NCBI GenBank assembly: GCA_021325435.1
Contig: JAJPHE010000086.1
Location: 1 to 51,378 of the forward strand
Reading direction: 5' to 3'
Length of the DNA: 51,378 bases
From: Actinomycetota bacterium
GTDB taxonomy: Bacteria; Actinomycetota; Acidimicrobiia; Acidimicrobiales; JAJPHE01
Part shown: one piece after another, positions 1 through 51,378 of the stretch
Layout of the letters: each line of letters starts with the position of its first letter
Position numbering within the stretch: the stretch's first letter is position 1
Notes under the pieces: model-generated
Told to the model about the DNA's origin: nothing
Databases searched by the model: none
Seen by the model: the letters and a program-made list of their open reading frames with translations, nothing else
Made by a program: the position numbers and the translations under genes

Positions 1-168
1 CTCCAACTCCATGACTGTCCCCCGTCCGTGTCCCTGGTCAATGGTGCCGCGTTCCGCGCGCGATTTCTCCTCGGCCGGCAGGTTCGGCAAACCGATTCGG
101 ACAAAGACCACCGCTCATTTGGGCGCGATGGTCAGAAGGCGGACGAAGGCTCCCCGCCCGCAGGACGC

Positions 169-714
169 TCAGCGTGAGAACTCGGGAACGAGATCGGGGG
201 GGAGGTCAGCGCGGCGCGGGTTCGTCTGGTCCCTCCCCGACAGGACGGGCGCTTCGATACCCCAGTCCACCGCCACCGCCGGGTCGTCCCACGCCACCCC
301 CAACTCGTCGGACGGGTTGTAGTAGCCGTCGACCAGATAGGTGAGGGTGACGTCGGTCAGCGCCGCAAACCCGTGGGCCACGCCGGCCGGGATGTAGATC
401 CCCGGACCGTGTTCGCCGTCCATGTCGACAGCCAGGGAGCGGCCCTCGGTAGGCGACCCACGGCGGAGATCGTGGAGGACGGCGCGCGCCTGTCCGTCGA
501 TGAGGTACCAGTAGTCGGCCTGGTACCGGTGGTAGTGCAGGCCGACCAGGCTGCCGGCCCGCCGCCGGGCCCGGTTGCCCTGCACCATCTCGGGCACCTC
601 GCCCACCCATTCCTTGCGGAAGCTCTCCACGAAGCTGCCCCGCTCGTCGGCGTGGACGTCCGGGGTGACCAGCACGACGCCGGCGATCTCGTCGGGGTGG
701 GTGATGTGAGGCAC
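169..714 (-). CDS. dTDP-4-dehydrorhamnose 3,5-epimerase-like cupin
   Basis: A 181-residue protein of the RmlC cupin family, which epimerises C3 and C5 of dTDP-4-keto-6-deoxyglucose in nucleotide-sugar synthesis. Visible family marks are GLHYH (canonical GLHFQ), the turn YIPAGVAHGF and the C-terminal AWDDP (canonical WNDP). The length is normal. The Arg before GLH and the KLV lysine found in classical RmlC are not conserved (VGLH, DYWYL), so the substrate may differ. The start is GTG at 714. TAGCCT at 723-728 lies 8 nt upstream on the coding strand, which fits a leaderless start. No other sugar-nucleotide gene is adjacent. Confidence 0.8.
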   Translation of the reverse strand: MPHITHPDEIAGVVLVTPDVHADERGSFVESFRKEWVGEVPEMVQGNRARRRAGSLVGLHYHRYQADYWYLIDGQARAVLHDLRRGSPTEGRSLAVDMDGEHGPGIYIPAGVAHGFAALTDVTLTYLVDGYYNPSDELGVAWDDPAVAVDWGIEAPVLSGRDQTNPRRADLPPDLVPEFSR

Positions 715-735
715 GGGCCGGCAGGCTACCGGCGG

Positions 736-1254
736 TCAGGCCCGGAACCCCCCGAAGCCACCCCGGTAGAAGACGAGCGGCTCTCCGGGGCCGGCGCCCA
801 TGTCGACGACCCGCCCGACGACCAGCAGATGGTCACCAGCCTCGTCGCTCCGCTCGATCCGGCAGTCGACCCAACCGAGGACATCAGCGAGGATCGGCGA
901 CCCGGTCGGCCCCGGGCGCCAACCGATGCACCGGAACTTGTCCCCGCCGGACGAGGCGAACGCCCGGCACAGCGCTTCCTGCTCCTCGGTGAGGAAGTTG
1001 ACACAGAAGGCGCCGCTCGCCCCGATCCGGGGCCAGCTGGTCGAGGATTTGCCCGGTGAGATGACCACCAGCGGCGGGTCGAGCGACTGCGAGAAGAACG
1101 ACTGACAGGTGAAGCCGGAGGGACCCTCGCCGTCCGCCCCGGTGATGATCGCCACCCCACTGGCGAAGTGCCCGACCACGGTTCGGAAGCGGGCGGCGTC
1201 GATGTCGGCGGCACCGACGTCGACGATCTCGTCCTCGTGATCACTCACCGTCAT
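736..1254 (-). CDS. flavin reductase domain protein (HpaC-like)
   Basis: A 172-residue split-barrel FMN-binding protein. Members reduce free flavin with NAD(P)H and usually supply FMNH2 to a partner monooxygenase. The family pattern is clear: FRTVVGHFASGVAIIT near the N-terminus, then GFTCQSFFSQSLDPPLVV, SGAFCVNFL and CIGW. The ATG at 1254 is preceded on the coding strand by a GGAGGG Shine-Dalgarno about 6 nt away. It lies upstream of, and on the same strand as, the RmlC-like gene. No oxygenase partner is seen in the window, so the pathway is unknown. Confidence 0.88.
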   Translation of the reverse strand: MTVSDHEDEIVDVGAADIDAARFRTVVGHFASGVAIITGADGEGPSGFTCQSFFSQSLDPPLVVISPGKSSTSWPRIGASGAFCVNFLTEEQEALCRAFASSGGDKFRCIGWRPGPTGSPILADVLGWVDCRIERSDEAGDHLLVVGRVVDMGAGPGEPLVFYRGGFGGFRA

Positions 1255-1295
1255 CCCCGGCCCTCCGACGAGCAGCGACTAGGTCCTGCGAGAGG

Positions 1296-2132
1296 TTACG
1301 ACCGGCCCAGTCGCAGGGTCATGCCCTCCGAGGCGCCGAAGACCTCCACGCCGGCCCGGGCACCGAGGCAGCGGGCCCACTCGACCAGACGGTCCATCTC
1401 ATCGTCGCCGTGGCCCGGATCGTGGTGGTAGAGGGCGAGCTGCCTCGCTCCCGCCTCCTTGGCCACCAGGACGGCGTAGTCGAGGGTGCAGTGACCCCAG
1501 TGCGACTTCTCGGAGAACTCGCTGACGGTGAACTGGGCGTCGTGGATCAACAGATCGGCGCCCTCACAGAGCTCGAGGACCTGATCGGCGACCGAGTTCT
1601 CCGAGACAGGCTGCTGGTGATCGCTCACGTAGGCGACCACGGCACCGTCCCACTCGATCCGGTACCCCACGGTGGGACCGACGTGGGGCACGGGCCGCAC
1701 CCGCACCTTGGCCGTGCCGAGAGCGAAGTCCTCGTCGGTCACGTCGTGGAAGCGGATGTCGCCGCGCAGGTCGCTGTACTGGACGGGGAAATACGGCGGC
1801 CGCATAAGACCGGAGAAGACCTCGCCGATCGGCCCCTCTTCCTGATGAGGGCCGAACACGTCGAACCGGGCGCCGTGACGGTCGGCGGGAGGGAAGAACG
1901 GCAGCCCCTGAACGTGGTCCCAGTGGATGTGGGTCACCAGGGCGGTGGCGCGGAACGACCCGTCAGTGGGCTGGGTCAGCCCGAACTGACGCAGCCCGGT
2001 ACCGAGGTCGAGCAGGATCGGGGGCTCGTCCGGCGCCTCGAGGGCCACGCACGCGGTGTTCCCCCCGTACCGGCGGTTGGCCTCGCTGGGACAGGGGCAG
2101 GACCCGCGGACTCCGTAGAAGGTGACTTTCAG
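1296..2132 (-). CDS. MBL-fold metallo-hydrolase
   Basis: A metallo-beta-lactamase-fold hydrolase. The metal motif THIHWDHVQG (HxHxDH) is followed by further metal-ligand candidates in LIHDAQFT and SHWGHCT, as in RNase Z/PhnP-type proteins. The first GTG (2048) would cut off the conserved start of the fold. In frame upstream one reads KVTFYGVRGSCP and YGGNTACV, matching the usual VRFWGVRGSxP opening. I therefore place the start at CTG 2130-2132, behind GGGGGGAAG, giving about 278 residues. No ATG, GTG or TTG is available close by. The substrate is not predictable. Confidence 0.82.
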   Translation of the reverse strand: MKVTFYGVRGSCPCPSEANRRYGGNTACVALEAPDEPPILLDLGTGLRQFGLTQPTDGSFRATALVTHIHWDHVQGLPFFPPADRHGARFDVFGPHQEEGPIGEVFSGLMRPPYFPVQYSDLRGDIRFHDVTDEDFALGTAKVRVRPVPHVGPTVGYRIEWDGAVVAYVSDHQQPVSENSVADQVLELCEGADLLIHDAQFTVSEFSEKSHWGHCTLDYAVLVAKEAGARQLALYHHDPGHGDDEMDRLVEWARCLGARAGVEVFGASEGMTLRLGRS

Positions 2133-2248
2133 AGTTCTTCCCCCCGCGTTTTGCGAAAGGTTACCCGCGCCACCCCTTCCGGCAATCCGGCGTGACAGAT
2201 GTCACTCGGGGGCGGCCGACCGCCGGCCCGTGCGCTTATTGTGCGCCC

Positions 2249-3127
2249 GTGGGGGAGACGGGCACCGCCGAGATCGAGGCGAACGGCCTCCGCTTCGGCC
2301 TGCTCGAGCGGGGACCGGCTGACGGCCCGCTCGCCCTGTGCCTCCACGGCTTCCCCGATACCGCCTGGACGTGGCGTCATCTCATGGACGACCTGGCCGG
2401 CGCCGGCTACCGGGCCGTCGCCCCGTTCATGCGGGGCTACTCCCCCACCGAGGTGCCGGCTGACGGCCGCTACCAGACCGGCGCGCTGGTGGCGGACGCC
2501 TGCGCCCTCCACCACGCCCTCGGCGGAGGGGAGGACGCCGTGCTGATCGGGCACGACTGGGGCGCCATCGCCGCCTACGGCGCCGCCGCCCACCAACCCG
2601 AGCGGTGGCGGCGGGTGGTCACCGCCGCGGTGCCGCCCATGGGAGCGGTGGCGACCGGCTTTTTCGACTACGACCAGCTGCGACGCAGCTGGTACATGTT
2701 CTTCTTCCAGAACCCGCTGGCTGACATGGCGGTGGGGGCCGACGACCTGACCTTCGTAGAACGGCTGTGGTCCGAGTGGTCACCCGGCTATGACGCCGCC
2801 GAGGACATGGCGCATGTCCGTCGGGCCCTGGGGGATCCGGCCAACCTGGCCGCCGCCCTCGGCTACTACCGGGCCCAGTTCGACCCGACCAGCCACGACC
2901 CGGCCCTGGCCGCCGAGCAATCCGCCACCCAGGCGCCCACGCCCCAGCCGACGCTGTACCTGCACGGGGAGGACGACGGGTGCATGGGCGCCGACCTGGC
3001 CCGGCGGGCGGCGGACTTCCTCGGCCCTGGGTCCGAGGTCGCCGTGCTTCCCGGCGCCGGTCACTTCCTCCACCTCGAGCGGCCTCAGGAGGTAGGGAAG
3101 CTGGTCGTCGAGTTCCTGCAGCGGTGA
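2249..3127 (+). CDS. alpha/beta hydrolase, epoxide hydrolase-like
   Basis: An alpha/beta-hydrolase of about 292 residues. LCLHGFPDTAWTWR is the oxyanion-hole HG motif. GHDWGA puts Asp in the nucleophile elbow, as in soluble epoxide hydrolases and haloalkane dehalogenases. GAGHFLHLERP supplies the catalytic His. I chose GTG 2249 because TATTGT at 2237-2242 lies 6 nt upstream (leaderless pattern); GTG 2192 would add 19 residues without domain content. Its stop overlaps the GTG of the next gene (GTGA at 3124-3127), so it heads the operon that leads to the UGSC selenoprotein. The substrate is unknown; an epoxide or an activated ester is an inference. Confidence 0.85.
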   Translation: MGETGTAEIEANGLRFGLLERGPADGPLALCLHGFPDTAWTWRHLMDDLAGAGYRAVAPFMRGYSPTEVPADGRYQTGALVADACALHHALGGGEDAVLIGHDWGAIAAYGAAAHQPERWRRVVTAAVPPMGAVATGFFDYDQLRRSWYMFFFQNPLADMAVGADDLTFVERLWSEWSPGYDAAEDMAHVRRALGDPANLAAALGYYRAQFDPTSHDPALAAEQSATQAPTPQPTLYLHGEDDGCMGADLARRAADFLGPGSEVAVLPGAGHFLHLERPQEVGKLVVEFLQR

Positions 3128-4587
3128 GGGCGGACACCGGCGCCCAGCCGGCGAGGACCCCGCTCGCCGATGGCCTGGTGGCGGTGGTCAAGCGCGATTG
3201 CCCCACCTGCCGGCTGGTCGCACCCGTGCTCCTCGAGCTCCGAGCGTCCGGCGCAGCCCTCACCGTGTACAGCCAGGACGATCCCGGGTTCCCCGAGGGG
3301 CTCGAGCCGGTGGACGACACCGATCTCGATGTCTCCTGGGCCCTCGGGGTCACCACCGTGCCGACTCTGCTGCGGGTGGAGGGGGGGCGGGTGACCGGAC
3401 GGGAGGAAGGCTGGTCGCGCCCCCGCTGGGAGGCGTTCACGGCGGTCGCCGGGCTCGGCGCCGACCTGCCGGAGCACCGGCCGGGGTGCGGGTCGCGCAC
3501 GGTGGAGCCGGCCGAGGCCGAGCGCTTGGCCGTGCGCTACGGCGCCGGCCGCCTGACCTCCCGGCGGGTCGAGCTCGGTGAGCTAGAGGACGAACAGGAA
3601 GCGCTGTTCGGCCGGGGGTGGACCGATGGGATGCCCGTGGTGGCCCCCACCGAGGCGCGGGTCCTTCGCATGTTGGAGGGGACGACCCGGGGCCCCGAGG
3701 AGCTGGTGGCGGTGGTGCCACCCGACCTGGTGCCCTGCACGGTCGAGAAGGTGGCGGTGAACGCCGTTCTGGCCGGTTGCCGGCCCGAATACCTGCCGGT
3801 CGTGCTGGCGGCGGTGGAAGCCGCCTGCACGGACGAGTTCAACATGCACGGGCTGCTGGCCACCACCTACTTCTCGGGGCCGGTGATGGTGGTGAACGGT
3901 CCGGTGGCGGCCGCCGTCGGAATGAACTCGGGCGTGAACGCCTTCGGTCAGGGGAACCGGGCCAACGCCACCATCGGCCGGGCCCTGCAGCTGGTGATCC
4001 GCAACGTGGGGGGCGGACGTCCGGGCGAGGTGGACCGGGCGACCCTCGGAAACCCCGGCAAGTACAGCTTCTGCTTCGCCGAGGACGAGCACGGCTCTCC
4101 GTGGGAGCCGCTGTCGGTCGAGCGGGGACTGCCCACCGGCACCTCGGCCGTCACCCTCTTCGCCGGTGAGGGCGTCCGGGCCGTGGTCGACCAGCGGTCG
4201 CGGCATCCCGAGTCGCTCGCCCGCTCGTTCGCCGCCTGCCTGCGGGGGGTCGCCCACCCCAAGCTGGCCCTGGCCTTCGACGCCTTGCTGGTCGTTTCGC
4301 CCGAGCATGCGAGGGTCTTCGCCGAAGCGGGCTGGTCGAAGGCCCGGCTCCGTCAGGAGCTCGACGAGCTGCTGACGCTGCCCGGGGACGAGCTGGTGCA
4401 AGGCGCCGCCGGCATCGCCGAAGGGCTGCCGGCCGCCCTGGCCGGCACCACCCTGCCCAAGTTCCGTCCCGGCGGCCTGCTCATCGTGCACGCCGGCGGC
4501 ACCGCCGGCTTGTTCTCCGCCATCATCGGTGGTTGGGTTAGCGGGCCCTCCGGCAGCCAGCCGGTCACGTGGGAGGTGCGGACTTGA
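3124..4587 (+). CDS. thioredoxin-fold protein with large C-terminal UGSC-associated domain
   Basis: A 487-residue protein. Residues 1 to about 115 look like a thioredoxin fold: VKRDCPTC is a CxxC redox site and VTTVPTLLRVEGG is the cis-Pro region. The remaining roughly 350 residues form one long domain with conserved-looking blocks GWTDGMPVV, TVEKVAVNAVLAGC, NGPVAAAVGMNSG and GNPGKYSFCFAE. From memory, this domain type tends to sit beside UGSC proteins, but I know no assigned reaction. The start GTG 3124 overlaps the upstream stop, and the stop overlaps the TTG start of the selenoprotein gene (TTGA, 4584-4587). This coupling suggests the two proteins act together, perhaps in dithiol/selenol redox chemistry (inference). 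Confidence 0.75.
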   Translation: MRADTGAQPARTPLADGLVAVVKRDCPTCRLVAPVLLELRASGAALTVYSQDDPGFPEGLEPVDDTDLDVSWALGVTTVPTLLRVEGGRVTGREEGWSRPRWEAFTAVAGLGADLPEHRPGCGSRTVEPAEAERLAVRYGAGRLTSRRVELGELEDEQEALFGRGWTDGMPVVAPTEARVLRMLEGTTRGPEELVAVVPPDLVPCTVEKVAVNAVLAGCRPEYLPVVLAAVEAACTDEFNMHGLLATTYFSGPVMVVNGPVAAAVGMNSGVNAFGQGNRANATIGRALQLVIRNVGGGRPGEVDRATLGNPGKYSFCFAEDEHGSPWEPLSVERGLPTGTSAVTLFAGEGVRAVVDQRSRHPESLARSFAACLRGVAHPKLALAFDALLVVSPEHARVFAEAGWSKARLRQELDELLTLPGDELVQGAAGIAEGLPAALAGTTLPKFRPGGLLIVHAGGTAGLFSAIIGGWVSGPSGSQPVTWEVRT

Positions 4588-5114
4588 GAGTCGTCCTCGA
4601 CCCGACGTCGGAGACCTCGCCCGTCTCGCGGGCCCGGGCGAGCCGGCCGGCGGACCTGGCCGGCAAGGTGGTCGGGCTGCTGGACATCTCCAAACCCCGG
4701 GGGGACGTGTTCCTCGACCGCCTGGCCGAACGTCTCACCGCACGGGGCGCCCGGGTCGAGCGTTACCGCAAGCCGACGTTCACCAAGCCGGCCCCCGCCG
4801 ACCTGCGCGCCGAGATCGCCGTCCACTGTGAGGTGGTGATCGAGGCCCTGGCCGACTGAGGCAGCTGCACGTCGTGCAGTGTGCACGACATCGCTGACCT
4901 GGAGGAGCGGGGCGTCCCCGGCGTCTTCGTGGCCTCGACCGAGTTCGTGGCCGCGGCCGCCGCTCAGGCCCGGGCCATCGGCTTCGACCCCGCCGCCGTG
5001 TTCGTGGCCCACCCCATCCAGGACCGAACGGACGACGAGATGGCCGCGCTGGCCGACGGGGCGGTCGACGCGGTCGTCGCCGCCGTTACGGATCAGTCCC
5101 AGGCGTCCTCGTAG
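4584..5114 (+). CDS. UGSC family selenoprotein (in-frame TGA read as selenocysteine)
   Basis: One reading frame of 177 codons is interrupted only by TGA at 4857-4859. Translation through it gives VVIEALAD-U-GSCTSCSVHD with Sec at residue 92, which is the signature of the UGSC (seleno)protein family. Downstream, GVPGVFVASTEF and VFVAHPIQDRTD continue the family pattern in the same frame. A hairpin that fits a bacterial SECIS follows the TGA. TTG 4584 has GGGAGG 7 nt upstream and overlaps the previous stop. The 3' end overlaps the convergent MaoC gene by 22 bp. Family function is unknown; a selenol-based redox or reductase role is inferred. The sel genes would have to lie outside the window. 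Confidence 0.85.
4857..4889 (+). promoter_or_regulatory. UGA selenocysteine codon and SECIS-like hairpin
   Basis: The TGA at 4857-4859 is followed, after 11 nt, by a perfect 8-bp stem: GTCGTGCA (4871-4878) pairs with TGCACGAC (4882-4889), with GTG as the loop. The spacing and the loop G-U agree with what I recall of the E. coli fdhF SECIS, which SelB binds. The bulged U of that element is not evident here. An alternative stem, 4865-4870 with 4874-4879, is mutually exclusive and shorter. Confidence 0.7.
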
Positions 5115-5602
5115 GGACGCTGGCGGGCCGGGGCGCTGTCGCGCTTCCACACCATGAGCTTGCGCCGGAAGTAGCAGACCTCTTCGCCCCGCTGGTTGAA
5201 GCCCTTGGTCTCGACGGTGACCACGCCGCGGTCCGGCTTGGAGGAGGAGGCCACCTTGTCGAGCACGCGGGTCTCGGCGTAGATGGTGTCGCCGTGGAAG
5301 GTCGGCTTCTTGTGGGTGAGCGACTCGACCTCGAGGTTGGCGATGCACGAGCCGCTGACATCGGGCACGCTCATGCCCAACACGAGGGAGTACACCAGAT
5401 TGCCGACCACCACGTTCTTGCCGTGGACGGTCTCCTTCTCGGCGAACCACTCGTTGGTGTGAAGCGGATGGTGGTTCATGGTGATCATGCAGAACAGGTG
5501 GTCGTCGTACTCGGTGACGGTCTTGCCCGGCCAGTGCCGGTAGACGTCGCCGGGCTCGAAGTCCTCGAAGTAGCGCCCGAAGGGCCGTTCGTGGATGGTC
5601 AC
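5093..5602 (-). CDS. MaoC family dehydratase
   Basis: A 169-residue hot-dog-fold protein of the MaoC/(R)-specific enoyl-CoA hydratase type. FEDFEPGDVYRHWPGKTVTE opens the domain. DHLFCMITMNHHPLHTNEWF corresponds to the hydratase catalytic region, and NLVYSLVLG and KPTFHGDTIYAET follow as usual. It resembles mycobacterial MaoC proteins encoded near CitE-like lyases, so a mesaconyl- or methylmalyl-CoA-type substrate is possible (inference). The gene runs convergently into the selenoprotein gene with a 22-bp overlap. Confidence 0.87.
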   Translation of the reverse strand: MTIHERPFGRYFEDFEPGDVYRHWPGKTVTEYDDHLFCMITMNHHPLHTNEWFAEKETVHGKNVVVGNLVYSLVLGMSVPDVSGSCIANLEVESLTHKKPTFHGDTIYAETRVLDKVASSSKPDRGVVTVETKGFNQRGEEVCYFRRKLMVWKRDSAPARQRPYEDAWD

Positions 5603-5644
5603 CTGCCGCTCTCCTCTAGTGGTGGGTGGCCGAGACGTTAGTGC

Positions 5645-6751
5645 TCACCACTCGGCCCATCCGGCGGGGACCACCGAGCCCGACACGGAACGAGGGTCGA
5701 CCCGGCGGCGGGTGTTGCCCGCCTCGTAGACGGCGAAGCAGAGCTGGAGCACCCGCACGGCGTCCTCAGGGGTCATGTCCGGCGTCGTGCCGGCGAGGAG
5801 CGAGTCCACGAAATGGGCGGAGGATCGCTGGAAGCCGGAACCCCAATCGGAGTCGAGGTCGGGGAAAGTGGTCGTCCTCGGGTCGTGACGGTCGCCCCGG
5901 TAGAGGACGACCGGGGGCAGGTCGAGCATCTCCCCCGTGCAACGGGTCACCCAGATCAGTCCCTCGTCCCCTTGCACCTCGAAGAACTCGTCGGCCCCGT
6001 AGTAGGAGCTGCGCATCCACATCTCCGGCGCGTAGGTCACCTCCATGGTGCCGAGCAAGCCCGGATCGTCGTACTCGAACAGAACAGCGCACGGCTCGAA
6101 GAACAGGTCGCGCCGTCGGACCACGGCCTGCACCGAGACGATGTCGGCGTCCACCAGCCACAGGGCGGTGGCGTATTTGTGCACCATGTCGTCGAAGAGG
6201 TGACCCCCGGGGCTGCGCGAGTCCAGCCTCCACCCGTAGCCGTCGGGGTCGAGGCCGACCTGGAAGGCCGAATCGGTCTGGCCCACCACCGTCCGGATGC
6301 GCACGTGGCTGGGACGGCCGATGGCCCCGTCCGCGATCAGGGCCCGGGCGTGCTCGAGAGGCGGGTAGTGCCAGAAGCACTCGCTCACCCGCAGCACCAC
6401 TCCGGCCCGGCGGGCGGCCGCCGCCATGGCCCTGGCCTCGGCGACGCTGTTGGCCATCGGCTTCTGGCAGGAGACGTGCTTGCCCGCCGCCACCGCCGCC
6501 AGCACGTGGTCATGGTGGAGATGGGTCGGAGTGAGGATCTCGACGGCGTCCACCTCCGGGTCGGCCAGCAGATCGGCGAGGTCGGCGTAGGCCCGGGGGA
6601 CACCCCAGTCGTCCGCCGCCGCCCGGGCCCGTCCGGGCACAGGGTCGCAGACGGCGACGACGTCGCATCGGGGATGGCGGAGGTAGCCGGCCACGTTGAG
6701 TCGGGCGACGTTGCCGGCGCCCACCACACCGAGGCGGACCCGAGCCGGCAC
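5645..6751 (-). CDS. Gfo/Idh/MocA family oxidoreductase
   Basis: A 368-residue NAD(P)-dependent sugar or cyclitol dehydrogenase-like protein. The Rossmann start LGVVGAGNVARLN is followed by TPTHLHHDHVLAAVAAGKHV and QKPMANSVAEA, which is the family EKP motif with Q in place of E. The C-terminal half has the usual alpha/beta substrate domain, including GGHLFDDMVHK with its conserved His. GTG 6751 lies 6 nt after TAGCAT (6758-6763 on the complement), which supports a leaderless start. It may act with the adjacent GH43 gene in sugar use, but this is weak inference. Confidence 0.88.
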   Translation of the reverse strand: MPARVRLGVVGAGNVARLNVAGYLRHPRCDVVAVCDPVPGRARAAADDWGVPRAYADLADLLADPEVDAVEILTPTHLHHDHVLAAVAAGKHVSCQKPMANSVAEARAMAAAARRAGVVLRVSECFWHYPPLEHARALIADGAIGRPSHVRIRTVVGQTDSAFQVGLDPDGYGWRLDSRSPGGHLFDDMVHKYATALWLVDADIVSVQAVVRRRDLFFEPCAVLFEYDDPGLLGTMEVTYAPEMWMRSSYYGADEFFEVQGDEGLIWVTRCTGEMLDLPPVVLYRGDRHDPRTTTFPDLDSDWGSGFQRSSAHFVDSLLAGTTPDMTPEDAVRVLQLCFAVYEAGNTRRRVDPRSVSGSVVPAGWAEW

Positions 6752-6795
6752 GCCGAGATGCTACGGCGCCCGGACGCCAGTGACGCCGGGGGCAG

Positions 6796-7839
6796 TCAGC
6801 CGTGGATGTAGGGGATACCGCCGGAGAACGCCACCGTGCCGATGTGCAGGCTGCGGGCGCCGGCCGGATAGCCCACCCGCGGGGTGGTCCAGGCGTGGAA
6901 GGCCACCCGCAGGACCCCGCCCGCCATGAACACGCTCGGGCTGCCGGGGCCGGCCTCGTCGCCGTGCGAGGCGAGGATCGGCCCGGAGAGGGGCTTGGCG
7001 CACGGCCCCGCCGGTCCGGCGCACACGGCGTAGCCGATGGCGTAGGAGGCGGTCTCCCACCGGTTGGCCGAATAGAACAGGTAGTAGCGGCCCCCCTGGC
7101 GGACCATCGACGGGCCCTCCACGATGGGGCCTTCCCACGGCTGGGTGGTGCTGATCAGGGAGGAGGCGGGGCCCACCAGGGCGTCCGCCGCCGGCGTCAG
7201 GCGCTCGGACCAGATGCGGGTGGGCTCCCCGGAGAGGGTCCCCTCGCTCTTCCACGCCAACCAGAGGCCGCCGCCGGCGTCGGTGAACGGGCTCGGGTCG
7301 ATGGAGCCGCCCCGGCTGGTCTGGCACAGGAACGGCGCCGCCGATCGGTCCACGAACGGGCCCTGGGGCGATGCCGACACCGCCCGGGAGATGCACTGCT
7401 GGCCGGTGGAGCGCTGGCGGGTGGCGTAGAACATCACGTAGCCCGACTGCGTCGGCAGGACCGAGGGAGCCCACACGTGGCCCGGCTGGGACCAGGCCGG
7501 CAGGCTGGCCAGGGCGTCTCCGACCCACGACCAGTGGGCCAGGTCGGGGGACACGAGGGTCTGGACCTTCGTCGTGCCCGCCTCGGTGGCGTAGGCGTAG
7601 TAGAGCGGCCCGACCGCCAGCACGAAGGGGTCGGGGAAGTCGCCCGACCAGACGGCTGAGCCCTGGTTGCCGGGCGGCAGCGCTGCGGGCGCCGTCCGGT
7701 CGGGCTCGGCCAGCGGAGCCGGCGCACCGGCGGCGGCGGCGGGAGCCAGCACCCGGCCGACCAGACCGGCGGCCACCACCGCGGCCAAGGCGAGGAGCAG
7801 CGGGCGGCGGGCCCCGGCCCGGTCCCTCGATGCCACCAC
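6796..7839 (-). CDS. secreted glycoside hydrolase family 43-like protein
   Basis: About 347 residues with an N-terminal signal sequence (ARRPLLLALAAVVAAGLVG, then an Ala-rich cleavage region). The mature part is a five-bladed propeller of the GH43/arabinosidase type. DFPDPFVL holds the likely catalytic base Asp, GSIDPSPF the pKa-modulating Asp and VEGPSMV the acid Glu, in the expected order. Blades show W..G and YYAYAT-type repeats. AGGAGG at 7845-7850 overlaps the first GTG (7845), so GTG 7839 with 5-nt spacing is preferred. It is probably an exported arabinan- or xylan-side-chain hydrolase; exact specificity cannot be read from the sequence. Confidence 0.85.
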   Translation of the reverse strand: MVASRDRAGARRPLLLALAAVVAAGLVGRVLAPAAAAGAPAPLAEPDRTAPAALPPGNQGSAVWSGDFPDPFVLAVGPLYYAYATEAGTTKVQTLVSPDLAHWSWVGDALASLPAWSQPGHVWAPSVLPTQSGYVMFYATRQRSTGQQCISRAVSASPQGPFVDRSAAPFLCQTSRGGSIDPSPFTDAGGGLWLAWKSEGTLSGEPTRIWSERLTPAADALVGPASSLISTTQPWEGPIVEGPSMVRQGGRYYLFYSANRWETASYAIGYAVCAGPAGPCAKPLSGPILASHGDEAGPGSPSVFMAGGVLRVAFHAWTTPRVGYPAGARSLHIGTVAFSGGIPYIHG

Positions 7840-7911
7840 CCCCACCTCCTCAGCGCGGACGCTGCCCCATTCGCCGCGGCGGGCGGCGGCCCCTGCCTAC
7901 CATCGCCGGCC

Positions 7912-9057
7912 GTGGACGCCGCCGTCGCTGAAGATCTGGTGGAAGCCGTACGCCGGTTCGTCCAGCGCGAGGTGCTGCCGGTGGCCGACGAGCTGGAGCA
8001 CGCCGACACCTATCCCGCCGAGCTGGTCGGCAAGATGCGCGACCTCGGGCTGTTCGGCTGCACCATTCCCGAGGAGCACGGCGGCCTCGGCATGGACGTC
8101 ACCACCTACGCCCGGGTGGTGGAGGAGCTGGCCGCCGGCTGGATGTCGCTCACCGGCGTGCTGAACACCCACATGATGGCGGCCACCCTCATCCGGCTGC
8201 ACGGGACCCCCGAGCAGGCCGGCCGCTGGCTGCCCAGAATGGCCGCGGGTGACCTGCGAGGGGCCCTGTCGCTGTCGGAGCCCGACGCCGGCAGCGACAC
8301 CCGGGCCCTGCGGTGCCGGGCCGAGCCCGACGGCGACACCTTCGTGATCACCGGAACGAAGATGTGGGTGACCAATGGGGAGCGGGCGGGCATCGTCGCC
8401 CTCGCCGCCCGCACACCCGAGGGCGTCACCTGTTTCATGGTGGAGAAGGAGCCCGGTCCCCGCAGCGGCGGCATCACCGTGTCGCGCGCCATCGGCAAGC
8501 TGGGCTACAAGGGCGTGGAGACCGTCGAGATGTCCTACGACGGCCACCGGGTGCCCGCCTCGGCCGTGTTGGGCGGCCCCACCGGATTGGGACGGGGTCT
8601 GCCCCAGATCCTCGCCGCTCTCGAGCTCGGGCGGGTGAACATCGCGGCCCGGGCGTGCGGTGTGGCCCGGGCCGCGTTCGAGGCGGCCATCCGCTACGCC
8701 CAGCAGCGCCACACCTTCGGAGTGCCGATCAGCTCGCACCAGGCCATCCAGTTCAAGCTGGCCGACATGGCCACCAAGGTCGAGGCCGCCCGCCTGTTGA
8801 CCGCCTCGGCGGCCGCCAAGCTGGACGCCGGCGAACGGGCCGACGTGGAGGCGGGCATGGCCAAGCTGTTCGCCTCCGAGACCGCCCTCGAGGTGGCCAC
8901 CGAGGCCATGCGCATCCACGGCGGCTACGGGTACACCACCGAGCTGCCGGTCGAGCGCTACTACCGCGACGCGCCGTTGATGATCATCGGGGAAGGGACG
9001 AACGAGATCCAACGGCTGGTCATCGCCCGGGGCCTGCTGCGCCGGTACGAGACGTGA
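7912..9057 (+). CDS. acyl-CoA dehydrogenase
   Basis: A 381-residue FAD-dependent acyl-CoA dehydrogenase that introduces a trans-2 double bond into an acyl-CoA. Full-length family pattern: ALSLSEPDAGSDT (flavin-binding region), VITGTKMWVTNGERA, RHTFGVPISSHQAIQFKLADMA and the C-terminal IHGGYGYTTELPVERYYRD. IIGEGTNEIQ provides the expected catalytic Glu. GTG 7912 sits 8 nt after TACCAT (7898-7903), which suggests a leaderless start. The stop overlaps the next gene's GTG, so the methyltransferase gene is coupled to it. Chain-length preference is unknown. Confidence 0.93.
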   Translation: MDAAVAEDLVEAVRRFVQREVLPVADELEHADTYPAELVGKMRDLGLFGCTIPEEHGGLGMDVTTYARVVEELAAGWMSLTGVLNTHMMAATLIRLHGTPEQAGRWLPRMAAGDLRGALSLSEPDAGSDTRALRCRAEPDGDTFVITGTKMWVTNGERAGIVALAARTPEGVTCFMVEKEPGPRSGGITVSRAIGKLGYKGVETVEMSYDGHRVPASAVLGGPTGLGRGLPQILAALELGRVNIAARACGVARAAFEAAIRYAQQRHTFGVPISSHQAIQFKLADMATKVEAARLLTASAAAKLDAGERADVEAGMAKLFASETALEVATEAMRIHGGYGYTTELPVERYYRDAPLMIIGEGTNEIQRLVIARGLLRRYET

Positions 9058-9707
9058 TCGAGCTCGGGCTGCGCAACGACGTCTACCGGAGGCCCCTGGC
9101 CACCGCCTTGGACCGTCTCGGCCTGCGCGAAGGGTGGCGCTGCGTCGACGTCGGCGCGGGAGGCGGAGACGTCACCGTGGCCCTGGCCGAGCTGGTCGGC
9201 CGCGACGGGCGGGTCTACGCGGTGGACAGCGACCCGGCCGCCCGTGACGCCGTGGCCGACGCCGCCGCCACCGCGGCGGTGGCCCAGGTGCTCGCCATCA
9301 CCCAGGCCGGCGAGGACCTCCTGCTGCCCGAGCCGGTGGACCTGGCCTTCTGCCGCTTCCTTCTGATGCACGTGGTCGACCCGGTCGTGGTCATCGGCCG
9401 CATGGGCCGGGCGGTCCGACCGGGCGGCTGGGTGGTCTGTCAGGAGCCCGTCACCTCCGCCGGCCGGGTCGGCGGTGCGCCCATGTCGATGCCCGACGCC
9501 CGCCACCCGGACGTCGGCGCCCTCCTGCCGGCGCTGGCCCGTAAGGCCGGGCTGGAGGTGGTGGACGCCTGGGCCGAGGCGCCGGCGGGGGCGGGGCCGG
9601 GCCCCGTTGCCCGCTACCTCGAGTCGCTCACCGGGGTCGACCCGGGCGACGATCCCGTCGTGCTGCCCCCGCTGGTGACCGTGGTCTCGAGGCGCCCGGT
9701 CGGCTGA
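9054..9707 (+). CDS. class I SAM-dependent methyltransferase
   Basis: A 217-residue protein with the SAM-binding signature CVDVGAGGGDVTVALAELVG (motif I) and GRVYAVDSD (motif II acidic residue), then LAFCRFLLMHVVDP and MGRAVRPGGWVVCQEP (motif post-III). The start GTG 9054 overlaps the acyl-CoA dehydrogenase stop (GTGA). Without this start the frame extends far into the previous gene, so the overlap start is preferred. The substrate is unknown; UbiE/type-11-like by pattern. Confidence 0.85.
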   Translation: MIELGLRNDVYRRPLATALDRLGLREGWRCVDVGAGGGDVTVALAELVGRDGRVYAVDSDPAARDAVADAAATAAVAQVLAITQAGEDLLLPEPVDLAFCRFLLMHVVDPVVVIGRMGRAVRPGGWVVCQEPVTSAGRVGGAPMSMPDARHPDVGALLPALARKAGLEVVDAWAEAPAGAGPGPVARYLESLTGVDPGDDPVVLPPLVTVVSRRPVG

Positions 9708-9764
9708 GGACGGCGCCGGCGCGCACCTGGAGTGGGTCTGGGGCCGGTCGGTAGTCTCCCGGCC

Positions 9765-11360
9765 ATGTCGGTCCCTGATCTCGAAGCCGCCGGACGCGCC
9801 GTAGAGCTGGCCCGATCCGTCGTCGGTTCCGCCACCCAGGCCCTGGCCGACCGGGGTATCGACGACCACCAGGTCATCGCCTACGACCTCGCCCACGCCG
9901 CTGCCGGGGTGGAGGGGGCGGCCGTGTTGCTCGACTACGGCAGCCGGGGAGATGCCGAGGCCGCCGTGGCCGCCGCCTTCGCGGCGGAGGCCGTCTATGA
10001 CGTCATGTGCCGGTCCCTGGGCCGCGAGGGCGAGTGGGGTTTCCGGCCCGGCGCCCTCGAGGAGGCGCTGCCCTTCGTCAGGGCCCACCGGTCGCCGGAC
10101 TTCGTGGCCGGGCTGGCCGAGGTGGATGCTCCCCGCCATCTCGACCCCGACTTCGAGATGGTGCAGGACACCTTTCGGCGCTTCGCCGAGGACCGCATCC
10201 GCCCCGTCGCCGAACACGTGCACCGCACCAACGGGGACATCCCGGAGGAGATCATCTCGGGCCTGGCCGAGATGGGGGCCTTCGGCCTCTCGGTCCCCGA
10301 GCAGTACGGGGGCTTCGCGTCGGGCGGCGAGCACGACTACCTCGGCATGGTGGTGGCGACCGAGGAGCTGTCACGGGGCTCGCTGGGGGTCGGCGGTTCG
10401 CTGATCACCCGGCCCGAGATCCTCACCCGGGCCCTGGTGCGGGGCGGCACCGAGGACCAGAAGCGCGAGTGGCTGCCCCGCATCGCCACCGGCGAGGTGA
10501 TGGTGGCGGTGTCGGTGACCGAGCCCGACTTCGGGTCCGACGTCGCCGGCCTCAAGGTGACCGCCACCCCCACCGAGGGCGGCTACCTCATCAACGGGGT
10601 GAAGACGTGGTGCACGTTCGCGGCCCGGGCCGACGTGCTGATGCTGCTGGCCCGCACCGACCCCGACCGGTCCAAGGCCCACCGGGGCCTGTCGCTGTTC
10701 GTGGTGCCCAAACCGAGGGGCGAGGGGGCCGGCTTCGTGTTCCACCAGGACCCGGCGGCCGAGGGCCGCGGGGGCGAGGCCGGGCGCCTCGAGGGCAGGC
10801 CCATCGACACCATCGGCTACCGGGGCATGCACTCCTACGAGCTCGCCTTCGAGAACTGGTGGGTGCCCGAGTCCAACCTCATCGGCGGGGAGGAAGGCAA
10901 GGGCCGGGGCTTCTACTACCAGATGGAGGGGTTCGAGAACGGGCGACTGCAGACGGCCGCCCGCGCCGTCGGGGTGATGCAGGCCGCCTACGAGGCGGCC
11001 CGGGAGTACGCCGTGAACCGGGTCGTGTTCGGTGCGCCCATAGTCGACTACCAGCTCACCCGGGCCAAGCTGGGGCGGATGGCGACGATCATCCAGGCCT
11101 CCCGTCAGTTCGCCTACCAGGCCGCCCGTCTCATGGCCAAGGGCGAGGGGGCCATGGAGGCCTCCATGGTCAAGGCCTACGTGTGCCGGGCCGCCGAGTG
11201 GGTGACCCGCGAGGCCATGCAGATCCACGGCGGCATGGGCTACGCCGAGGAGTTCGACGTCAGCCGCTACTTCGTCGACGCCCGGGTGCTCTCCATTTTC
11301 GAAGGGGCCGACGAGGTGCTGGCCCTGCGGGTGATCGCCCGCCGGCTGGCCGGCTCCTGA
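9765..11360 (+). CDS. mcd: (2S)-methylsuccinyl-CoA dehydrogenase (probable)
   Basis: A 531-residue acyl-CoA dehydrogenase with an N-terminal extension of about 130 residues, the size typical of Mcd in the ethylmalonyl-CoA pathway (methylsuccinyl-CoA to mesaconyl-CoA). Characteristic stretches are GFASGGEHDYLGMVVATEEL, TEPDFGSDVAGLK, TIGYRGMHSYEL, NLIGGEEGKGRGFYYQMEGF and ENGRLQTAARAVGVMQAAYE. IFEGADEVLALRVIA carries the catalytic Glu. ATG 9765 follows TAGTCT (9752-9757) by 7 nt; a GTG-like upstream extension adds only 11 residues. A malyl-CoA-type lyase (17475-18425) elsewhere in the window supports the pathway. A general long acyl-CoA dehydrogenase is the alternative. Confidence 0.82.
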   Translation: MSVPDLEAAGRAVELARSVVGSATQALADRGIDDHQVIAYDLAHAAAGVEGAAVLLDYGSRGDAEAAVAAAFAAEAVYDVMCRSLGREGEWGFRPGALEEALPFVRAHRSPDFVAGLAEVDAPRHLDPDFEMVQDTFRRFAEDRIRPVAEHVHRTNGDIPEEIISGLAEMGAFGLSVPEQYGGFASGGEHDYLGMVVATEELSRGSLGVGGSLITRPEILTRALVRGGTEDQKREWLPRIATGEVMVAVSVTEPDFGSDVAGLKVTATPTEGGYLINGVKTWCTFAARADVLMLLARTDPDRSKAHRGLSLFVVPKPRGEGAGFVFHQDPAAEGRGGEAGRLEGRPIDTIGYRGMHSYELAFENWWVPESNLIGGEEGKGRGFYYQMEGFENGRLQTAARAVGVMQAAYEAAREYAVNRVVFGAPIVDYQLTRAKLGRMATIIQASRQFAYQAARLMAKGEGAMEASMVKAYVCRAAEWVTREAMQIHGGMGYAEEFDVSRYFVDARVLSIFEGADEVLALRVIARRLAGS

Positions 11361-11369
11361 GGGCCCCGG

Positions 11370-11897
11370 TCAGGCGGCGGCGGCGTCCTTCCGCGGCGGG
11401 CGCCAGAACACCGCCAGCAGGGCCAGGCCTCCGCCGACGCCGGCACCGAGGGCGATCCAGAAACCGGTCCAGCCGAACAGCCGCTGCAGGCCGATGTGAG
11501 GGTCGACACCCCAGGCCCCGGAGCCGAGGATGGCGGCGACGAAGCCGATGAGGGTGAGGGTCATCACGTACTCCCACCCCTCGGTGGGGCGGCGGAACAC
11601 GAAGAACCCGGCGTTGCGGTGGTTGGTGATCCACGCCACCACCATCACGCCGATGACCCCCGCCGCGGCCAGCGGCGTCAGCAGTCCGAGTACGAGCAGG
11701 GCCCCGCAGCCGAGCTCGGTGAGGCTGGCGACCCAGGCGTGGAGCAGGCCAGGTCGCATGCCGAGGCTGTCGAACCACCGGCCGGTGCCGGCGATCTTGC
11801 CGCCGCCGAAGATGTGGTTGTAGCCGTGGGCCAGGAAGACGATGCCCAGGGTGAGCCGCAGGACGAGCAGGGCCAGGTCGGTGGCGCTCGCGTTCAT
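11370..11897 (-). CDS. DoxX family membrane protein
   Basis: A 175-residue integral membrane protein with four or five hydrophobic helices. The N-terminal LVLRLTLGIVFLAHGYNHIF and later ELGCGALLVLGLLTPLAA match the DoxX pattern (small subunits of thiosulfate:quinone oxidoreductase or related membrane proteins, mostly uncharacterised). The ATG overlaps the stop of the upstream gene (ATGA, 11894-11897), so the two are co-translated. No partner oxidoreductase subunit is visible. Confidence 0.87.
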   Translation of the reverse strand: MNASATDLALLVLRLTLGIVFLAHGYNHIFGGGKIAGTGRWFDSLGMRPGLLHAWVASLTELGCGALLVLGLLTPLAAAGVIGVMVVAWITNHRNAGFFVFRRPTEGWEYVMTLTLIGFVAAILGSGAWGVDPHIGLQRLFGWTGFWIALGAGVGGGLALLAVFWRPPRKDAAAA

Positions 11898-12460
11898 CGT
11901 GCCGTCTCCTCCGTCGCGGCCGGCTCGGCGGCCGGCGGTCCATCATGGCCGGAGCGGCCGGCGCCCATCACCTCGTCCCAGGGGCGGCGGGCGAGGGCGG
12001 CCAGCTCGTCGTCGACCGGCGCGTGAGCCCCCCGGCGCCGGGCCACTTCCATGGCTCGGGCGATGATCGCCCCCATCGCCGCCCGCTCCACCGGCACGAT
12101 GTCGGCCAGGCCGTGGGCGGCGGCCCGCTCCCGTGCCACCAGCCCGGCGTAGTTGAAGGCGTTGCGGGCCAGGGCGTCGATGGCGTAGAGGTCACCCGGG
12201 TGCAATGGGTAGGGGGAGCTGTAGCGGTAGACCCGCTCCAGCTCCTCACGCCGACCGGTGCGGTCCGCCTCGGCGATCACGTCCTGGTAGGCGGCCAGCA
12301 GGGCTCGGCACGTGGGGGCGTCGAGGGACGGGGCGGCTTCGGCCACCGCGGCCATCTCCTCGCCCAGGCGGCCGTGGGCCGACACCAGGGCGTGGCGGTC
12401 GTAGCGTCGGCGGATCTCCGCCTCGCGGCGCTGGCGCTCCTCCTGCTCGGGCGTGATCAT
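11894..12460 (-). CDS. hypothetical protein, soluble and alpha-helical
   Basis: A 188-residue protein I do not recognise. It starts with a charged helix (EQEERQRREAEIRRRYDRHA), continues with Ala/Glu/Arg-rich helices and ends in a low-complexity tail. No signal peptide, membrane segment or metal motif is evident. It contains SSPYPLHPGDLYAIDALARN near the middle. The gene is translationally coupled to DoxX and follows the SDR gene at 12468-13181 on the same strand by 7 nt, so the three probably form one operon. Confidence 0.7.
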   Translation of the reverse strand: MITPEQEERQRREAEIRRRYDRHALVSAHGRLGEEMAAVAEAAPSLDAPTCRALLAAYQDVIAEADRTGRREELERVYRYSSPYPLHPGDLYAIDALARNAFNYAGLVARERAAAHGLADIVPVERAAMGAIIARAMEVARRRGAHAPVDDELAALARRPWDEVMGAGRSGHDGPPAAEPAATEETAR

Positions 12461-12467
12461 GCCGGCC

Positions 12468-13181
12468 CTACAGCAGTCCGGTAGTCAACCCGCCGTCGAC
12501 GTTGACGGCGGTGGCGGTCATGAAGCCGGCCGGCTCCGAGCACATGAAGGCGACGACGCGGCCGAAGTCACCCGGGTCGCCCATCGGTCCGCCTCCTCCG
12601 AGCTGCTTCATCCGATCGGTGGCGTGGGGCCCCGGGCAGGCGAGGTTGAGGGTGATGCCGTCGGAGAACAGCTCGGGGGCCGCTGTCTTGACCCACGCCC
12701 ACAACCCGGTCCGGGCCACGTTGGACAGCGACAGGTTGGGGATGGGCTGCTTCACGCTGTAGGAGGTGATGCAGCAGATCCGACCCCATCCGGCCTGCCT
12801 GAGGTGGGGCAGGGCCGCCCGGACGAGGCGGACCGCTGACAGCAGGTTGGCCTCCACCGCCCGGTGCACGCCCTCGTCGGTCACCTCCAGGGCGGTGGCC
12901 GGCGGGGGTCCACCGTTGTTGGCCACGACCACGTGCAGGGCGCCGAAGCGGGCCACCGTCTCCTCGACCAGCCGGGCCGGGGCGGCCGGATCGTTCATGT
13001 CGGCGACCACGGCCTCGACCCCGGTAGGCAGGCTGGCCCGGGCGGCGTCGAGGGCGGCGGCGTGGCGCGAGCTGATCATGACGTGGGCGCCCTCCTCGGC
13101 GAGGGCCCGGGCGGCGGCCAGCCCGAGACCCCGCGAGGAAGCGGTCACCAGCGCCACCCGGCCCGACAGACCCAGATCCAT
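12468..13181 (-). CDS. short-chain dehydrogenase/reductase with altered catalytic tetrad
   Basis: A 237-residue SDR. The cofactor motif TASSRGLGLA is the TGxxxGxG loop, VVANNGGPPP replaces NNAG, and IYxVDGG-type AVNVDGGL ends the fold. The catalytic Ser is in CITSYS. Where YxxxK is expected (13 and 17 residues on) the sequence reads SNVAR, so both Tyr and Lys are missing. This substitution recurs in one SDR branch annotated as 3-oxoacyl-ACP reductase-like, from memory. Activity is therefore uncertain. ATG 13181 has an upstream GGAGGG on the coding strand. Confidence 0.83.
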   Translation of the reverse strand: MDLGLSGRVALVTASSRGLGLAAARALAEEGAHVMISSRHAAALDAARASLPTGVEAVVADMNDPAAPARLVEETVARFGALHVVVANNGGPPPATALEVTDEGVHRAVEANLLSAVRLVRAALPHLRQAGWGRICCITSYSVKQPIPNLSLSNVARTGLWAWVKTAAPELFSDGITLNLACPGPHATDRMKQLGGGGPMGDPGDFGRVVAFMCSEPAGFMTATAVNVDGGLTTGLL

Positions 13182-13218
13182 TCAGCGACCCTCCTCGCGG
13201 TCCGTAGCATCCTGTCTT

Positions 13219-13596
13219 ATGGAACAGCCGTTGGAGCTCGTGCTGCGCTTCTGCGCGGCCTGGTCGGACCTCGACCTCGACCACCTGATCTCGTTCTTCA
13301 CCGAGGACGCCGTCTACCACAACATGCCCCTCGAGCCCGTCACCGGGGTGGAGGCCATCCGGGCCACCATCTCCGGATTCACCGGCGGGGTGGACAAGGT
13401 CGTGTTCGAGGTGCTTCACGCCGCCGCCGCCGGCGAGGTGGTGCTGACCGAGCGAGTCGACCACTTCCACCTGCCCGGACGGGTCATCAGCCTGCCGGTC
13501 ATGGGCACCTTCGAGGTGGCCGGGGGGTCGATCAGGGCGTGGCGTGACTACTTCGACATGAACCAGTTCATGAGCCAGATGGCGCCGTCCTCGTGA
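13219..13596 (+). CDS. limonene-1,2-epoxide hydrolase family protein
   Basis: A 125-residue protein of the SnoaL-like/LEH fold. LEH enzymes open epoxides with an Asp-Arg-Asp triad. Here ERVDHF gives R79 and D81, and AWRDYFD gives the second Asp (D110), in the expected order, with LPVMGTFEV between. ATG 13219 follows TAGCAT (13205-13210) by 8 nt, so the transcript is probably leaderless and divergent from the SDR. It overlaps the typA start (GTGA). With the enzyme at 2249 it is the second probable epoxide hydrolase here. Confidence 0.87.
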
Positions 13597-15452
13597 CGGC
13601 GTCCCGTGCCGACCTGCGCAACCTGGCGATCGTCGCCCACGTCGACCACGGCAAGACGACGTTGGTCGACGCCATGCTCTGGCAGTCCGGCGCCTTCCGG
13701 GCCAACCAGGACGTCGCCGAGCGGGTGATGGACTCGATGGACCTCGAGCGCGAGAAGGGCATCACCATCCTGGCCAAGAACACCGCCGTCCACCACGGCG
13801 GGATCAAGCTGAACATCGTCGACACCCCCGGCCACGCCGACTTCGGCGGTGAGGTGGAGCGGGCCTTGGCCATGGTCGACGGGGTCCTTCTCCTCGTCGA
13901 CGCCAGCGAGGGGCCGTTGCCCCAGACCCGGTTCGTGCTGCGCAAGGCGCTCGAGCAGCGCCTGCCCGTCGTGCTGGTGATCAACAAGATCGACCGGGGC
14001 GACGCCCGACCGGCCGAGGTCCTCGACGACGTCTACGAGCTCTTCCTCGATCTCGACGCCGACGAGTCCCAGATCGACTTCCCGATCCTGTACTGCAACG
14101 CCAAGGCGGGGCGGGCCTCGACCGAAGTAGACGTAGAGGGGACCGACCTCGAGCCACTGTTCAAGGCCATCTTCGAGCACATCCCCGCCCCCACCTACGA
14201 CCCCGGCCATCCGCTGCAGGCCTTCGTCACCAACCTCGACGCCTCGCCCTACGTGGGCCGGCTGGCCGTCTGCCGGGTCCGCAACGGGACGATCCGGCGG
14301 GGCCAGCAGGTGGCCTGGTGCCGGGCGGACGGGACGGTCGAGCGGGTCAAGGTGAGCGAGGTCTACGTCACCGACGCCCTCGACCGGGTGGACGCGGCCG
14401 AGGCGGGGCCCGGCGAGATCATCGCCGTCGCCGGGTTGGCGGACGTCACCATCGGGGAGACCCTGTCGGACCCCGACGACCCCCGCCCTCTGCCGGTGCT
14501 GCGGGTCGACGAGCCCAGCCTCGGCATGACGATAGGCATCAACACCTCCCCCCTGTCCGGTCGGGAGGGGAACAAGCTCACCGCTCGGCTGATCAAGGGC
14601 CGGCTCGACGCCGAGCTGGTCGGCAACGTGTCGCTCAGGGTGATCGACACCGACCGGCCCGACGCGTGGGAGGTCCAGGGCCGGGGCGAGCTGCAGCTGG
14701 CGGTGCTGGTCGAGGTCCTCCGGCGCGAGGGGTTCGAGCTCACCGTGGGCAAGCCCCAGGTGGTCACCCGCACCATCGACGGCAAGGTGCACGAGCCGGT
14801 GGAGCGGGTGTCGATCGACGTCCCCGAGGACTTCCTCGGCGTGGTGACCCAGCTGCTGGCCCTGCGCAAGGGCCGGCTCGAGCAGATGGTCAACCACGGG
14901 ACCGGCTGGGCCCGCCTCGACTACCGGGTGCCGTCGCGGGGCCTCATCGGATTCCGCACCGAGTTCCTCACCGAGACTCGAGGCACAGGGATCCTCCACC
15001 ACGTCTTTGACCGCTTCGAGCCGTGGCACGGCGAGCTGCGCACCCGCCCGACGGGTGCTCTGGTCGCCGACCGCCAGGGCCTCACCACCACCTACTCGCT
15101 CCTCGCTCTCCAGGATCGCGGCGCGCTGTTCGTGGGGCCCGGCGTCGAGGTCTACGAAGGGATGATCGTCGGTGAGAACGTTCGCCCCGAGGACATGGAC
15201 GTCAACCCCACCCGTGAGCGCAAGCTGACCAACATGCGGTCGTCGACGGCCGAGGAGCTGGTGAGGCTCATCCCGCCCCGGCTGCTGTCGCTGGAGCAGG
15301 CGCTCGAGTTCGTGCGCGAGGACGAGTGCGTGGAGGTGACCCCCTCTCAGGTCCGGCTGCGCAAGGTCATCCTCGACGCCACCGAGCGGGGCAGACGGGC
15401 CGCCCACGCCAAGCGGGCCCGGCAGAGGGAAGAGACGGCCGACCGGTCGTGA
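13593..15452 (+). CDS. typA: translational GTPase TypA/BipA
   Basis: A 619-residue ribosome-associated GTPase of the EF-G superfamily, involved in ribosome assembly and stress adaptation. G-domain motifs: AHVDHGKTT (P-loop), EREKGITI (switch I), [14 protein letters not shown] (G3) and NKID (G4). The C-terminal half has the TypA-specific domain with [14 protein letters not shown] near the end. GTG 13593 overlaps the upstream stop. The next gene again overlaps (GTGA at 15449), so LEH, typA and DUF445 form an operon. Confidence 0.97.
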
Positions 15453-16738
15453 CCACGGTCGGGGCGCCCGCCGGCACCAGGGCGGAGGCGCCGCCGTTCC
15501 GGGCCGGGGAGGAGGAGACCAGGGCCCGCCAGCTGGCCGCCGCTCGCCGGCGGGCGACCGGACTGCTGGTGGCCGTCAGCGCCGTCTTCGTCGCCGTCAC
15601 GGTGGCGGGGGCCCACGGATGGGTGACGTGGGTCCAGGCGGCCGCCGAGGCGTCCATGGTCGGCGGGGTGGCCGACTGGTTCGCGGTGACGGCCCTGTTC
15701 CGCCGACCGCTGGGCTTGCCGATCCCCCACACGGCCGTCATCGTCGAGCGCAAGGACCAGTTCGGGGAGACGCTCGGTCGCTTCGTGCAGGAGAACTTCC
15801 TGTCGGCCGACGTGCTCTCCGAGCGGATCCAGCGGGCCGATCTCACCCGCCGGCTGGCCGACTGGCTGACCGGGGACGGCAACGCGGAGAGGATCGCCGG
15901 CCAGGCGGCTGACGTGGTGGTCGAGGTGACCGAGCTGATGCGCGACGAGGAGGTCCACGGGGCCATCGCCGCCGAGATGCAACGGGGCCTCCAGGCCCTG
16001 CCGGTGGCGCCCCTGGCCGGGCGGGGGCTGCGGGCCGTCACCGCCGATGACCGCCACGCCGAGCTGTTCGACATCCTGATCGCCGGCTTCGACAAGTTCC
16101 TGGAGGAGAACCACGACAGCCTCCGCGCCCGGTTCCGGGCCGAGTCGCCCCGCTGGGTGCCGGAGGTGGTCGACGACGCGGTCTTCGATCGGCTCCTGCG
16201 CCGGCTGCGTCGGCAGCTTCACGGCGCGGCGACCGATCCCGACCACGGGGCCCGCGACCAGTTCGGTGTCTGGCTGGAGTCGCTCTCGGAGCGGCTGGAG
16301 ACGTCGCCCGAGATGCAGGAACGGGCCGAGGAGCTGAAGCGCCAGCTGCTCGAGCACTCGGAGCTACGCGAGTGGTCGTCGTCGCTGTGGCACGACCTCA
16401 AGGCGACCCTGCGCTCCCAGGCGGCGGCCCCCGACTCCGAGCTGCGCCGGCGTCTGGCCGCGGCGCTGCGCTCGGCCGGTGAGCGCCTGACCGAGGACCC
16501 TCGGTTGCGGGCCAGCGTCGACCAGGCGGCCGAGTCAGCGGTCCGGGCCCTGGCCGACCAGTTCCACGACGAGCTGGCCGACCTGGTCAGCGGCACCGTC
16601 AGCCGCTGGGACGCGGGCCAGACCGCCCGCCGGCTCGAGCTCCTGCTCGGCCGCGACCTGCAGTTCATCCGGATCAACGGCACGGTCGTGGGCGCCCTGG
16701 TCGGCACCGCCCTGCACGCCGTCGCCCGCTACAGCTGA
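15449..16738 (+). CDS. DUF445 family membrane-associated protein
   Basis: A 429-residue DUF445 (YjiN-like) protein. One N-terminal membrane helix ([17 protein letters not shown]) is followed by the hallmark [21 protein letters not shown] and [16 protein letters not shown] long charged helical region comes next, and a short hydrophobic C-terminus ([16 protein letters not shown]). The function of the family is not established. The start overlaps the typA stop. The gene ends exactly where the convergent glycosyltransferase gene ends (16738/16739), leaving no intergenic space. Confidence 0.87.
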
Positions 16739-17470
16739 CTAACCCTCGACCCGCAGGTCGCGCAGGTAGAACCAGTAGCTGCGGGCCCGCACCGTCCGCA
16801 GCACGCCGACCATGTCCCAGAACATCTGCCAGGTGCGCCGCCACCCGTCGGGCCAGCCGAACTTCTGGCGTTTGGTCCGGTGGGTCACACCCTTCATGAC
16901 CCGGGCGGTCGTCGAACAGCGGCCTTCGGCGATCACCTCGTTGATCATCACCTCGATGGTGTAGCCGTCGCGCTTGGAGGGCGGCACCGCGTTGAACACC
17001 CAGCGGGGAACGATGCGCTCACCGGTGGTCGGCGGCAGCCGCACCACCAGCGGGTTGAGCCACCGGTAGTCGAAGGTGCCGAGCGACATGACGGCCCGGC
17101 CCTCGACGTAGGGCTGGCAGATGGCATCGAGATGGGCGGCGGTCAGCCCGATGAGATCGGCGTCGACGAAGAGGATGGCCTCGGCGTCACTCGCCTCGAC
17201 GCCCGCCTCCATGGCGTGGGCCTTGGACCCCTGCGACCGCTCAAATGCCAGCGACGGGCCACCGGACCCGTCGGCTAGGGGTCCCCGACGCACGACCTTG
17301 GCGCCGGCGGCCGCGGCCCGGGTGGCGGTGTCGTCGGTGGATCCGTCATCCACCACGACCACCTGGCGCACGTAGCGGCAGGCGAGGCAGGCCTCCACCA
17401 CGGAGGCGACGGTCGGCTCCTCGTTGCGCGCCGGTATGACGGCGTCGATGACCGGGCGAGCGCCGGGCAC
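16739..17470 (-). CDS. family 2 glycosyltransferase
   Basis: A 243-residue GT-A-fold glycosyltransferase. AVIPARNEEPTVASVV is the N-terminal nucleotide-binding motif, VVVVDDGSTDDT follows, and FVDADL is the DxD-like metal site. The region after it resembles glucosyl-3-phosphoglycerate synthase-type GT2/GT81 proteins (GERIVPRWVFN). No membrane segment is clear. The start is GTG 17470, 4 nt after the stop of the upstream lyase gene, so the two are likely cotranscribed. Acceptor unknown. Confidence 0.83.
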   Translation of the reverse strand: MPGARPVIDAVIPARNEEPTVASVVEACLACRYVRQVVVVDDGSTDDTATRAAAAGAKVVRRGPLADGSGGPSLAFERSQGSKAHAMEAGVEASDAEAILFVDADLIGLTAAHLDAICQPYVEGRAVMSLGTFDYRWLNPLVVRLPPTTGERIVPRWVFNAVPPSKRDGYTIEVMINEVIAEGRCSTTARVMKGVTHRTKRQKFGWPDGWRRTWQMFWDMVGVLRTVRARSYWFYLRDLRVEG

Positions 17471-17474
17471 CCGC

Positions 17475-18425
17475 TCAGGCGTCTGTGCGGCGCAGGCCGG
17501 CCCGCTCGCCCCGGCTGACGAACTTGATGGCCATCTTGCGGCTGGCCTCGTCGATCATCTCGTCGCCGAACATGACCGCGCCCTTGCGCTCACCCGGCGC
17601 CCCGTGGGTGGTCGCCTGCTCGTAGGCGTCGAGGATGGCCCAGGCCCGGTCGAACTGCTCCTGGGTGGGCGAGAAGACCTCGTTGAGGATGGCGACCTGG
17701 TCGGGGTGGAGGGCCCACTTGCCGTCGTAGCCGAGCGTCCGGGTGCGCTTGCAGTACTCGCGGAAGCCGTCAGGGTCACGCACGTAGAGATAGGGCCCGT
17801 CGATGACCTGCAGCCCGTTGGCCCGGCCGGCCATGAGGATCTTGGAGAACACGTAGTGGAAGTGGTCGCCGGGGTAGTCGGCGATCTCCACTCCCCCGGT
17901 CAGGACGGGCATCTCCATCGAGGCGGCAAAGTCGGCCGGGCCGAAGATGATCGTCTCGAGACGGGGCGACGCCGCGCAGATCTCCTCCACGTTGATGAGG
18001 CCGCGGGTGGTCTCGATCTGGGCCTCGATGCCGATGTGGCCGGCCGGCAGCCCCGAGGTCTTCTCAACCTGGGTCAGCAGCAGGTCGAGGGCGACCACCT
18101 CGGCGGCGGACTGCACCTTGGGCAGCATGACCTCGTCGAGGCGCGGCCCGGCGTTGCCGACGACCTCGATGACGTCCCCGTAGGTCCACTCGGTGTCCCA
18201 TGCGTTTATCCGGACGCACAGGACCCGCTCCCCCCAGTCCTGGTTTTTGATGGCGTCGACGACCTTGGCCCGGGCCGCCACCTTCTCCAGCGGGGCGACG
18301 GAGTCCTCGAGGTCGAGGAAGGTCATGTCGGCGGCGACGGTCGGGCCCTTCTCGAGAAAACGTTCGCTGGACCCGGGGACCGACAGGCAGGAACGGCGGG
18401 GAAGGTCGCGGGATCGTTGGGACAT
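17475..18425 (-). CDS. HpcH/HpaI-family CoA-ester lyase, probable L-malyl-CoA/beta-methylmalyl-CoA lyase
   Basis: A 316-residue lyase of the CitE/Mcl family, which cleaves malyl-CoA or methylmalyl-CoA to glyoxylate and acetyl- or propionyl-CoA. Evidence: SCLSVPGSSERFLEKG, FLDLEDSVAPLEK (acidic metal/CoA region), LPKVQSAAEV, EAQIETTRGL (metal-binding Glu), IIFGPADFAASM and GYDGKWALHPDQV. ATG 18425 follows TAGCAT (complement of 18432-18437) by 6 nt, a leaderless pattern. Together with mcd it suggests an ethylmalonyl-CoA-type pathway. A CitE-like enzyme for another 3-hydroxyacyl-CoA is possible. Confidence 0.83.
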   Translation of the reverse strand: MSQRSRDLPRRSCLSVPGSSERFLEKGPTVAADMTFLDLEDSVAPLEKVAARAKVVDAIKNQDWGERVLCVRINAWDTEWTYGDVIEVVGNAGPRLDEVMLPKVQSAAEVVALDLLLTQVEKTSGLPAGHIGIEAQIETTRGLINVEEICAASPRLETIIFGPADFAASMEMPVLTGGVEIADYPGDHFHYVFSKILMAGRANGLQVIDGPYLYVRDPDGFREYCKRTRTLGYDGKWALHPDQVAILNEVFSPTQEQFDRAWAILDAYEQATTHGAPGERKGAVMFGDEMIDEASRKMAIKFVSRGERAGLRRTDA

Positions 18426-18477
18426 GGTCCGATGCTAAGGGTGTCTCCGCGGCAGGTGCCAGCGAGGAAAGGGCCCC

Positions 18478-19668
18478 TCAGGCGGCCAGATCCTCGGGGA
18501 CGAGCTGCTCGGTTATGAGCCGGCCGAAGCGTTCGGGCTGACCGGCGACGAAGCGCCGGCACAGGCGAAAACCCTCGATGTAGCAGGTGATGTAGGCCCG
18601 CCACGTCGGATCGAGGAGGAACGACACCGACTTCTGCGCCCGGGGGCGGGGCAGGAGCGACCAGCGGGCCAGGTAGTCCACCACCGCCTCGGGGTCCACC
18701 CCGTCGGCGTGCAGCATGAAGGCGGCGTTGGCCCGCACGTAGCCGAGGTCCTCGCCGGCCGTGGCCACCGCCGCCACCACCTCGGCGTCGTAGGGGACCC
18801 CGAGCGGCCGCAGGTGGTCGGCCACCGCGGACTCGGGCCGTTGTCCCATCACCACCTCCAGGCCGAGGTCGGCCAGACCCTCGGCCAGCAGGCACTGGGG
18901 TGTGCCCACGAGGAAGATCGTCTCCTCCAGCAGGCGGCGGGACCGGACGAGGCCCACCTCCTTGCGGGAGTGCTCGGTGTGGTGACCGGGGTAGGCCTCG
19001 TGGGCCACCAGGTGGGCGAGCGAGGTGCTGAGGACCGGCAGGTCGGTGTTGACCGCCACCCGGCTACGCAGCCCTCCGAGGTAGTAGTTGAAGCCGGCCC
19101 ACGGCTGGTTGGTGACCAGCTCGAAATCGACCTGCTCGCCGGCGGGCAGCCCGAACATGGACGAGGTCCGCTGGCGCAGGTCGTCGGCCAGCGAACGGAT
19201 GGCGCCCTCCAGCCGGTCGACGGGCACCGCCTGCGATTCGCGCCAGGCGATGTAGCGGTCGGCCACCGGGCCCGAGCCGGGCAGCACCTCGTCGAGGCGC
19301 CGGTGGGCGGCGGCGAAGACCTCCTCGTCCTGGCGGCGAGGCGCCACCCCGTAGCAGGCCTCCACCTCCTCGGCGTAGCCCAGCTGCTCTCCGGCCAGCA
19401 CCCGGGCGGTGGTGCGCAGCCCCTTCGCCTGGGCCCGCAGCCACCGGCGTCGGGTGTCGTCGAGGGCCTCGCCGTCCTCGGCGTCTCCTGCGTCGATGGA
19501 CTCGAGCAGCTCGGTCGCCCGCCGGACCAGATCGGCGGGGGGCACAAGGGGTGCGGCCGCCGCCCGTTCGGCCAGCTCGGCGGGCCCGTAGTAGGCGTCG
19601 ACCAGTCCCTCGACGTGGCGGCCGAGGGCCAGGCCGAGCTCCAGGTAGGTGGTGACCGGCCCGGTCAC
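18478..19668 (-). CDS. DUF885-like putative metallopeptidase
   Basis: A 396-residue, mostly helical protein. HLVAHEAYPGHHTEHSRKE holds an HExxxGHH-type metal motif typical of DUF885 proteins, which resemble zinc-dependent peptidases, and EGLADLGLE gives a candidate third ligand. No signal peptide is seen, so it is probably cytoplasmic. The start GTG 19668 abuts the dienelactone hydrolase stop (19669-19671) with no spacer, so the two genes are likely coupled. Substrate unknown. Confidence 0.75.
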   Translation of the reverse strand: MTGPVTTYLELGLALGRHVEGLVDAYYGPAELAERAAAAPLVPPADLVRRATELLESIDAGDAEDGEALDDTRRRWLRAQAKGLRTTARVLAGEQLGYAEEVEACYGVAPRRQDEEVFAAAHRRLDEVLPGSGPVADRYIAWRESQAVPVDRLEGAIRSLADDLRQRTSSMFGLPAGEQVDFELVTNQPWAGFNYYLGGLRSRVAVNTDLPVLSTSLAHLVAHEAYPGHHTEHSRKEVGLVRSRRLLEETIFLVGTPQCLLAEGLADLGLEVVMGQRPESAVADHLRPLGVPYDAEVVAAVATAGEDLGYVRANAAFMLHADGVDPEAVVDYLARWSLLPRPRAQKSVSFLLDPTWRAYITCYIEGFRLCRRFVAGQPERFGRLITEQLVPEDLAA

Positions 19669-20349
19669 TCAGCCGATGTTCGAGCGCAGGAAGGCCAGCG
19701 TGCGCATCCACGCCTGCTGGGCCACTTCGGCGTTGTAGACCTCGGGTCGGGTGTCGTTGAAGAAGGCGTGGTCGACCCCCGGGTAGATGAATAGCTGCGC
19801 CTGCTTGCCGAGATCCTTCAACTGAGCCTCGAGCTCACGCACCTTGTCCGGCGTGAAGAACCCGTCCTTCTCGGCGTAGTGGCCCTCGACGGCCGCCGAC
19901 AGCTTCGAGTAGTCGGGCTGGGCCTCGGGCCAGGCGATCACCCCGTAGAACGGGACGACGGCGCGGACCTTGTCGGGACGGTGACAGCCGAGCACCAGGG
20001 CGAGGCCCCCGCCCATGCAGAAGCCGACCACCCCAACCCCCCGGCCGTCGGAAAGCTCGTCGACCCTGTCGACAGCGCCCGACATGTCCTTGGCCGCCCG
20101 CTCGATGTTGAGCGCCATCATCTTCTTGCCCGCCTCGTCGGGCTCGCTGGTGGTCTCGCCGTGGTACAGGTCCGGAGCCAGGGCGACGAAGCCCTCGTCG
20201 GCGAAGCGGTCGCAGACGTCCTTGATGTGGTCGACCAGACCCCACCACTCCTGGATCACAACCACGCCCGGCCCGCGGCCGGCCGCCGGGGTCGCCAGGT
20301 AACCCTGGCCGGTCGAACCATTGCTTGGGAACTCGACGATCTCACCCAT
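19669..20349 (-). CDS. dienelactone hydrolase family protein
   Basis: A 226-residue alpha/beta-hydrolase of the DLH type (carboxymethylenebutenolidase, aromatic degradation, or a general esterase). VIQEWWGL carries the family Glu, VGFCMGGGLALVLG the nucleophile Cys elbow, and PGVDHAFFND the catalytic His. FYGVIAWPE matches the family. ATG 20349 is 7 nt downstream of TAGCGT (complement of 20357-20362), which fits a leaderless start. Confidence 0.9.
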   Translation of the reverse strand: MGEIVEFPSNGSTGQGYLATPAAGRGPGVVVIQEWWGLVDHIKDVCDRFADEGFVALAPDLYHGETTSEPDEAGKKMMALNIERAAKDMSGAVDRVDELSDGRGVGVVGFCMGGGLALVLGCHRPDKVRAVVPFYGVIAWPEAQPDYSKLSAAVEGHYAEKDGFFTPDKVRELEAQLKDLGKQAQLFIYPGVDHAFFNDTRPEVYNAEVAQQAWMRTLAFLRSNIG

Positions 20350-20388
20350 GCGGTCGACGCTAGTCGTGGGACCGAATGGCCCCGCAGG

Positions 20389-21195
20389 TCACCCGGAGGC
20401 CCGCAACAGCTCCGGCGCCACCGGGCAGTCGGCCCGCCCGGCGACGCTGGCGGGCGACCCCCTCCCCGCCGGCCCCACGACTTCGTCGACCAACGCCAGG
20501 GGCACCACCTCGAACGGGCGCTCCCACGGCTCCTCGCCCCGCCCGTCGATGCGCGCCAGTTGCGCCTCCCACAGTCGGGCCGGGAGGACCCGGCCGACAC
20601 CGAGCGCCAGCCACACCGCCACACCCTCGGCCCGGGCGACGGCGGCGGCCGCCTTGGAGCCGGTGGCGGCGAGGAAGCCGTCTGGGCCGGCCGCCAGCGC
20701 TTCGAGCAGCACCACCCCCGCCACGGTGACGGCCGCTCCGATGCCGGCGGGGTCGACCTCGAGGGCGTCGCCTCCGGCGCCCGACAGCCGCCGGGCCAGG
20801 GCCGCCCCCTCGCCATCCACGTCCACGGCCAGGACCTCGAGGTCCCCCCGCTTGCGCAGCGCCTGGGCGGCCTGCTCGGGCCAGCCGACGACCACGACGG
20901 TGGCGGCGTCGGCCGGCAGTTCGACGGCCAGCCGATCGGCCGTCGGGTCCTCGTCGAGCTGGGCGGCGGCCCGGTAGGCCTCGGCCACCGGATCCGGGGC
21001 GGCGAGAACCCGGGCTGCCATCCACCACATCGGGCCCATTTCCATGTGGCGGTCGACGAGACGGCGGCAGCCGGTGACCACCGCCGCCGGGTCCCCGCCC
21101 AGCGACGCCAGGGCGGCGGCCGCCTCGCGAGCTAGCAACGAGGGTCCGGCGCCCTCGGCCCTGGCCACCATGCGCAGGCGCTCGATGGGATGCAC
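20389..21195 (-). CDS. hypothetical protein with eIF2B/sugar-isomerase-like features
   Basis: A 268-residue protein. I recognise the general look (ARAEGAGPSLLAREAAAAL, GPMWWMAARVL) of actinobacterial proteins that distantly resemble the eIF2B-alpha/ribose-1,5-bisphosphate isomerase fold: a helical N-terminus, then alternating beta strands such as AATVVVVGWPEQA and LEVLAVDVDGEG, and AGVVLLEALAAGPDGFLAATG. No catalytic motif can be assigned. It lies between fumC and the DLH gene on the same strand. The fold assignment is tentative. Confidence 0.7.
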   Translation of the reverse strand: MHPIERLRMVARAEGAGPSLLAREAAAALASLGGDPAAVVTGCRRLVDRHMEMGPMWWMAARVLAAPDPVAEAYRAAAQLDEDPTADRLAVELPADAATVVVVGWPEQAAQALRKRGDLEVLAVDVDGEGAALARRLSGAGGDALEVDPAGIGAAVTVAGVVLLEALAAGPDGFLAATGSKAAAAVARAEGVAVWLALGVGRVLPARLWEAQLARIDGRGEEPWERPFEVVPLALVDEVVGPAGRGSPASVAGRADCPVAPELLRASG

Positions 21196-21213
21196 GGCCC
21201 TACCGTCCGTCGG

Positions 21214-22614
21214 TCACTTCACAATGCCGCCCTTGGTCATCGCCATGACGTCCAGGGCGCGGTCCGCCTCCTCCTCGCTGAGCAACCCCTGCTCGATGAC
21301 GACGGTGCGCAGGTCCTTTCCTTCGGCGAGGGCCGTCTTGATGACGCGTGCGGCCTCCTCGTAGCCGATGTACGGGTTGAGCGACGTTCCCACCGAAGGA
21401 GACGAAAGGGCATAGGTGCGGCACTGCTCCTCGTCGGCGGTGATCCCCTTGACGCACTTGTCGGCCAGGGCCCGGCTCACGTTGGCCAACAGCCGGATCG
21501 ACTCGAGCAGGTTGCGGCCGATGACCGGCAGCATGACGTTGAGCTCGAGGTTGCCCGCCGACCCTCCGAAGGCGACGGCGGCGTCGTTGCCGAACACCTG
21601 GGCCACCACCTGGCACACCGCCTCGGGCACCACCGGGTTCACCTTGCCCGGCATGATCGACGAGCCGGGCTGTAGGTCGGGCAGGTGGATCTCGCCGAGC
21701 CCGGTGCGGGGACCGCTCGACATCAGGCGCAGGTCGTTGGCGCACTTGTACAGCGACACGGCGATGGTGCGGCAGACGCCCGATGCCTCGACCAGCGCGT
21801 CACGCGCCCCCTGAGCTTCGAAGTGATCGCGCGCCTCGGTGAGAGGTAGCCCGGTCGCCTCGGCCAGACGACGGATGACACCTTTGGCGAATCCCTTGGG
21901 TGCGTTGAGCCCGGTGCCCACGGCCGTGCCGCCCAGGGGAAGCTCGCACACCCGCGCCATGCACGCCTGCACCCGCTCGATGCCATGGTCGATGGCAGCG
22001 GCGTAGCCGCCGAACTCCTGGCCGAGGGTGACGGGCGTGGCGTCCATCAGGTGGGTCCGGCCCGACTTGACCACGGCGCGGAACTGACGCTGCTTGGCCC
22101 GCAGGGTCTTGGCCAGATGGTCCAGGGCCGGCACCAGCTCCTCGGCGAGGAGGCGGCCAGCGGCGAGGTGGATGGCGGAGGGGAACACGTCGTTGGAGGA
22201 CTGCGAGGCGTTGGGCTCGTCGTTGGGCCGGATCTCTCGCCCCAGCCGCTCCCCCGCCAGATGGGCCAGCACCTCGTTCATGTTCATGTTCGAAGAGGTC
22301 CCGGAGCCGGTCTGGTAGACGTCGACCGGAAACTGGTCGTCCCACTCCCCGGCCGCCACCTCGCCGGCGGCGGCGGCCAGGGCGGCCCCCACGTCCTTGG
22401 CCACCAGCCGGAGTCGCACGTTCTCCTCGGCCGCCGCCCCCTTTATCTGGGCCAGGGCGGCGATCAGGGCCCGGTCGATGCGCAGCCCCGAGATCGGGAA
22501 GTTCTCCACCGCCCGCTGGGTCTGGGCTCCCCAGCGGGCCGAGGCCGGCACCCGGACCTCGCCCATCGAGTCGTGCTCGATCCGGTACTCGGGCTCGTTT
22601 GCGGCAGGGCTCAT
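21214..22614 (-). CDS. fumC: class II fumarate hydratase
   Basis: A 466-residue fumarase (fumarate + H2O to L-malate, TCA cycle, cytoplasmic homotetramer). The signature [16 protein letters not shown] is intact, with [28 protein letters not shown] and [22 protein letters not shown] 22614 lies 6 nt after TACCGT (complement of 22622-22627), a leaderless pattern. It is divergent from the NlpC/P60 gene. Confidence 0.97.
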
Positions 22615-22725
22615 GCGGGCACGGTAGACCTAGGCGCCGACGGCCGGCGACCGACGCCACCCTGCCGTCGAGGGGGGCCGGTTGCGCGCGCACGGCCCCG
22701 CTGACCTGGCCTTTCGCGGCAATTC

Positions 22726-22755
22726 TTGCAAGCGCGGCGTCGGGGCGACTACCTT
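22726..22755 (+). promoter_or_regulatory. probable promoter of the NlpC/P60 gene
   Basis: A -35-like TTGCAA (22726-22731) and a -10-like TACCTT (22750-22755) are separated by 18 nt. The -10 lies 11 nt before GTG 22767, so transcription would start at or very near the start codon (leaderless). Confidence 0.5.
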
Positions 22756-22765
22756 CGGCGCCCGT

Positions 22766-22781
22766 TGTGAACCTGTTCACG
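22766..22781 (+). promoter_or_regulatory. CRP-like palindrome over the NlpC/P60 start
   Basis: TGTGAACCTGTTCACG fits the CRP/GlxR consensus TGTGA-N6-TCACA in 9 of 10 positions. It covers the start codon and the expected transcription start, so a bound regulator would most likely repress. Mycobacterial CRP controls some cell-wall hydrolase genes, which makes the site plausible. No bound factor is known here. Confidence 0.45.
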
Positions 22782-23870
22782 AGCAGACTCACGACCTCTA
22801 CGGCCCAGCGGGGAGCCGGCACCACGAACAGGCTCCGGGTCGTCGCGGCCATTTTCGGCGCTGCGGTGATGACCGCCGGCCTCGCCGGCGTCGCCTCGGC
22901 GGACCCCATCGCGTCCGCCCAGGCCCAGGCCAGTCAGATCGCCGCCAGGCTGGGCGCCCTCGACGCCCAGATGGCCCGCCTCGACGAGCAGCTCGACCAG
23001 GCCCAGAACCGCCTGAACGGCGTCAACCAGCAACTGGCGGCGGCCCGCGACGCCTACGACCAGGCCCAGTCCGAGGTCGCCTCCACCCGCCAGGCCCTCA
23101 AGAACCAGGCCGTCACCGCCTACCTGCAGGGCGGAGACATGGTCGGGGTGCAGCAGCTCATGCAGTCGAGCGAGACGGCGGCCGCCTTGCGCCAGGGATA
23201 CATGTCGAGCGTCGCCGACTCCGAGCAGAACGCCATCGACTCGTACCACGCCGCCATCCTCCAGTTCCAGGCCCGCCAGGCCCAGCTGGAGTCGGCCCAG
23301 GCCAGCGCCCAGTCCGCCGTCGACTCGGTGAGGTCCGCCCGCGACGCTTCGGCCCGGGCGGCGGCCGCCGAGCAAGCCCAGCTGGCCGCGGTCAAGGGCC
23401 ACCTCGCCGATCTGGTCGCCCAAGTGGAGGCGCAGAAGGCGGCCGCGGCCCAGGCCCGCATCCAGGCCCAGGCGGCCTCCCGCTCCAGCTTCTCCCCCGC
23501 CAACCTGCCGCCACCCGGCCAGGGGGCGGGCACGGCCGTGGCGTGGGCCCGGGCCGAGCTCGGCAAGCCCTACGTCTACGGCGCCGCCGGGCCCGACAGC
23601 TTCGACTGCTCCGGTCTGACGATGTACGTGTGGGGCAAGGCCGGAGTGGGCCTCCCCCACTCGGCCGCCGGCCAGTGGGACGACACCACCCGGGTGCCGA
23701 TCAGCCAGCTGCAGCCGGGCGATCTCGTCTTCTACTACCAGCCGGTGGACCACGTCGGCATCTACGTGGGCGGGGGCGAGATGATCGTCGCCGACCACAC
23801 CGGCACGAACGTACGCTACGCCTCGATCTTCCGCGACGGCCTTGACGGAGGCGGCCGGGTCAACGGCTGA
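22767..23870 (+). CDS. secreted NlpC/P60 peptidoglycan endopeptidase with coiled coil
   Basis: A 367-residue exported hydrolase. A basic N-terminus and hydrophobic VVAAIFGAAVMTAGLAGVASA form the signal peptide. Residues of about 45-220 are Gln/Ala-rich coiled coil (QIAARLGALDAQMARLDEQ onward). The C-terminal NlpC/P60 domain has the Cys in FDCSGLTMYVWG and the His in VDHVGIYVGGG, with LQPGDLVFY before. It cleaves peptide stems of peptidoglycan, like RipA and Streptomyces P60 proteins, and probably acts in cell separation. The start GTG 22767 is chosen from the promoter position. Confidence 0.92.
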   Translation: MNLFTSRLTTSTAQRGAGTTNRLRVVAAIFGAAVMTAGLAGVASADPIASAQAQASQIAARLGALDAQMARLDEQLDQAQNRLNGVNQQLAAARDAYDQAQSEVASTRQALKNQAVTAYLQGGDMVGVQQLMQSSETAAALRQGYMSSVADSEQNAIDSYHAAILQFQARQAQLESAQASAQSAVDSVRSARDASARAAAAEQAQLAAVKGHLADLVAQVEAQKAAAAQARIQAQAASRSSFSPANLPPPGQGAGTAVAWARAELGKPYVYGAAGPDSFDCSGLTMYVWGKAGVGLPHSAAGQWDDTTRVPISQLQPGDLVFYYQPVDHVGIYVGGGEMIVADHTGTNVRYASIFRDGLDGGGRVNG

Positions 23871-23895
23871 GCCCTCCGTCCACGGAGGGAGGCCA

Positions 23896-25575
23896 TTGGC
23901 GATCAGACGCAGCCGCATCAGGGCGCCAGAGCTGTCCGGCTCCGGGGGCTGGCTGAACACCGACGCTCCCCTGTCCATGGCGTCCCTGCGCGGGAAGGTC
24001 GTGCTCCTCGACTTCTGGACCTACTGCTGTGTCAACTGCCTGCGGCTGCTCGAGGAGCTGCGCCCGCTGGAGGAGAAGTGGGGCGACGAACTGGTCGTCG
24101 TCGGCGTCCACTCACCGAAATTCCCCCGCGAGGCTGACCAAGCGGCCCTGCGCGCTGCCCTGGTTCGCCACCGCGTGACCCACCCCGTGCTGGACGATCC
24201 CGAGCTGGTGACGTGGGACCAGTACGCGGTGAAGGGATGGCCGACGGTCGTGCTCGTCGACCCTGAGGGATACGTGGTGGGGGCGGCCTCCGGCGAGGGT
24301 TGCGGTCCGGTGCTCGATGACGCCGTGGCCGACGTGGTCGCGCGGGCGTCGGCCGCCGGCACTCTGGTGCGCGGACGTCGACGGGGCCCGGCGTCGGCCC
24401 CGCCGGCGGGACCGCTCGCCTTTCCGGGCAAAGTGGCGGTGGACCCCGGCGGAGAGCGGATCGCCGTGTCCGACACCGGCCACGACCGGGTCCTGGTCGC
24501 CTACCCCGACGGCCTCGCCGTCGCCGAGGTGACCGGGCTCACCCAGCCCCAGGGCGTCCGCTTCACCGGCCGGGGCCTGATCATCTGCGACACCGGCGCC
24601 GACCGGGTGGTCGAGGTCGAGCTCAGCGAGGAGGGGGCCGGGCCGCTGACGACCGTGGTCGACGGACTGGCGTCGCCCTGGGATGTGGTGGTCGAGCCGT
24701 CGGGCGCCGCGGTGGTGGCCGAGGCCGGGCGCCACCGCCTCTGGCGGGTGCCCGGGGGTCCCCGACCCGCCGAGCCGGTGGCGGGGAACGGCCGCGAGGG
24801 GCTGGCCGACGGACCAGCGACCGAAGCCGAGCTGGCCCAGCCGTCGGGCCTGTGCCTGGACCGCGGCGGGATCGTGTTCGCCGACGCCGAGTCCAGCGCC
24901 CTGCGGCTGCTGTCTGCCGAGGGGCGGGTGACGACCATCGTGGGTGAGGGTCTCTTCGACTGGGGACACGACGACGGCCCCCCGGCCCAGGCCCGCCTCC
25001 AGCACCCTCTCGGCGTGGCGGCGCGGGGCGCCACCGTGTTCGTGGCCGACACCTTCAACTCGCGCCTGCGGGTGTGGGACGGCAGCCAGCTCGCCACCAT
25101 CCCCGTCGGAGACGGCACCCTCGACGAGCCGGGCGGCCTGGACGTGACGCCCGAGGGTCGGCTGCTGGTCGCCGACACCAACCACCACCGGGTGGTGACG
25201 GTCGACCCGGCGACGGGACGGGTGGAGCCGCTGCCCATCGACCTGTCGGGATTGGACGCCCGCCCGGCCGCCGGGGTGACCGCCCGGCGCGGATCCACCT
25301 TCACCCTCGACCTCACCATCTCCCTGGACGGCCGGGCCCTCGACGACTCGGCGGGGCCGCCGGTCCGGGCCGCCGTCGAAGCCCGCCCACCTCACCTTCT
25401 CGCCCCGGGGGCCCGCCAGTGGGCCCTCGACGACGTCTGCCGCCTGGTCCAGCTGACGGGCGGGGCTCGGCCGGACACCGGCACCCTGCTGGTGGAAGTC
25501 TCCGCCGCCGTGTGCGGCGACGGGACCTGCGAGGTGATCACCCGCCGCCGCCGCCACCGGCTGACGATCACCTGA
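23896..25575 (+). CDS. thioredoxin-like and NHL-repeat protein (NHLRC2-type)
   Basis: A 559-residue two-domain protein. An N-terminal thioredoxin fold (about 30-165) has LLDFWTYCCVNCLR, a CxxC site as in NHLRC2-like proteins, and GWPTVVLVDPEG as the cis-Pro loop. Then NHL beta-propeller repeats follow: VSDTGHDRVLVAYPDG, ICDTGADRVVEVE, VADTFNSRLRVWDG, VADTNHHRVVTVD. No signal peptide is seen, so it is cytoplasmic. TTG 23896 has GGAGGGAGG just upstream (23884-23892), a strong ribosome site, so I prefer it to earlier codons that overlap the previous gene. A general redox or scaffold role is inferred. Confidence 0.87.
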   Translation: MAIRRSRIRAPELSGSGGWLNTDAPLSMASLRGKVVLLDFWTYCCVNCLRLLEELRPLEEKWGDELVVVGVHSPKFPREADQAALRAALVRHRVTHPVLDDPELVTWDQYAVKGWPTVVLVDPEGYVVGAASGEGCGPVLDDAVADVVARASAAGTLVRGRRRGPASAPPAGPLAFPGKVAVDPGGERIAVSDTGHDRVLVAYPDGLAVAEVTGLTQPQGVRFTGRGLIICDTGADRVVEVELSEEGAGPLTTVVDGLASPWDVVVEPSGAAVVAEAGRHRLWRVPGGPRPAEPVAGNGREGLADGPATEAELAQPSGLCLDRGGIVFADAESSALRLLSAEGRVTTIVGEGLFDWGHDDGPPAQARLQHPLGVAARGATVFVADTFNSRLRVWDGSQLATIPVGDGTLDEPGGLDVTPEGRLLVADTNHHRVVTVDPATGRVEPLPIDLSGLDARPAAGVTARRGSTFTLDLTISLDGRALDDSAGPPVRAAVEARPPHLLAPGARQWALDDVCRLVQLTGGARPDTGTLLVEVSAAVCGDGTCEVITRRRRHRLTIT

Positions 25576-25621
25576 ACGAGATCGCCCGAACGACGATCGC
25601 CCGAACGACGACCGCCTGAAC
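25572..25621. repeat. 15-nt tandem repeat at the end of the thioredoxin-NHL gene
   Basis: Three imperfect 15-nt units (25572-25586, 25587-25601, 25602-25616), CTGAACGAGATCGCC, CGAACGACGATCGCC and CGAACGACGACCGCC, followed by TGAAC. The first unit contains the stop codon (25573-25575). The units fill most of the gap before the next gene. Confidence 0.6.
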
Positions 25622-25633
25622 AAGGATGGAGTG

Positions 25634-26575
25634 ATGAGAGCGCTGACTGTCGCCGGCGGAGAGGTGGTGACCGACGAGCGGCCGGACCCGACACCGGGCA
25701 CCGGCGAGATCCTCGTCCGGGTGCGGGCCGCCGGGATCAACGCCGCCGACCTGCTGCAGCGCCAGGGGCTGTACCCGGCGCCCCCCGGCGCCCCCGCCGA
25801 CATCCCCGGCCTCGAGCTGGCCGGCGAGGTCATCGCCTGCGGGCCCGACGCCACCCGGTTCTCGCCCGGCGACCGGGTGATGGCGCTGGTCGGAGGGGGC
25901 GCCCAGGCCGAGCTGGCCGTGGTGCACGAACGGGTCGCCATGCCCGTGCCCGACGGGGTGAGCTGGGAGGTCGCCGGCGCCTTCCCGGAGACGTTCATCA
26001 CCGCCCACGACGCCCTGTTCACCCAGTGCGGGCTGGGGCCCGGTGAACGGTTGCTCGTCCATGGTGGAGCCGGCGGGGTGGGGACCTCGGCGGTCCAGTT
26101 GGGGGTGGCGGTGGGAGCCCAGGTGACGGCGTCGGTGCGCGACCCGAAACTGCGGCCCAGGGTCGAGGCCCTCGGCGCCGGGGTGGTCCCCCACGACGAC
26201 TTCGCCGGGGGCGGCCCCTTCGACGTGATCCTCGAGCTGGTCGGGGCGGTGAACCTGGAGGCCAACCTGTCCTGCCTGGCCGGTTGCGGGCGAATCTCGA
26301 TCATCGGCCTCAGCGCCGGCGGACGAGGCGAGATCGACCTGTTCGCCCTGATGGGCAAGCGGGCCCGGATCCACGGCTCGACCCTCAGGTCCCGCCCCCT
26401 CGAGGCCAAAGCGGAGGCGGCCCGCCAGGTCGAGCGGCACGTGCTGCCCCTGCTGGGGGCGGGGAAGGTGGCGCCGCCGGTCGAGGCCGTCTTTCCCCTG
26501 GACGACGCGGCCGCCGCCTACCAGCGCTTCGCCGCGGGGGGGAAGTTCGGCAAGGTGGTCTTGGCCTGCGGCTGA
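25634..26575 (+). CDS. zinc-independent MDR oxidoreductase, quinone reductase-like
   Basis: A 313-residue medium-chain dehydrogenase. VRAAGINAADLLQRQGLYP and PGLELAGEVIACG start the GroES-like domain. LVHGGAGGVGTSAVQLGVAVG is the NADPH-binding motif. The zinc ligands of alcohol dehydrogenases are absent, which fits quinone oxidoreductase/PIG3-type NADPH enzymes. ATG 25634 has AAGGA 7 nt upstream; GTG 25631 lies only 4 nt from it. The gene follows the 15-nt repeat. Confidence 0.9.
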   Translation: MRALTVAGGEVVTDERPDPTPGTGEILVRVRAAGINAADLLQRQGLYPAPPGAPADIPGLELAGEVIACGPDATRFSPGDRVMALVGGGAQAELAVVHERVAMPVPDGVSWEVAGAFPETFITAHDALFTQCGLGPGERLLVHGGAGGVGTSAVQLGVAVGAQVTASVRDPKLRPRVEALGAGVVPHDDFAGGGPFDVILELVGAVNLEANLSCLAGCGRISIIGLSAGGRGEIDLFALMGKRARIHGSTLRSRPLEAKAEAARQVERHVLPLLGAGKVAPPVEAVFPLDDAAAAYQRFAAGGKFGKVVLACG

Positions 26576-26592
26576 CCGGACGGACCGGGCCC

Positions 26593-26640
26593 TCTAGGGA
26601 TTTATAGGTTATTCCCTATACCAACCCATAGGTCCTGCCC
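26593..26640. terminator. possible bidirectional terminator, AT-rich hairpin region
   Basis: An AT-rich pocket lies between convergent genes. TATAGG (26603-26608) can pair with CCTATA (26615-26620); alternatively TAGGGA (26595-26600) pairs with TCCCTA (26613-26618). Stems are short and not GC-rich, and no clear T tract follows, so terminator activity is uncertain. Confidence 0.35.
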
Positions 26641-26642
26641 GC

Positions 26643-27416
26643 TCAGACGGCCGTCCAGCCGCCGTCCACGCACAGGACCTGGCCGGTGACGTAGGTGCTG
26701 GCGTCGCCGGCGAGGAACAGCAGGGCGCCGTCGAGCTCGGCCAGCTCGCCGGGGCGACCCATGGGGGTCTTGCGGCGGATCCAGCGCTGGCTGGCCTCGT
26801 CGGCGAACATCTCCTCGGTCATCTCCGAGGGGAACCAGGCGGGGGCGATGGCATTCACCCGCACGCCCCGGCGAGCCCACTGGGCGGCGAGCTCGCGGGT
26901 CATGTTCACCACCCCGCCCTTGCTGGCGGCGTAGCTCGCCTGCGGTATCTGACCGGTGCCCAGCACGCCGAGGACCGACGCCACGTTGACCACCACCCCG
27001 CCCCCCTGTTCGAGCATGCGCCGGGCGACCATCTGGGTCAGCAGGAAGACCGACGTGAGGTTCACGTCGATGATCTGGCGGAACGTCGCCGGCGGCTCCT
27101 CCTCGGCGGGGACCGGGTCGGAGATGCCGGCGTTGTTGACGAGCAGGTCGACCCGCCCGGTCAGGCCGGCGGCGGTGTCGACCAAGCGAGCGAGGTCGGC
27201 GTCGACGGTGACGTCGCAGGCAACGGCCGTGGCGCCGGGCAGGTCGGCGGCCAACTTCTCCAGCCGGTCGACGCGGCGGGCCCCCATCACCACCCGGGCC
27301 CCGGCGGCGCTGAGAACCCGGGCGAAGCGCTCGCCGATGCCACTGGAGGCGCCGGTGAGGATGGCCACCCGGCCGTCGAGACGGAACAGGGCACTAGGGT
27401 CGGCCACGTCGGTCAC
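26643..27416 (-). CDS. short-chain dehydrogenase/reductase
   Basis: A 257-residue classical SDR. TGASSGIGERFARVL is the cofactor motif, VNNAG the structural motif, NVASVLGVLG the catalytic Ser region and YAASKGG the YxxxK pair; it ends with VDGGWTAV. GARRVDR after the second strand suggests NADP(H) preference. GTG 27416 is 6 nt downstream of TAGAGT (complement of 27423-27428). It is divergent from the crotonase gene with 46 nt between. Substrate unknown; a 3-hydroxyacyl-CoA or a ketone are options. Confidence 0.9.
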   Translation of the reverse strand: MTDVADPSALFRLDGRVAILTGASSGIGERFARVLSAAGARVVMGARRVDRLEKLAADLPGATAVACDVTVDADLARLVDTAAGLTGRVDLLVNNAGISDPVPAEEEPPATFRQIIDVNLTSVFLLTQMVARRMLEQGGGVVVNVASVLGVLGTGQIPQASYAASKGGVVNMTRELAAQWARRGVRVNAIAPAWFPSEMTEEMFADEASQRWIRRKTPMGRPGELAELDGALLFLAGDASTYVTGQVLCVDGGWTAV

Positions 27417-27462
27417 CGCCGCACTCTACGGCCACCACCGGCCGCCGCCACCCGGAGGTCCC

Positions 27463-28266
27463 GTGGAATACAACGACTTTCAACATCTTCGCTTCGAGCG
27501 GAGACCCAACGGGGTGGTGCTGGTGACCATCGACCGCCCCGACGTGCTCAACGCGGCCGACGAGCGTCTGCACCGCGAGCTGTCCGAAGTGTGGGCCACC
27601 TTCGACGCCGACGACTCGGCCCGGGTCGCCGTGATCACCGGAGCCGGCAAGGCGTTCTCCGCCGGCGGCGACCTGTCGATGATCGAGGAGATGACGGTCA
27701 GCTACGACGCCGTGCTGGTGCAACTGCGCGACGCGGCCGCCATCGTCACCAGGATGATGGAGACCGACAAGCCGATCGTGTCGGCCATCAACGGCGTGGC
27801 GGTCGGCGCTGGGCTGGCGGTGGCGCTGCTGGCCGACATATCGATCATGTCGGAGACGGCCCGCATCACCGACGGGCATCTCCGGCTGGGGGTGGCCGCC
27901 GGCGACCACGCCGCCGTGGTGTGGCCGTTGTTGTGCGGCATGGCCAAGGCCAAGTACTACCTGCTCACCGCCGACTTCCTCGACGGGCGCGAGGCCGAGC
28001 GCATCGGCCTGGTCAGCCGGTGCGTGCCCGAGGCCGAGGTGCTCGACGCCGCCCTGGAGATCGCCGACCGCCTCGGTCGGGGCTCGCAGAACGCCCTGCG
28101 GTGGACCAAGCGCTCCCTCAACGGTTGGCTGCGCATGGCCATGCCGATCTTTGAACATTCGCTCGCCCTCGAGATGCTCGGATTCCTCGGCGCCGACGCG
28201 GCCGAAGGGGTGGCGGCAGTCAAGGAGAAGCGTCCGGCGCGCTTCCCGTCGGCACAGGAGGATTGA
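27463..28266 (+). CDS. enoyl-CoA hydratase/isomerase family protein
   Basis: A 267-residue crotonase-fold protein. [18 protein letters not shown] and [18 protein letters not shown] are the oxyanion-hole segments. The usual catalytic Glu of hydratases in GxPE is replaced ([15 protein letters not shown]), so a hydratase role is not assured; this DGH-AGDH pattern is seen in one actinobacterial subgroup (from memory). GTG 27463 has GGAGGT 3 nt upstream, a strong site. The next gene begins 2 nt after the stop. Confidence 0.85.
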
Positions 28267-28268
28267 CG

Positions 28269-28679
28269 ATGCAGATCGAAGAGGCGCTGCGGTTCGTGGA
28301 CCGCAACCACCGGGCGATGCTGGCCACCCTGCGGGCCGACGGCCAGCCCCAGCTCTCACCGGTCACCGTCGCCCTCGACGGCGACGGCCGGGTCGTCGTC
28401 AGCACCCGGCGCACGGCCATGAAGACGCGCAACCTGCTCCGTCACCCTCGGGCGTGGTTGTGCGTGATCAACGACGGCTTCTTCGGCGAGTGGGCCCAGC
28501 TCGAGGGCGAGGCCGAGGTGGTCGAGCTGCCCGAGGCCATGGAGGGCTTGGAGGACTACTACCGCCGGGCGTCCGGTGAGCATCCCGACTGGGACGATTA
28601 TCGCCGGGCCATGCGTGACGAGCAGCGGGTGCTGGTGCGCATCACCGTCGACCGGGCCGGGCCCACCGTGTCGGGCTGA
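28269..28679 (+). CDS. PPOX-class flavin/F420-dependent oxidoreductase
   Basis: A 136-residue split-barrel protein of the PPOX/F420-dependent family. HRAMLATLRADGQPQLSPVT and VVVSTRRTAMKTRNLLRHP match the flavin- or F420-binding pattern, and AQLEGEAEVVELPEA follows. ATG 28269 has AGGAGG upstream; a TTG 6 nt earlier is less well placed. It is cotranscribed with the crotonase gene. Cofactor choice between FMN and F420 cannot be decided by eye. Confidence 0.83.
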   Translation: MQIEEALRFVDRNHRAMLATLRADGQPQLSPVTVALDGDGRVVVSTRRTAMKTRNLLRHPRAWLCVINDGFFGEWAQLEGEAEVVELPEAMEGLEDYYRRASGEHPDWDDYRRAMRDEQRVLVRITVDRAGPTVSG

Positions 28680-28683
28680 GGTC

Positions 28684-29223
28684 TCAGCTGCCGAGCGGCG
28701 GGGTGACGCCGACGTCGTAGGCCAGCCTCTCCCCGTCGGGTCGCACCCCTTCGGTCGGGCGGTGCGGCTCGACCCGCCCGTCGTGCATCAAGTGGAGAAC
28801 CTCGCCGCCCCGGCCGACCACCACCGCGTCGGCGAGGAGGCGGCGGTGACAACGCCACCACACGCTTTCCGAGCACATGGCCGCCACCCGGCCCTGGGCC
28901 GCCTCCTCGAGCAGCCGTTCGAGGGCGGCGGCGAAAGTGTCGGTGTCCATGTAGTCGGCGTAGCCCCGGAAGGAGGGATGGCGCAGGGCGACGTGGCGCG
29001 AGTCGGGCCGGGGCTTGCGAAACCCGCCCAGTTCCGGCTCCCACCGGTAACCGACCCCGCCCGCCGGCATCCACTCGGCCAGCCGGTCGCGGGAGAAGTG
29101 CGGGTGGCGCCGACTGCCCGGCACGGTGCGCACGTCGACCACGGCGTCGACGTGGGCGCCGCCCAGCACCGCCAGCAGCTCGTCCGGGGCCAGGGTGCCG
29201 TGCCCCACCGTGTAGAGCGTCAC
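28684..29223 (-). CDS. DUF488 family protein
   Basis: A 179-residue DUF488 protein. YTVGHGTLAPDELLAVL, VVDVRTVPGSRRHP and AAMCSESVWWRCHRRLLAD are family landmarks, including the conserved Cys and the CHR motif. The function is unknown. It is soluble. GTG 29223 has GGGAG about 6 nt upstream on the coding strand. It ends 4 nt from the convergent PPOX gene. Confidence 0.88.
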   Translation of the reverse strand: MTLYTVGHGTLAPDELLAVLGGAHVDAVVDVRTVPGSRRHPHFSRDRLAEWMPAGGVGYRWEPELGGFRKPRPDSRHVALRHPSFRGYADYMDTDTFAAALERLLEEAAQGRVAAMCSESVWWRCHRRLLADAVVVGRGGEVLHLMHDGRVEPHRPTEGVRPDGERLAYDVGVTPPLGS

Positions 29224-29327
29224 CCCGGCTCCCTACCCGCTGGCCGCCCGTTGCGGGCGGGCGCCGGGCGGGTATGGCCCCCCCAGGCGACCCGGGCGCC
29301 GGCCTGGGCGAGCGAGGAGGCCAACCG

Positions 29328-30209
29328 ATGGACCAGTCCGACGGCGCGCTCGGGCGGGTGGCCCGCCCCCTGCGCGATCTTCCGGCCCGGTTGGAGGGCG
29401 TCGAGGCTCTCGACGGAGTGGTCGGCCCGCTGCGCGACCTGGCCGGGCGGGTGGCCAAGCCGGCCTCGCCGGCGAACACCGCGCTGAGCGGCACGTGGAT
29501 GGGCCACCCGCTCCACCCACTGCTGACCGACGTGGCCATCGGATCGTTCACCAGCGCCCTGCTCATGGACCTCGTCGGCGGACGCAAGCGGGCCAAGGCG
29601 GCCGACCGCCTCATCTTCCTCGGGCTCATAGCCGCCGTGCCCACCGCGGCCAGCGGTCTGAACGACTGGCAGACCCTCTCCGGCCCGGAGTCCCGGGTGG
29701 GGGTGGTGCACGCCGCCTCGAACGCGGTGGCCACCACCCTGTTCGGCGCGTCCTGGTACTCGCGCAAGCGGGGCCGGCGCCTGAGGGGCCGTCTGCTGGC
29801 CCTGGCCGGGGCGGGGGCCACCGCCATGGGTGGCTTCCTCGGTGGCCATCTCTCCTACCGCCGCGGCGTCGGCGTGGACCGCAGCGCCTTCGCCCCCGAC
29901 GAGGAGGGCTGGACCACGGTCGCCGAGGAGTCGGAGCTGACCGAATCGGCGCCGGTGCGGGTCGACCTCGGCGGCCTGCCGGTGATGGTGGTGCGCCACC
30001 AGGCGCGGATCTACGCCCTGGCCAACCAGTGCGCCCACCAGGGCGGACCACTGTGCGAAGGCAAGGTCGCCGACGGCCAGGTGACCTGCCCGTGGCACGG
30101 AAGCACCTTCCGCCTGGCCGACGGCGAGGCCCTCACCGGGCCGTCGGCCCACCCGCAGCGGTCCCTGCAGGTCCGCATCCAGGGCGGAAAGGTAGACCTT
30201 CGCCTGTAA
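29328..30209 (+). CDS. DUF2231 membrane domain fused to a Rieske [2Fe-2S] domain
   Basis: A 293-residue protein. Residues 60-175 hold the DUF2231 pattern (GHPLHPLLTDVAIGSFTSAL, VPTAASGLNDW, VVHAASNAVATTL) with about four hydrophobic helices. Residues 195-293 form a Rieske domain: CAHQGGPLCEG and CPWHGSTF supply the two Cys and two His ligands. Such fusions place a 2Fe-2S ferredoxin-like unit at the membrane; the electron partner is unknown. ATG 29328 has GAGGAGG 8 nt upstream. Confidence 0.9.
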   Translation: MDQSDGALGRVARPLRDLPARLEGVEALDGVVGPLRDLAGRVAKPASPANTALSGTWMGHPLHPLLTDVAIGSFTSALLMDLVGGRKRAKAADRLIFLGLIAAVPTAASGLNDWQTLSGPESRVGVVHAASNAVATTLFGASWYSRKRGRRLRGRLLALAGAGATAMGGFLGGHLSYRRGVGVDRSAFAPDEEGWTTVAEESELTESAPVRVDLGGLPVMVVRHQARIYALANQCAHQGGPLCEGKVADGQVTCPWHGSTFRLADGEALTGPSAHPQRSLQVRIQGGKVDLRL

Positions 30210-30234
30210 CCTGCTGGGGGCAGGGAGGTAACCG

Positions 30235-31119
30235 ATGCCGAGGCCAATCTGGAGCGGGTCGATCAGCTTCGGGCTGGTCAACGTGCCGGTGAAGATGCAC
30301 ACGGCCGTGCGCAAGAAGACCATCCGCTTCCACCAGCTGCACGCCGAGGACGGCGCCCGGATCCAGCAGAAGCGGGTGTGCACCCTCGACGGCGAGGAGG
30401 TCCCCTACGAGGACCTGGCCAAGGGGTACGAGCTGTCCCCGGGCCAGTACGTGGTCATCGATCCCGAGGAGCTGGACGCGCTCGACCCGGCGGCCACCCA
30501 GACCATCGACATCGAGGACTTCGTCTCCCTCGACGACATCGATCCGCTCTACTACGACACGTCCTACTACCTGGTGCCCGACGTCCGGGGGGCCAAGCCC
30601 TACCGGCTGCTGCTCGACGCCATGCGCGAGACCAACCGGGTGGGCATCGCCCGGGTCGTGATGCGGACCAAGCAGTACCTGTGCGCGGTGCGACCGGTCG
30701 GCGACGCCCTCGTGCTCACCACCATGAACTTCGTCGACGAGGTCGTGTCCCGCGACGAGTTGGAGGGCCTCCCCGGGCCGTCGGAGACCAGCGAGCGCGA
30801 GCTCACCATGGCCCGCCAGCTGGTCGAGTCGCTCGCCACCGGCTTCGAGCCCGAGCGCTACCACGACACCTACCGCGAAGCGGTCATGTCCCTGATCGAG
30901 GCCAAGGCCGAGGGCCAGGAGCTCGTCACCCAGCCGGCGGCCGCCTCGACCGCCCCGGTGATCGACCTCATGGCGGCCCTTGAGGCCAGCCTGGCCGCGT
31001 CGAAGGACGGTCAGGGCAAGCGGGCCGCGGCCGGCGGCGAGCCGGCCGGCGAGCCGTCCGAGCCGGAGGGCCGGGGCTCCAAGTCGTCGTCGAAGGGCGG
31101 GCGGCGCCGGGCCAGCTGA
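30235..31119 (+). CDS. ku: non-homologous end-joining protein Ku
   Basis: A 294-residue bacterial Ku that binds DNA ends as a homodimer and recruits LigD. Start: IWSGSISFGLVNVPVKMHTA, then FHQLHAEDGARIQQKRVC and EVPYEDLAKGYEL, all typical. The C-terminus has a Lys/Ser/Gly-rich tail (about 40 residues). ATG 30235 follows GGGAGG. No ligD is adjacent. The last 109 bp overlap, antiparallel, the 3' end of the NDH-2 gene. Confidence 0.96.
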   Translation: MPRPIWSGSISFGLVNVPVKMHTAVRKKTIRFHQLHAEDGARIQQKRVCTLDGEEVPYEDLAKGYELSPGQYVVIDPEELDALDPAATQTIDIEDFVSLDDIDPLYYDTSYYLVPDVRGAKPYRLLLDAMRETNRVGIARVVMRTKQYLCAVRPVGDALVLTTMNFVDEVVSRDELEGLPGPSETSERELTMARQLVESLATGFEPERYHDTYREAVMSLIEAKAEGQELVTQPAAASTAPVIDLMAALEASLAASKDGQGKRAAAGGEPAGEPSEPEGRGSKSSSKGGRRRAS

Positions 31120-32417
31120 TCACCGATGTCGTCGGTGAGCACCGGCACGATGAGCCGGGCGCCGCGCTGGTAGGTGAGGTAGTTCCAGGACCAGTCGAGC
31201 AGCACCGTGGCCCGGTTGCGGAACCCGATCAGGTACACCAGGTGCAGGGCCAGCCAGGCGATCCACGCCGGGAAACCGCGGACGCGGATGCCGAAGGGCA
31301 GCTCGGCCACGGCGGCGTTACGGCCGATGGTGGCCATCACCCCCTTGTTGACGTAGTGGAAGCGGCCCGGGCTCCGGCCGGTCAGGCGGCCGCCGATGAC
31401 TTTGGCCACGTGGCGTCCCTGCTGCATGGCCACCGGCGCCAGCTGCGGGTACACCTGGCCCTGCTCGTCGGAGGCGGCAGCCAGGTCGCCGACGACGAAG
31501 ACTTCGGGGCGTCCCGGCACCGACAGGTCCGGGCCGACCTCGACGCGCCCGGCCCGGGACAGGTAGAGACCGAGGGCGGCGCCGAGGGGGTTGGCCCGCA
31601 CCCCCGCCGTCCAGACGAGGGTCCGGGTCGGAACGAACTCGCCGCCGGCCAGGCGCACGCCCTCGGCGGTCACCTCCTCGACGGCCGAGCCGAGCCGCAC
31701 CTCCACCCCTCGGCTCTCGAGCGTGGCCCGGGCACTCTCGGCCGAGGCGGCGGAGAACCCCCCGAGCAGCCGGTCGGTGGCCTCCACCAGCACGATGCGC
31801 GACTCGGTGAGGTCGAGGTGGGGGTGGTCACGGGCCAGCACCCCGTGGATCAGCTCGGACAGGCCGCCGCACAGCTCGACTCCGGTGGGCCCGCCGCCGA
31901 CGACGACGACCGTCGTGGCCGCCGGGTCCTCGTCTCGTCTGTGGGCGTCGGCCCACTCGAACTGCTCCAGCAGGTGGGCCCGCAGCCGCATGGCGTCGGT
32001 GAGGGTCTTGAGCGGGAAGGAGTGCTCGGCCACCCCGGGGATGCCGAAGTCGGCGGTCACCGCCCCGGCCGCCACCACGAGATAGTCGTAGGCCAGCCGC
32101 TCCCCGTCGGTGAGCTCGATGTGACGGCCGTCCAGGTCGGCCCCCACGACGGTGCCCACCCGGAAGTCGAGGGCCGGATGGCGGTGGACCATGCCCCGCA
32201 CGGCGTAGGCGATGCTCTCGGCGTCGAGGCCGGCCGTGGCCACCTGGTAGAGCAGCGGCTGAAAGGTGTGGTAGTTGCGCCGGTCGACCAGGGTGACCTC
32301 CACCGGCGCCTCGGCCAGGGCCCGGGCGCAGCTCAGGCCGCCGAAGCCGGCCCCCACGACCACGACCCGGGGGCGGAAGCCCTCGGGGTCCTGCCGGGTG
32401 CGCCGCAACCGGACCAT
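31011..32417 (-). CDS. type II NADH dehydrogenase-like FAD oxidoreductase
   Basis: A 468-residue NDH-2-type flavoprotein that passes electrons from NADH to quinone without proton pumping. VVVVGAGFGGLSCARAL is the FAD motif, VVVVGGGPTGVELCGGLSEL the NADH motif, and VFVVGDLAAA the second FAD site. A C-terminal hydrophobic stretch (WIAWLALHLVYLIGF) anchors it to the membrane. ATG 32417 follows TAGACT by 7 nt (leaderless); earlier GTG/TTG codons would lie in the promoter. The C-terminal about 36 residues are coded antisense to Ku. Confidence 0.92.
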   Translation of the reverse strand: MVRLRRTRQDPEGFRPRVVVVGAGFGGLSCARALAEAPVEVTLVDRRNYHTFQPLLYQVATAGLDAESIAYAVRGMVHRHPALDFRVGTVVGADLDGRHIELTDGERLAYDYLVVAAGAVTADFGIPGVAEHSFPLKTLTDAMRLRAHLLEQFEWADAHRRDEDPAATTVVVVGGGPTGVELCGGLSELIHGVLARDHPHLDLTESRIVLVEATDRLLGGFSAASAESARATLESRGVEVRLGSAVEEVTAEGVRLAGGEFVPTRTLVWTAGVRANPLGAALGLYLSRAGRVEVGPDLSVPGRPEVFVVGDLAAASDEQGQVYPQLAPVAMQQGRHVAKVIGGRLTGRSPGRFHYVNKGVMATIGRNAAVAELPFGIRVRGFPAWIAWLALHLVYLIGFRNRATVLLDWSWNYLTYQRGARLIVPVLTDDIGDQLARRRPPFDDDLEPRPSGSDGSPAGSPPAAARLP

Positions 32418-32420
32418 GCT

Positions 32421-32436
32421 TGTGAGTCTATTCACA
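32421..32436 (-). promoter_or_regulatory. CRP-like operator over the NDH-2 promoter
   Basis: On the minus strand TGTGAATAGACTCACA is a perfect TGTGA-N6-TCACA palindrome. It contains the -10 hexamer TAGACT (32425-32430) and ends 4 nt before the ATG. A -35-like TTGGGC lies at 32448-32453 with a 17-nt spacer. A CRP/FNR-type protein bound here would block RNA polymerase, so repression is expected. Confidence 0.6.
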
Positions 32437-32471
32437 TGACGGGGGCGGCCCAAACCCTCCCCGAAACGCGA

Positions 32472-32501
32472 CCAGGGGCGGCGGGTGGCCGCCGCCCCTG
32501 G
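32472..32501 (-). terminator. hairpin terminator downstream of hsp20
   Basis: CCAGGGGCGGC (32472-32482) pairs perfectly with GCCGCCCCTGG (32491-32501); two more G-C pairs extend it to 13 bp with a 4-nt loop. It lies 20 nt after the hsp20 stop. There is no T tract, which is common for actinobacterial terminators. Confidence 0.55.
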
Positions 32502-32520
32502 CAGTCCGAGAGCCGGTCGG

Positions 32521-32955
32521 TCAGGCCGCCGCGTTGGAGCTGGCCGAGATGGCCTGTCCCCCTGAGCCGCTGGTGACCGACACCTTCCGAGGCTTGGCTC
32601 TCTCCGCCACCGGGATGGTGACGGTCAGGACCCCGTTCTCGTAGCGGGCCTCGATCCGCTCGGCGTCGAGGTTCTCTCCGAGGAACAGCTGTCGGGCCAC
32701 CGCCCCGTGGTTGCGCTCGGCTGCGATCACCTGGTCCCCCTCCTCGGGGTGCCAGGACCGCTCGGCCCTGACGGTGAGCACGTTCTCCTCGACCGTCAGG
32801 TCGATCGACTCCGGGTCCACCCCCGGAAGGTCGAAGCTGACCACGAAGTGGTCCCCATGACGCCAGGCGTCCATCGGCATGGCCGGAGCCCGGCCGCCCA
32901 ACGCCTCCTGGGTCAGACGATCGAGCTCGCGGAACGGGTCGAACCTCATCAGCAT
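32521..32955 (-). CDS. Hsp20/alpha-crystallin small heat-shock protein
   Basis: A 144-residue small heat-shock protein, an ATP-independent holdase. MRFDPFRELDRLTQ is the usual N-terminus. HFVVSFDLPGVDPESIDLTV to YENGVLTVTIPVAERAKPR covers the alpha-crystallin domain with the A-x-x-x-G-V-L-T motif. ATG 32955 has AGGAGG 8 nt upstream on the coding strand; the in-frame ATG 33024 lacks a usable ribosome site and adds an Arg-rich non-homologous stretch. Its upstream region carries short tandem repeats. Confidence 0.92.
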   Translation of the reverse strand: MLMRFDPFRELDRLTQEALGGRAPAMPMDAWRHGDHFVVSFDLPGVDPESIDLTVEENVLTVRAERSWHPEEGDQVIAAERNHGAVARQLFLGENLDAERIEARYENGVLTVTIPVAERAKPRKVSVTSGSGGQAISASSNAAA

Positions 32956-33031
32956 CGTCCGCACCTCCTGCTGGTCGCTCCTCGGTCGGGCTGTCCCTTC
33001 GGCCGCCCGGCCCCTCAGGGTCATCTCCTGA

Positions 33032-33097
33032 GGTTCATCCTCTAATGGTTCATCCTCTAATGGTTCATCCTCTATGGTTCATCCTCTATGGTTCATC
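33032..33097. repeat. 14-15-nt tandem repeats upstream of hsp20
   Basis: Four full units (33032-33046, 33047-33061, 33062-33075, 33076-33089) and a partial fifth (33090-33097) of GGTTCATCCTCTAAT or the 14-nt form lacking one A. Read on the hsp20 strand, each unit contains AGAGG followed by ATGAACC. The 14-nt form creates ATGAACCATAGAGGATGA, a five-codon frame whose stop overlaps the next ATG. Confidence 0.85.
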
Positions 33098-33110
33098 TGA
33101 CATGACAACT

Positions 33111-33116
33111 ATACCA
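33111..33116 (-). promoter_or_regulatory. possible -10 element for hsp20
   Basis: In this locally AT-rich stretch the minus strand reads GATGGTATAGTTG, a TATAGT -10 hexamer just upstream of the tandem repeats. No convincing -35 hexamer is found at the normal distance, and no CIRCE or HAIR box. If used, the transcript would carry all repeat units in its leader. Confidence 0.3.
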
Positions 33117-33204
33117 TCAAGTTTATTCCGTCGTCTACCAATATGATCGGCCGCTCCTCGGGGATCAGCGGCCCGGTCCGGGGGGCTGGCTACAGTCAGC
33201 GCCG

Positions 33205-33804
33205 GTGCTCTACGCCCTGCCGGCGCTGGTCGTGGGCCTGGTGGCCGGCCTGGCCACGGGGGGACGGATCTCCCGGTTGAGCCTGGGTGGCCTGCGCGCC
33301 CTCCCCCTCCTGGCCTTGGGCATCGCCCTCCAGGCCGGCAGCGGGGCGGCGGGGTCGATGGCGGCCCCGGTCCTGCTGGCGTCGGACGCCGCCCTGCTGG
33401 TGTTCGCCCTGGCCAACGTGTCGGGCCGGGGCGTGTCCGAGACTCCGGCGGCGGGCGTCCTGTCGGTGGCCGGGGCGGGCATGGCCCTCGTCGCCGTGGG
33501 GGTGGGGCTCAACCTGGAGCCGATCAGCGCCGACGGCGGCATGCCGGTCAGGTCGTCGGCCATCGTCGCCTCCGGACTGGCCCGGCCCGGGGGGGTGGAC
33601 CGGGTCCAGGTGACGGGCAAGCACCACCTGGCCGGACCGGGAGACCGGTTCGTGGGCCTGGCCGACGTCATCCCCGTCCGACCCCTGCACACCGTGGTCT
33701 CCCCCGGCGACCTGGTCTTGTCCGCCGGCATCGCCACCGTGCTGGCCGGGCTGCTACACCGCCGTCGGCGAGTGGGCGTCCGGCCCGTGCAGCTCGAGGT
33801 CTGA
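33205..33804 (+). CDS. DUF5317 family membrane protein
   Basis: A 199-residue protein with about five hydrophobic segments. LYALPALVVGLVAGLATGGR at the start, GLNLEPISADGGMPV in the middle, and a late block HHLAGPGDRFVGLADVIPV followed by VVSPGDLVLSAG are the DUF5317 pattern. The function is unknown. GTG 33205 is 8 nt after TACAGT (33191-33196), a leaderless start. The 3' end overlaps the degenerate HD gene by 51 bp, tail to tail. Confidence 0.85.
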   Translation: MLYALPALVVGLVAGLATGGRISRLSLGGLRALPLLALGIALQAGSGAAGSMAAPVLLASDAALLVFALANVSGRGVSETPAAGVLSVAGAGMALVAVGVGLNLEPISADGGMPVRSSAIVASGLARPGGVDRVQVTGKHHLAGPGDRFVGLADVIPVRPLHTVVSPGDLVLSAGIATVLAGLLHRRRRVGVRPVQLEV

Positions 33805-34980
33805 CCCGGGGGGGCGGAGGGCCGCCACCCGGGACACCGCTTCGGGGCTCTGCTCGGCGAGGCGGACCAGCTCGGCGGCGACGGCGGCCTCACGCCCGGT
33901 GGGATGGGCGGCGAGCACCTCGTCGATGACCCCGCGGGGAACGGCGTGGCCCCACGGCAGGGGCCAGCGCCGGGCCGCCTCGTCGGTCGTGCTGGCCACC
34001 CGGATGACGGCGGCGTGCAGGCCGACGTGGGCCGGTTCGGCGGTGATCACCTCGGCGACGAGGGGGGCCACCCCGGCGAGGAACCCGGTGTCCTGGAGGA
34101 TCTGCTCGCTCACCTCTCCCAGCTGGGCCGCGGTCACCGGCTCGGCGCCGGCTTCGGGCGCCTGCAGCGAGACCTCACCCAGGTGGTGCAGGTGGCAGCC
34201 GGTGGCGATGCGGGCCGAGGTCGCTGAGTCGATGCCCAGGCTGCGGCACAGCAGGGCGGCGTAGCCGGCGGTCCGCTCGGCATGGCCGAGAGAGGCGAAG
34301 CCGGCGACCTCGGGCAGGGTGCCGAGGGCCTGGACGGTCTGCTCGTAGGTACGGCGGGCCGCAGCCCGGCGGGCGAAGGAGAAGCGGGTGAGGAACAGCG
34401 GGATGACGGCGATCAGGGCCGCTTCGACCCCCGCCACCCGGTAGCCGACCACCAGGAGGGCGGCGGCGCAGGTCATGGCGACCGGCACGGTGAGCAGCTC
34501 GACGGGACGGCGGCGGGGGCTGCCGGCCGGACGGCGGACCACGGCGGCGTCGACGCCGAAGTAGACAACGCCCACGGCCAGCACTCCCACCACCACCAGG
34601 TCGCGGCCCCCGCTGAACAGGCGGGGCACGGCGGTGTACAGCCCGAACTTCAACGCCCCGGCCGCCACCGCTGACGCCGCCGTCCTGGCCGCCAGCACCC
34701 CGAGGCGGACATTGGGTGGCGGCGGATCGGCCGATGGATGGGCCAGGACGGCGGGCACGAAGCGCAAGCCCCGCCACGGGCGGGCCCTGACCAGCACCAT
34801 TGCCGCGGCGCCGACCGCCACGACGACGCCGTAGGGCGGACGGGCGAGGCAGAGCACGGCCAGGACGAGGGCGGCGCCGAGGGGGATCTCCCCGCCCCCG
34901 GGCACAGGCACCTCGAGCAGGAGGGCGAGGGCGGCGACCACGGCCAGCCCGGCCAGCAGGGCCACGTCGAGGGCGATCAC
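33754..34980 (-). CDS. membrane protein with degenerate HD domain
   Basis: A 408-residue protein. The N-terminal half has about seven hydrophobic helices (IALDVALLAGLAVVAALALLL and others). The C-terminal half aligns in outline with the HD-GYP-type domain of its upstream neighbour: LGHAERTAGYAALLCRSLGI then CHLHHLGEV. The latter stands where the neighbour has MHDIGK, so the HD pair is lost and the GYP loop is absent. It is probably catalytically inactive. GTG 34980 overlaps the neighbour's stop (GTGA), so the two are coupled. I infer a regulatory partner of the active-type protein. Confidence 0.78.
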   Translation of the reverse strand: MIALDVALLAGLAVVAALALLLEVPVPGGGEIPLGAALVLAVLCLARPPYGVVVAVGAAAMVLVRARPWRGLRFVPAVLAHPSADPPPPNVRLGVLAARTAASAVAAGALKFGLYTAVPRLFSGGRDLVVVGVLAVGVVYFGVDAAVVRRPAGSPRRRPVELLTVPVAMTCAAALLVVGYRVAGVEAALIAVIPLFLTRFSFARRAAARRTYEQTVQALGTLPEVAGFASLGHAERTAGYAALLCRSLGIDSATSARIATGCHLHHLGEVSLQAPEAGAEPVTAAQLGEVSEQILQDTGFLAGVAPLVAEVITAEPAHVGLHAAVIRVASTTDEAARRWPLPWGHAVPRGVIDEVLAAHPTGREAAVAAELVRLAEQSPEAVSRVAALRPPGSDLELHGPDAHSPTAV

Positions 34981-36428
34981 GTCGCCTCCCCGGGCGGCTC
35001 GCTGCCCTCGGTCACCACGGCGGGGTCCTCGAGGTCGCCGAGGCCGGCCGACCCCACCCCGGCGGTCGGCGGGGTCACCTCGAACTCGACCGAGGTCTGC
35101 TCGAAGCCGGCGCCGTAGTGCTCGCCGCGGCGCTCGATGGCGTTGATCAGCGCCTCGACGCATTCGGGGTGGAACTGGCTGCCGGACTTGTCGCGCAGCT
35201 CCTCGAACGCGACGGCCTGGGGCAGCGCCTTGCGGTAGGAGCGGGTCGAGGTCATGGCGTCGAAGGCGTCGGCCACCGCCACCACGAAGGCCTCCAGATC
35301 GGTCTCCGACTCACCCCCGTAGCCGCCGCCGTCGTAGCGGCTGTGGTGGCCGGCCGCCGCCGCGGTCATCGGGCGCAGGAAATCGACCTGGGAGAGGATG
35401 TCGATGCACACGTGGGCGTGGCGCTGGACGAGGGCGAACTCCTCCGGGGTGAGGCGGCCGGGCTTGTTGAGCAGGTGGCGGGGAACGGCCAGCTTGCCGA
35501 TGTCGTGCATGAGAGCGGCCTGGCGCAGGTGGGCCTGGCGCAGTGGATCGAGGCCGAGCTCCTCGCCGATGTAGCCGGCGTAGCGGGCCACCCGCTTGGT
35601 GTGCTCGTGGGTGTAGGCGTCCTTGGCCTCGATGGCCCGCAGGAACACGGCGACGGTCGCCTCGCGGGCCTCGTGGATCTCGAGGAAGGACGAGAAGCTC
35701 CAGCGGGCGATGGCGAGCGGGACGACGAGCAGGGCGAGAGCGGCGGGGCCCAGCCACGTGTACACCTGGCCGATGAGGGCGCCGACCAGACCGAAGGTGA
35801 GGTAGTTGGGCAGCATCGGGCGCATGTCGGCCCACACCTGGGCCGGGCTGGCCCCGGTCTCGATGGAGACGGCCGGCAGCACCAGGCCGATGTTCACCGC
35901 GGCGTAGGCCACCGCCGCCACCACCACGTGGGCGACCAGCAGCTGGCCCCGCGGGGGGCCGATGGCGCCGGCGGCGGCCGCGGCGGCGGCCGCGGAGAGG
36001 GCCATCTGGGAGCAGTTGGCGACCGTCGACCGGTAACGGCGGCGACGGAGGGTGCGGAACGCCACCCCCCCGAACGCCCCGGTGAGGGCGGCGGACAACA
36101 CGGCGGCCCGGGTGCCGTAGGCGGCCTGGCAGGCCATGATGACCATGAAGCTGGGGCTGATCTCCACCTTGGACGGCAGCACCAGCGAGGCGTTCTCCGC
36201 CGCGCACAACAGCGAGGCGAACAGCAGGACGGTGAAGGGCCGGGGCCAGGAGCCGGAGGTGGCGGCGTGGTGGAAGAGGATGGCGAGCAGGCCGGCGGCC
36301 AGGAAGGCGTACCCGCCGCTCAGGACCCTCGACCGCCTGGCTGTGCCGCCCAACTCGACCTGCTTCCCCTGGCCTGTGACCGCGACAACCGACTGGGAAG
36401 GACGGCCGGGACCCGTCGAATCAAACAT
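34977..36428 (-). CDS. membrane-anchored HD-GYP-like phosphodiesterase
   Basis: A 483-residue protein. Residues 35-245 carry about seven membrane helices, a sensor-like module. Residues 265-440 hold the HD-GYP-type domain: YTHEHTKRVARYAGYIGEEL, MHDIGKLAVP (H308, D309), HHSRYDGGGYGG and VADAFDAMTSTRSYRKAL. The GYP motif reads GYG. Family members hydrolyse cyclic di-GMP; that is likely but not certain here. ATG 36428 begins 2 nt after the stop of a 30-codon gene. The downstream gene is a degenerate copy of the same architecture. Confidence 0.85.
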   Translation of the reverse strand: MFDSTGPGRPSQSVVAVTGQGKQVELGGTARRSRVLSGGYAFLAAGLLAILFHHAATSGSWPRPFTVLLFASLLCAAENASLVLPSKVEISPSFMVIMACQAAYGTRAAVLSAALTGAFGGVAFRTLRRRRYRSTVANCSQMALSAAAAAAAAGAIGPPRGQLLVAHVVVAAVAYAAVNIGLVLPAVSIETGASPAQVWADMRPMLPNYLTFGLVGALIGQVYTWLGPAALALLVVPLAIARWSFSSFLEIHEAREATVAVFLRAIEAKDAYTHEHTKRVARYAGYIGEELGLDPLRQAHLRQAALMHDIGKLAVPRHLLNKPGRLTPEEFALVQRHAHVCIDILSQVDFLRPMTAAAAGHHSRYDGGGYGGESETDLEAFVVAVADAFDAMTSTRSYRKALPQAVAFEELRDKSGSQFHPECVEALINAIERRGEHYGAGFEQTSVEFEVTPPTAGVGSAGLGDLEDPAVVTEGSEPPGEAT

Positions 36429-36430
36429 CA

Positions 36431-36523
36431 CTAGCCGATACCGAAACCGGCACCACCGGCCAGCAGCACAGCGACGAGGCTGGCGGCGGCGGCGACCACG
36501 CGGACAATGGCGTTCTTCTTCAT
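36431..36523 (-). CDS. 30-residue hydrophobic peptide upstream of the HD-GYP gene
   Basis: A very short gene: ATG 36523, then MKKNAIVRVV followed by an Ala/Leu/Val/Gly-rich hydrophobic run ending FGIG and TAG at 36431-36433. A GGGGGTG tract lies upstream. It resembles a signal peptide or a single membrane helix with a positively charged N-terminus. Two nt separate it from the HD-GYP start, so it may be a small membrane partner, a secreted signal, or a leader that couples translation. I do not recognise a family. Confidence 0.55.
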   Translation of the reverse strand: MKKNAIVRVVAAAASLVAVLLAGGAGFGIG

Positions 36524-36940
36524 GTAGGGGCACCCCCTCTCGTACGGATGGTGTAGCCCCGCGTCCGCTAATGACGGGACCCGATTCCGCTCCGCTCGGG
36601 TGATGCGCTGGGTGGCCCCTGCTGCCCTTCCCACTCGATTGTCAAGGTGCGGTGCATACCGCCGATACATCTCGCATCGGCAGTCGGAGGACGCTCGTGA
36701 GCGTCCCGCCGGACGAGAACGGTAAGGGCATCCTCACCGTGGGTCGATAGTCATTTCGGACCATTTCCACGCCTGCGCCTACTAGCCCCGATCGGGCATC
36801 CCCGTTTACAGGCGCCCCACCAGCCACGCTCACCAGCCCCAAGAGCCCCGTGGCCCCCTCGCGCCCCGGCAGGAGGGTGGCCGGGAGGCCGGGCCGGAGT
36901 GTCCACCGGCGGCGGCGCGGCGCTGGTTACCCTGACGGCG
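36524..36940. other. 417-nt region without a clear gene, several hairpins
   Basis: This lies between two divergent units. Codon structure is absent. Three adjacent inverted repeats are seen: GCGGTGCATACCGC (36649-36662), GCCGAT/ATCGGC (36661-36666 with 36676-36681) and GGACGCTC/GAGCGTCC (36689-36696 with 36699-36706). I looked for a cyclic di-GMP riboswitch core because of the HD-GYP gene and found none. TTGACA on the minus strand (36639-36644) lacks a matching -10. Near the right end TACCCT (36928-36933) suits the plus-strand gene. Confidence 0.5.
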
Positions 36941-37642
36941 GTGGAGGGCCTGGCTGACCTCGAGCAGGACCTGCGGCGCATCCCGGGTGTCGGGGGGGCC
37001 AAGGTGGTGGTGTCGCCGGACGGCGAGGTCACCGAGGTGCACATCGTGGCCGGCCCGGCGAAGCACCCCAAGCAGGTGGTGCGTGACGTGCAGACGGTGG
37101 CGCTGGCCCACTTCGGGGTGGAGATCGACCGTCGGGTGGTGTCGGTGGTCCAGATGGGCGGCGCCGACGACGCCGCCCGCCTGTGGGACGAGGCCGCCAA
37201 CGGATCCTCCGACAGCCGTGGCTCGGGCGACGGCGCCGCCGCCGGGCTGACGGCGCGGCCCCGGATCGGGGCGGTGTCGGCGGTGGCCGACGGCCTGCGC
37301 TACCGGGTCGAGGTGACCCTGTCCCAGGGCGACGAGCAGGTGGTGGGAGCGGCGGTGGGACCGGCGACGGCGGCCCTGATGCCCCGGCTGGTCGCCAAGG
37401 CCACCCTCGACGCCCTGCTCCAACTGGAGACGGTGGCGCCGTTCGTGGACGTCGAGTCGGCGGCGGTGGTCCGCCTGGGCGAGCGCGACGTCGCCCTGGT
37501 CGGTCTGGTCCTGCTCTCCCCCAGCCGCGAGGACCTCGTGGTCGGCGCCGCCCCCATCCGGGGCCCGGGCCTCAACGACGCCGTGGCCCGGGCCGTGCTC
37601 GACGCCACCAACCGTCGCTTCCCCTGGCTCGTCGGGGGCTGA
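36941..37642 (+). CDS. hypothetical protein with two domain halves
   Basis: A 233-residue protein I cannot assign. The first 70 residues (GLADLEQDLRRIPGVGGAKV, VSPDGEVTEVHIVAG, KQVVRDVQTVALAHFGVEID) look like a beta-alpha-beta domain. After a Gly/Ser/Asp-rich linker, a second alpha/beta part follows (IGAVSAVADGLRYRVEVTL, VVGAAVGPATAALMPRLVAK). It has no membrane segment. I chose GTG 36941, 7 nt after TACCCT (36928-36933); GTG 36899 would add 14 residues and remains possible. The gene stands alone, facing the LapA-like gene. Confidence 0.7.
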   Translation: MEGLADLEQDLRRIPGVGGAKVVVSPDGEVTEVHIVAGPAKHPKQVVRDVQTVALAHFGVEIDRRVVSVVQMGGADDAARLWDEAANGSSDSRGSGDGAAAGLTARPRIGAVSAVADGLRYRVEVTLSQGDEQVVGAAVGPATAALMPRLVAKATLDALLQLETVAPFVDVESAAVVRLGERDVALVGLVLLSPSREDLVVGAAPIRGPGLNDAVARAVLDATNRRFPWLVGG

Positions 37643-37745
37643 CCCACCGGATCAGAAGATCCAGCCGCTCCGGGGGAACAGCCGGACCCAGCCATAGTCG
37701 AGCCCGACGAGAGGGACGTCTATCCCGCCTTTGTCGTCCGCCCGG

Positions 37746-38060
37746 CTAGTGGTGGCGGCGACCTTCCCGTCGCTTGCGCAACCGGCCCGGTGATCCGGCC
37801 AGCAGCCCGACCGCCACCCCGACGAGGAAGCAGACGAGGATCACCCAGATCAGCCGGGGATGGCGGGAGGCCACCAGGAAGTCGACCCGCACCGCCTGCG
37901 AGTTGCGCACCACGAAGGCCACGACAATCCCCACGAGAACGGCAGCCGCGCCCAGCCGCACCGCCAGGCGGCGCCGGTCGGCCCGCAGCTCGCCCAGGGC
38001 GACCCGGTGGGCGTCGTCTCCGGGCTTGGGGGCGGCGGCGGGCTGGGTCGAGGACATCAT
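37746..38060 (-). CDS. LapA domain (DUF1049) membrane protein
   Basis: A 104-residue protein with two membrane helices (LGAAAVLVGIVVAFVV and LIWVILVCFLVGVAVGLLAG) separated by RNSQAVRVDFLVASRH, the LapA/DUF1049 signature. In E. coli LapA affects LPS assembly; in actinobacteria the role is unknown. The basic tail RKRREGRRHH is cytoplasmic. Two ATG codons lie in tandem (38060, 38057). It follows the EamA transporter gene by 4 nt, the last member of the operon that begins at 42212. Confidence 0.82.
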   Translation of the reverse strand: MMSSTQPAAAPKPGDDAHRVALGELRADRRRLAVRLGAAAVLVGIVVAFVVRNSQAVRVDFLVASRHPRLIWVILVCFLVGVAVGLLAGSPGRLRKRREGRRHH

Positions 38061-38064
38061 CGCC

Positions 38065-39000
38065 CTATCGGCCGGTGTCAGCAGCCACCTGAGGAGGGTC
38101 GGTGTCACCGCCGGCGAAGGCGACCTGGACGGCCCGCTCCGAGCCCAACTGGGCGATGCCGGCCAGGGTGAAGGCCAGGGCCACGCAGAACAGGGGCAGC
38201 CACCACCCGGTGGGCAGGTTCTCGCCGAAAAGCACCAGGCCGGCCGGCACCGGCAGGATCGCCGACAGGGCGGTCATGGCCGGCACGGCCGACAGGGCGG
38301 TGCCGGCCTGGAGGCCCCGCTGAAGGAGGCTGGTGGCCACGATCGAGGAGACGGCCAGCAGGTAGGGGGCCGGGCCGGTGAACACCCGGACCACGGAGGA
38401 CCCGGAGAGGTGGTGGACCTGCAGGCCGAGGTAGCGGGTGGCCACGGCGGCGACGGTGAAGAACACCCCGGCCGAGGCGCCGAACAGCGCTCCCGCCCCC
38501 ACGGTCGACGCCGATCGCTCGGCCCGCAGCGCTCCGACCAGGGCGGTCAGCCCGGCCACGGTGCAGGCGGCGACCGCCGGCCACAGCCGGTCCGGCGCCG
38601 GGAGGACCCCGGCGTCGCCGGCGCGGGCCACCGAGGCGGTGAGCAGCACGACCCCTCCCACCAGCGACGCCATGCCGGCTACCCCCCAACGGGTGAGCCG
38701 TTCGCCGAGGAACAACGCCCCGCCCAGCACCACGACGGTCAGCCCGGCGGCCAGCAGGGGCTGGACGAGGATGAGCGGGGCCACCGTCAGGGCGACGACC
38801 TCGAGGGCGAAGCCGCACAGCTCGCAGACGAACCCGGCCAGCCACAGCGGCTGACGGACCAGGCGGAGGAGGAGGCCGAACCCGAGACCGGCGCCCGCCG
38901 CTTGCCGGCGGGCGGCCATGGCCTCGACCACCGGGGCGATGTTGTAGAAGATCGTCGCCCCGACGGCGGCCGGCACCGCCTCGGAGAGCAGCCGGCTCAC
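38065..39000 (-). CDS. EamA/DMT-family transporter
   Basis: A 311-residue integral membrane protein with about ten hydrophobic helices in two halves (for example FALEVVALTVAPLILVQPLL and WWLPLFCVALAFTLAGIAQL). The repeat pattern fits the drug/metabolite transporter superfamily. GTG 39000 overlaps the stop of the glycosyltransferase gene (GTGA, 38997-39000). In this operon it may translocate a lipid-linked sugar, by analogy with other DMT proteins in glycan clusters (inference). Confidence 0.83.
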   Translation of the reverse strand: MSRLLSEAVPAAVGATIFYNIAPVVEAMAARRQAAGAGLGFGLLLRLVRQPLWLAGFVCELCGFALEVVALTVAPLILVQPLLAAGLTVVVLGGALFLGERLTRWGVAGMASLVGGVVLLTASVARAGDAGVLPAPDRLWPAVAACTVAGLTALVGALRAERSASTVGAGALFGASAGVFFTVAAVATRYLGLQVHHLSGSSVVRVFTGPAPYLLAVSSIVATSLLQRGLQAGTALSAVPAMTALSAILPVPAGLVLFGENLPTGWWLPLFCVALAFTLAGIAQLGSERAVQVAFAGGDTDPPQVAADTGR

Positions 39001-40145
39001 GGCGTCGGCGCGTCGGCGCCGCCGGCGTTCAACCCCAGAGGGGCGAGGGCGCCGACGAAGCGCCGAGCCCACCCCTCCGGGCCTTCCGGGCCCTCCGGCA
39101 CCGCCGTCGGCGAGGATGCCCCGCCCCCTCCGGCCAGGAGGGCGGTGGCTGCCGCCGCCACCAGGCGAGGGTCCCCCGAGGTGGCCGCCGCCCCGCCCCG
39201 GGCCAGCTCCAGCTGGAGGTTCTCGCGGCCGTGTCCGGGGACGGTGTCGAGCAGCAGCATCGGACGGCCCACGGTCCGGGCCTCGGTGCAGGTGTCCCCG
39301 GCGGTGGTGATCACCAGGTCGGCTGCCGCCATCAGCTCGGGGATGCGGGTCGTGAAGCCGAAGGGCACCACCCCGGGACGAGCGTGCCGGACGAGCCGCT
39401 GGTGCAGCCGTTCGTTGTTGCCCGCCACCACCAGCACGTGGTGGCCGGCGTCGGCGAGCGGGCCGGCCAGGCGATCGAGAGGGGCCATCCCCCACGCCCC
39501 GGCCATCAACAGCACGCAGGTGCCCTCGGTGGGCAGGCCCAGCGAGTGGCGGGCCTCGTCGCGCCCCGGGGCCCGGTGGAACTCGGTGCGCACGGCCGGA
39601 GGCACCACCGCCACCTCGGCGCCCGGACGGTGGTAGCGGATGAACCCGGCCGACATGTCGGAGGTGACGATGAACAGGTCCGTGCCGGCGTGGACCCACA
39701 GCCGGTGGGGGCAGGCGTCGGTGCAGTAGACGACCGAGCGCAGGCGGGGCTGCTCGCGCTTGAGCCGGTCCACCACCGCGCCCCCGGTGGCGAACACCGA
39801 CACCAACAGGTCGGCGGGCCGCTCGGCCAGCATCCGTCGCAACGGCCCGACCAGTTTGCCGGCCGCCGCCCGGTCCAGCCCCCGCCCGAGGCGGCTGCCG
39901 GTGCGCAGGTGGCCGAAGTGCAGGGCGTCATAGGCGCCGGGCACGGCCATCAGCCCTTTCATGATGCCGGTGGCCACCTCGTTGAACCCGCCGCCGAGCA
40001 GGGCCATGCAGTCGACGATGTCGCTGTCCCAGCCGACGGAGGCCAGGGCGTCGGCACAGGCCTCGGCCACCACGTCGTGGCCCTTGCCGATCGACCCGGA
40101 GAGGATCAGGGCGCGATGCGTGCCGGCCGGAGCCGGCCCGTTCAT
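38997..40145 (-). CDS. MGDG synthase/MurG-type glycosyltransferase (GT28-like)
   Basis: A 382-residue GT-B glycosyltransferase. ALILSGSIGKGHDVVAEACA is the N-terminal GxGH motif of MGDG-synthase-like enzymes. The C-terminal ADLVITTAGDTCTEARTVGR and LLLDTVPGHGRENLQLE form the nucleotide-sugar site. Such enzymes transfer sugar to diacylglycerol or to a lipid-linked acceptor at the membrane. ATG 40145 overlaps the epimerase stop (ATGA). The C-terminal tail is a low-complexity Gly/Pro/Glu stretch. Confidence 0.87.
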   Translation of the reverse strand: MNGPAPAGTHRALILSGSIGKGHDVVAEACADALASVGWDSDIVDCMALLGGGFNEVATGIMKGLMAVPGAYDALHFGHLRTGSRLGRGLDRAAAGKLVGPLRRMLAERPADLLVSVFATGGAVVDRLKREQPRLRSVVYCTDACPHRLWVHAGTDLFIVTSDMSAGFIRYHRPGAEVAVVPPAVRTEFHRAPGRDEARHSLGLPTEGTCVLLMAGAWGMAPLDRLAGPLADAGHHVLVVAGNNERLHQRLVRHARPGVVPFGFTTRIPELMAAADLVITTAGDTCTEARTVGRPMLLLDTVPGHGRENLQLELARGGAAATSGDPRLVAAAATALLAGGGGASSPTAVPEGPEGPEGWARRFVGALAPLGLNAGGADAPTP

Positions 40146-41074
40146 GCCGGGGGTCCGGCCGGGTGACGCGACGCCGACCTCCGGTACCAGTCGACGTAGC
40201 GGCGCAGCCCCTCCTTGAACGGGGTCTCGGGAGCCCAGCCCAGCACCTCGGCCGCCCGGCGGGCGTCGACCTGACGGCCGGCGAAATCGCCGGCCCGGGC
40301 GGGCTGGTAGGTCACCTCGACGTCGCCGATGACCTCCTGGACCGACTCGGCGATGTGACGGATGCTGACCTGCTCGGTGCCGTCGAGGGCGACCACCTGG
40401 TTGGCGGCCCCGGGGGTCAGAACCCGCACGTGGGCGTCGGCCAGGTCCTCGACGTAGACGTAGTAGCGGTACTGCGAGCCGTCTCCGGCGATGGTCAGGG
40501 GCTGGCCGGCCAGGGCTTGGCGCACGAAGCGAGCGATGACCAGCTCGTCGCGCATGCCCGGCCCGTAGGGGATGCCGTAGCGCAGGATGGTGTAGTCGAG
40601 GCCGTAGAGGGCCTGGTAGCTGCGGACCAGCATCTCGGCCCCGATCTTGCTGGCGGTGTACACGTGGTTGACCGCCATCGGGTCGAGGGGGCTGTCCTCG
40701 GAGATGCCGCCGTCTCCCGGGGCGGCCCCGTACACCCACACCGTGCTGGCCAGCACGAACCGGCCCACACCCGCCTGGCGCGACGCCTCCAGGATGTTGG
40801 CCGTGCCTGTCAGGTTGATCTGGGCCGTGTCCACCGGCGCCTGCAGTGCCTTGTCCACGTCGGCCACCGCGGCCAGGTGGAACACCACGTCGGCGTCGCT
40901 CACCGCCTCGGACAGAGAGGCCAGGTCGAGGATGTCGATGCGCAGGTAGTCGGCATCGGGCCACACCGCGCTGAGATGGCGGTCGACCACCACCACGTCA
41001 TGGCCGGCGGACAAGAGCCGCCCCACGACATGGCTTCCGATGAAGCCGCATCCGCCTGTCACAACCGCCCGCAT
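40142..41074 (-). CDS. NAD-dependent sugar-nucleotide epimerase/dehydratase
   Basis: A 310-residue extended SDR. VTGGCGFIGSHVVGRLL is the NAD motif, VFHLAAVADV and LASTVWVYG follow, and YTASKIGAE is the YxxxK site. ILRYGIPYGPGMRDE and YYVYVEDLADAHVR match UDP-glucose 4-epimerase-like proteins. It overlaps the glycosyltransferase gene downstream and lies 19 nt after the DegT gene. Likely supplies the activated sugar for this operon. Confidence 0.9.
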   Translation of the reverse strand: MRAVVTGGCGFIGSHVVGRLLSAGHDVVVVDRHLSAVWPDADYLRIDILDLASLSEAVSDADVVFHLAAVADVDKALQAPVDTAQINLTGTANILEASRQAGVGRFVLASTVWVYGAAPGDGGISEDSPLDPMAVNHVYTASKIGAEMLVRSYQALYGLDYTILRYGIPYGPGMRDELVIARFVRQALAGQPLTIAGDGSQYRYYVYVEDLADAHVRVLTPGAANQVVALDGTEQVSIRHIAESVQEVIGDVEVTYQPARAGDFAGRQVDARRAAEVLGWAPETPFKEGLRRYVDWYRRSASRHPAGPPA

Positions 41075-41093
41075 CGGGGACTCCTTGTCTTGC

Positions 41094-42212
41094 TCAGAGC
41101 GCCCGGTAGGAACGGGCGAACGAATCGATCACGTGATCCACCTCGACATCGGTCATGTCGGAGTGGACCGGCAGGCACACCTGGCGGGCGCACACATCCT
41201 CGGCCACGGGCATGGGGCCGTCGGCGTAGGGGGACAGCACCGGTTGCAGGTGCAGCGGGGTGGCGTAAACCTCCCCGCTGAGGGACACCCCGTGCTCGGT
41301 CCGCAGCTGCTTCTTCAGCTGGTCGCGGTCGGCGCCGTCGGGCAGCAGGGCGATGTACTTGTAGTAGTTCGACACACAACCCTCGGGCTCGGCGATGACC
41401 GTGATGCCTTCGAGCCGGGCCAGGGCCTCGTCGTAACGGCGGGCCACCGCCCGTCGGACGGCGAGGGCCCGGTCGAGCCGGGCCAGACTCACCAGGCACA
41501 CCGCCGCCGACATCTCGCTCATCCGCCAGGCGTGGCCCATGCGCACGTGATCGTTGCCGATGAAGCCCGCCTTCCCCTGGTCGCGGTAGATGCGGGCCTC
41601 GTCCCGCAGATGAGCGTCGCCGGTGACGATCATGCCGCCCTCCGACGCCGCCACCACCTTGGTCGGGTAGAACGAAAAGGCCCCCCCGACGCCGAAGGAA
41701 CCGGCGTGGCGCCCCCGCCACGTCGAGCCATGGGCGTGGGCGGCGTCCTCCACCAGGGCGATGCCCCGCTGGTCGCACAGGGCCCGTAGCGCCTCGACGT
41801 CGGGAGTCACCATGCCGCCGATGTGGACCACCACCACCGCGGCGGTGCTCGGCGTGAGGGCGGCGGCGACCGTGTCGGGCGACAGGGCCAGGGTGGTGGG
41901 CGACACGTCGGCGAACACCGGCCGGCCTCCGGCGTGGACCACGGCCCCCGCCGTGGCGTAGAAGGTGTTGGCCGGCACGACCACGTCGGCGCCGGCCACC
42001 CCGATGGTGCGCAGGATGATCTCGAGGGCGGCGGTGCCGCTGGACACCGCCACGGCCTGGTCGGCCCCGTGGGCGGCGGCGAAGGCCTCCTCCAGGCGGG
42101 CAGTCAGGGGGCCGAGGGTGAGCGAGCCCCGGGAGAGGGTCTCGGTGACCAGGGAAGCGACCTCCGCCCGGTCGTCGTCATCGAAGACGACCCGTGCCGC
42201 AGGAACCTCCAA
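41094..42212 (-). CDS. DegT/DnrJ/EryC1/StrS-family sugar aminotransferase
   Basis: A 372-residue PLP-dependent enzyme that aminates a keto-sugar nucleotide. GADQAVAVSSGTAALEIILR is the phosphate-binding segment, LVEDAAHAHGSTWRG the Asp/His region, and SFYPTKVVAASEGGMIVT contains the PLP Lys. The start TTG 42212 has GGAGG 7 nt upstream. Further upstream an in-frame extension of 36 codons is Pro/Arg-rich and unlike the family. It heads the operon to 37746. Confidence 0.9.
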   Translation of the reverse strand: MEVPAARVVFDDDDRAEVASLVTETLSRGSLTLGPLTARLEEAFAAAHGADQAVAVSSGTAALEIILRTIGVAGADVVVPANTFYATAGAVVHAGGRPVFADVSPTTLALSPDTVAAALTPSTAAVVVVHIGGMVTPDVEALRALCDQRGIALVEDAAHAHGSTWRGRHAGSFGVGGAFSFYPTKVVAASEGGMIVTGDAHLRDEARIYRDQGKAGFIGNDHVRMGHAWRMSEMSAAVCLVSLARLDRALAVRRAVARRYDEALARLEGITVIAEPEGCVSNYYKYIALLPDGADRDQLKKQLRTEHGVSLSGEVYATPLHLQPVLSPYADGPMPVAEDVCARQVCLPVHSDMTDVEVDHVIDSFARSYRAL

Positions 42213-42375
42213 TGTTGGCCTCCAAGGTCTCGCCGGCAGCCCGCCCGGGCGCGGCGCATCAGAGTAACGCTTGGCGCGAAGGGGACCCCAGCATCCAGGC
42301 AGTGGCAAGTTGGACAACACCAGTTGACCTGGCCGTTCGGGTCCGTGGCCAGGGCCAGGGGTGGGCCCGATCGGG

Positions 42376-42840
42376 TCAGTCGCCCGCCTCGATGTCCACG
42401 TTGTAGGCCTCGTAGACGACCTCGGCCCCCTGGTAGCGGTGGCGGACCAGGGCGGCCAGCAGGCCCACCACCGCCTCGCGGGCCTGGTCGACGGGCTTGC
42501 CGCCGGGGGCGGCGGCCGCCACCTTCTGGCGGGCGTTGGCGATGGCGGCGTTGATGGTCGCGTGGTCCTTGCGCAGCCGGTCCACCCGATTGCGGAGCCG
42601 GGGGGCGTCGTCCATCAGCTGGGCGAACAGGCCCTCGGGGGACTCCGCCTGCTCGACGTGGCGGTGCCAGGCGTCCTCCAGGGCGGCGAGGCGCTCGGAC
42701 ATGGTGGCCACCCAGGTCTCGGCCCGCCCACCTGCCGCGGTCGCCAGCGCCGTCTCCACCTCGCCCAGCGCGTCGCGAACGCCGATCCGGCGCTGCCGGG
42801 TCAGGTCGAGGCCGTGAGGGCTGCCGCCAGGCTGGTCCAT
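42376..42840 (-). CDS. hypothetical helical protein, hemerythrin-like pattern
   Basis: A 154-residue all-helical protein. Three His-bearing helices (WHRHVEQ, RLRKDHATI and LVRHRYQGAEVVYEAYNVDI) are spaced as in hemerythrin/HHE domains but are incomplete, so a metal site is only a possibility. No signal or membrane segment is seen. ATG 42840 is 6 nt after TACCGT (complement of 42847-42852), a leaderless start. Confidence 0.65.
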   Translation of the reverse strand: MDQPGGSPHGLDLTRQRRIGVRDALGEVETALATAAGGRAETWVATMSERLAALEDAWHRHVEQAESPEGLFAQLMDDAPRLRNRVDRLRKDHATINAAIANARQKVAAAAPGGKPVDQAREAVVGLLAALVRHRYQGAEVVYEAYNVDIEAGD

Positions 42841-42878
42841 GGGCCCACGGTACGCCGGGCGCCGACCCGGCGCCGCCG

Positions 42879-43223
42879 TCAGCGCTCGGGCCGGGTGAGG
42901 CGGGAGACCCGCTGGCGGGTCACCCCGTAGAGCGAGGCGATCTCCTCGGTCTTCATGCCCTCGGACCGAAGAGCCTGGGCCTCGGTCCGGCGGAAGCGGC
43001 TGCCCGCGCTGCGTAGCCGCTCGAGGCTGCGCGACACGAGCTCCACGATGCGGGGGCGGGGCTCGGTCCGGACGATGTCGCTGTAGGGCCGACCGTCCCT
43101 ACGGCGGCCCCGGATACGCTGGACCCGAGACAGCGCCTCCTGGTGCAGGGCGCTGCTCTCCTCCAGGGCCTGCTCGAGCTCGTCGAGGGCGCCCATCACC
43201 TGATCGGCGGCAGCGTCGGTCAT
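42879..43223 (-). CDS. small helix-turn-helix protein
   Basis: A 114-residue protein. The first 50 residues are acidic helical, then GRPYSDIVRTEPRPRIVELV, and the C-terminus carries a helix-turn-helix: AQALRSEGMKTEEIASLYGV then TRQRVSRLTR. This suits a DNA-binding regulator without a sensor domain. It is divergent from the receiver-domain gene, with 69 nt between. The target is unknown. Confidence 0.7.
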   Translation of the reverse strand: MTDAAADQVMGALDELEQALEESSALHQEALSRVQRIRGRRRDGRPYSDIVRTEPRPRIVELVSRSLERLRSAGSRFRRTEAQALRSEGMKTEEIASLYGVTRQRVSRLTRPER

Positions 43224-43292
43224 GCCCAGGGTTTATCCAGCACCTGTTTTCCCAAACCTGGCTGTGGAAGGTGATCGGACACGAAGCGTTCG

Positions 43293-43634
43293 GTGCTGTT
43301 GGTCGACGATGAGCCCGACGTGCGACGGATGCTCGCCTTCTTCTTGGAGTCCTTGGGCTTCAGGGTGATCGGGGAGGCCGGGGACGGCGATCGCGCCCTC
43401 GAGCTGCTCGGCTCGCTGCAGCCCGACGCCGTCATCCTCGACCTGCAGATGGCCGGCCTCGACGGCTTCGAGGCTCTCCCCCGGGTCCGCCGACTGGCTC
43501 CGGAGACGAGGATCGTCGTGTACTCCGGCCACATTCCGCCCGGGGTGGACGAGTTGGCCGCCGCCCTGGGAGCCGACGCCGTGGTCCGCAAGGGGTCGCC
43601 GCTGGCCGAGGTGGAAGCGGCTCTGCGCGGCTGA
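43293..43634 (+). CDS. single-domain response regulator (receiver)
   Basis: A 113-residue CheY-like receiver. LLVDDEPDVRRML has the acidic pair, AVILDLQMAGLDG the phospho-acceptor Asp, VVYSGH the Thr/Ser switch position, and VVRKGS the conserved Lys. There is no output domain. GTG 43293 is the only usable start, because an in-frame stop lies 21 nt upstream. No histidine kinase is adjacent; the HATPase gene nearby has no His-phosphorylation domain. Confidence 0.82.
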   Translation: MLLVDDEPDVRRMLAFFLESLGFRVIGEAGDGDRALELLGSLQPDAVILDLQMAGLDGFEALPRVRRLAPETRIVVYSGHIPPGVDELAAALGADAVVRKGSPLAEVEAALRG

Positions 43635-43661
43635 ACCGCTCGGGCGGTCAGATGGCCCCGC

Positions 43662-44084
43662 TCAGTTGGAGCTCGAGTGGGCGGGACAGTCCGGCCCGAT
43701 GACGAACCACACCCGCTTCCCCCGCGGCGGGGCCGGCTCCACGCCCCATCGGCAGGAGAGGGCGTTGACCAGGGCGATGCCCCGTCCCCACTGGTGCTCG
43801 TCGGTGAAGGGGACGAGAACCGGCTCGAGCGGGCTGCTGTCGAAGACCTCCACCCTGACCTCGTCGCCCGTCTCGGACAGGGTCAGCACCACGTCCGACG
43901 ACCCGTGGCGCACGGCGTTGGTGACGACCTCGCTGACCAGCAGCAGGGCGTCGTCGAGGACCTGCTCCGCCTGCCAGTGCTTCAGGTGCCGGCGCACCAG
44001 CGCCCTCGCCTGCCGGGGGGCCTCGAGACCGGGGCCCACCGCCGAGGAGATGGACCGGGTGGGCTCAGCAGCACCGTTGGTCAC
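43662..44084 (-). CDS. RsbW-like HATPase (anti-sigma factor-type) protein
   Basis: A 140-residue GHKL ATPase-fold protein of the HATPase_c_2 group, which includes anti-sigma serine kinases. LLLVSEVVTNAVRHGSSD is the N box and WGRGIALVNALSCRWG the G-box region. It ends in a short tail. GTG 44084 has GGGAGG 8 nt upstream; ATG 44090 lies only 2 nt from it. A matching anti-anti-sigma factor or sigma factor is not in the window, so its partner is unknown. Confidence 0.82.
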   Translation of the reverse strand: MTNGAAEPTRSISSAVGPGLEAPRQARALVRRHLKHWQAEQVLDDALLLVSEVVTNAVRHGSSDVVLTLSETGDEVRVEVFDSSPLEPVLVPFTDEHQWGRGIALVNALSCRWGVEPAPPRGKRVWFVIGPDCPAHSSSN

Positions 44085-44172
44085 TGGCATTTCCTCCCGC
44101 CGAGAAGATCGGCGTGAGGGTTGGCCTACCCGCCGGCCGCCGTTCGGAACCGCGCAGTCCAGCGTTTGCCGG

Positions 44173-44283
44173 GGTTTGCACCAATCGCCCGGTTCTCCGC
44201 TAGGGTGTTCGGAGGCCCCGGTTTCCCGGGGCTGTTGCGCGACAGGAGGTCGCTCCTGTCGCCCGGGTACCCGCCTGCAAACC
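44173..44283 (+). ncRNA. candidate structured leader RNA upstream of the Rpf-like gene
   Basis: GGTTTGCA (44173-44180) can close on TGCAAACC (44276-44283), enclosing two strong hairpins: GCCCCGG/CCGGGGC (44215-44221 with 44226-44232) and a perfect 10-bp stem GCGACAGGAG/CTCCTGTCGC (44239-44248 with 44253-44262, loop GTCG). The arrangement resembles a multi-branch junction like a riboswitch. I could not match the cyclic di-AMP ydaO consensus, which often precedes rpf genes. The ribosome site AAGGAG at 44311-44316 follows. Confidence 0.45.
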
Positions 44284-44320
44284 AGACACCGTCGCGGCGA
44301 CGCGACCGAGAAGGAGAGCC

Positions 44321-44656
44321 ATGCGAGCAACCCGCCGGAGATTGGCCGCGCTGAGCGTGGGCGCGGCCGGAGTCACCGCCCTGGGCGTCCTGCCCGCCCA
44401 CGCCTCGGCCCCCCCGACACCGGACAACTTCCACAAGCTCAGGGTGTGCGAGTCGAGCGACAACTACTCGACCAACACCGGGAACGGCTATTACGGCGCC
44501 TACCAGTTCAGCCAGTCGACCTGGAACAGCCTGGGGTTCTCGGGCCGGCCCGACCAGGCCTCACCGGCCACCCAGGACCAGGCCGCCCGCGACCTGTACA
44601 ACCAGCGGGGCTGGGAACCGTGGCCGGCCTGCTCCCACAAGGAAGGGCTCGACTAG
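44321..44656 (+). CDS. Rpf-like transglycosylase domain protein
   Basis: A 111-residue secreted protein. A signal peptide (RATRRRLAALSVGAAGVTAL, cleavage near AHASA) is followed by a resuscitation-promoting-factor/transglycosylase-like domain: KLRVCESSDNYSTNTGNGYY with the catalytic Glu in CES, GAYQFSQSTWNSLGF and QRGWEPWPACS. The protein is the bare domain. It should cleave peptidoglycan glycan strands and aid growth or resuscitation. ATG 44321 follows AAGGAG. The structured leader suggests transcript-level control. Confidence 0.9.
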   Translation: MRATRRRLAALSVGAAGVTALGVLPAHASAPPTPDNFHKLRVCESSDNYSTNTGNGYYGAYQFSQSTWNSLGFSGRPDQASPATQDQAARDLYNQRGWEPWPACSHKEGLD

Positions 44657-44662
44657 CCCCCC

Positions 44663-44713
44663 GGTCAGGTGGACCTGACCAAGGCGCCGGGGCCGCCAAC
44701 CGGCCCCGGCGCC
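44663..44713. terminator. two strong hairpins between convergent genes
   Basis: GGTCAGGT/ACCTGACC (44663-44670 with 44673-44680) and GGCGCCGGGGCC/GGCCCCGGCGCC (44683-44694 with 44702-44713) lie just after the Rpf-like stop at 44656. They also code for the last residues of the convergent gene. There is no T tract. They may end the Rpf-like transcript. Confidence 0.45.
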
Positions 44714-46761
44714 CGTCCGAGGTGCCGGCGGCCGGCCACGTAGGCCAAGGCGTAGAGCGCCCCGACCACGACGAGCAGGAACCGGTAACCGGTGAGGAGC
44801 GAGAGATACTCGAGCACCCCCCCGGCGATGGCGCCGAGCAGGTTGGCGCCGAAAGCCACGGTCGAGGAGGCCGACTGGCGGAACCGCTGGGCGAACACCA
44901 GGTTGGCGAGGAAGATCGGTGAGAACGCCACCGCCACCGCGGTGACGAAGCGCAGGGCGAACGGCAGGGCGAGCAGCCACTCCTGCGGCACGGCCCACGC
45001 CGTCGCCAGGGCGGCCAGCAGCAGGCCGTAGAGCACCGCGGGTCGGGGTAGGACGAAGCGGCGGGCCACCTCCACGGCGGCGTACACGCTCAGCAGTACC
45101 CCGGCGAACACCAGCGAGTTGACGAACCACGTGGTGCCGAAGAACAGGGCGAACTGAACCACGTTCTTGGTCTCCAACAGCATGAAGGCACCGCCCATGA
45201 GGGCCAGGTCGGTGTAGCGCGTCATCCGGCGCAGCGGCCCCCCGACTCCCCGCACCAGCAGCAAGGAACCGCCGATGATGAGGCCCAGCATCCAGAGGTA
45301 GATCGACGGCACCGTCGGGCTCTTCAGGTACGGGAAGGGCCAGTCGTCGGTGGATGGGCTCATCGTCTTGCCCGCCCAGATGCTGTGGCAGCCGGGGACC
45401 TGCCCACCGGCCCGGTCGGTGATGACCGCCTGACGTCGTCCCCCCAGCGGGTCGCCGACCTCGACGCAGGGCCGCGCCCCGAACGCGGTGTCGACCATGC
45501 TGGCGTAGCGGTCGAGCAGGAACGGCTCGTAGTAGTTGGCCATGGCGAAGGTGCCGCTGGTGGTCAGATGGGCGCGGGCGGAACGGATGGAGTCCTCGGT
45601 GAGGAGGAAGTTCTCCAGCCGCAGGCTGGACTGGCCGGCCAGCACCGTCAGCGAGTCCGGCAGCGCCAGCAGGATCAGGTCGTAGGGCTGGTGGGTCTGC
45701 TGCAGATAGGCGCGCCCGTCGTTGATGTGCACCGTCACCCGCGGATCCTGGTAGGGCCGGTTGGCGTGGTAGCGGCGACCGAGGCCGGCGAGGACGGGGT
45801 CGATCTCCACGGCGTCGACGTGCTTGGCCCCCTCGGACAAGGCGACGGCGACGTCGTTGCCGGTGCCGGCGCCGATCACCAGAACGTTGTTAAGCGCGCT
45901 CACGTGGCGATAGGGGAAGAAGTAGAACCGCTCGATCCTCCTGAGGGTCGAGATCGGGTAGGCCGTCTGGTGGGGGATGTTGTTGGCTGACACCACGAGG
46001 GTCCCCGGCTGACCCGGAGGCTGCACGGCGGTGACCTTGTAGTACGGCGACCAGTAGTCGTTGGGCGACAGCGACTCGGCCAGCAGCAGGCCGACGGTGA
46101 CCGCCAGGGCGGCCCACTGCCACCAGCGCAGGCGGGGCCCCATCAGCACGGCGATGCCCACGGCGGCGACGAGGCCCCACGCCACCGGCGGTAGGCGCAA
46201 GAACGACAGGGCCGAGAAGGCGGCGATGCCCGCGATGCTTCCGGCGATGTCGAGCCGGTAGGCCTCGAGCGGCGGGAACTGGCCGAAGGCACGGGCCACG
46301 GCCTGGGCGATGCAGGCCATCACCACCACCGTCAGGACGAAGATCACCGGCAGACTCACCCACTGCGGAAGCGGGGCCCGGCCAAAACCCCCGGCGAGCT
46401 GGTGGGGGCCGGCCAGGGCCACCAGCTTGACCGGGAAGGCGAGGACGAAGGCCACCAGGACGGCCAGCGCGGGGGGCGCCCATCGCCATACCTGACGGGG
46501 CGAGCCGCCCAGCAGGAAGCCGAGGCCGATGCCGAGGAAGCTGGCCAGCAGCACGAAATTGGTCACGTAGGCCAGGTGGATGTTGTTGGCCGCCGTCCAG
46601 CGGATCAGGGCCAGCTCCACGAACAGCATCAGCATGCTGAGCCCGGCCAGCCGGGCCCGTGGGGCCCGGGCCGACCGGGCAGGGGGCGCCTGCTCGACCA
46701 CCGGCTCGTCGAGGTCCGGGGACCAGGTCGTGATGTCCGTGTCGGCCTTGGTCACATCCAT
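44665..46761 (-). CDS. membrane protein with spermidine synthase-like domain
   Basis: A 698-residue protein. The N-terminal region (about 40-260) and the C-terminal region (about 510-690) each have several membrane helices, flanking a SAM/aminopropyltransferase-like domain. VLVIGAGTGNDVAVALSEGA, HVDAVEIDPVLAGLGRRYH and VTVHINDGRAYLQ are the SpeE-type motifs. Such fused proteins are common in bacteria; actual spermidine synthesis is not shown. AAGGATGG lies directly upstream, so ATG 46761 or GTG 46755 could be the start. The 3' end overlaps the terminator hairpins. Confidence 0.85.
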   Translation of the reverse strand: MDVTKADTDITTWSPDLDEPVVEQAPPARSARAPRARLAGLSMLMLFVELALIRWTAANNIHLAYVTNFVLLASFLGIGLGFLLGGSPRQVWRWAPPALAVLVAFVLAFPVKLVALAGPHQLAGGFGRAPLPQWVSLPVIFVLTVVVMACIAQAVARAFGQFPPLEAYRLDIAGSIAGIAAFSALSFLRLPPVAWGLVAAVGIAVLMGPRLRWWQWAALAVTVGLLLAESLSPNDYWSPYYKVTAVQPPGQPGTLVVSANNIPHQTAYPISTLRRIERFYFFPYRHVSALNNVLVIGAGTGNDVAVALSEGAKHVDAVEIDPVLAGLGRRYHANRPYQDPRVTVHINDGRAYLQQTHQPYDLILLALPDSLTVLAGQSSLRLENFLLTEDSIRSARAHLTTSGTFAMANYYEPFLLDRYASMVDTAFGARPCVEVGDPLGGRRQAVITDRAGGQVPGCHSIWAGKTMSPSTDDWPFPYLKSPTVPSIYLWMLGLIIGGSLLLVRGVGGPLRRMTRYTDLALMGGAFMLLETKNVVQFALFFGTTWFVNSLVFAGVLLSVYAAVEVARRFVLPRPAVLYGLLLAALATAWAVPQEWLLALPFALRFVTAVAVAFSPIFLANLVFAQRFRQSASSTVAFGANLLGAIAGGVLEYLSLLTGYRFLLVVVGALYALAYVAGRRHLGRAPGPVGGPGALVRST

Positions 46762-46952
46762 CCTTCGTCCACCCAGCGAGGATCTGGTCGCTCTCCCGCA
46801 AGCCCCGCCCCGGAAAAGCGATCGGGCGCCTGCACCGCGGGCGCCCCGCCCAGGATCCTGCGACGCCGGCCGCCCCCGGCGCAAGCCCGACGGCCTTCCG
46901 GGGGCATCAATCCGGGGGACATACTGCGTACGGACCGAGCCGGGGGAAGGCG

Positions 46953-48083
46953 ATGATCATCGACTCCGACCAGCACCTGTACGAGAGCCGCACGCTGTGG
47001 TCGGACTACTGCGACCCGACCCACGCCGAGGAGGCTTTGCGGATCGAGGACGACGATCGGGGGTTCGCCTGGCTCACCTGGCGGGGCGGCCGGGTGCAAA
47101 TGGCCGACGTGCAGCTTCCGGGTGACCCGGTCGCCGTGGGCCGCCACCGGCGCCGCTGGCGGGAGGGGCTCGGCCCCGAGTACCGCTACGACGAGGCGCT
47201 CCCCGACGACTACTGGGAGCCGGGCGCCCGGGCGGCGAAGCTGGCCGAGCTGGGTGTCGACCAGGCGGTGGTGTTCCCCAACTTTGGCCTGCTGTGGGAG
47301 CGACCGCTGTCGGTGTCGGTCCCGGCTCTCACCGCCAACATGACGGCGTGGAACCGGTGGTGTGGGGAGGTGGCGGCGACGGCCGGCGACGCTCTCCACC
47401 CGGTCGCCCACCTGAGCCTGCGTCAGCCGGAATGGCTGGAGGCCGAGCTCGACCGGCTGGCGTCCGCCGGCGTGCGGCTGGCCATGATCGCCCCCGCTCC
47501 GGTAGACGGGCGGCCGCTGTCGCACCCCGAGCACGACCGCATCTGGGCGTCCTTCGTCGCCCACGGCGTCACGCCCGTCTTCCACGTCGCCGACCAGCCC
47601 CGGGTGATCGACGAGGCGTTGTACACCGACCCGGCCGACAGCTTCGTGCCGGTGCTCGAATCGGTGTTCCTGTGGACCCCGGCAGCTCTGGCCGTCACCG
47701 ACCTCATCGTCAACGGCGCCTTCGAGCGGCACCCCGAGCTTCGGATCGGCATCGTCGAGCTGTCCTCGATATGGGTCCCCCAGTACCTCCTGATGCTCGA
47801 CGGGGCCTGGGACTTCACCACCACGGTCAACGGCAAACCGCTGACCGAGCTGCGGCGGCGTCCCAGCGAGTACTTCCGCCGACAGGTGCGGGTGTCGTCG
47901 TTCTCCTACGAGCAGCCCGCCGCCCTGACCGCCCAGTCAGATGACTTGTACATGTGCTGCAGCGATTACCCGCACGGAGAGGGAACCGCCACTCCGATCG
48001 CCGACTACGCCCGGGCCGGCTGCGAGCCGGGCCAACCCGGTGGTCTGTTCGCCGACAACGTCGCCACCTTGCTGGGACGGTGA
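46953..48083 (+). CDS. amidohydrolase-2 family protein
   Basis: A 376-residue TIM-barrel metal-dependent hydrolase of the ACMSD/COG2159 type. MIIDSDQHLYE holds a metal-site variant, VVFPNFGLLW and PVAHLSLRQPEWLEAELD lie in the barrel, VFHVADQ has a barrel His, and CCSDYPHGEG the C-terminal Asp/His. It lacks the first HxH in usual form (DQH). ATG 46953 follows GGGGGAAGG. The substrate could be an aromatic carboxylate or lactone (inference). It ends 10 nt from the convergent Lon-type gene. Confidence 0.85.
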   Translation: MIIDSDQHLYESRTLWSDYCDPTHAEEALRIEDDDRGFAWLTWRGGRVQMADVQLPGDPVAVGRHRRRWREGLGPEYRYDEALPDDYWEPGARAAKLAELGVDQAVVFPNFGLLWERPLSVSVPALTANMTAWNRWCGEVAATAGDALHPVAHLSLRQPEWLEAELDRLASAGVRLAMIAPAPVDGRPLSHPEHDRIWASFVAHGVTPVFHVADQPRVIDEALYTDPADSFVPVLESVFLWTPAALAVTDLIVNGAFERHPELRIGIVELSSIWVPQYLLMLDGAWDFTTTVNGKPLTELRRRPSEYFRRQVRVSSFSYEQPAALTAQSDDLYMCCSDYPHGEGTATPIADYARAGCEPGQPGGLFADNVATLLGR

Positions 48084-48093
48084 TGCCCTCCGG

Positions 48094-49521
48094 TCAGGAG
48101 CTCCCGCCGCCCAGCAGGCTCAGGGCCTGGCGCAGGGAGGAGACGCTCGCCACCTGCCCCGGCCAACCGGCGCCGGCCTGCTGGCCCTCGGGCAGGATGA
48201 GCACAGTGGCGCCGGCGGACTCGGCGCCCTTCGCTTTCACCGATACCCACCCGACCGGGTCCACCCCGCCGTCGGCCTCGAGCTCCCCGGTGGCCGCGAC
48301 CGTCCGACCCCGGGCCAGGTCGTGGCCGCCGAGCAGATCGGCGACGGCCAGGGCGTAGACCAGCCCGGCGGACGGGCCGGTGAGGCCGCGGTCGCGGATG
48401 CGGACCGACACCCCTCGCCGGCTGATTCCGAGCGTCGCCAGGGCCACCTGCACGGCGGTCCGCTGACTGTCGAGGTACTGCTGGCGCCCCAACCGCTCCG
48501 CCTGGACCGGCGTGAGGCCTCCCTCGGCGGCGGCGCCGGTGCCGAGGGTCGGCCGGCCCGACGCCAGGGCCAGCAGGGCACCGGCCAGGTCGGGCCGGGT
48601 CTCGCGCACCCAGAGCAGCAGGTAGTGCCCGGTCGACCGGTGCACCGGCGCCCCGGTGACGGCGATGTCGCCGGTCACGTCGATCGGGGCTCCGGCGGAC
48701 ACGACGCCGATCGGCGGGTGATAGCCGAACAGGGCGGCGCCCAGCACAGCGGCCGCCCCCGCCGCCGCTGCCACCCGGGCCGACCGAGACGTGGGTGACG
48801 GCTCGGGTGGGGCCGGGGTCGGGGTCGGGACGGTGTGGCTCAGGAGGGCCACGGCCTCGCGCAGGGAGAGGGTCCGGCCCGGAGGGCGGGGCGGTGGCCC
48901 GCCGGGCTGGGAGCGGGGTCCGGGCGACCGGGGTGCGGCCTGGCCAGGCGTCCACGGGGGCGGCGGCGCCGTCCGGCGCCACTCGGCACCGCCTTCGGTG
49001 AGCATCCGTTGGGCGAAGGCGGCGAAGTCCTCCGGCGCCACCTCGGGGAAGACCGCCATCTGGAACGGCGGGCAGGTGGACAGCAGCGAAAGCAGGTAGC
49101 GCGGTCCGAGCACGAACAGGACGCAGGCCTCGCTGGTGACAGCCGTGACCGGTTGGGGCCGGAAGCCGACGATCGCCCCCTCGCCGAAGTGGCCACCGGC
49201 ACCGAGCGTGGCCACCGGGCGTCCGGAGCGGCTCAGGCGGACCTGCCCGCTCAGCACGACGAAGAACCAGTAGTCGCGGCCCCCCTGGCGGACGAGGGTG
49301 CGTCCGGCGTCAGCGTCGACGAGCTCGCCCCAGCGCACGATCCGACGCAGCTGAGCCCGGTCGCATCGGGCGAACACGGGAAGACGGGCGAGATGGCGGG
49401 CCAGGCGGGCTCGTAGGACGGGGCTGGCCACTCCCCGCCGGCGGTGGCGCCGGGCCGGCGGCGGCGCCTCTCTCCCGTCGGCGGGAGCCGGTACAGCCGG
49501 AGCGACGCCCGTGGGAGCCAC
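48094..49521 (-). CDS. cyclic nucleotide-binding domain fused to a membrane Lon-type (S16) protease
   Basis: A 475-residue fusion. Residues 40-155 form a CRP-type cNMP-binding fold: GELVDADAGRTLVRQGG and HFGEGAIVGFRPQPVTAVT, with a Glu and Arg where the phosphate cassette expects them. A Pro-rich linker (185-245) leads to one membrane helix (250-267). Residues 280-475 form a Lon C-terminal protease domain as in YlbL, without the PDZ domain: GLTGPSAGLVYALAV gives Ser384 and VSVKAKGAESAGATVLILP gives Lys429. The catalytic part is probably outside the membrane. GTG 49521 is 8 nt after TAGGCT (complement of 49530-49535). Confidence 0.83.
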   Translation of the reverse strand: MAPTGVAPAVPAPADGREAPPPARRHRRRGVASPVLRARLARHLARLPVFARCDRAQLRRIVRWGELVDADAGRTLVRQGGRDYWFFVVLSGQVRLSRSGRPVATLGAGGHFGEGAIVGFRPQPVTAVTSEACVLFVLGPRYLLSLLSTCPPFQMAVFPEVAPEDFAAFAQRMLTEGGAEWRRTAPPPPWTPGQAAPRSPGPRSQPGGPPPRPPGRTLSLREAVALLSHTVPTPTPAPPEPSPTSRSARVAAAAGAAAVLGAALFGYHPPIGVVSAGAPIDVTGDIAVTGAPVHRSTGHYLLLWVRETRPDLAGALLALASGRPTLGTGAAAEGGLTPVQAERLGRQQYLDSQRTAVQVALATLGISRRGVSVRIRDRGLTGPSAGLVYALAVADLLGGHDLARGRTVAATGELEADGGVDPVGWVSVKAKGAESAGATVLILPEGQQAGAGWPGQVASVSSLRQALSLLGGGSS

Positions 49522-49551
49522 CGGACGCGAGCCTAATTGCGGCCGAGGGCG

Positions 49552-50085
49552 CTAGCCCGGCGAAGCAGACATTCGGGTCAGGGTCAGGACCGTGTTCCAG
49601 TTGCGGGTGGTGGCGACCGAGCCCAGCCGCCGCTCGAGGAACGCGTTGCTCAGCTTGGTGCGCCCGTAGCCGTTGGGGCAGTGCAGGTAGACGTGCCTGC
49701 CTTCCACGACGAACTCGTCGGGGGCGAACCTCTCCGGCTCGAGGGATGACACCGCCTCGGGCCCGGCGGGCTCCTCGAGGAAGGTGACGGCCAGGCGGGT
49801 CTCGTCCCGCCCCGGCAGCGGGTTGCGGGCGGCCAGGTCGGCCATCTCGCCGGCCGAACGCCACAGGATCCGGGCCGTCACTCCGAGTTCGCCCCTCATG
49901 GCCCGCTCGATGGCGGCCACCACCGCCGCCGGGCGGGCGTGGCCGAACACCACGTTGCCGCTCTGGATGTAGGTGGTGACGGGGGCGCAGCCCGCCTCCT
50001 CGAAGAGCCGCCGCAGGTCGGCCATGGCCACCTTGGTGCGGCCGCCCACGTTGATGCCCCGGACCAGGGCGACGTGGGCCGTCAC
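49552..50085 (-). CDS. DUF1697 family protein
   Basis: A 177-residue DUF1697 protein. HVALVRGINVGGRTKVAMAD, APVTTYIQSGNVVF and the C-terminal NGYGRTKLSNAFLE, then ATTRNWNTVLTL are the full family pattern. The protein is soluble and its function unknown. GTG 50085 begins just after a GC-rich stretch, and no good ribosome site is visible. It is the neighbour of the Lon-type gene on the same strand. Confidence 0.9.
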   Translation of the reverse strand: MTAHVALVRGINVGGRTKVAMADLRRLFEEAGCAPVTTYIQSGNVVFGHARPAAVVAAIERAMRGELGVTARILWRSAGEMADLAARNPLPGRDETRLAVTFLEEPAGPEAVSSLEPERFAPDEFVVEGRHVYLHCPNGYGRTKLSNAFLERRLGSVATTRNWNTVLTLTRMSASPG

Positions 50086-50193
50086 TGCCGGCGGCGTCGG
50101 TGCGGGGTTGCCATCGGCGAATAGTGCCAGGCCCGATGTGGCGGCCGGGGGCCGAGGTGGCGATGATGGTGTCCGGCCGAGGAGGGATCACAG

Positions 50194-51324
50194 GTGCGCA
50201 CCCGGGTGAGCGACATGTTGGGGATCGAGTTTCCGATCCTGGCGTTCAGTCATTGCCGCGACGTGGTGGCGGCCGTGTCCAACGCCGGCGCCTTCGGGGT
50301 CCTCGGCGCCGTGGCCCACAGCCCGGAGCGGTTGGAGATCGACCTGGCGTGGATCGAGGAGCAGACCAAGGGACGGCCCTACGGCGTGGACCTCCTGCTG
50401 CCCCAGAAGTACGCCGGCGCCGACGAGGGAGGCCTCGATCGCGAGGCGGTGCGCCGGCTTCTCCCCCCCGAGCAGCAGCAGTTCGTCGACGAGATCCTCC
50501 GGCGCTACGAGGTGCCCGAGCTACCCGAGGGGGAGGGCGGCTCCGGGCTCGGCCTGGGCCAGATGAGCGTCTCGCCGCGCGGCTACGAGCCGTTGCTGGA
50601 CGTCGCCTTCTCCCATCGCATCCGCCTCATCGCCAGCGCCCTCGGCCCCCCGCCGCCGGCGCTTATCGAGCGGGCCCACGCCGCCGATGTCTCCGTGGCC
50701 GCCCTGGCCGGCACGCGGGTCCACGCCGAGCGGCACCGGGCGGCGGGGGTCGACCTCATCGTCGCCCAGGGGACCGAGGCCGGCGGCCACACCGGCGAGA
50801 TCGCCACCATGGTGCTGGTGCCCGAGGTGGTCGACGCCGTGGCCCCCACGCCGGTGCTGGCGGCGGGCGGCATCGCCTCCGGCCGCCAGATCGCGGCCGC
50901 CATGGCCCTCGGGGCCGAGGGGGTGTGGTGCGGCTCGGTGTGGCTCACGACCGAGGAGGCTGAGACCCACCCGGCGGTCAAGCAGAAGTTCCTGGCCGCC
51001 GGATCCCAGGACACGGTGCGGTCGCGCTCGCTCACCGGCAAGCCCGCTCGCATGTTGCGCAGCGCCTGGACGGACGAATGGGAACGCGAGGACGCCCCGC
51101 CGCCCCTGCCCATGCCCCTCCAGTCGGCGCTGGTGGCGCCGGCCCAGGCTCGGATCGCCCGGTCCTCGACCAAGGAGGGTACGGGGGCCAACCGGTTGGC
51201 CAACTACTTCGTGGGACAGGTGGTGGGCACCATGAACCAGGTGAAGCCGGCGCGCCAGGTGGTCCTCGAGATGGTCACCGAGTACGCCGAGGTGGCCCAA
51301 CGCTTCGCCGAGCAGGTCGGCTGA
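50194..51324 (+). CDS. nitronate monooxygenase-family flavoenzyme
   Basis: A 376-residue TIM-barrel FMN protein of the NMO/2-nitropropane dioxygenase family. MLGIEFPILAFSHCRDVVA and VSNAGAFGVLGAVAHSPE open it, AQGTEAGGHTG carries the family His, and VLAAGGIASGRQIAAAMALG with EGVWCGSVWL bind FMN phosphate. GTG 50194 has GGAGGGAT about 6 nt upstream. Other members act as enoyl reductases, so the reaction is not certain. Confidence 0.88.
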   Translation: MRTRVSDMLGIEFPILAFSHCRDVVAAVSNAGAFGVLGAVAHSPERLEIDLAWIEEQTKGRPYGVDLLLPQKYAGADEGGLDREAVRRLLPPEQQQFVDEILRRYEVPELPEGEGGSGLGLGQMSVSPRGYEPLLDVAFSHRIRLIASALGPPPPALIERAHAADVSVAALAGTRVHAERHRAAGVDLIVAQGTEAGGHTGEIATMVLVPEVVDAVAPTPVLAAGGIASGRQIAAAMALGAEGVWCGSVWLTTEEAETHPAVKQKFLAAGSQDTVRSRSLTGKPARMLRSAWTDEWEREDAPPPLPMPLQSALVAPAQARIARSSTKEGTGANRLANYFVGQVVGTMNQVKPARQVVLEMVTEYAEVAQRFAEQVG

Positions 51325-51327
51325 GAC

Positions 51328-51378
51328 TCAACCCCACCAGAAGGCGGCGGCGATGACGGCGTAGAGGCCGACCAGGCA
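51328..51378 (-). CDS. C-terminal end of a membrane protein (partial)
   Basis: The minus strand reads CLVGLYAVIAAAFWWG followed by TGA (51328-51330), a hydrophobic tail that runs off the window edge. Only 16 residues are visible. The convergent spacing of 3 nt from the flavoenzyme gene fits the density of the region. No family can be named. Confidence 0.35.
   Translation of the reverse strand, partial: CLVGLYAVIAAAFWWG

Follow-up and report, generated by a model that had tools for sequence, protein, structure and literature searches.

Introduction

Lon-type proteases generally act as oligomers. Among them, the YlbL/SepM proteins of family S16 combine one transmembrane (TM) helix, a PDZ domain and an extracytoplasmic Lon domain with a Ser-Lys dyad, and they carry no AAA+ ATPase. 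Bacillus subtilis YlbL, with S234 and K279 as its putative dyad, depends on its putative catalytic residues and is believed to work outside the cell (PMC6051672). A two-hybrid assay indicated that it interacts with YneA, which is membrane-bound and mostly extracellular; no in vitro activity was seen for YlbL purified without the membrane helix (PMC6051672).

Cyclic-nucleotide-binding (CNB) domains (PF00027) are found in receptors such as CRP, PKA-R and MlotiK1. A Gly residue (Gly169 in RI-alpha) is co-conserved with the Arg of their phosphate-binding cassette (Kannan et al., 2007; PMC2246266). That CNB survey gives no protease as a partner type, and the word 'protease' appears nowhere in it. 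Changing the Arg to Lys lowers cAMP affinity nearly ten-fold (PMC2246266), and in an RI-alpha Arg mutant the cAMP EC50 was only about 5-fold worse (cited in PMC6440977); because of the latter result, loss of the Arg alone is no proof against cAMP binding, which it lowers but does not always abolish. CooA (heme), CprK and the trypanosome PKA-R have another residue in the Arg position and use the pocket for a different ligand (PMC2246266, PMC6440977).

Here, we analysed a gene in a 51,378-nt stretch of DNA (the window) whose product joins a CNB fold to a Lon-type protease domain. No paper on such a CNB-Lon fusion, or on the fusions of a site-2 protease (S2P) to Lon described below, was found in the mainly open-access literature searched.

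Results

Layout of the CNB-Lon protein

The list of open reading frames and their translations gave one minus-strand frame, 49521-48094 with the stop codon included, which encodes a single 475-aa protein with the following features.

48094..49521, minus strand: whole gene, 475 aa; GTG start, stop codon at 48094-48096
49027..49401, minus strand: CRP-type CNB fold, residues ~41-165 (PF00027, AlphaFold2 pLDDT, Foldseek)
49267..49269, minus strand: Trp85, invariant across the fusion family
49135..49191, minus strand: degenerate phosphate-binding cassette HFGEGAIVGFRPQPVTAVT, residues 111-129 (alignments with the fusions and with stand-alone CNB domains)
48787..48966, minus strand: Pro-rich linker, residues 186-245 (AlphaFold2)
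48724..48786, minus strand: single TM helix, residues ~246-266 (hydropathy, charge bias, AlphaFold2 helix)
48427..48723, minus strand: YlbL/SepM-like extracytoplasmic lead-in (YHPP...), residues 267-365, directly followed by the Lon domain with no PDZ between
48109..48426, minus strand: S16 Lon-type protease domain, residues ~366-471 (PF05362, partial NCBIfam SepM_fam_S16 match)
48370..48372, minus strand: predicted catalytic Ser384, invariant in 10/10 fusions
48235..48237, minus strand: predicted catalytic Lys429, invariant in 10/10 fusions

Translation may alternatively start at a second in-frame GTG, codon 31; the alignment with homologues begins at about residue 33. The Pfam models cNMP_binding (PF00027; residues 71-149, E = 5e-12, 46 bits) and Lon_C (PF05362; residues 382-447, E = 1e-5) both matched above their gathering scores. 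The NCBIfam model SepM_fam_S16 matched only residues 371-445 (3e-13, 49.5 bits), a partial match below its 200-bit equivalog cut-off. The Pfam search returned no AAA match, that is, no sign of the ATPase domain of the AAA+ Lon proteases (LonA/LonB). An AlphaFold2 model built from a ten-row alignment had a mean pLDDT of 79 over the full length, with values of about 82-92 over most of the CNB domain and mostly above 90 in the Lon domain; the linker was modelled at low confidence, except for a short RTLSLREAVALL element (216-228). The top Foldseek matches of the CNB domain were the CNB domains of PKA-R, PKG, MlotiK1 and CNG channels, with a probability of 1.00 for PKA-R and others.

The original prediction, made from the DNA alone, was correct in the frame, strand, coordinates and length. 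Its CRP-type fold was borne out by Pfam, AlphaFold2 and Foldseek, and its S16 domain by Pfam and AlphaFold2. The Pro-rich linker is present, as is one predicted membrane helix, which lies just ahead of YHPP; its numbering of Ser384 and Lys429 was also right. The strings GEG and FRPQPVT that it had picked out are both present, but FRPQPVT proved to be the phosphate-binding cassette with Gln in the place of Arg. Domain search and structure prediction, which it had proposed, recovered both domains and also revealed that a PDZ domain is missing, a point that it had overlooked.

Distribution and phylogeny of the fusions

Among 40 relatives, a protein search turned up six more full-length fusions (genomes G001, G003, G012, G015, G027 and G040). 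When 397 genomes of the order were searched with a profile, G423, G456 and G506 were added, giving ten fusions, the window protein included, with the same domain order. The nine other full-length homologues were 31-51% identical to it. No further CNB-Lon fusions were seen, at the thresholds used, in a class sample of 395 genomes or a phylum sample of 396. CNB-Lon is thus a rare actinobacterial family, as the survey of domain order that had been suggested with the original prediction now indicates. A contig scan found only 4 loci, which says little on rarity because a single narrow peptide pattern was used.

We built a tree on the Lon domain only, with the CNB domain excluded. The ten fusion Lon domains formed one clade (97/88), apart from canonical YlbL, suggesting that a single fusion event probably lies behind all ten proteins. 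Canonical YlbL copies were also seen alongside the fusion, both in the window's own genome and in several others that carry one. The fusions with a PDZ domain (G027, G040 and G423) grouped as one clade (100/95), as did the seven that lack it (82/82), a split with which one PDZ loss would be consistent.

Predicted topology and protease domain

The hydropathy profile had a peak at residue 248, corresponding to one hydrophobic helix. In all ten fusions, Arg and Lys were at least as many as Asp and Glu in the 20 residues before the helix, and the 20 residues after it never had a net positive charge. The upstream count of the window protein was merely balanced (1/1), with more Arg in the RSAR sequence at the helix start. 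From this charge bias, an N-in/C-out topology is predicted, with the CNB domain inside and the Lon domain outside. The placement of a cytoplasmic CNB domain and a protease outside the membrane, as first proposed, is thus supported by the charge bias and by the YlbL precedent; a topology with both domains on the same side was not indicated.

Since Ser384 and Lys429 are invariant, corresponding to the Ser-Lys dyad of B. subtilis YlbL, the fusions are likely to have proteolytic activity. They share with YlbL/SepM the one membrane helix, the extracytoplasmic S16 domain, the dyad and the lack of an AAA+ ATPase, and three members also carry the PDZ domain. They differ in the N-terminal CNB domain and Pro-rich linker, and in that seven of the ten, the window protein and six others, have no PDZ domain between helix and protease. 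Judged by sequence, the window protein is therefore a YlbL/SepM-type protease without a PDZ domain. The PDZ loss in seven of the ten suggests that in these members substrate selection or gating moved elsewhere.

The CNB ligand site

The position of the phosphate-binding Arg was occupied by Gln in nine fusions (Gln123 in the window protein) and by His in one. The cassette Glu position was also variable (E5, D1, A2, H2), with Glu114 retained in the window protein. As controls, we used 46 stand-alone CNB domains of the same class, fetched by similarity to the fusion proteins; all had Arg (46/46) and Glu or Asp (46/46). Both Arg and Glu were likewise present in all nine stand-alone CNB domains from fusion-bearing genomes, two of which are from the window's own genome. 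Fisher's test for Arg in fusions versus controls gave p ~3e-11, a value that is descriptive only and not a probability, because the homologues are not independent.

The residue equivalent to RI-alpha Gly169 was Gly in 4/10 fusions versus 45/46 controls, and two residues further on (Trp85 in the window protein) Trp was found in 10/10 fusions versus Glu in 42/46 controls. With the Arg, Glu and Gly not kept and a Trp fixed beside it, the site, as read from these alignments, is remodelled and has not merely drifted. The fusions share the fold and the cassette position with CRP, PKA-R and MlotiK1; however, with the cassette Arg lost in 10/10, the Glu and the coupled Gly not kept, and a protease attached, their CNB domain is, by its residues, not a canonical cAMP sensor. 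Canonical cAMP sensing was accordingly rejected as the leading reading. The original prediction had proposed cyclic-nucleotide control of proteolysis and had named a lack of conserved ligand residues in orthologues as evidence against it; that lack is what we found. The fusions resemble CooA, CprK and the trypanosome PKA-R in the replaced Arg, but have a different effector and Gln in its place.

Class III cyclases were found in all ten fusion-bearing genomes, with seven matches in the window's genome. Thus, cAMP-type signalling would be available there, and the stand-alone CNB domains look like receptors for cAMP-type signals.

Fusions of the same module to M50 proteases

In other lineages of the phylum and in a few genomes of the order, the same TM-PDZ-Lon module is joined to an M50 site-2 protease, in most cases accompanied by CBS domains. 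These proteins share with the CNB fusions the C-terminal module, including the YHPP helix end, but have S2P and CBS domains in the place of CNB, keep the PDZ domain in those examined and are more widely spread in the phylum. Twelve loci (L070 in G489, L071 in G498, L072 in G009, L073 in G534, L100-L104 and L107-L109), mostly outside the order, had single frames of ~700-840 aa with the order M50-(CBS pair)-TM-PDZ-Lon, potentially uniting a site-1 and a site-2 protease in a single chain. On the Lon tree, the M50-Lon proteins were placed between the CNB fusions and canonical YlbL, suggesting that the N-terminal half of the module was probably exchanged at least once. No genome with both full fusions was seen among the 397, but their numbers (10 CNB-Lon and ~5 S2P-Lon) are too small to judge by, and the idea that CNB-Lon replaced S2P-Lon through mutual exclusion was dropped.

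Gene neighbourhood

An all-against-all comparison of the frames near the fusions gave only scattered pairs in varying order, and a conserved operon partner was rejected. By the same comparison, the window's own neighbours had nothing in common with genes near other fusions. An ArsR-like regulator lies near three fusions (L081, L082 and L085) and a more distant ArsR-like gene near a fourth (L084); in L082 and L085 an SRPBCC-like gene is beside it, in differing order and orientation. A metallophosphoesterase-like protein is encoded near two fusions.

In the window, a same-strand frame at 49552-50085 (minus strand), DUF1697-like by eye, lies 30 bp upstream of the CNB-Lon gene; no similar frame was found near the other fusions. 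Further away, a 739-aa frame at 44665-46884 (minus strand) resembles by eye a membrane spermidine-synthase-type protein, and 44321-44656 (plus strand) encodes a short secreted protein that, also by eye, looks like a resuscitation-promoting-factor or transglycosylase-like domain.

Discussion

We favour, with a probability of roughly 0.6, a membrane-anchored, ATP-independent Lon-type serine protease that resembles YlbL/SepM, has a predicted N-in/C-out topology and carries a cytoplasmic CNB fold that would no longer be a canonical cyclic-nucleotide receptor. Inside the cell, the CNB domain would serve as a regulatory or assembly module, and its input may be a ligand other than cAMP or cGMP, a protein partner or self-association; taken together, these options seem to us more likely than cAMP. 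The state of the CNB domain would be passed through the helix to the outside protease, which would cleave a membrane or envelope substrate. The long linker, modelled at low confidence, makes mechanical coupling of the two domains uncertain.

A more specific version, which we put forward tentatively, is that the CNB domain may be a receptor for a probably non-cyclic-nucleotide ligand, with a pocket remade around Trp and Gln, and controls the Lon protease outside through the one helix; CNB-Lon would then be an inside-out signalling protein that arose from a swapped cytoplasmic half. Within this receptor reading, CNB in one lineage and a site-2 protease with CBS in another could, if still somewhat speculatively, be seen as alternative occupants of that half.

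It is somewhat doubtful that the CNB domain instead has a purely structural role, serving dimerisation or localisation to concentrate protease protomers while neither binding a ligand nor switching. The degenerate cassette would fit, tight conformational coupling is hard to square with the long low-confidence linker, and Lon-type proteases are generally oligomeric; however, the Gln and Trp at the old ligand site, near-invariant and invariant respectively, are better conserved than would be expected of such a role. A working cAMP or cGMP receptor with an altered pocket, through which a nucleotide signal in the cytoplasm would switch proteolysis on the far side of the membrane, is improbable: the CNB fold is predicted at high confidence, Glu is kept in five of the ten fusions (Glu114 in the window protein) and every fusion-bearing genome has class III cyclases, but the Arg that is replaced in 10/10 fusions is kept in 46/46 controls and 9/9 from the same genomes, the Glu and coupled Gly are not conserved, and a Trp is fixed next to the site. 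That the frame is an artefact (assembly error, high-GC overlap of two genes or pseudogene) is scarcely credible: the genome is high in GC, is split into 160 contigs and has many long spurious frames, and no clear ribosome-binding site was seen by eye upstream of the GTG, but an intact, alignable frame with like domain order and catalytic residues occurs in nine other genomes, so it is not due to chance, and the Lon domains form one clade.

Judged by the open-access papers searched, this would be the first description of a CNB-protease fusion. The CNB fold has been kept and the cAMP signature lost under clear conservation, which gives the hunt for a new CNB ligand a concrete starting point. CNB-Lon may also help to explain the activation of YlbL/SepM-type proteases, for which the natural fusions suggest a control input on the cytoplasmic side of the helix.
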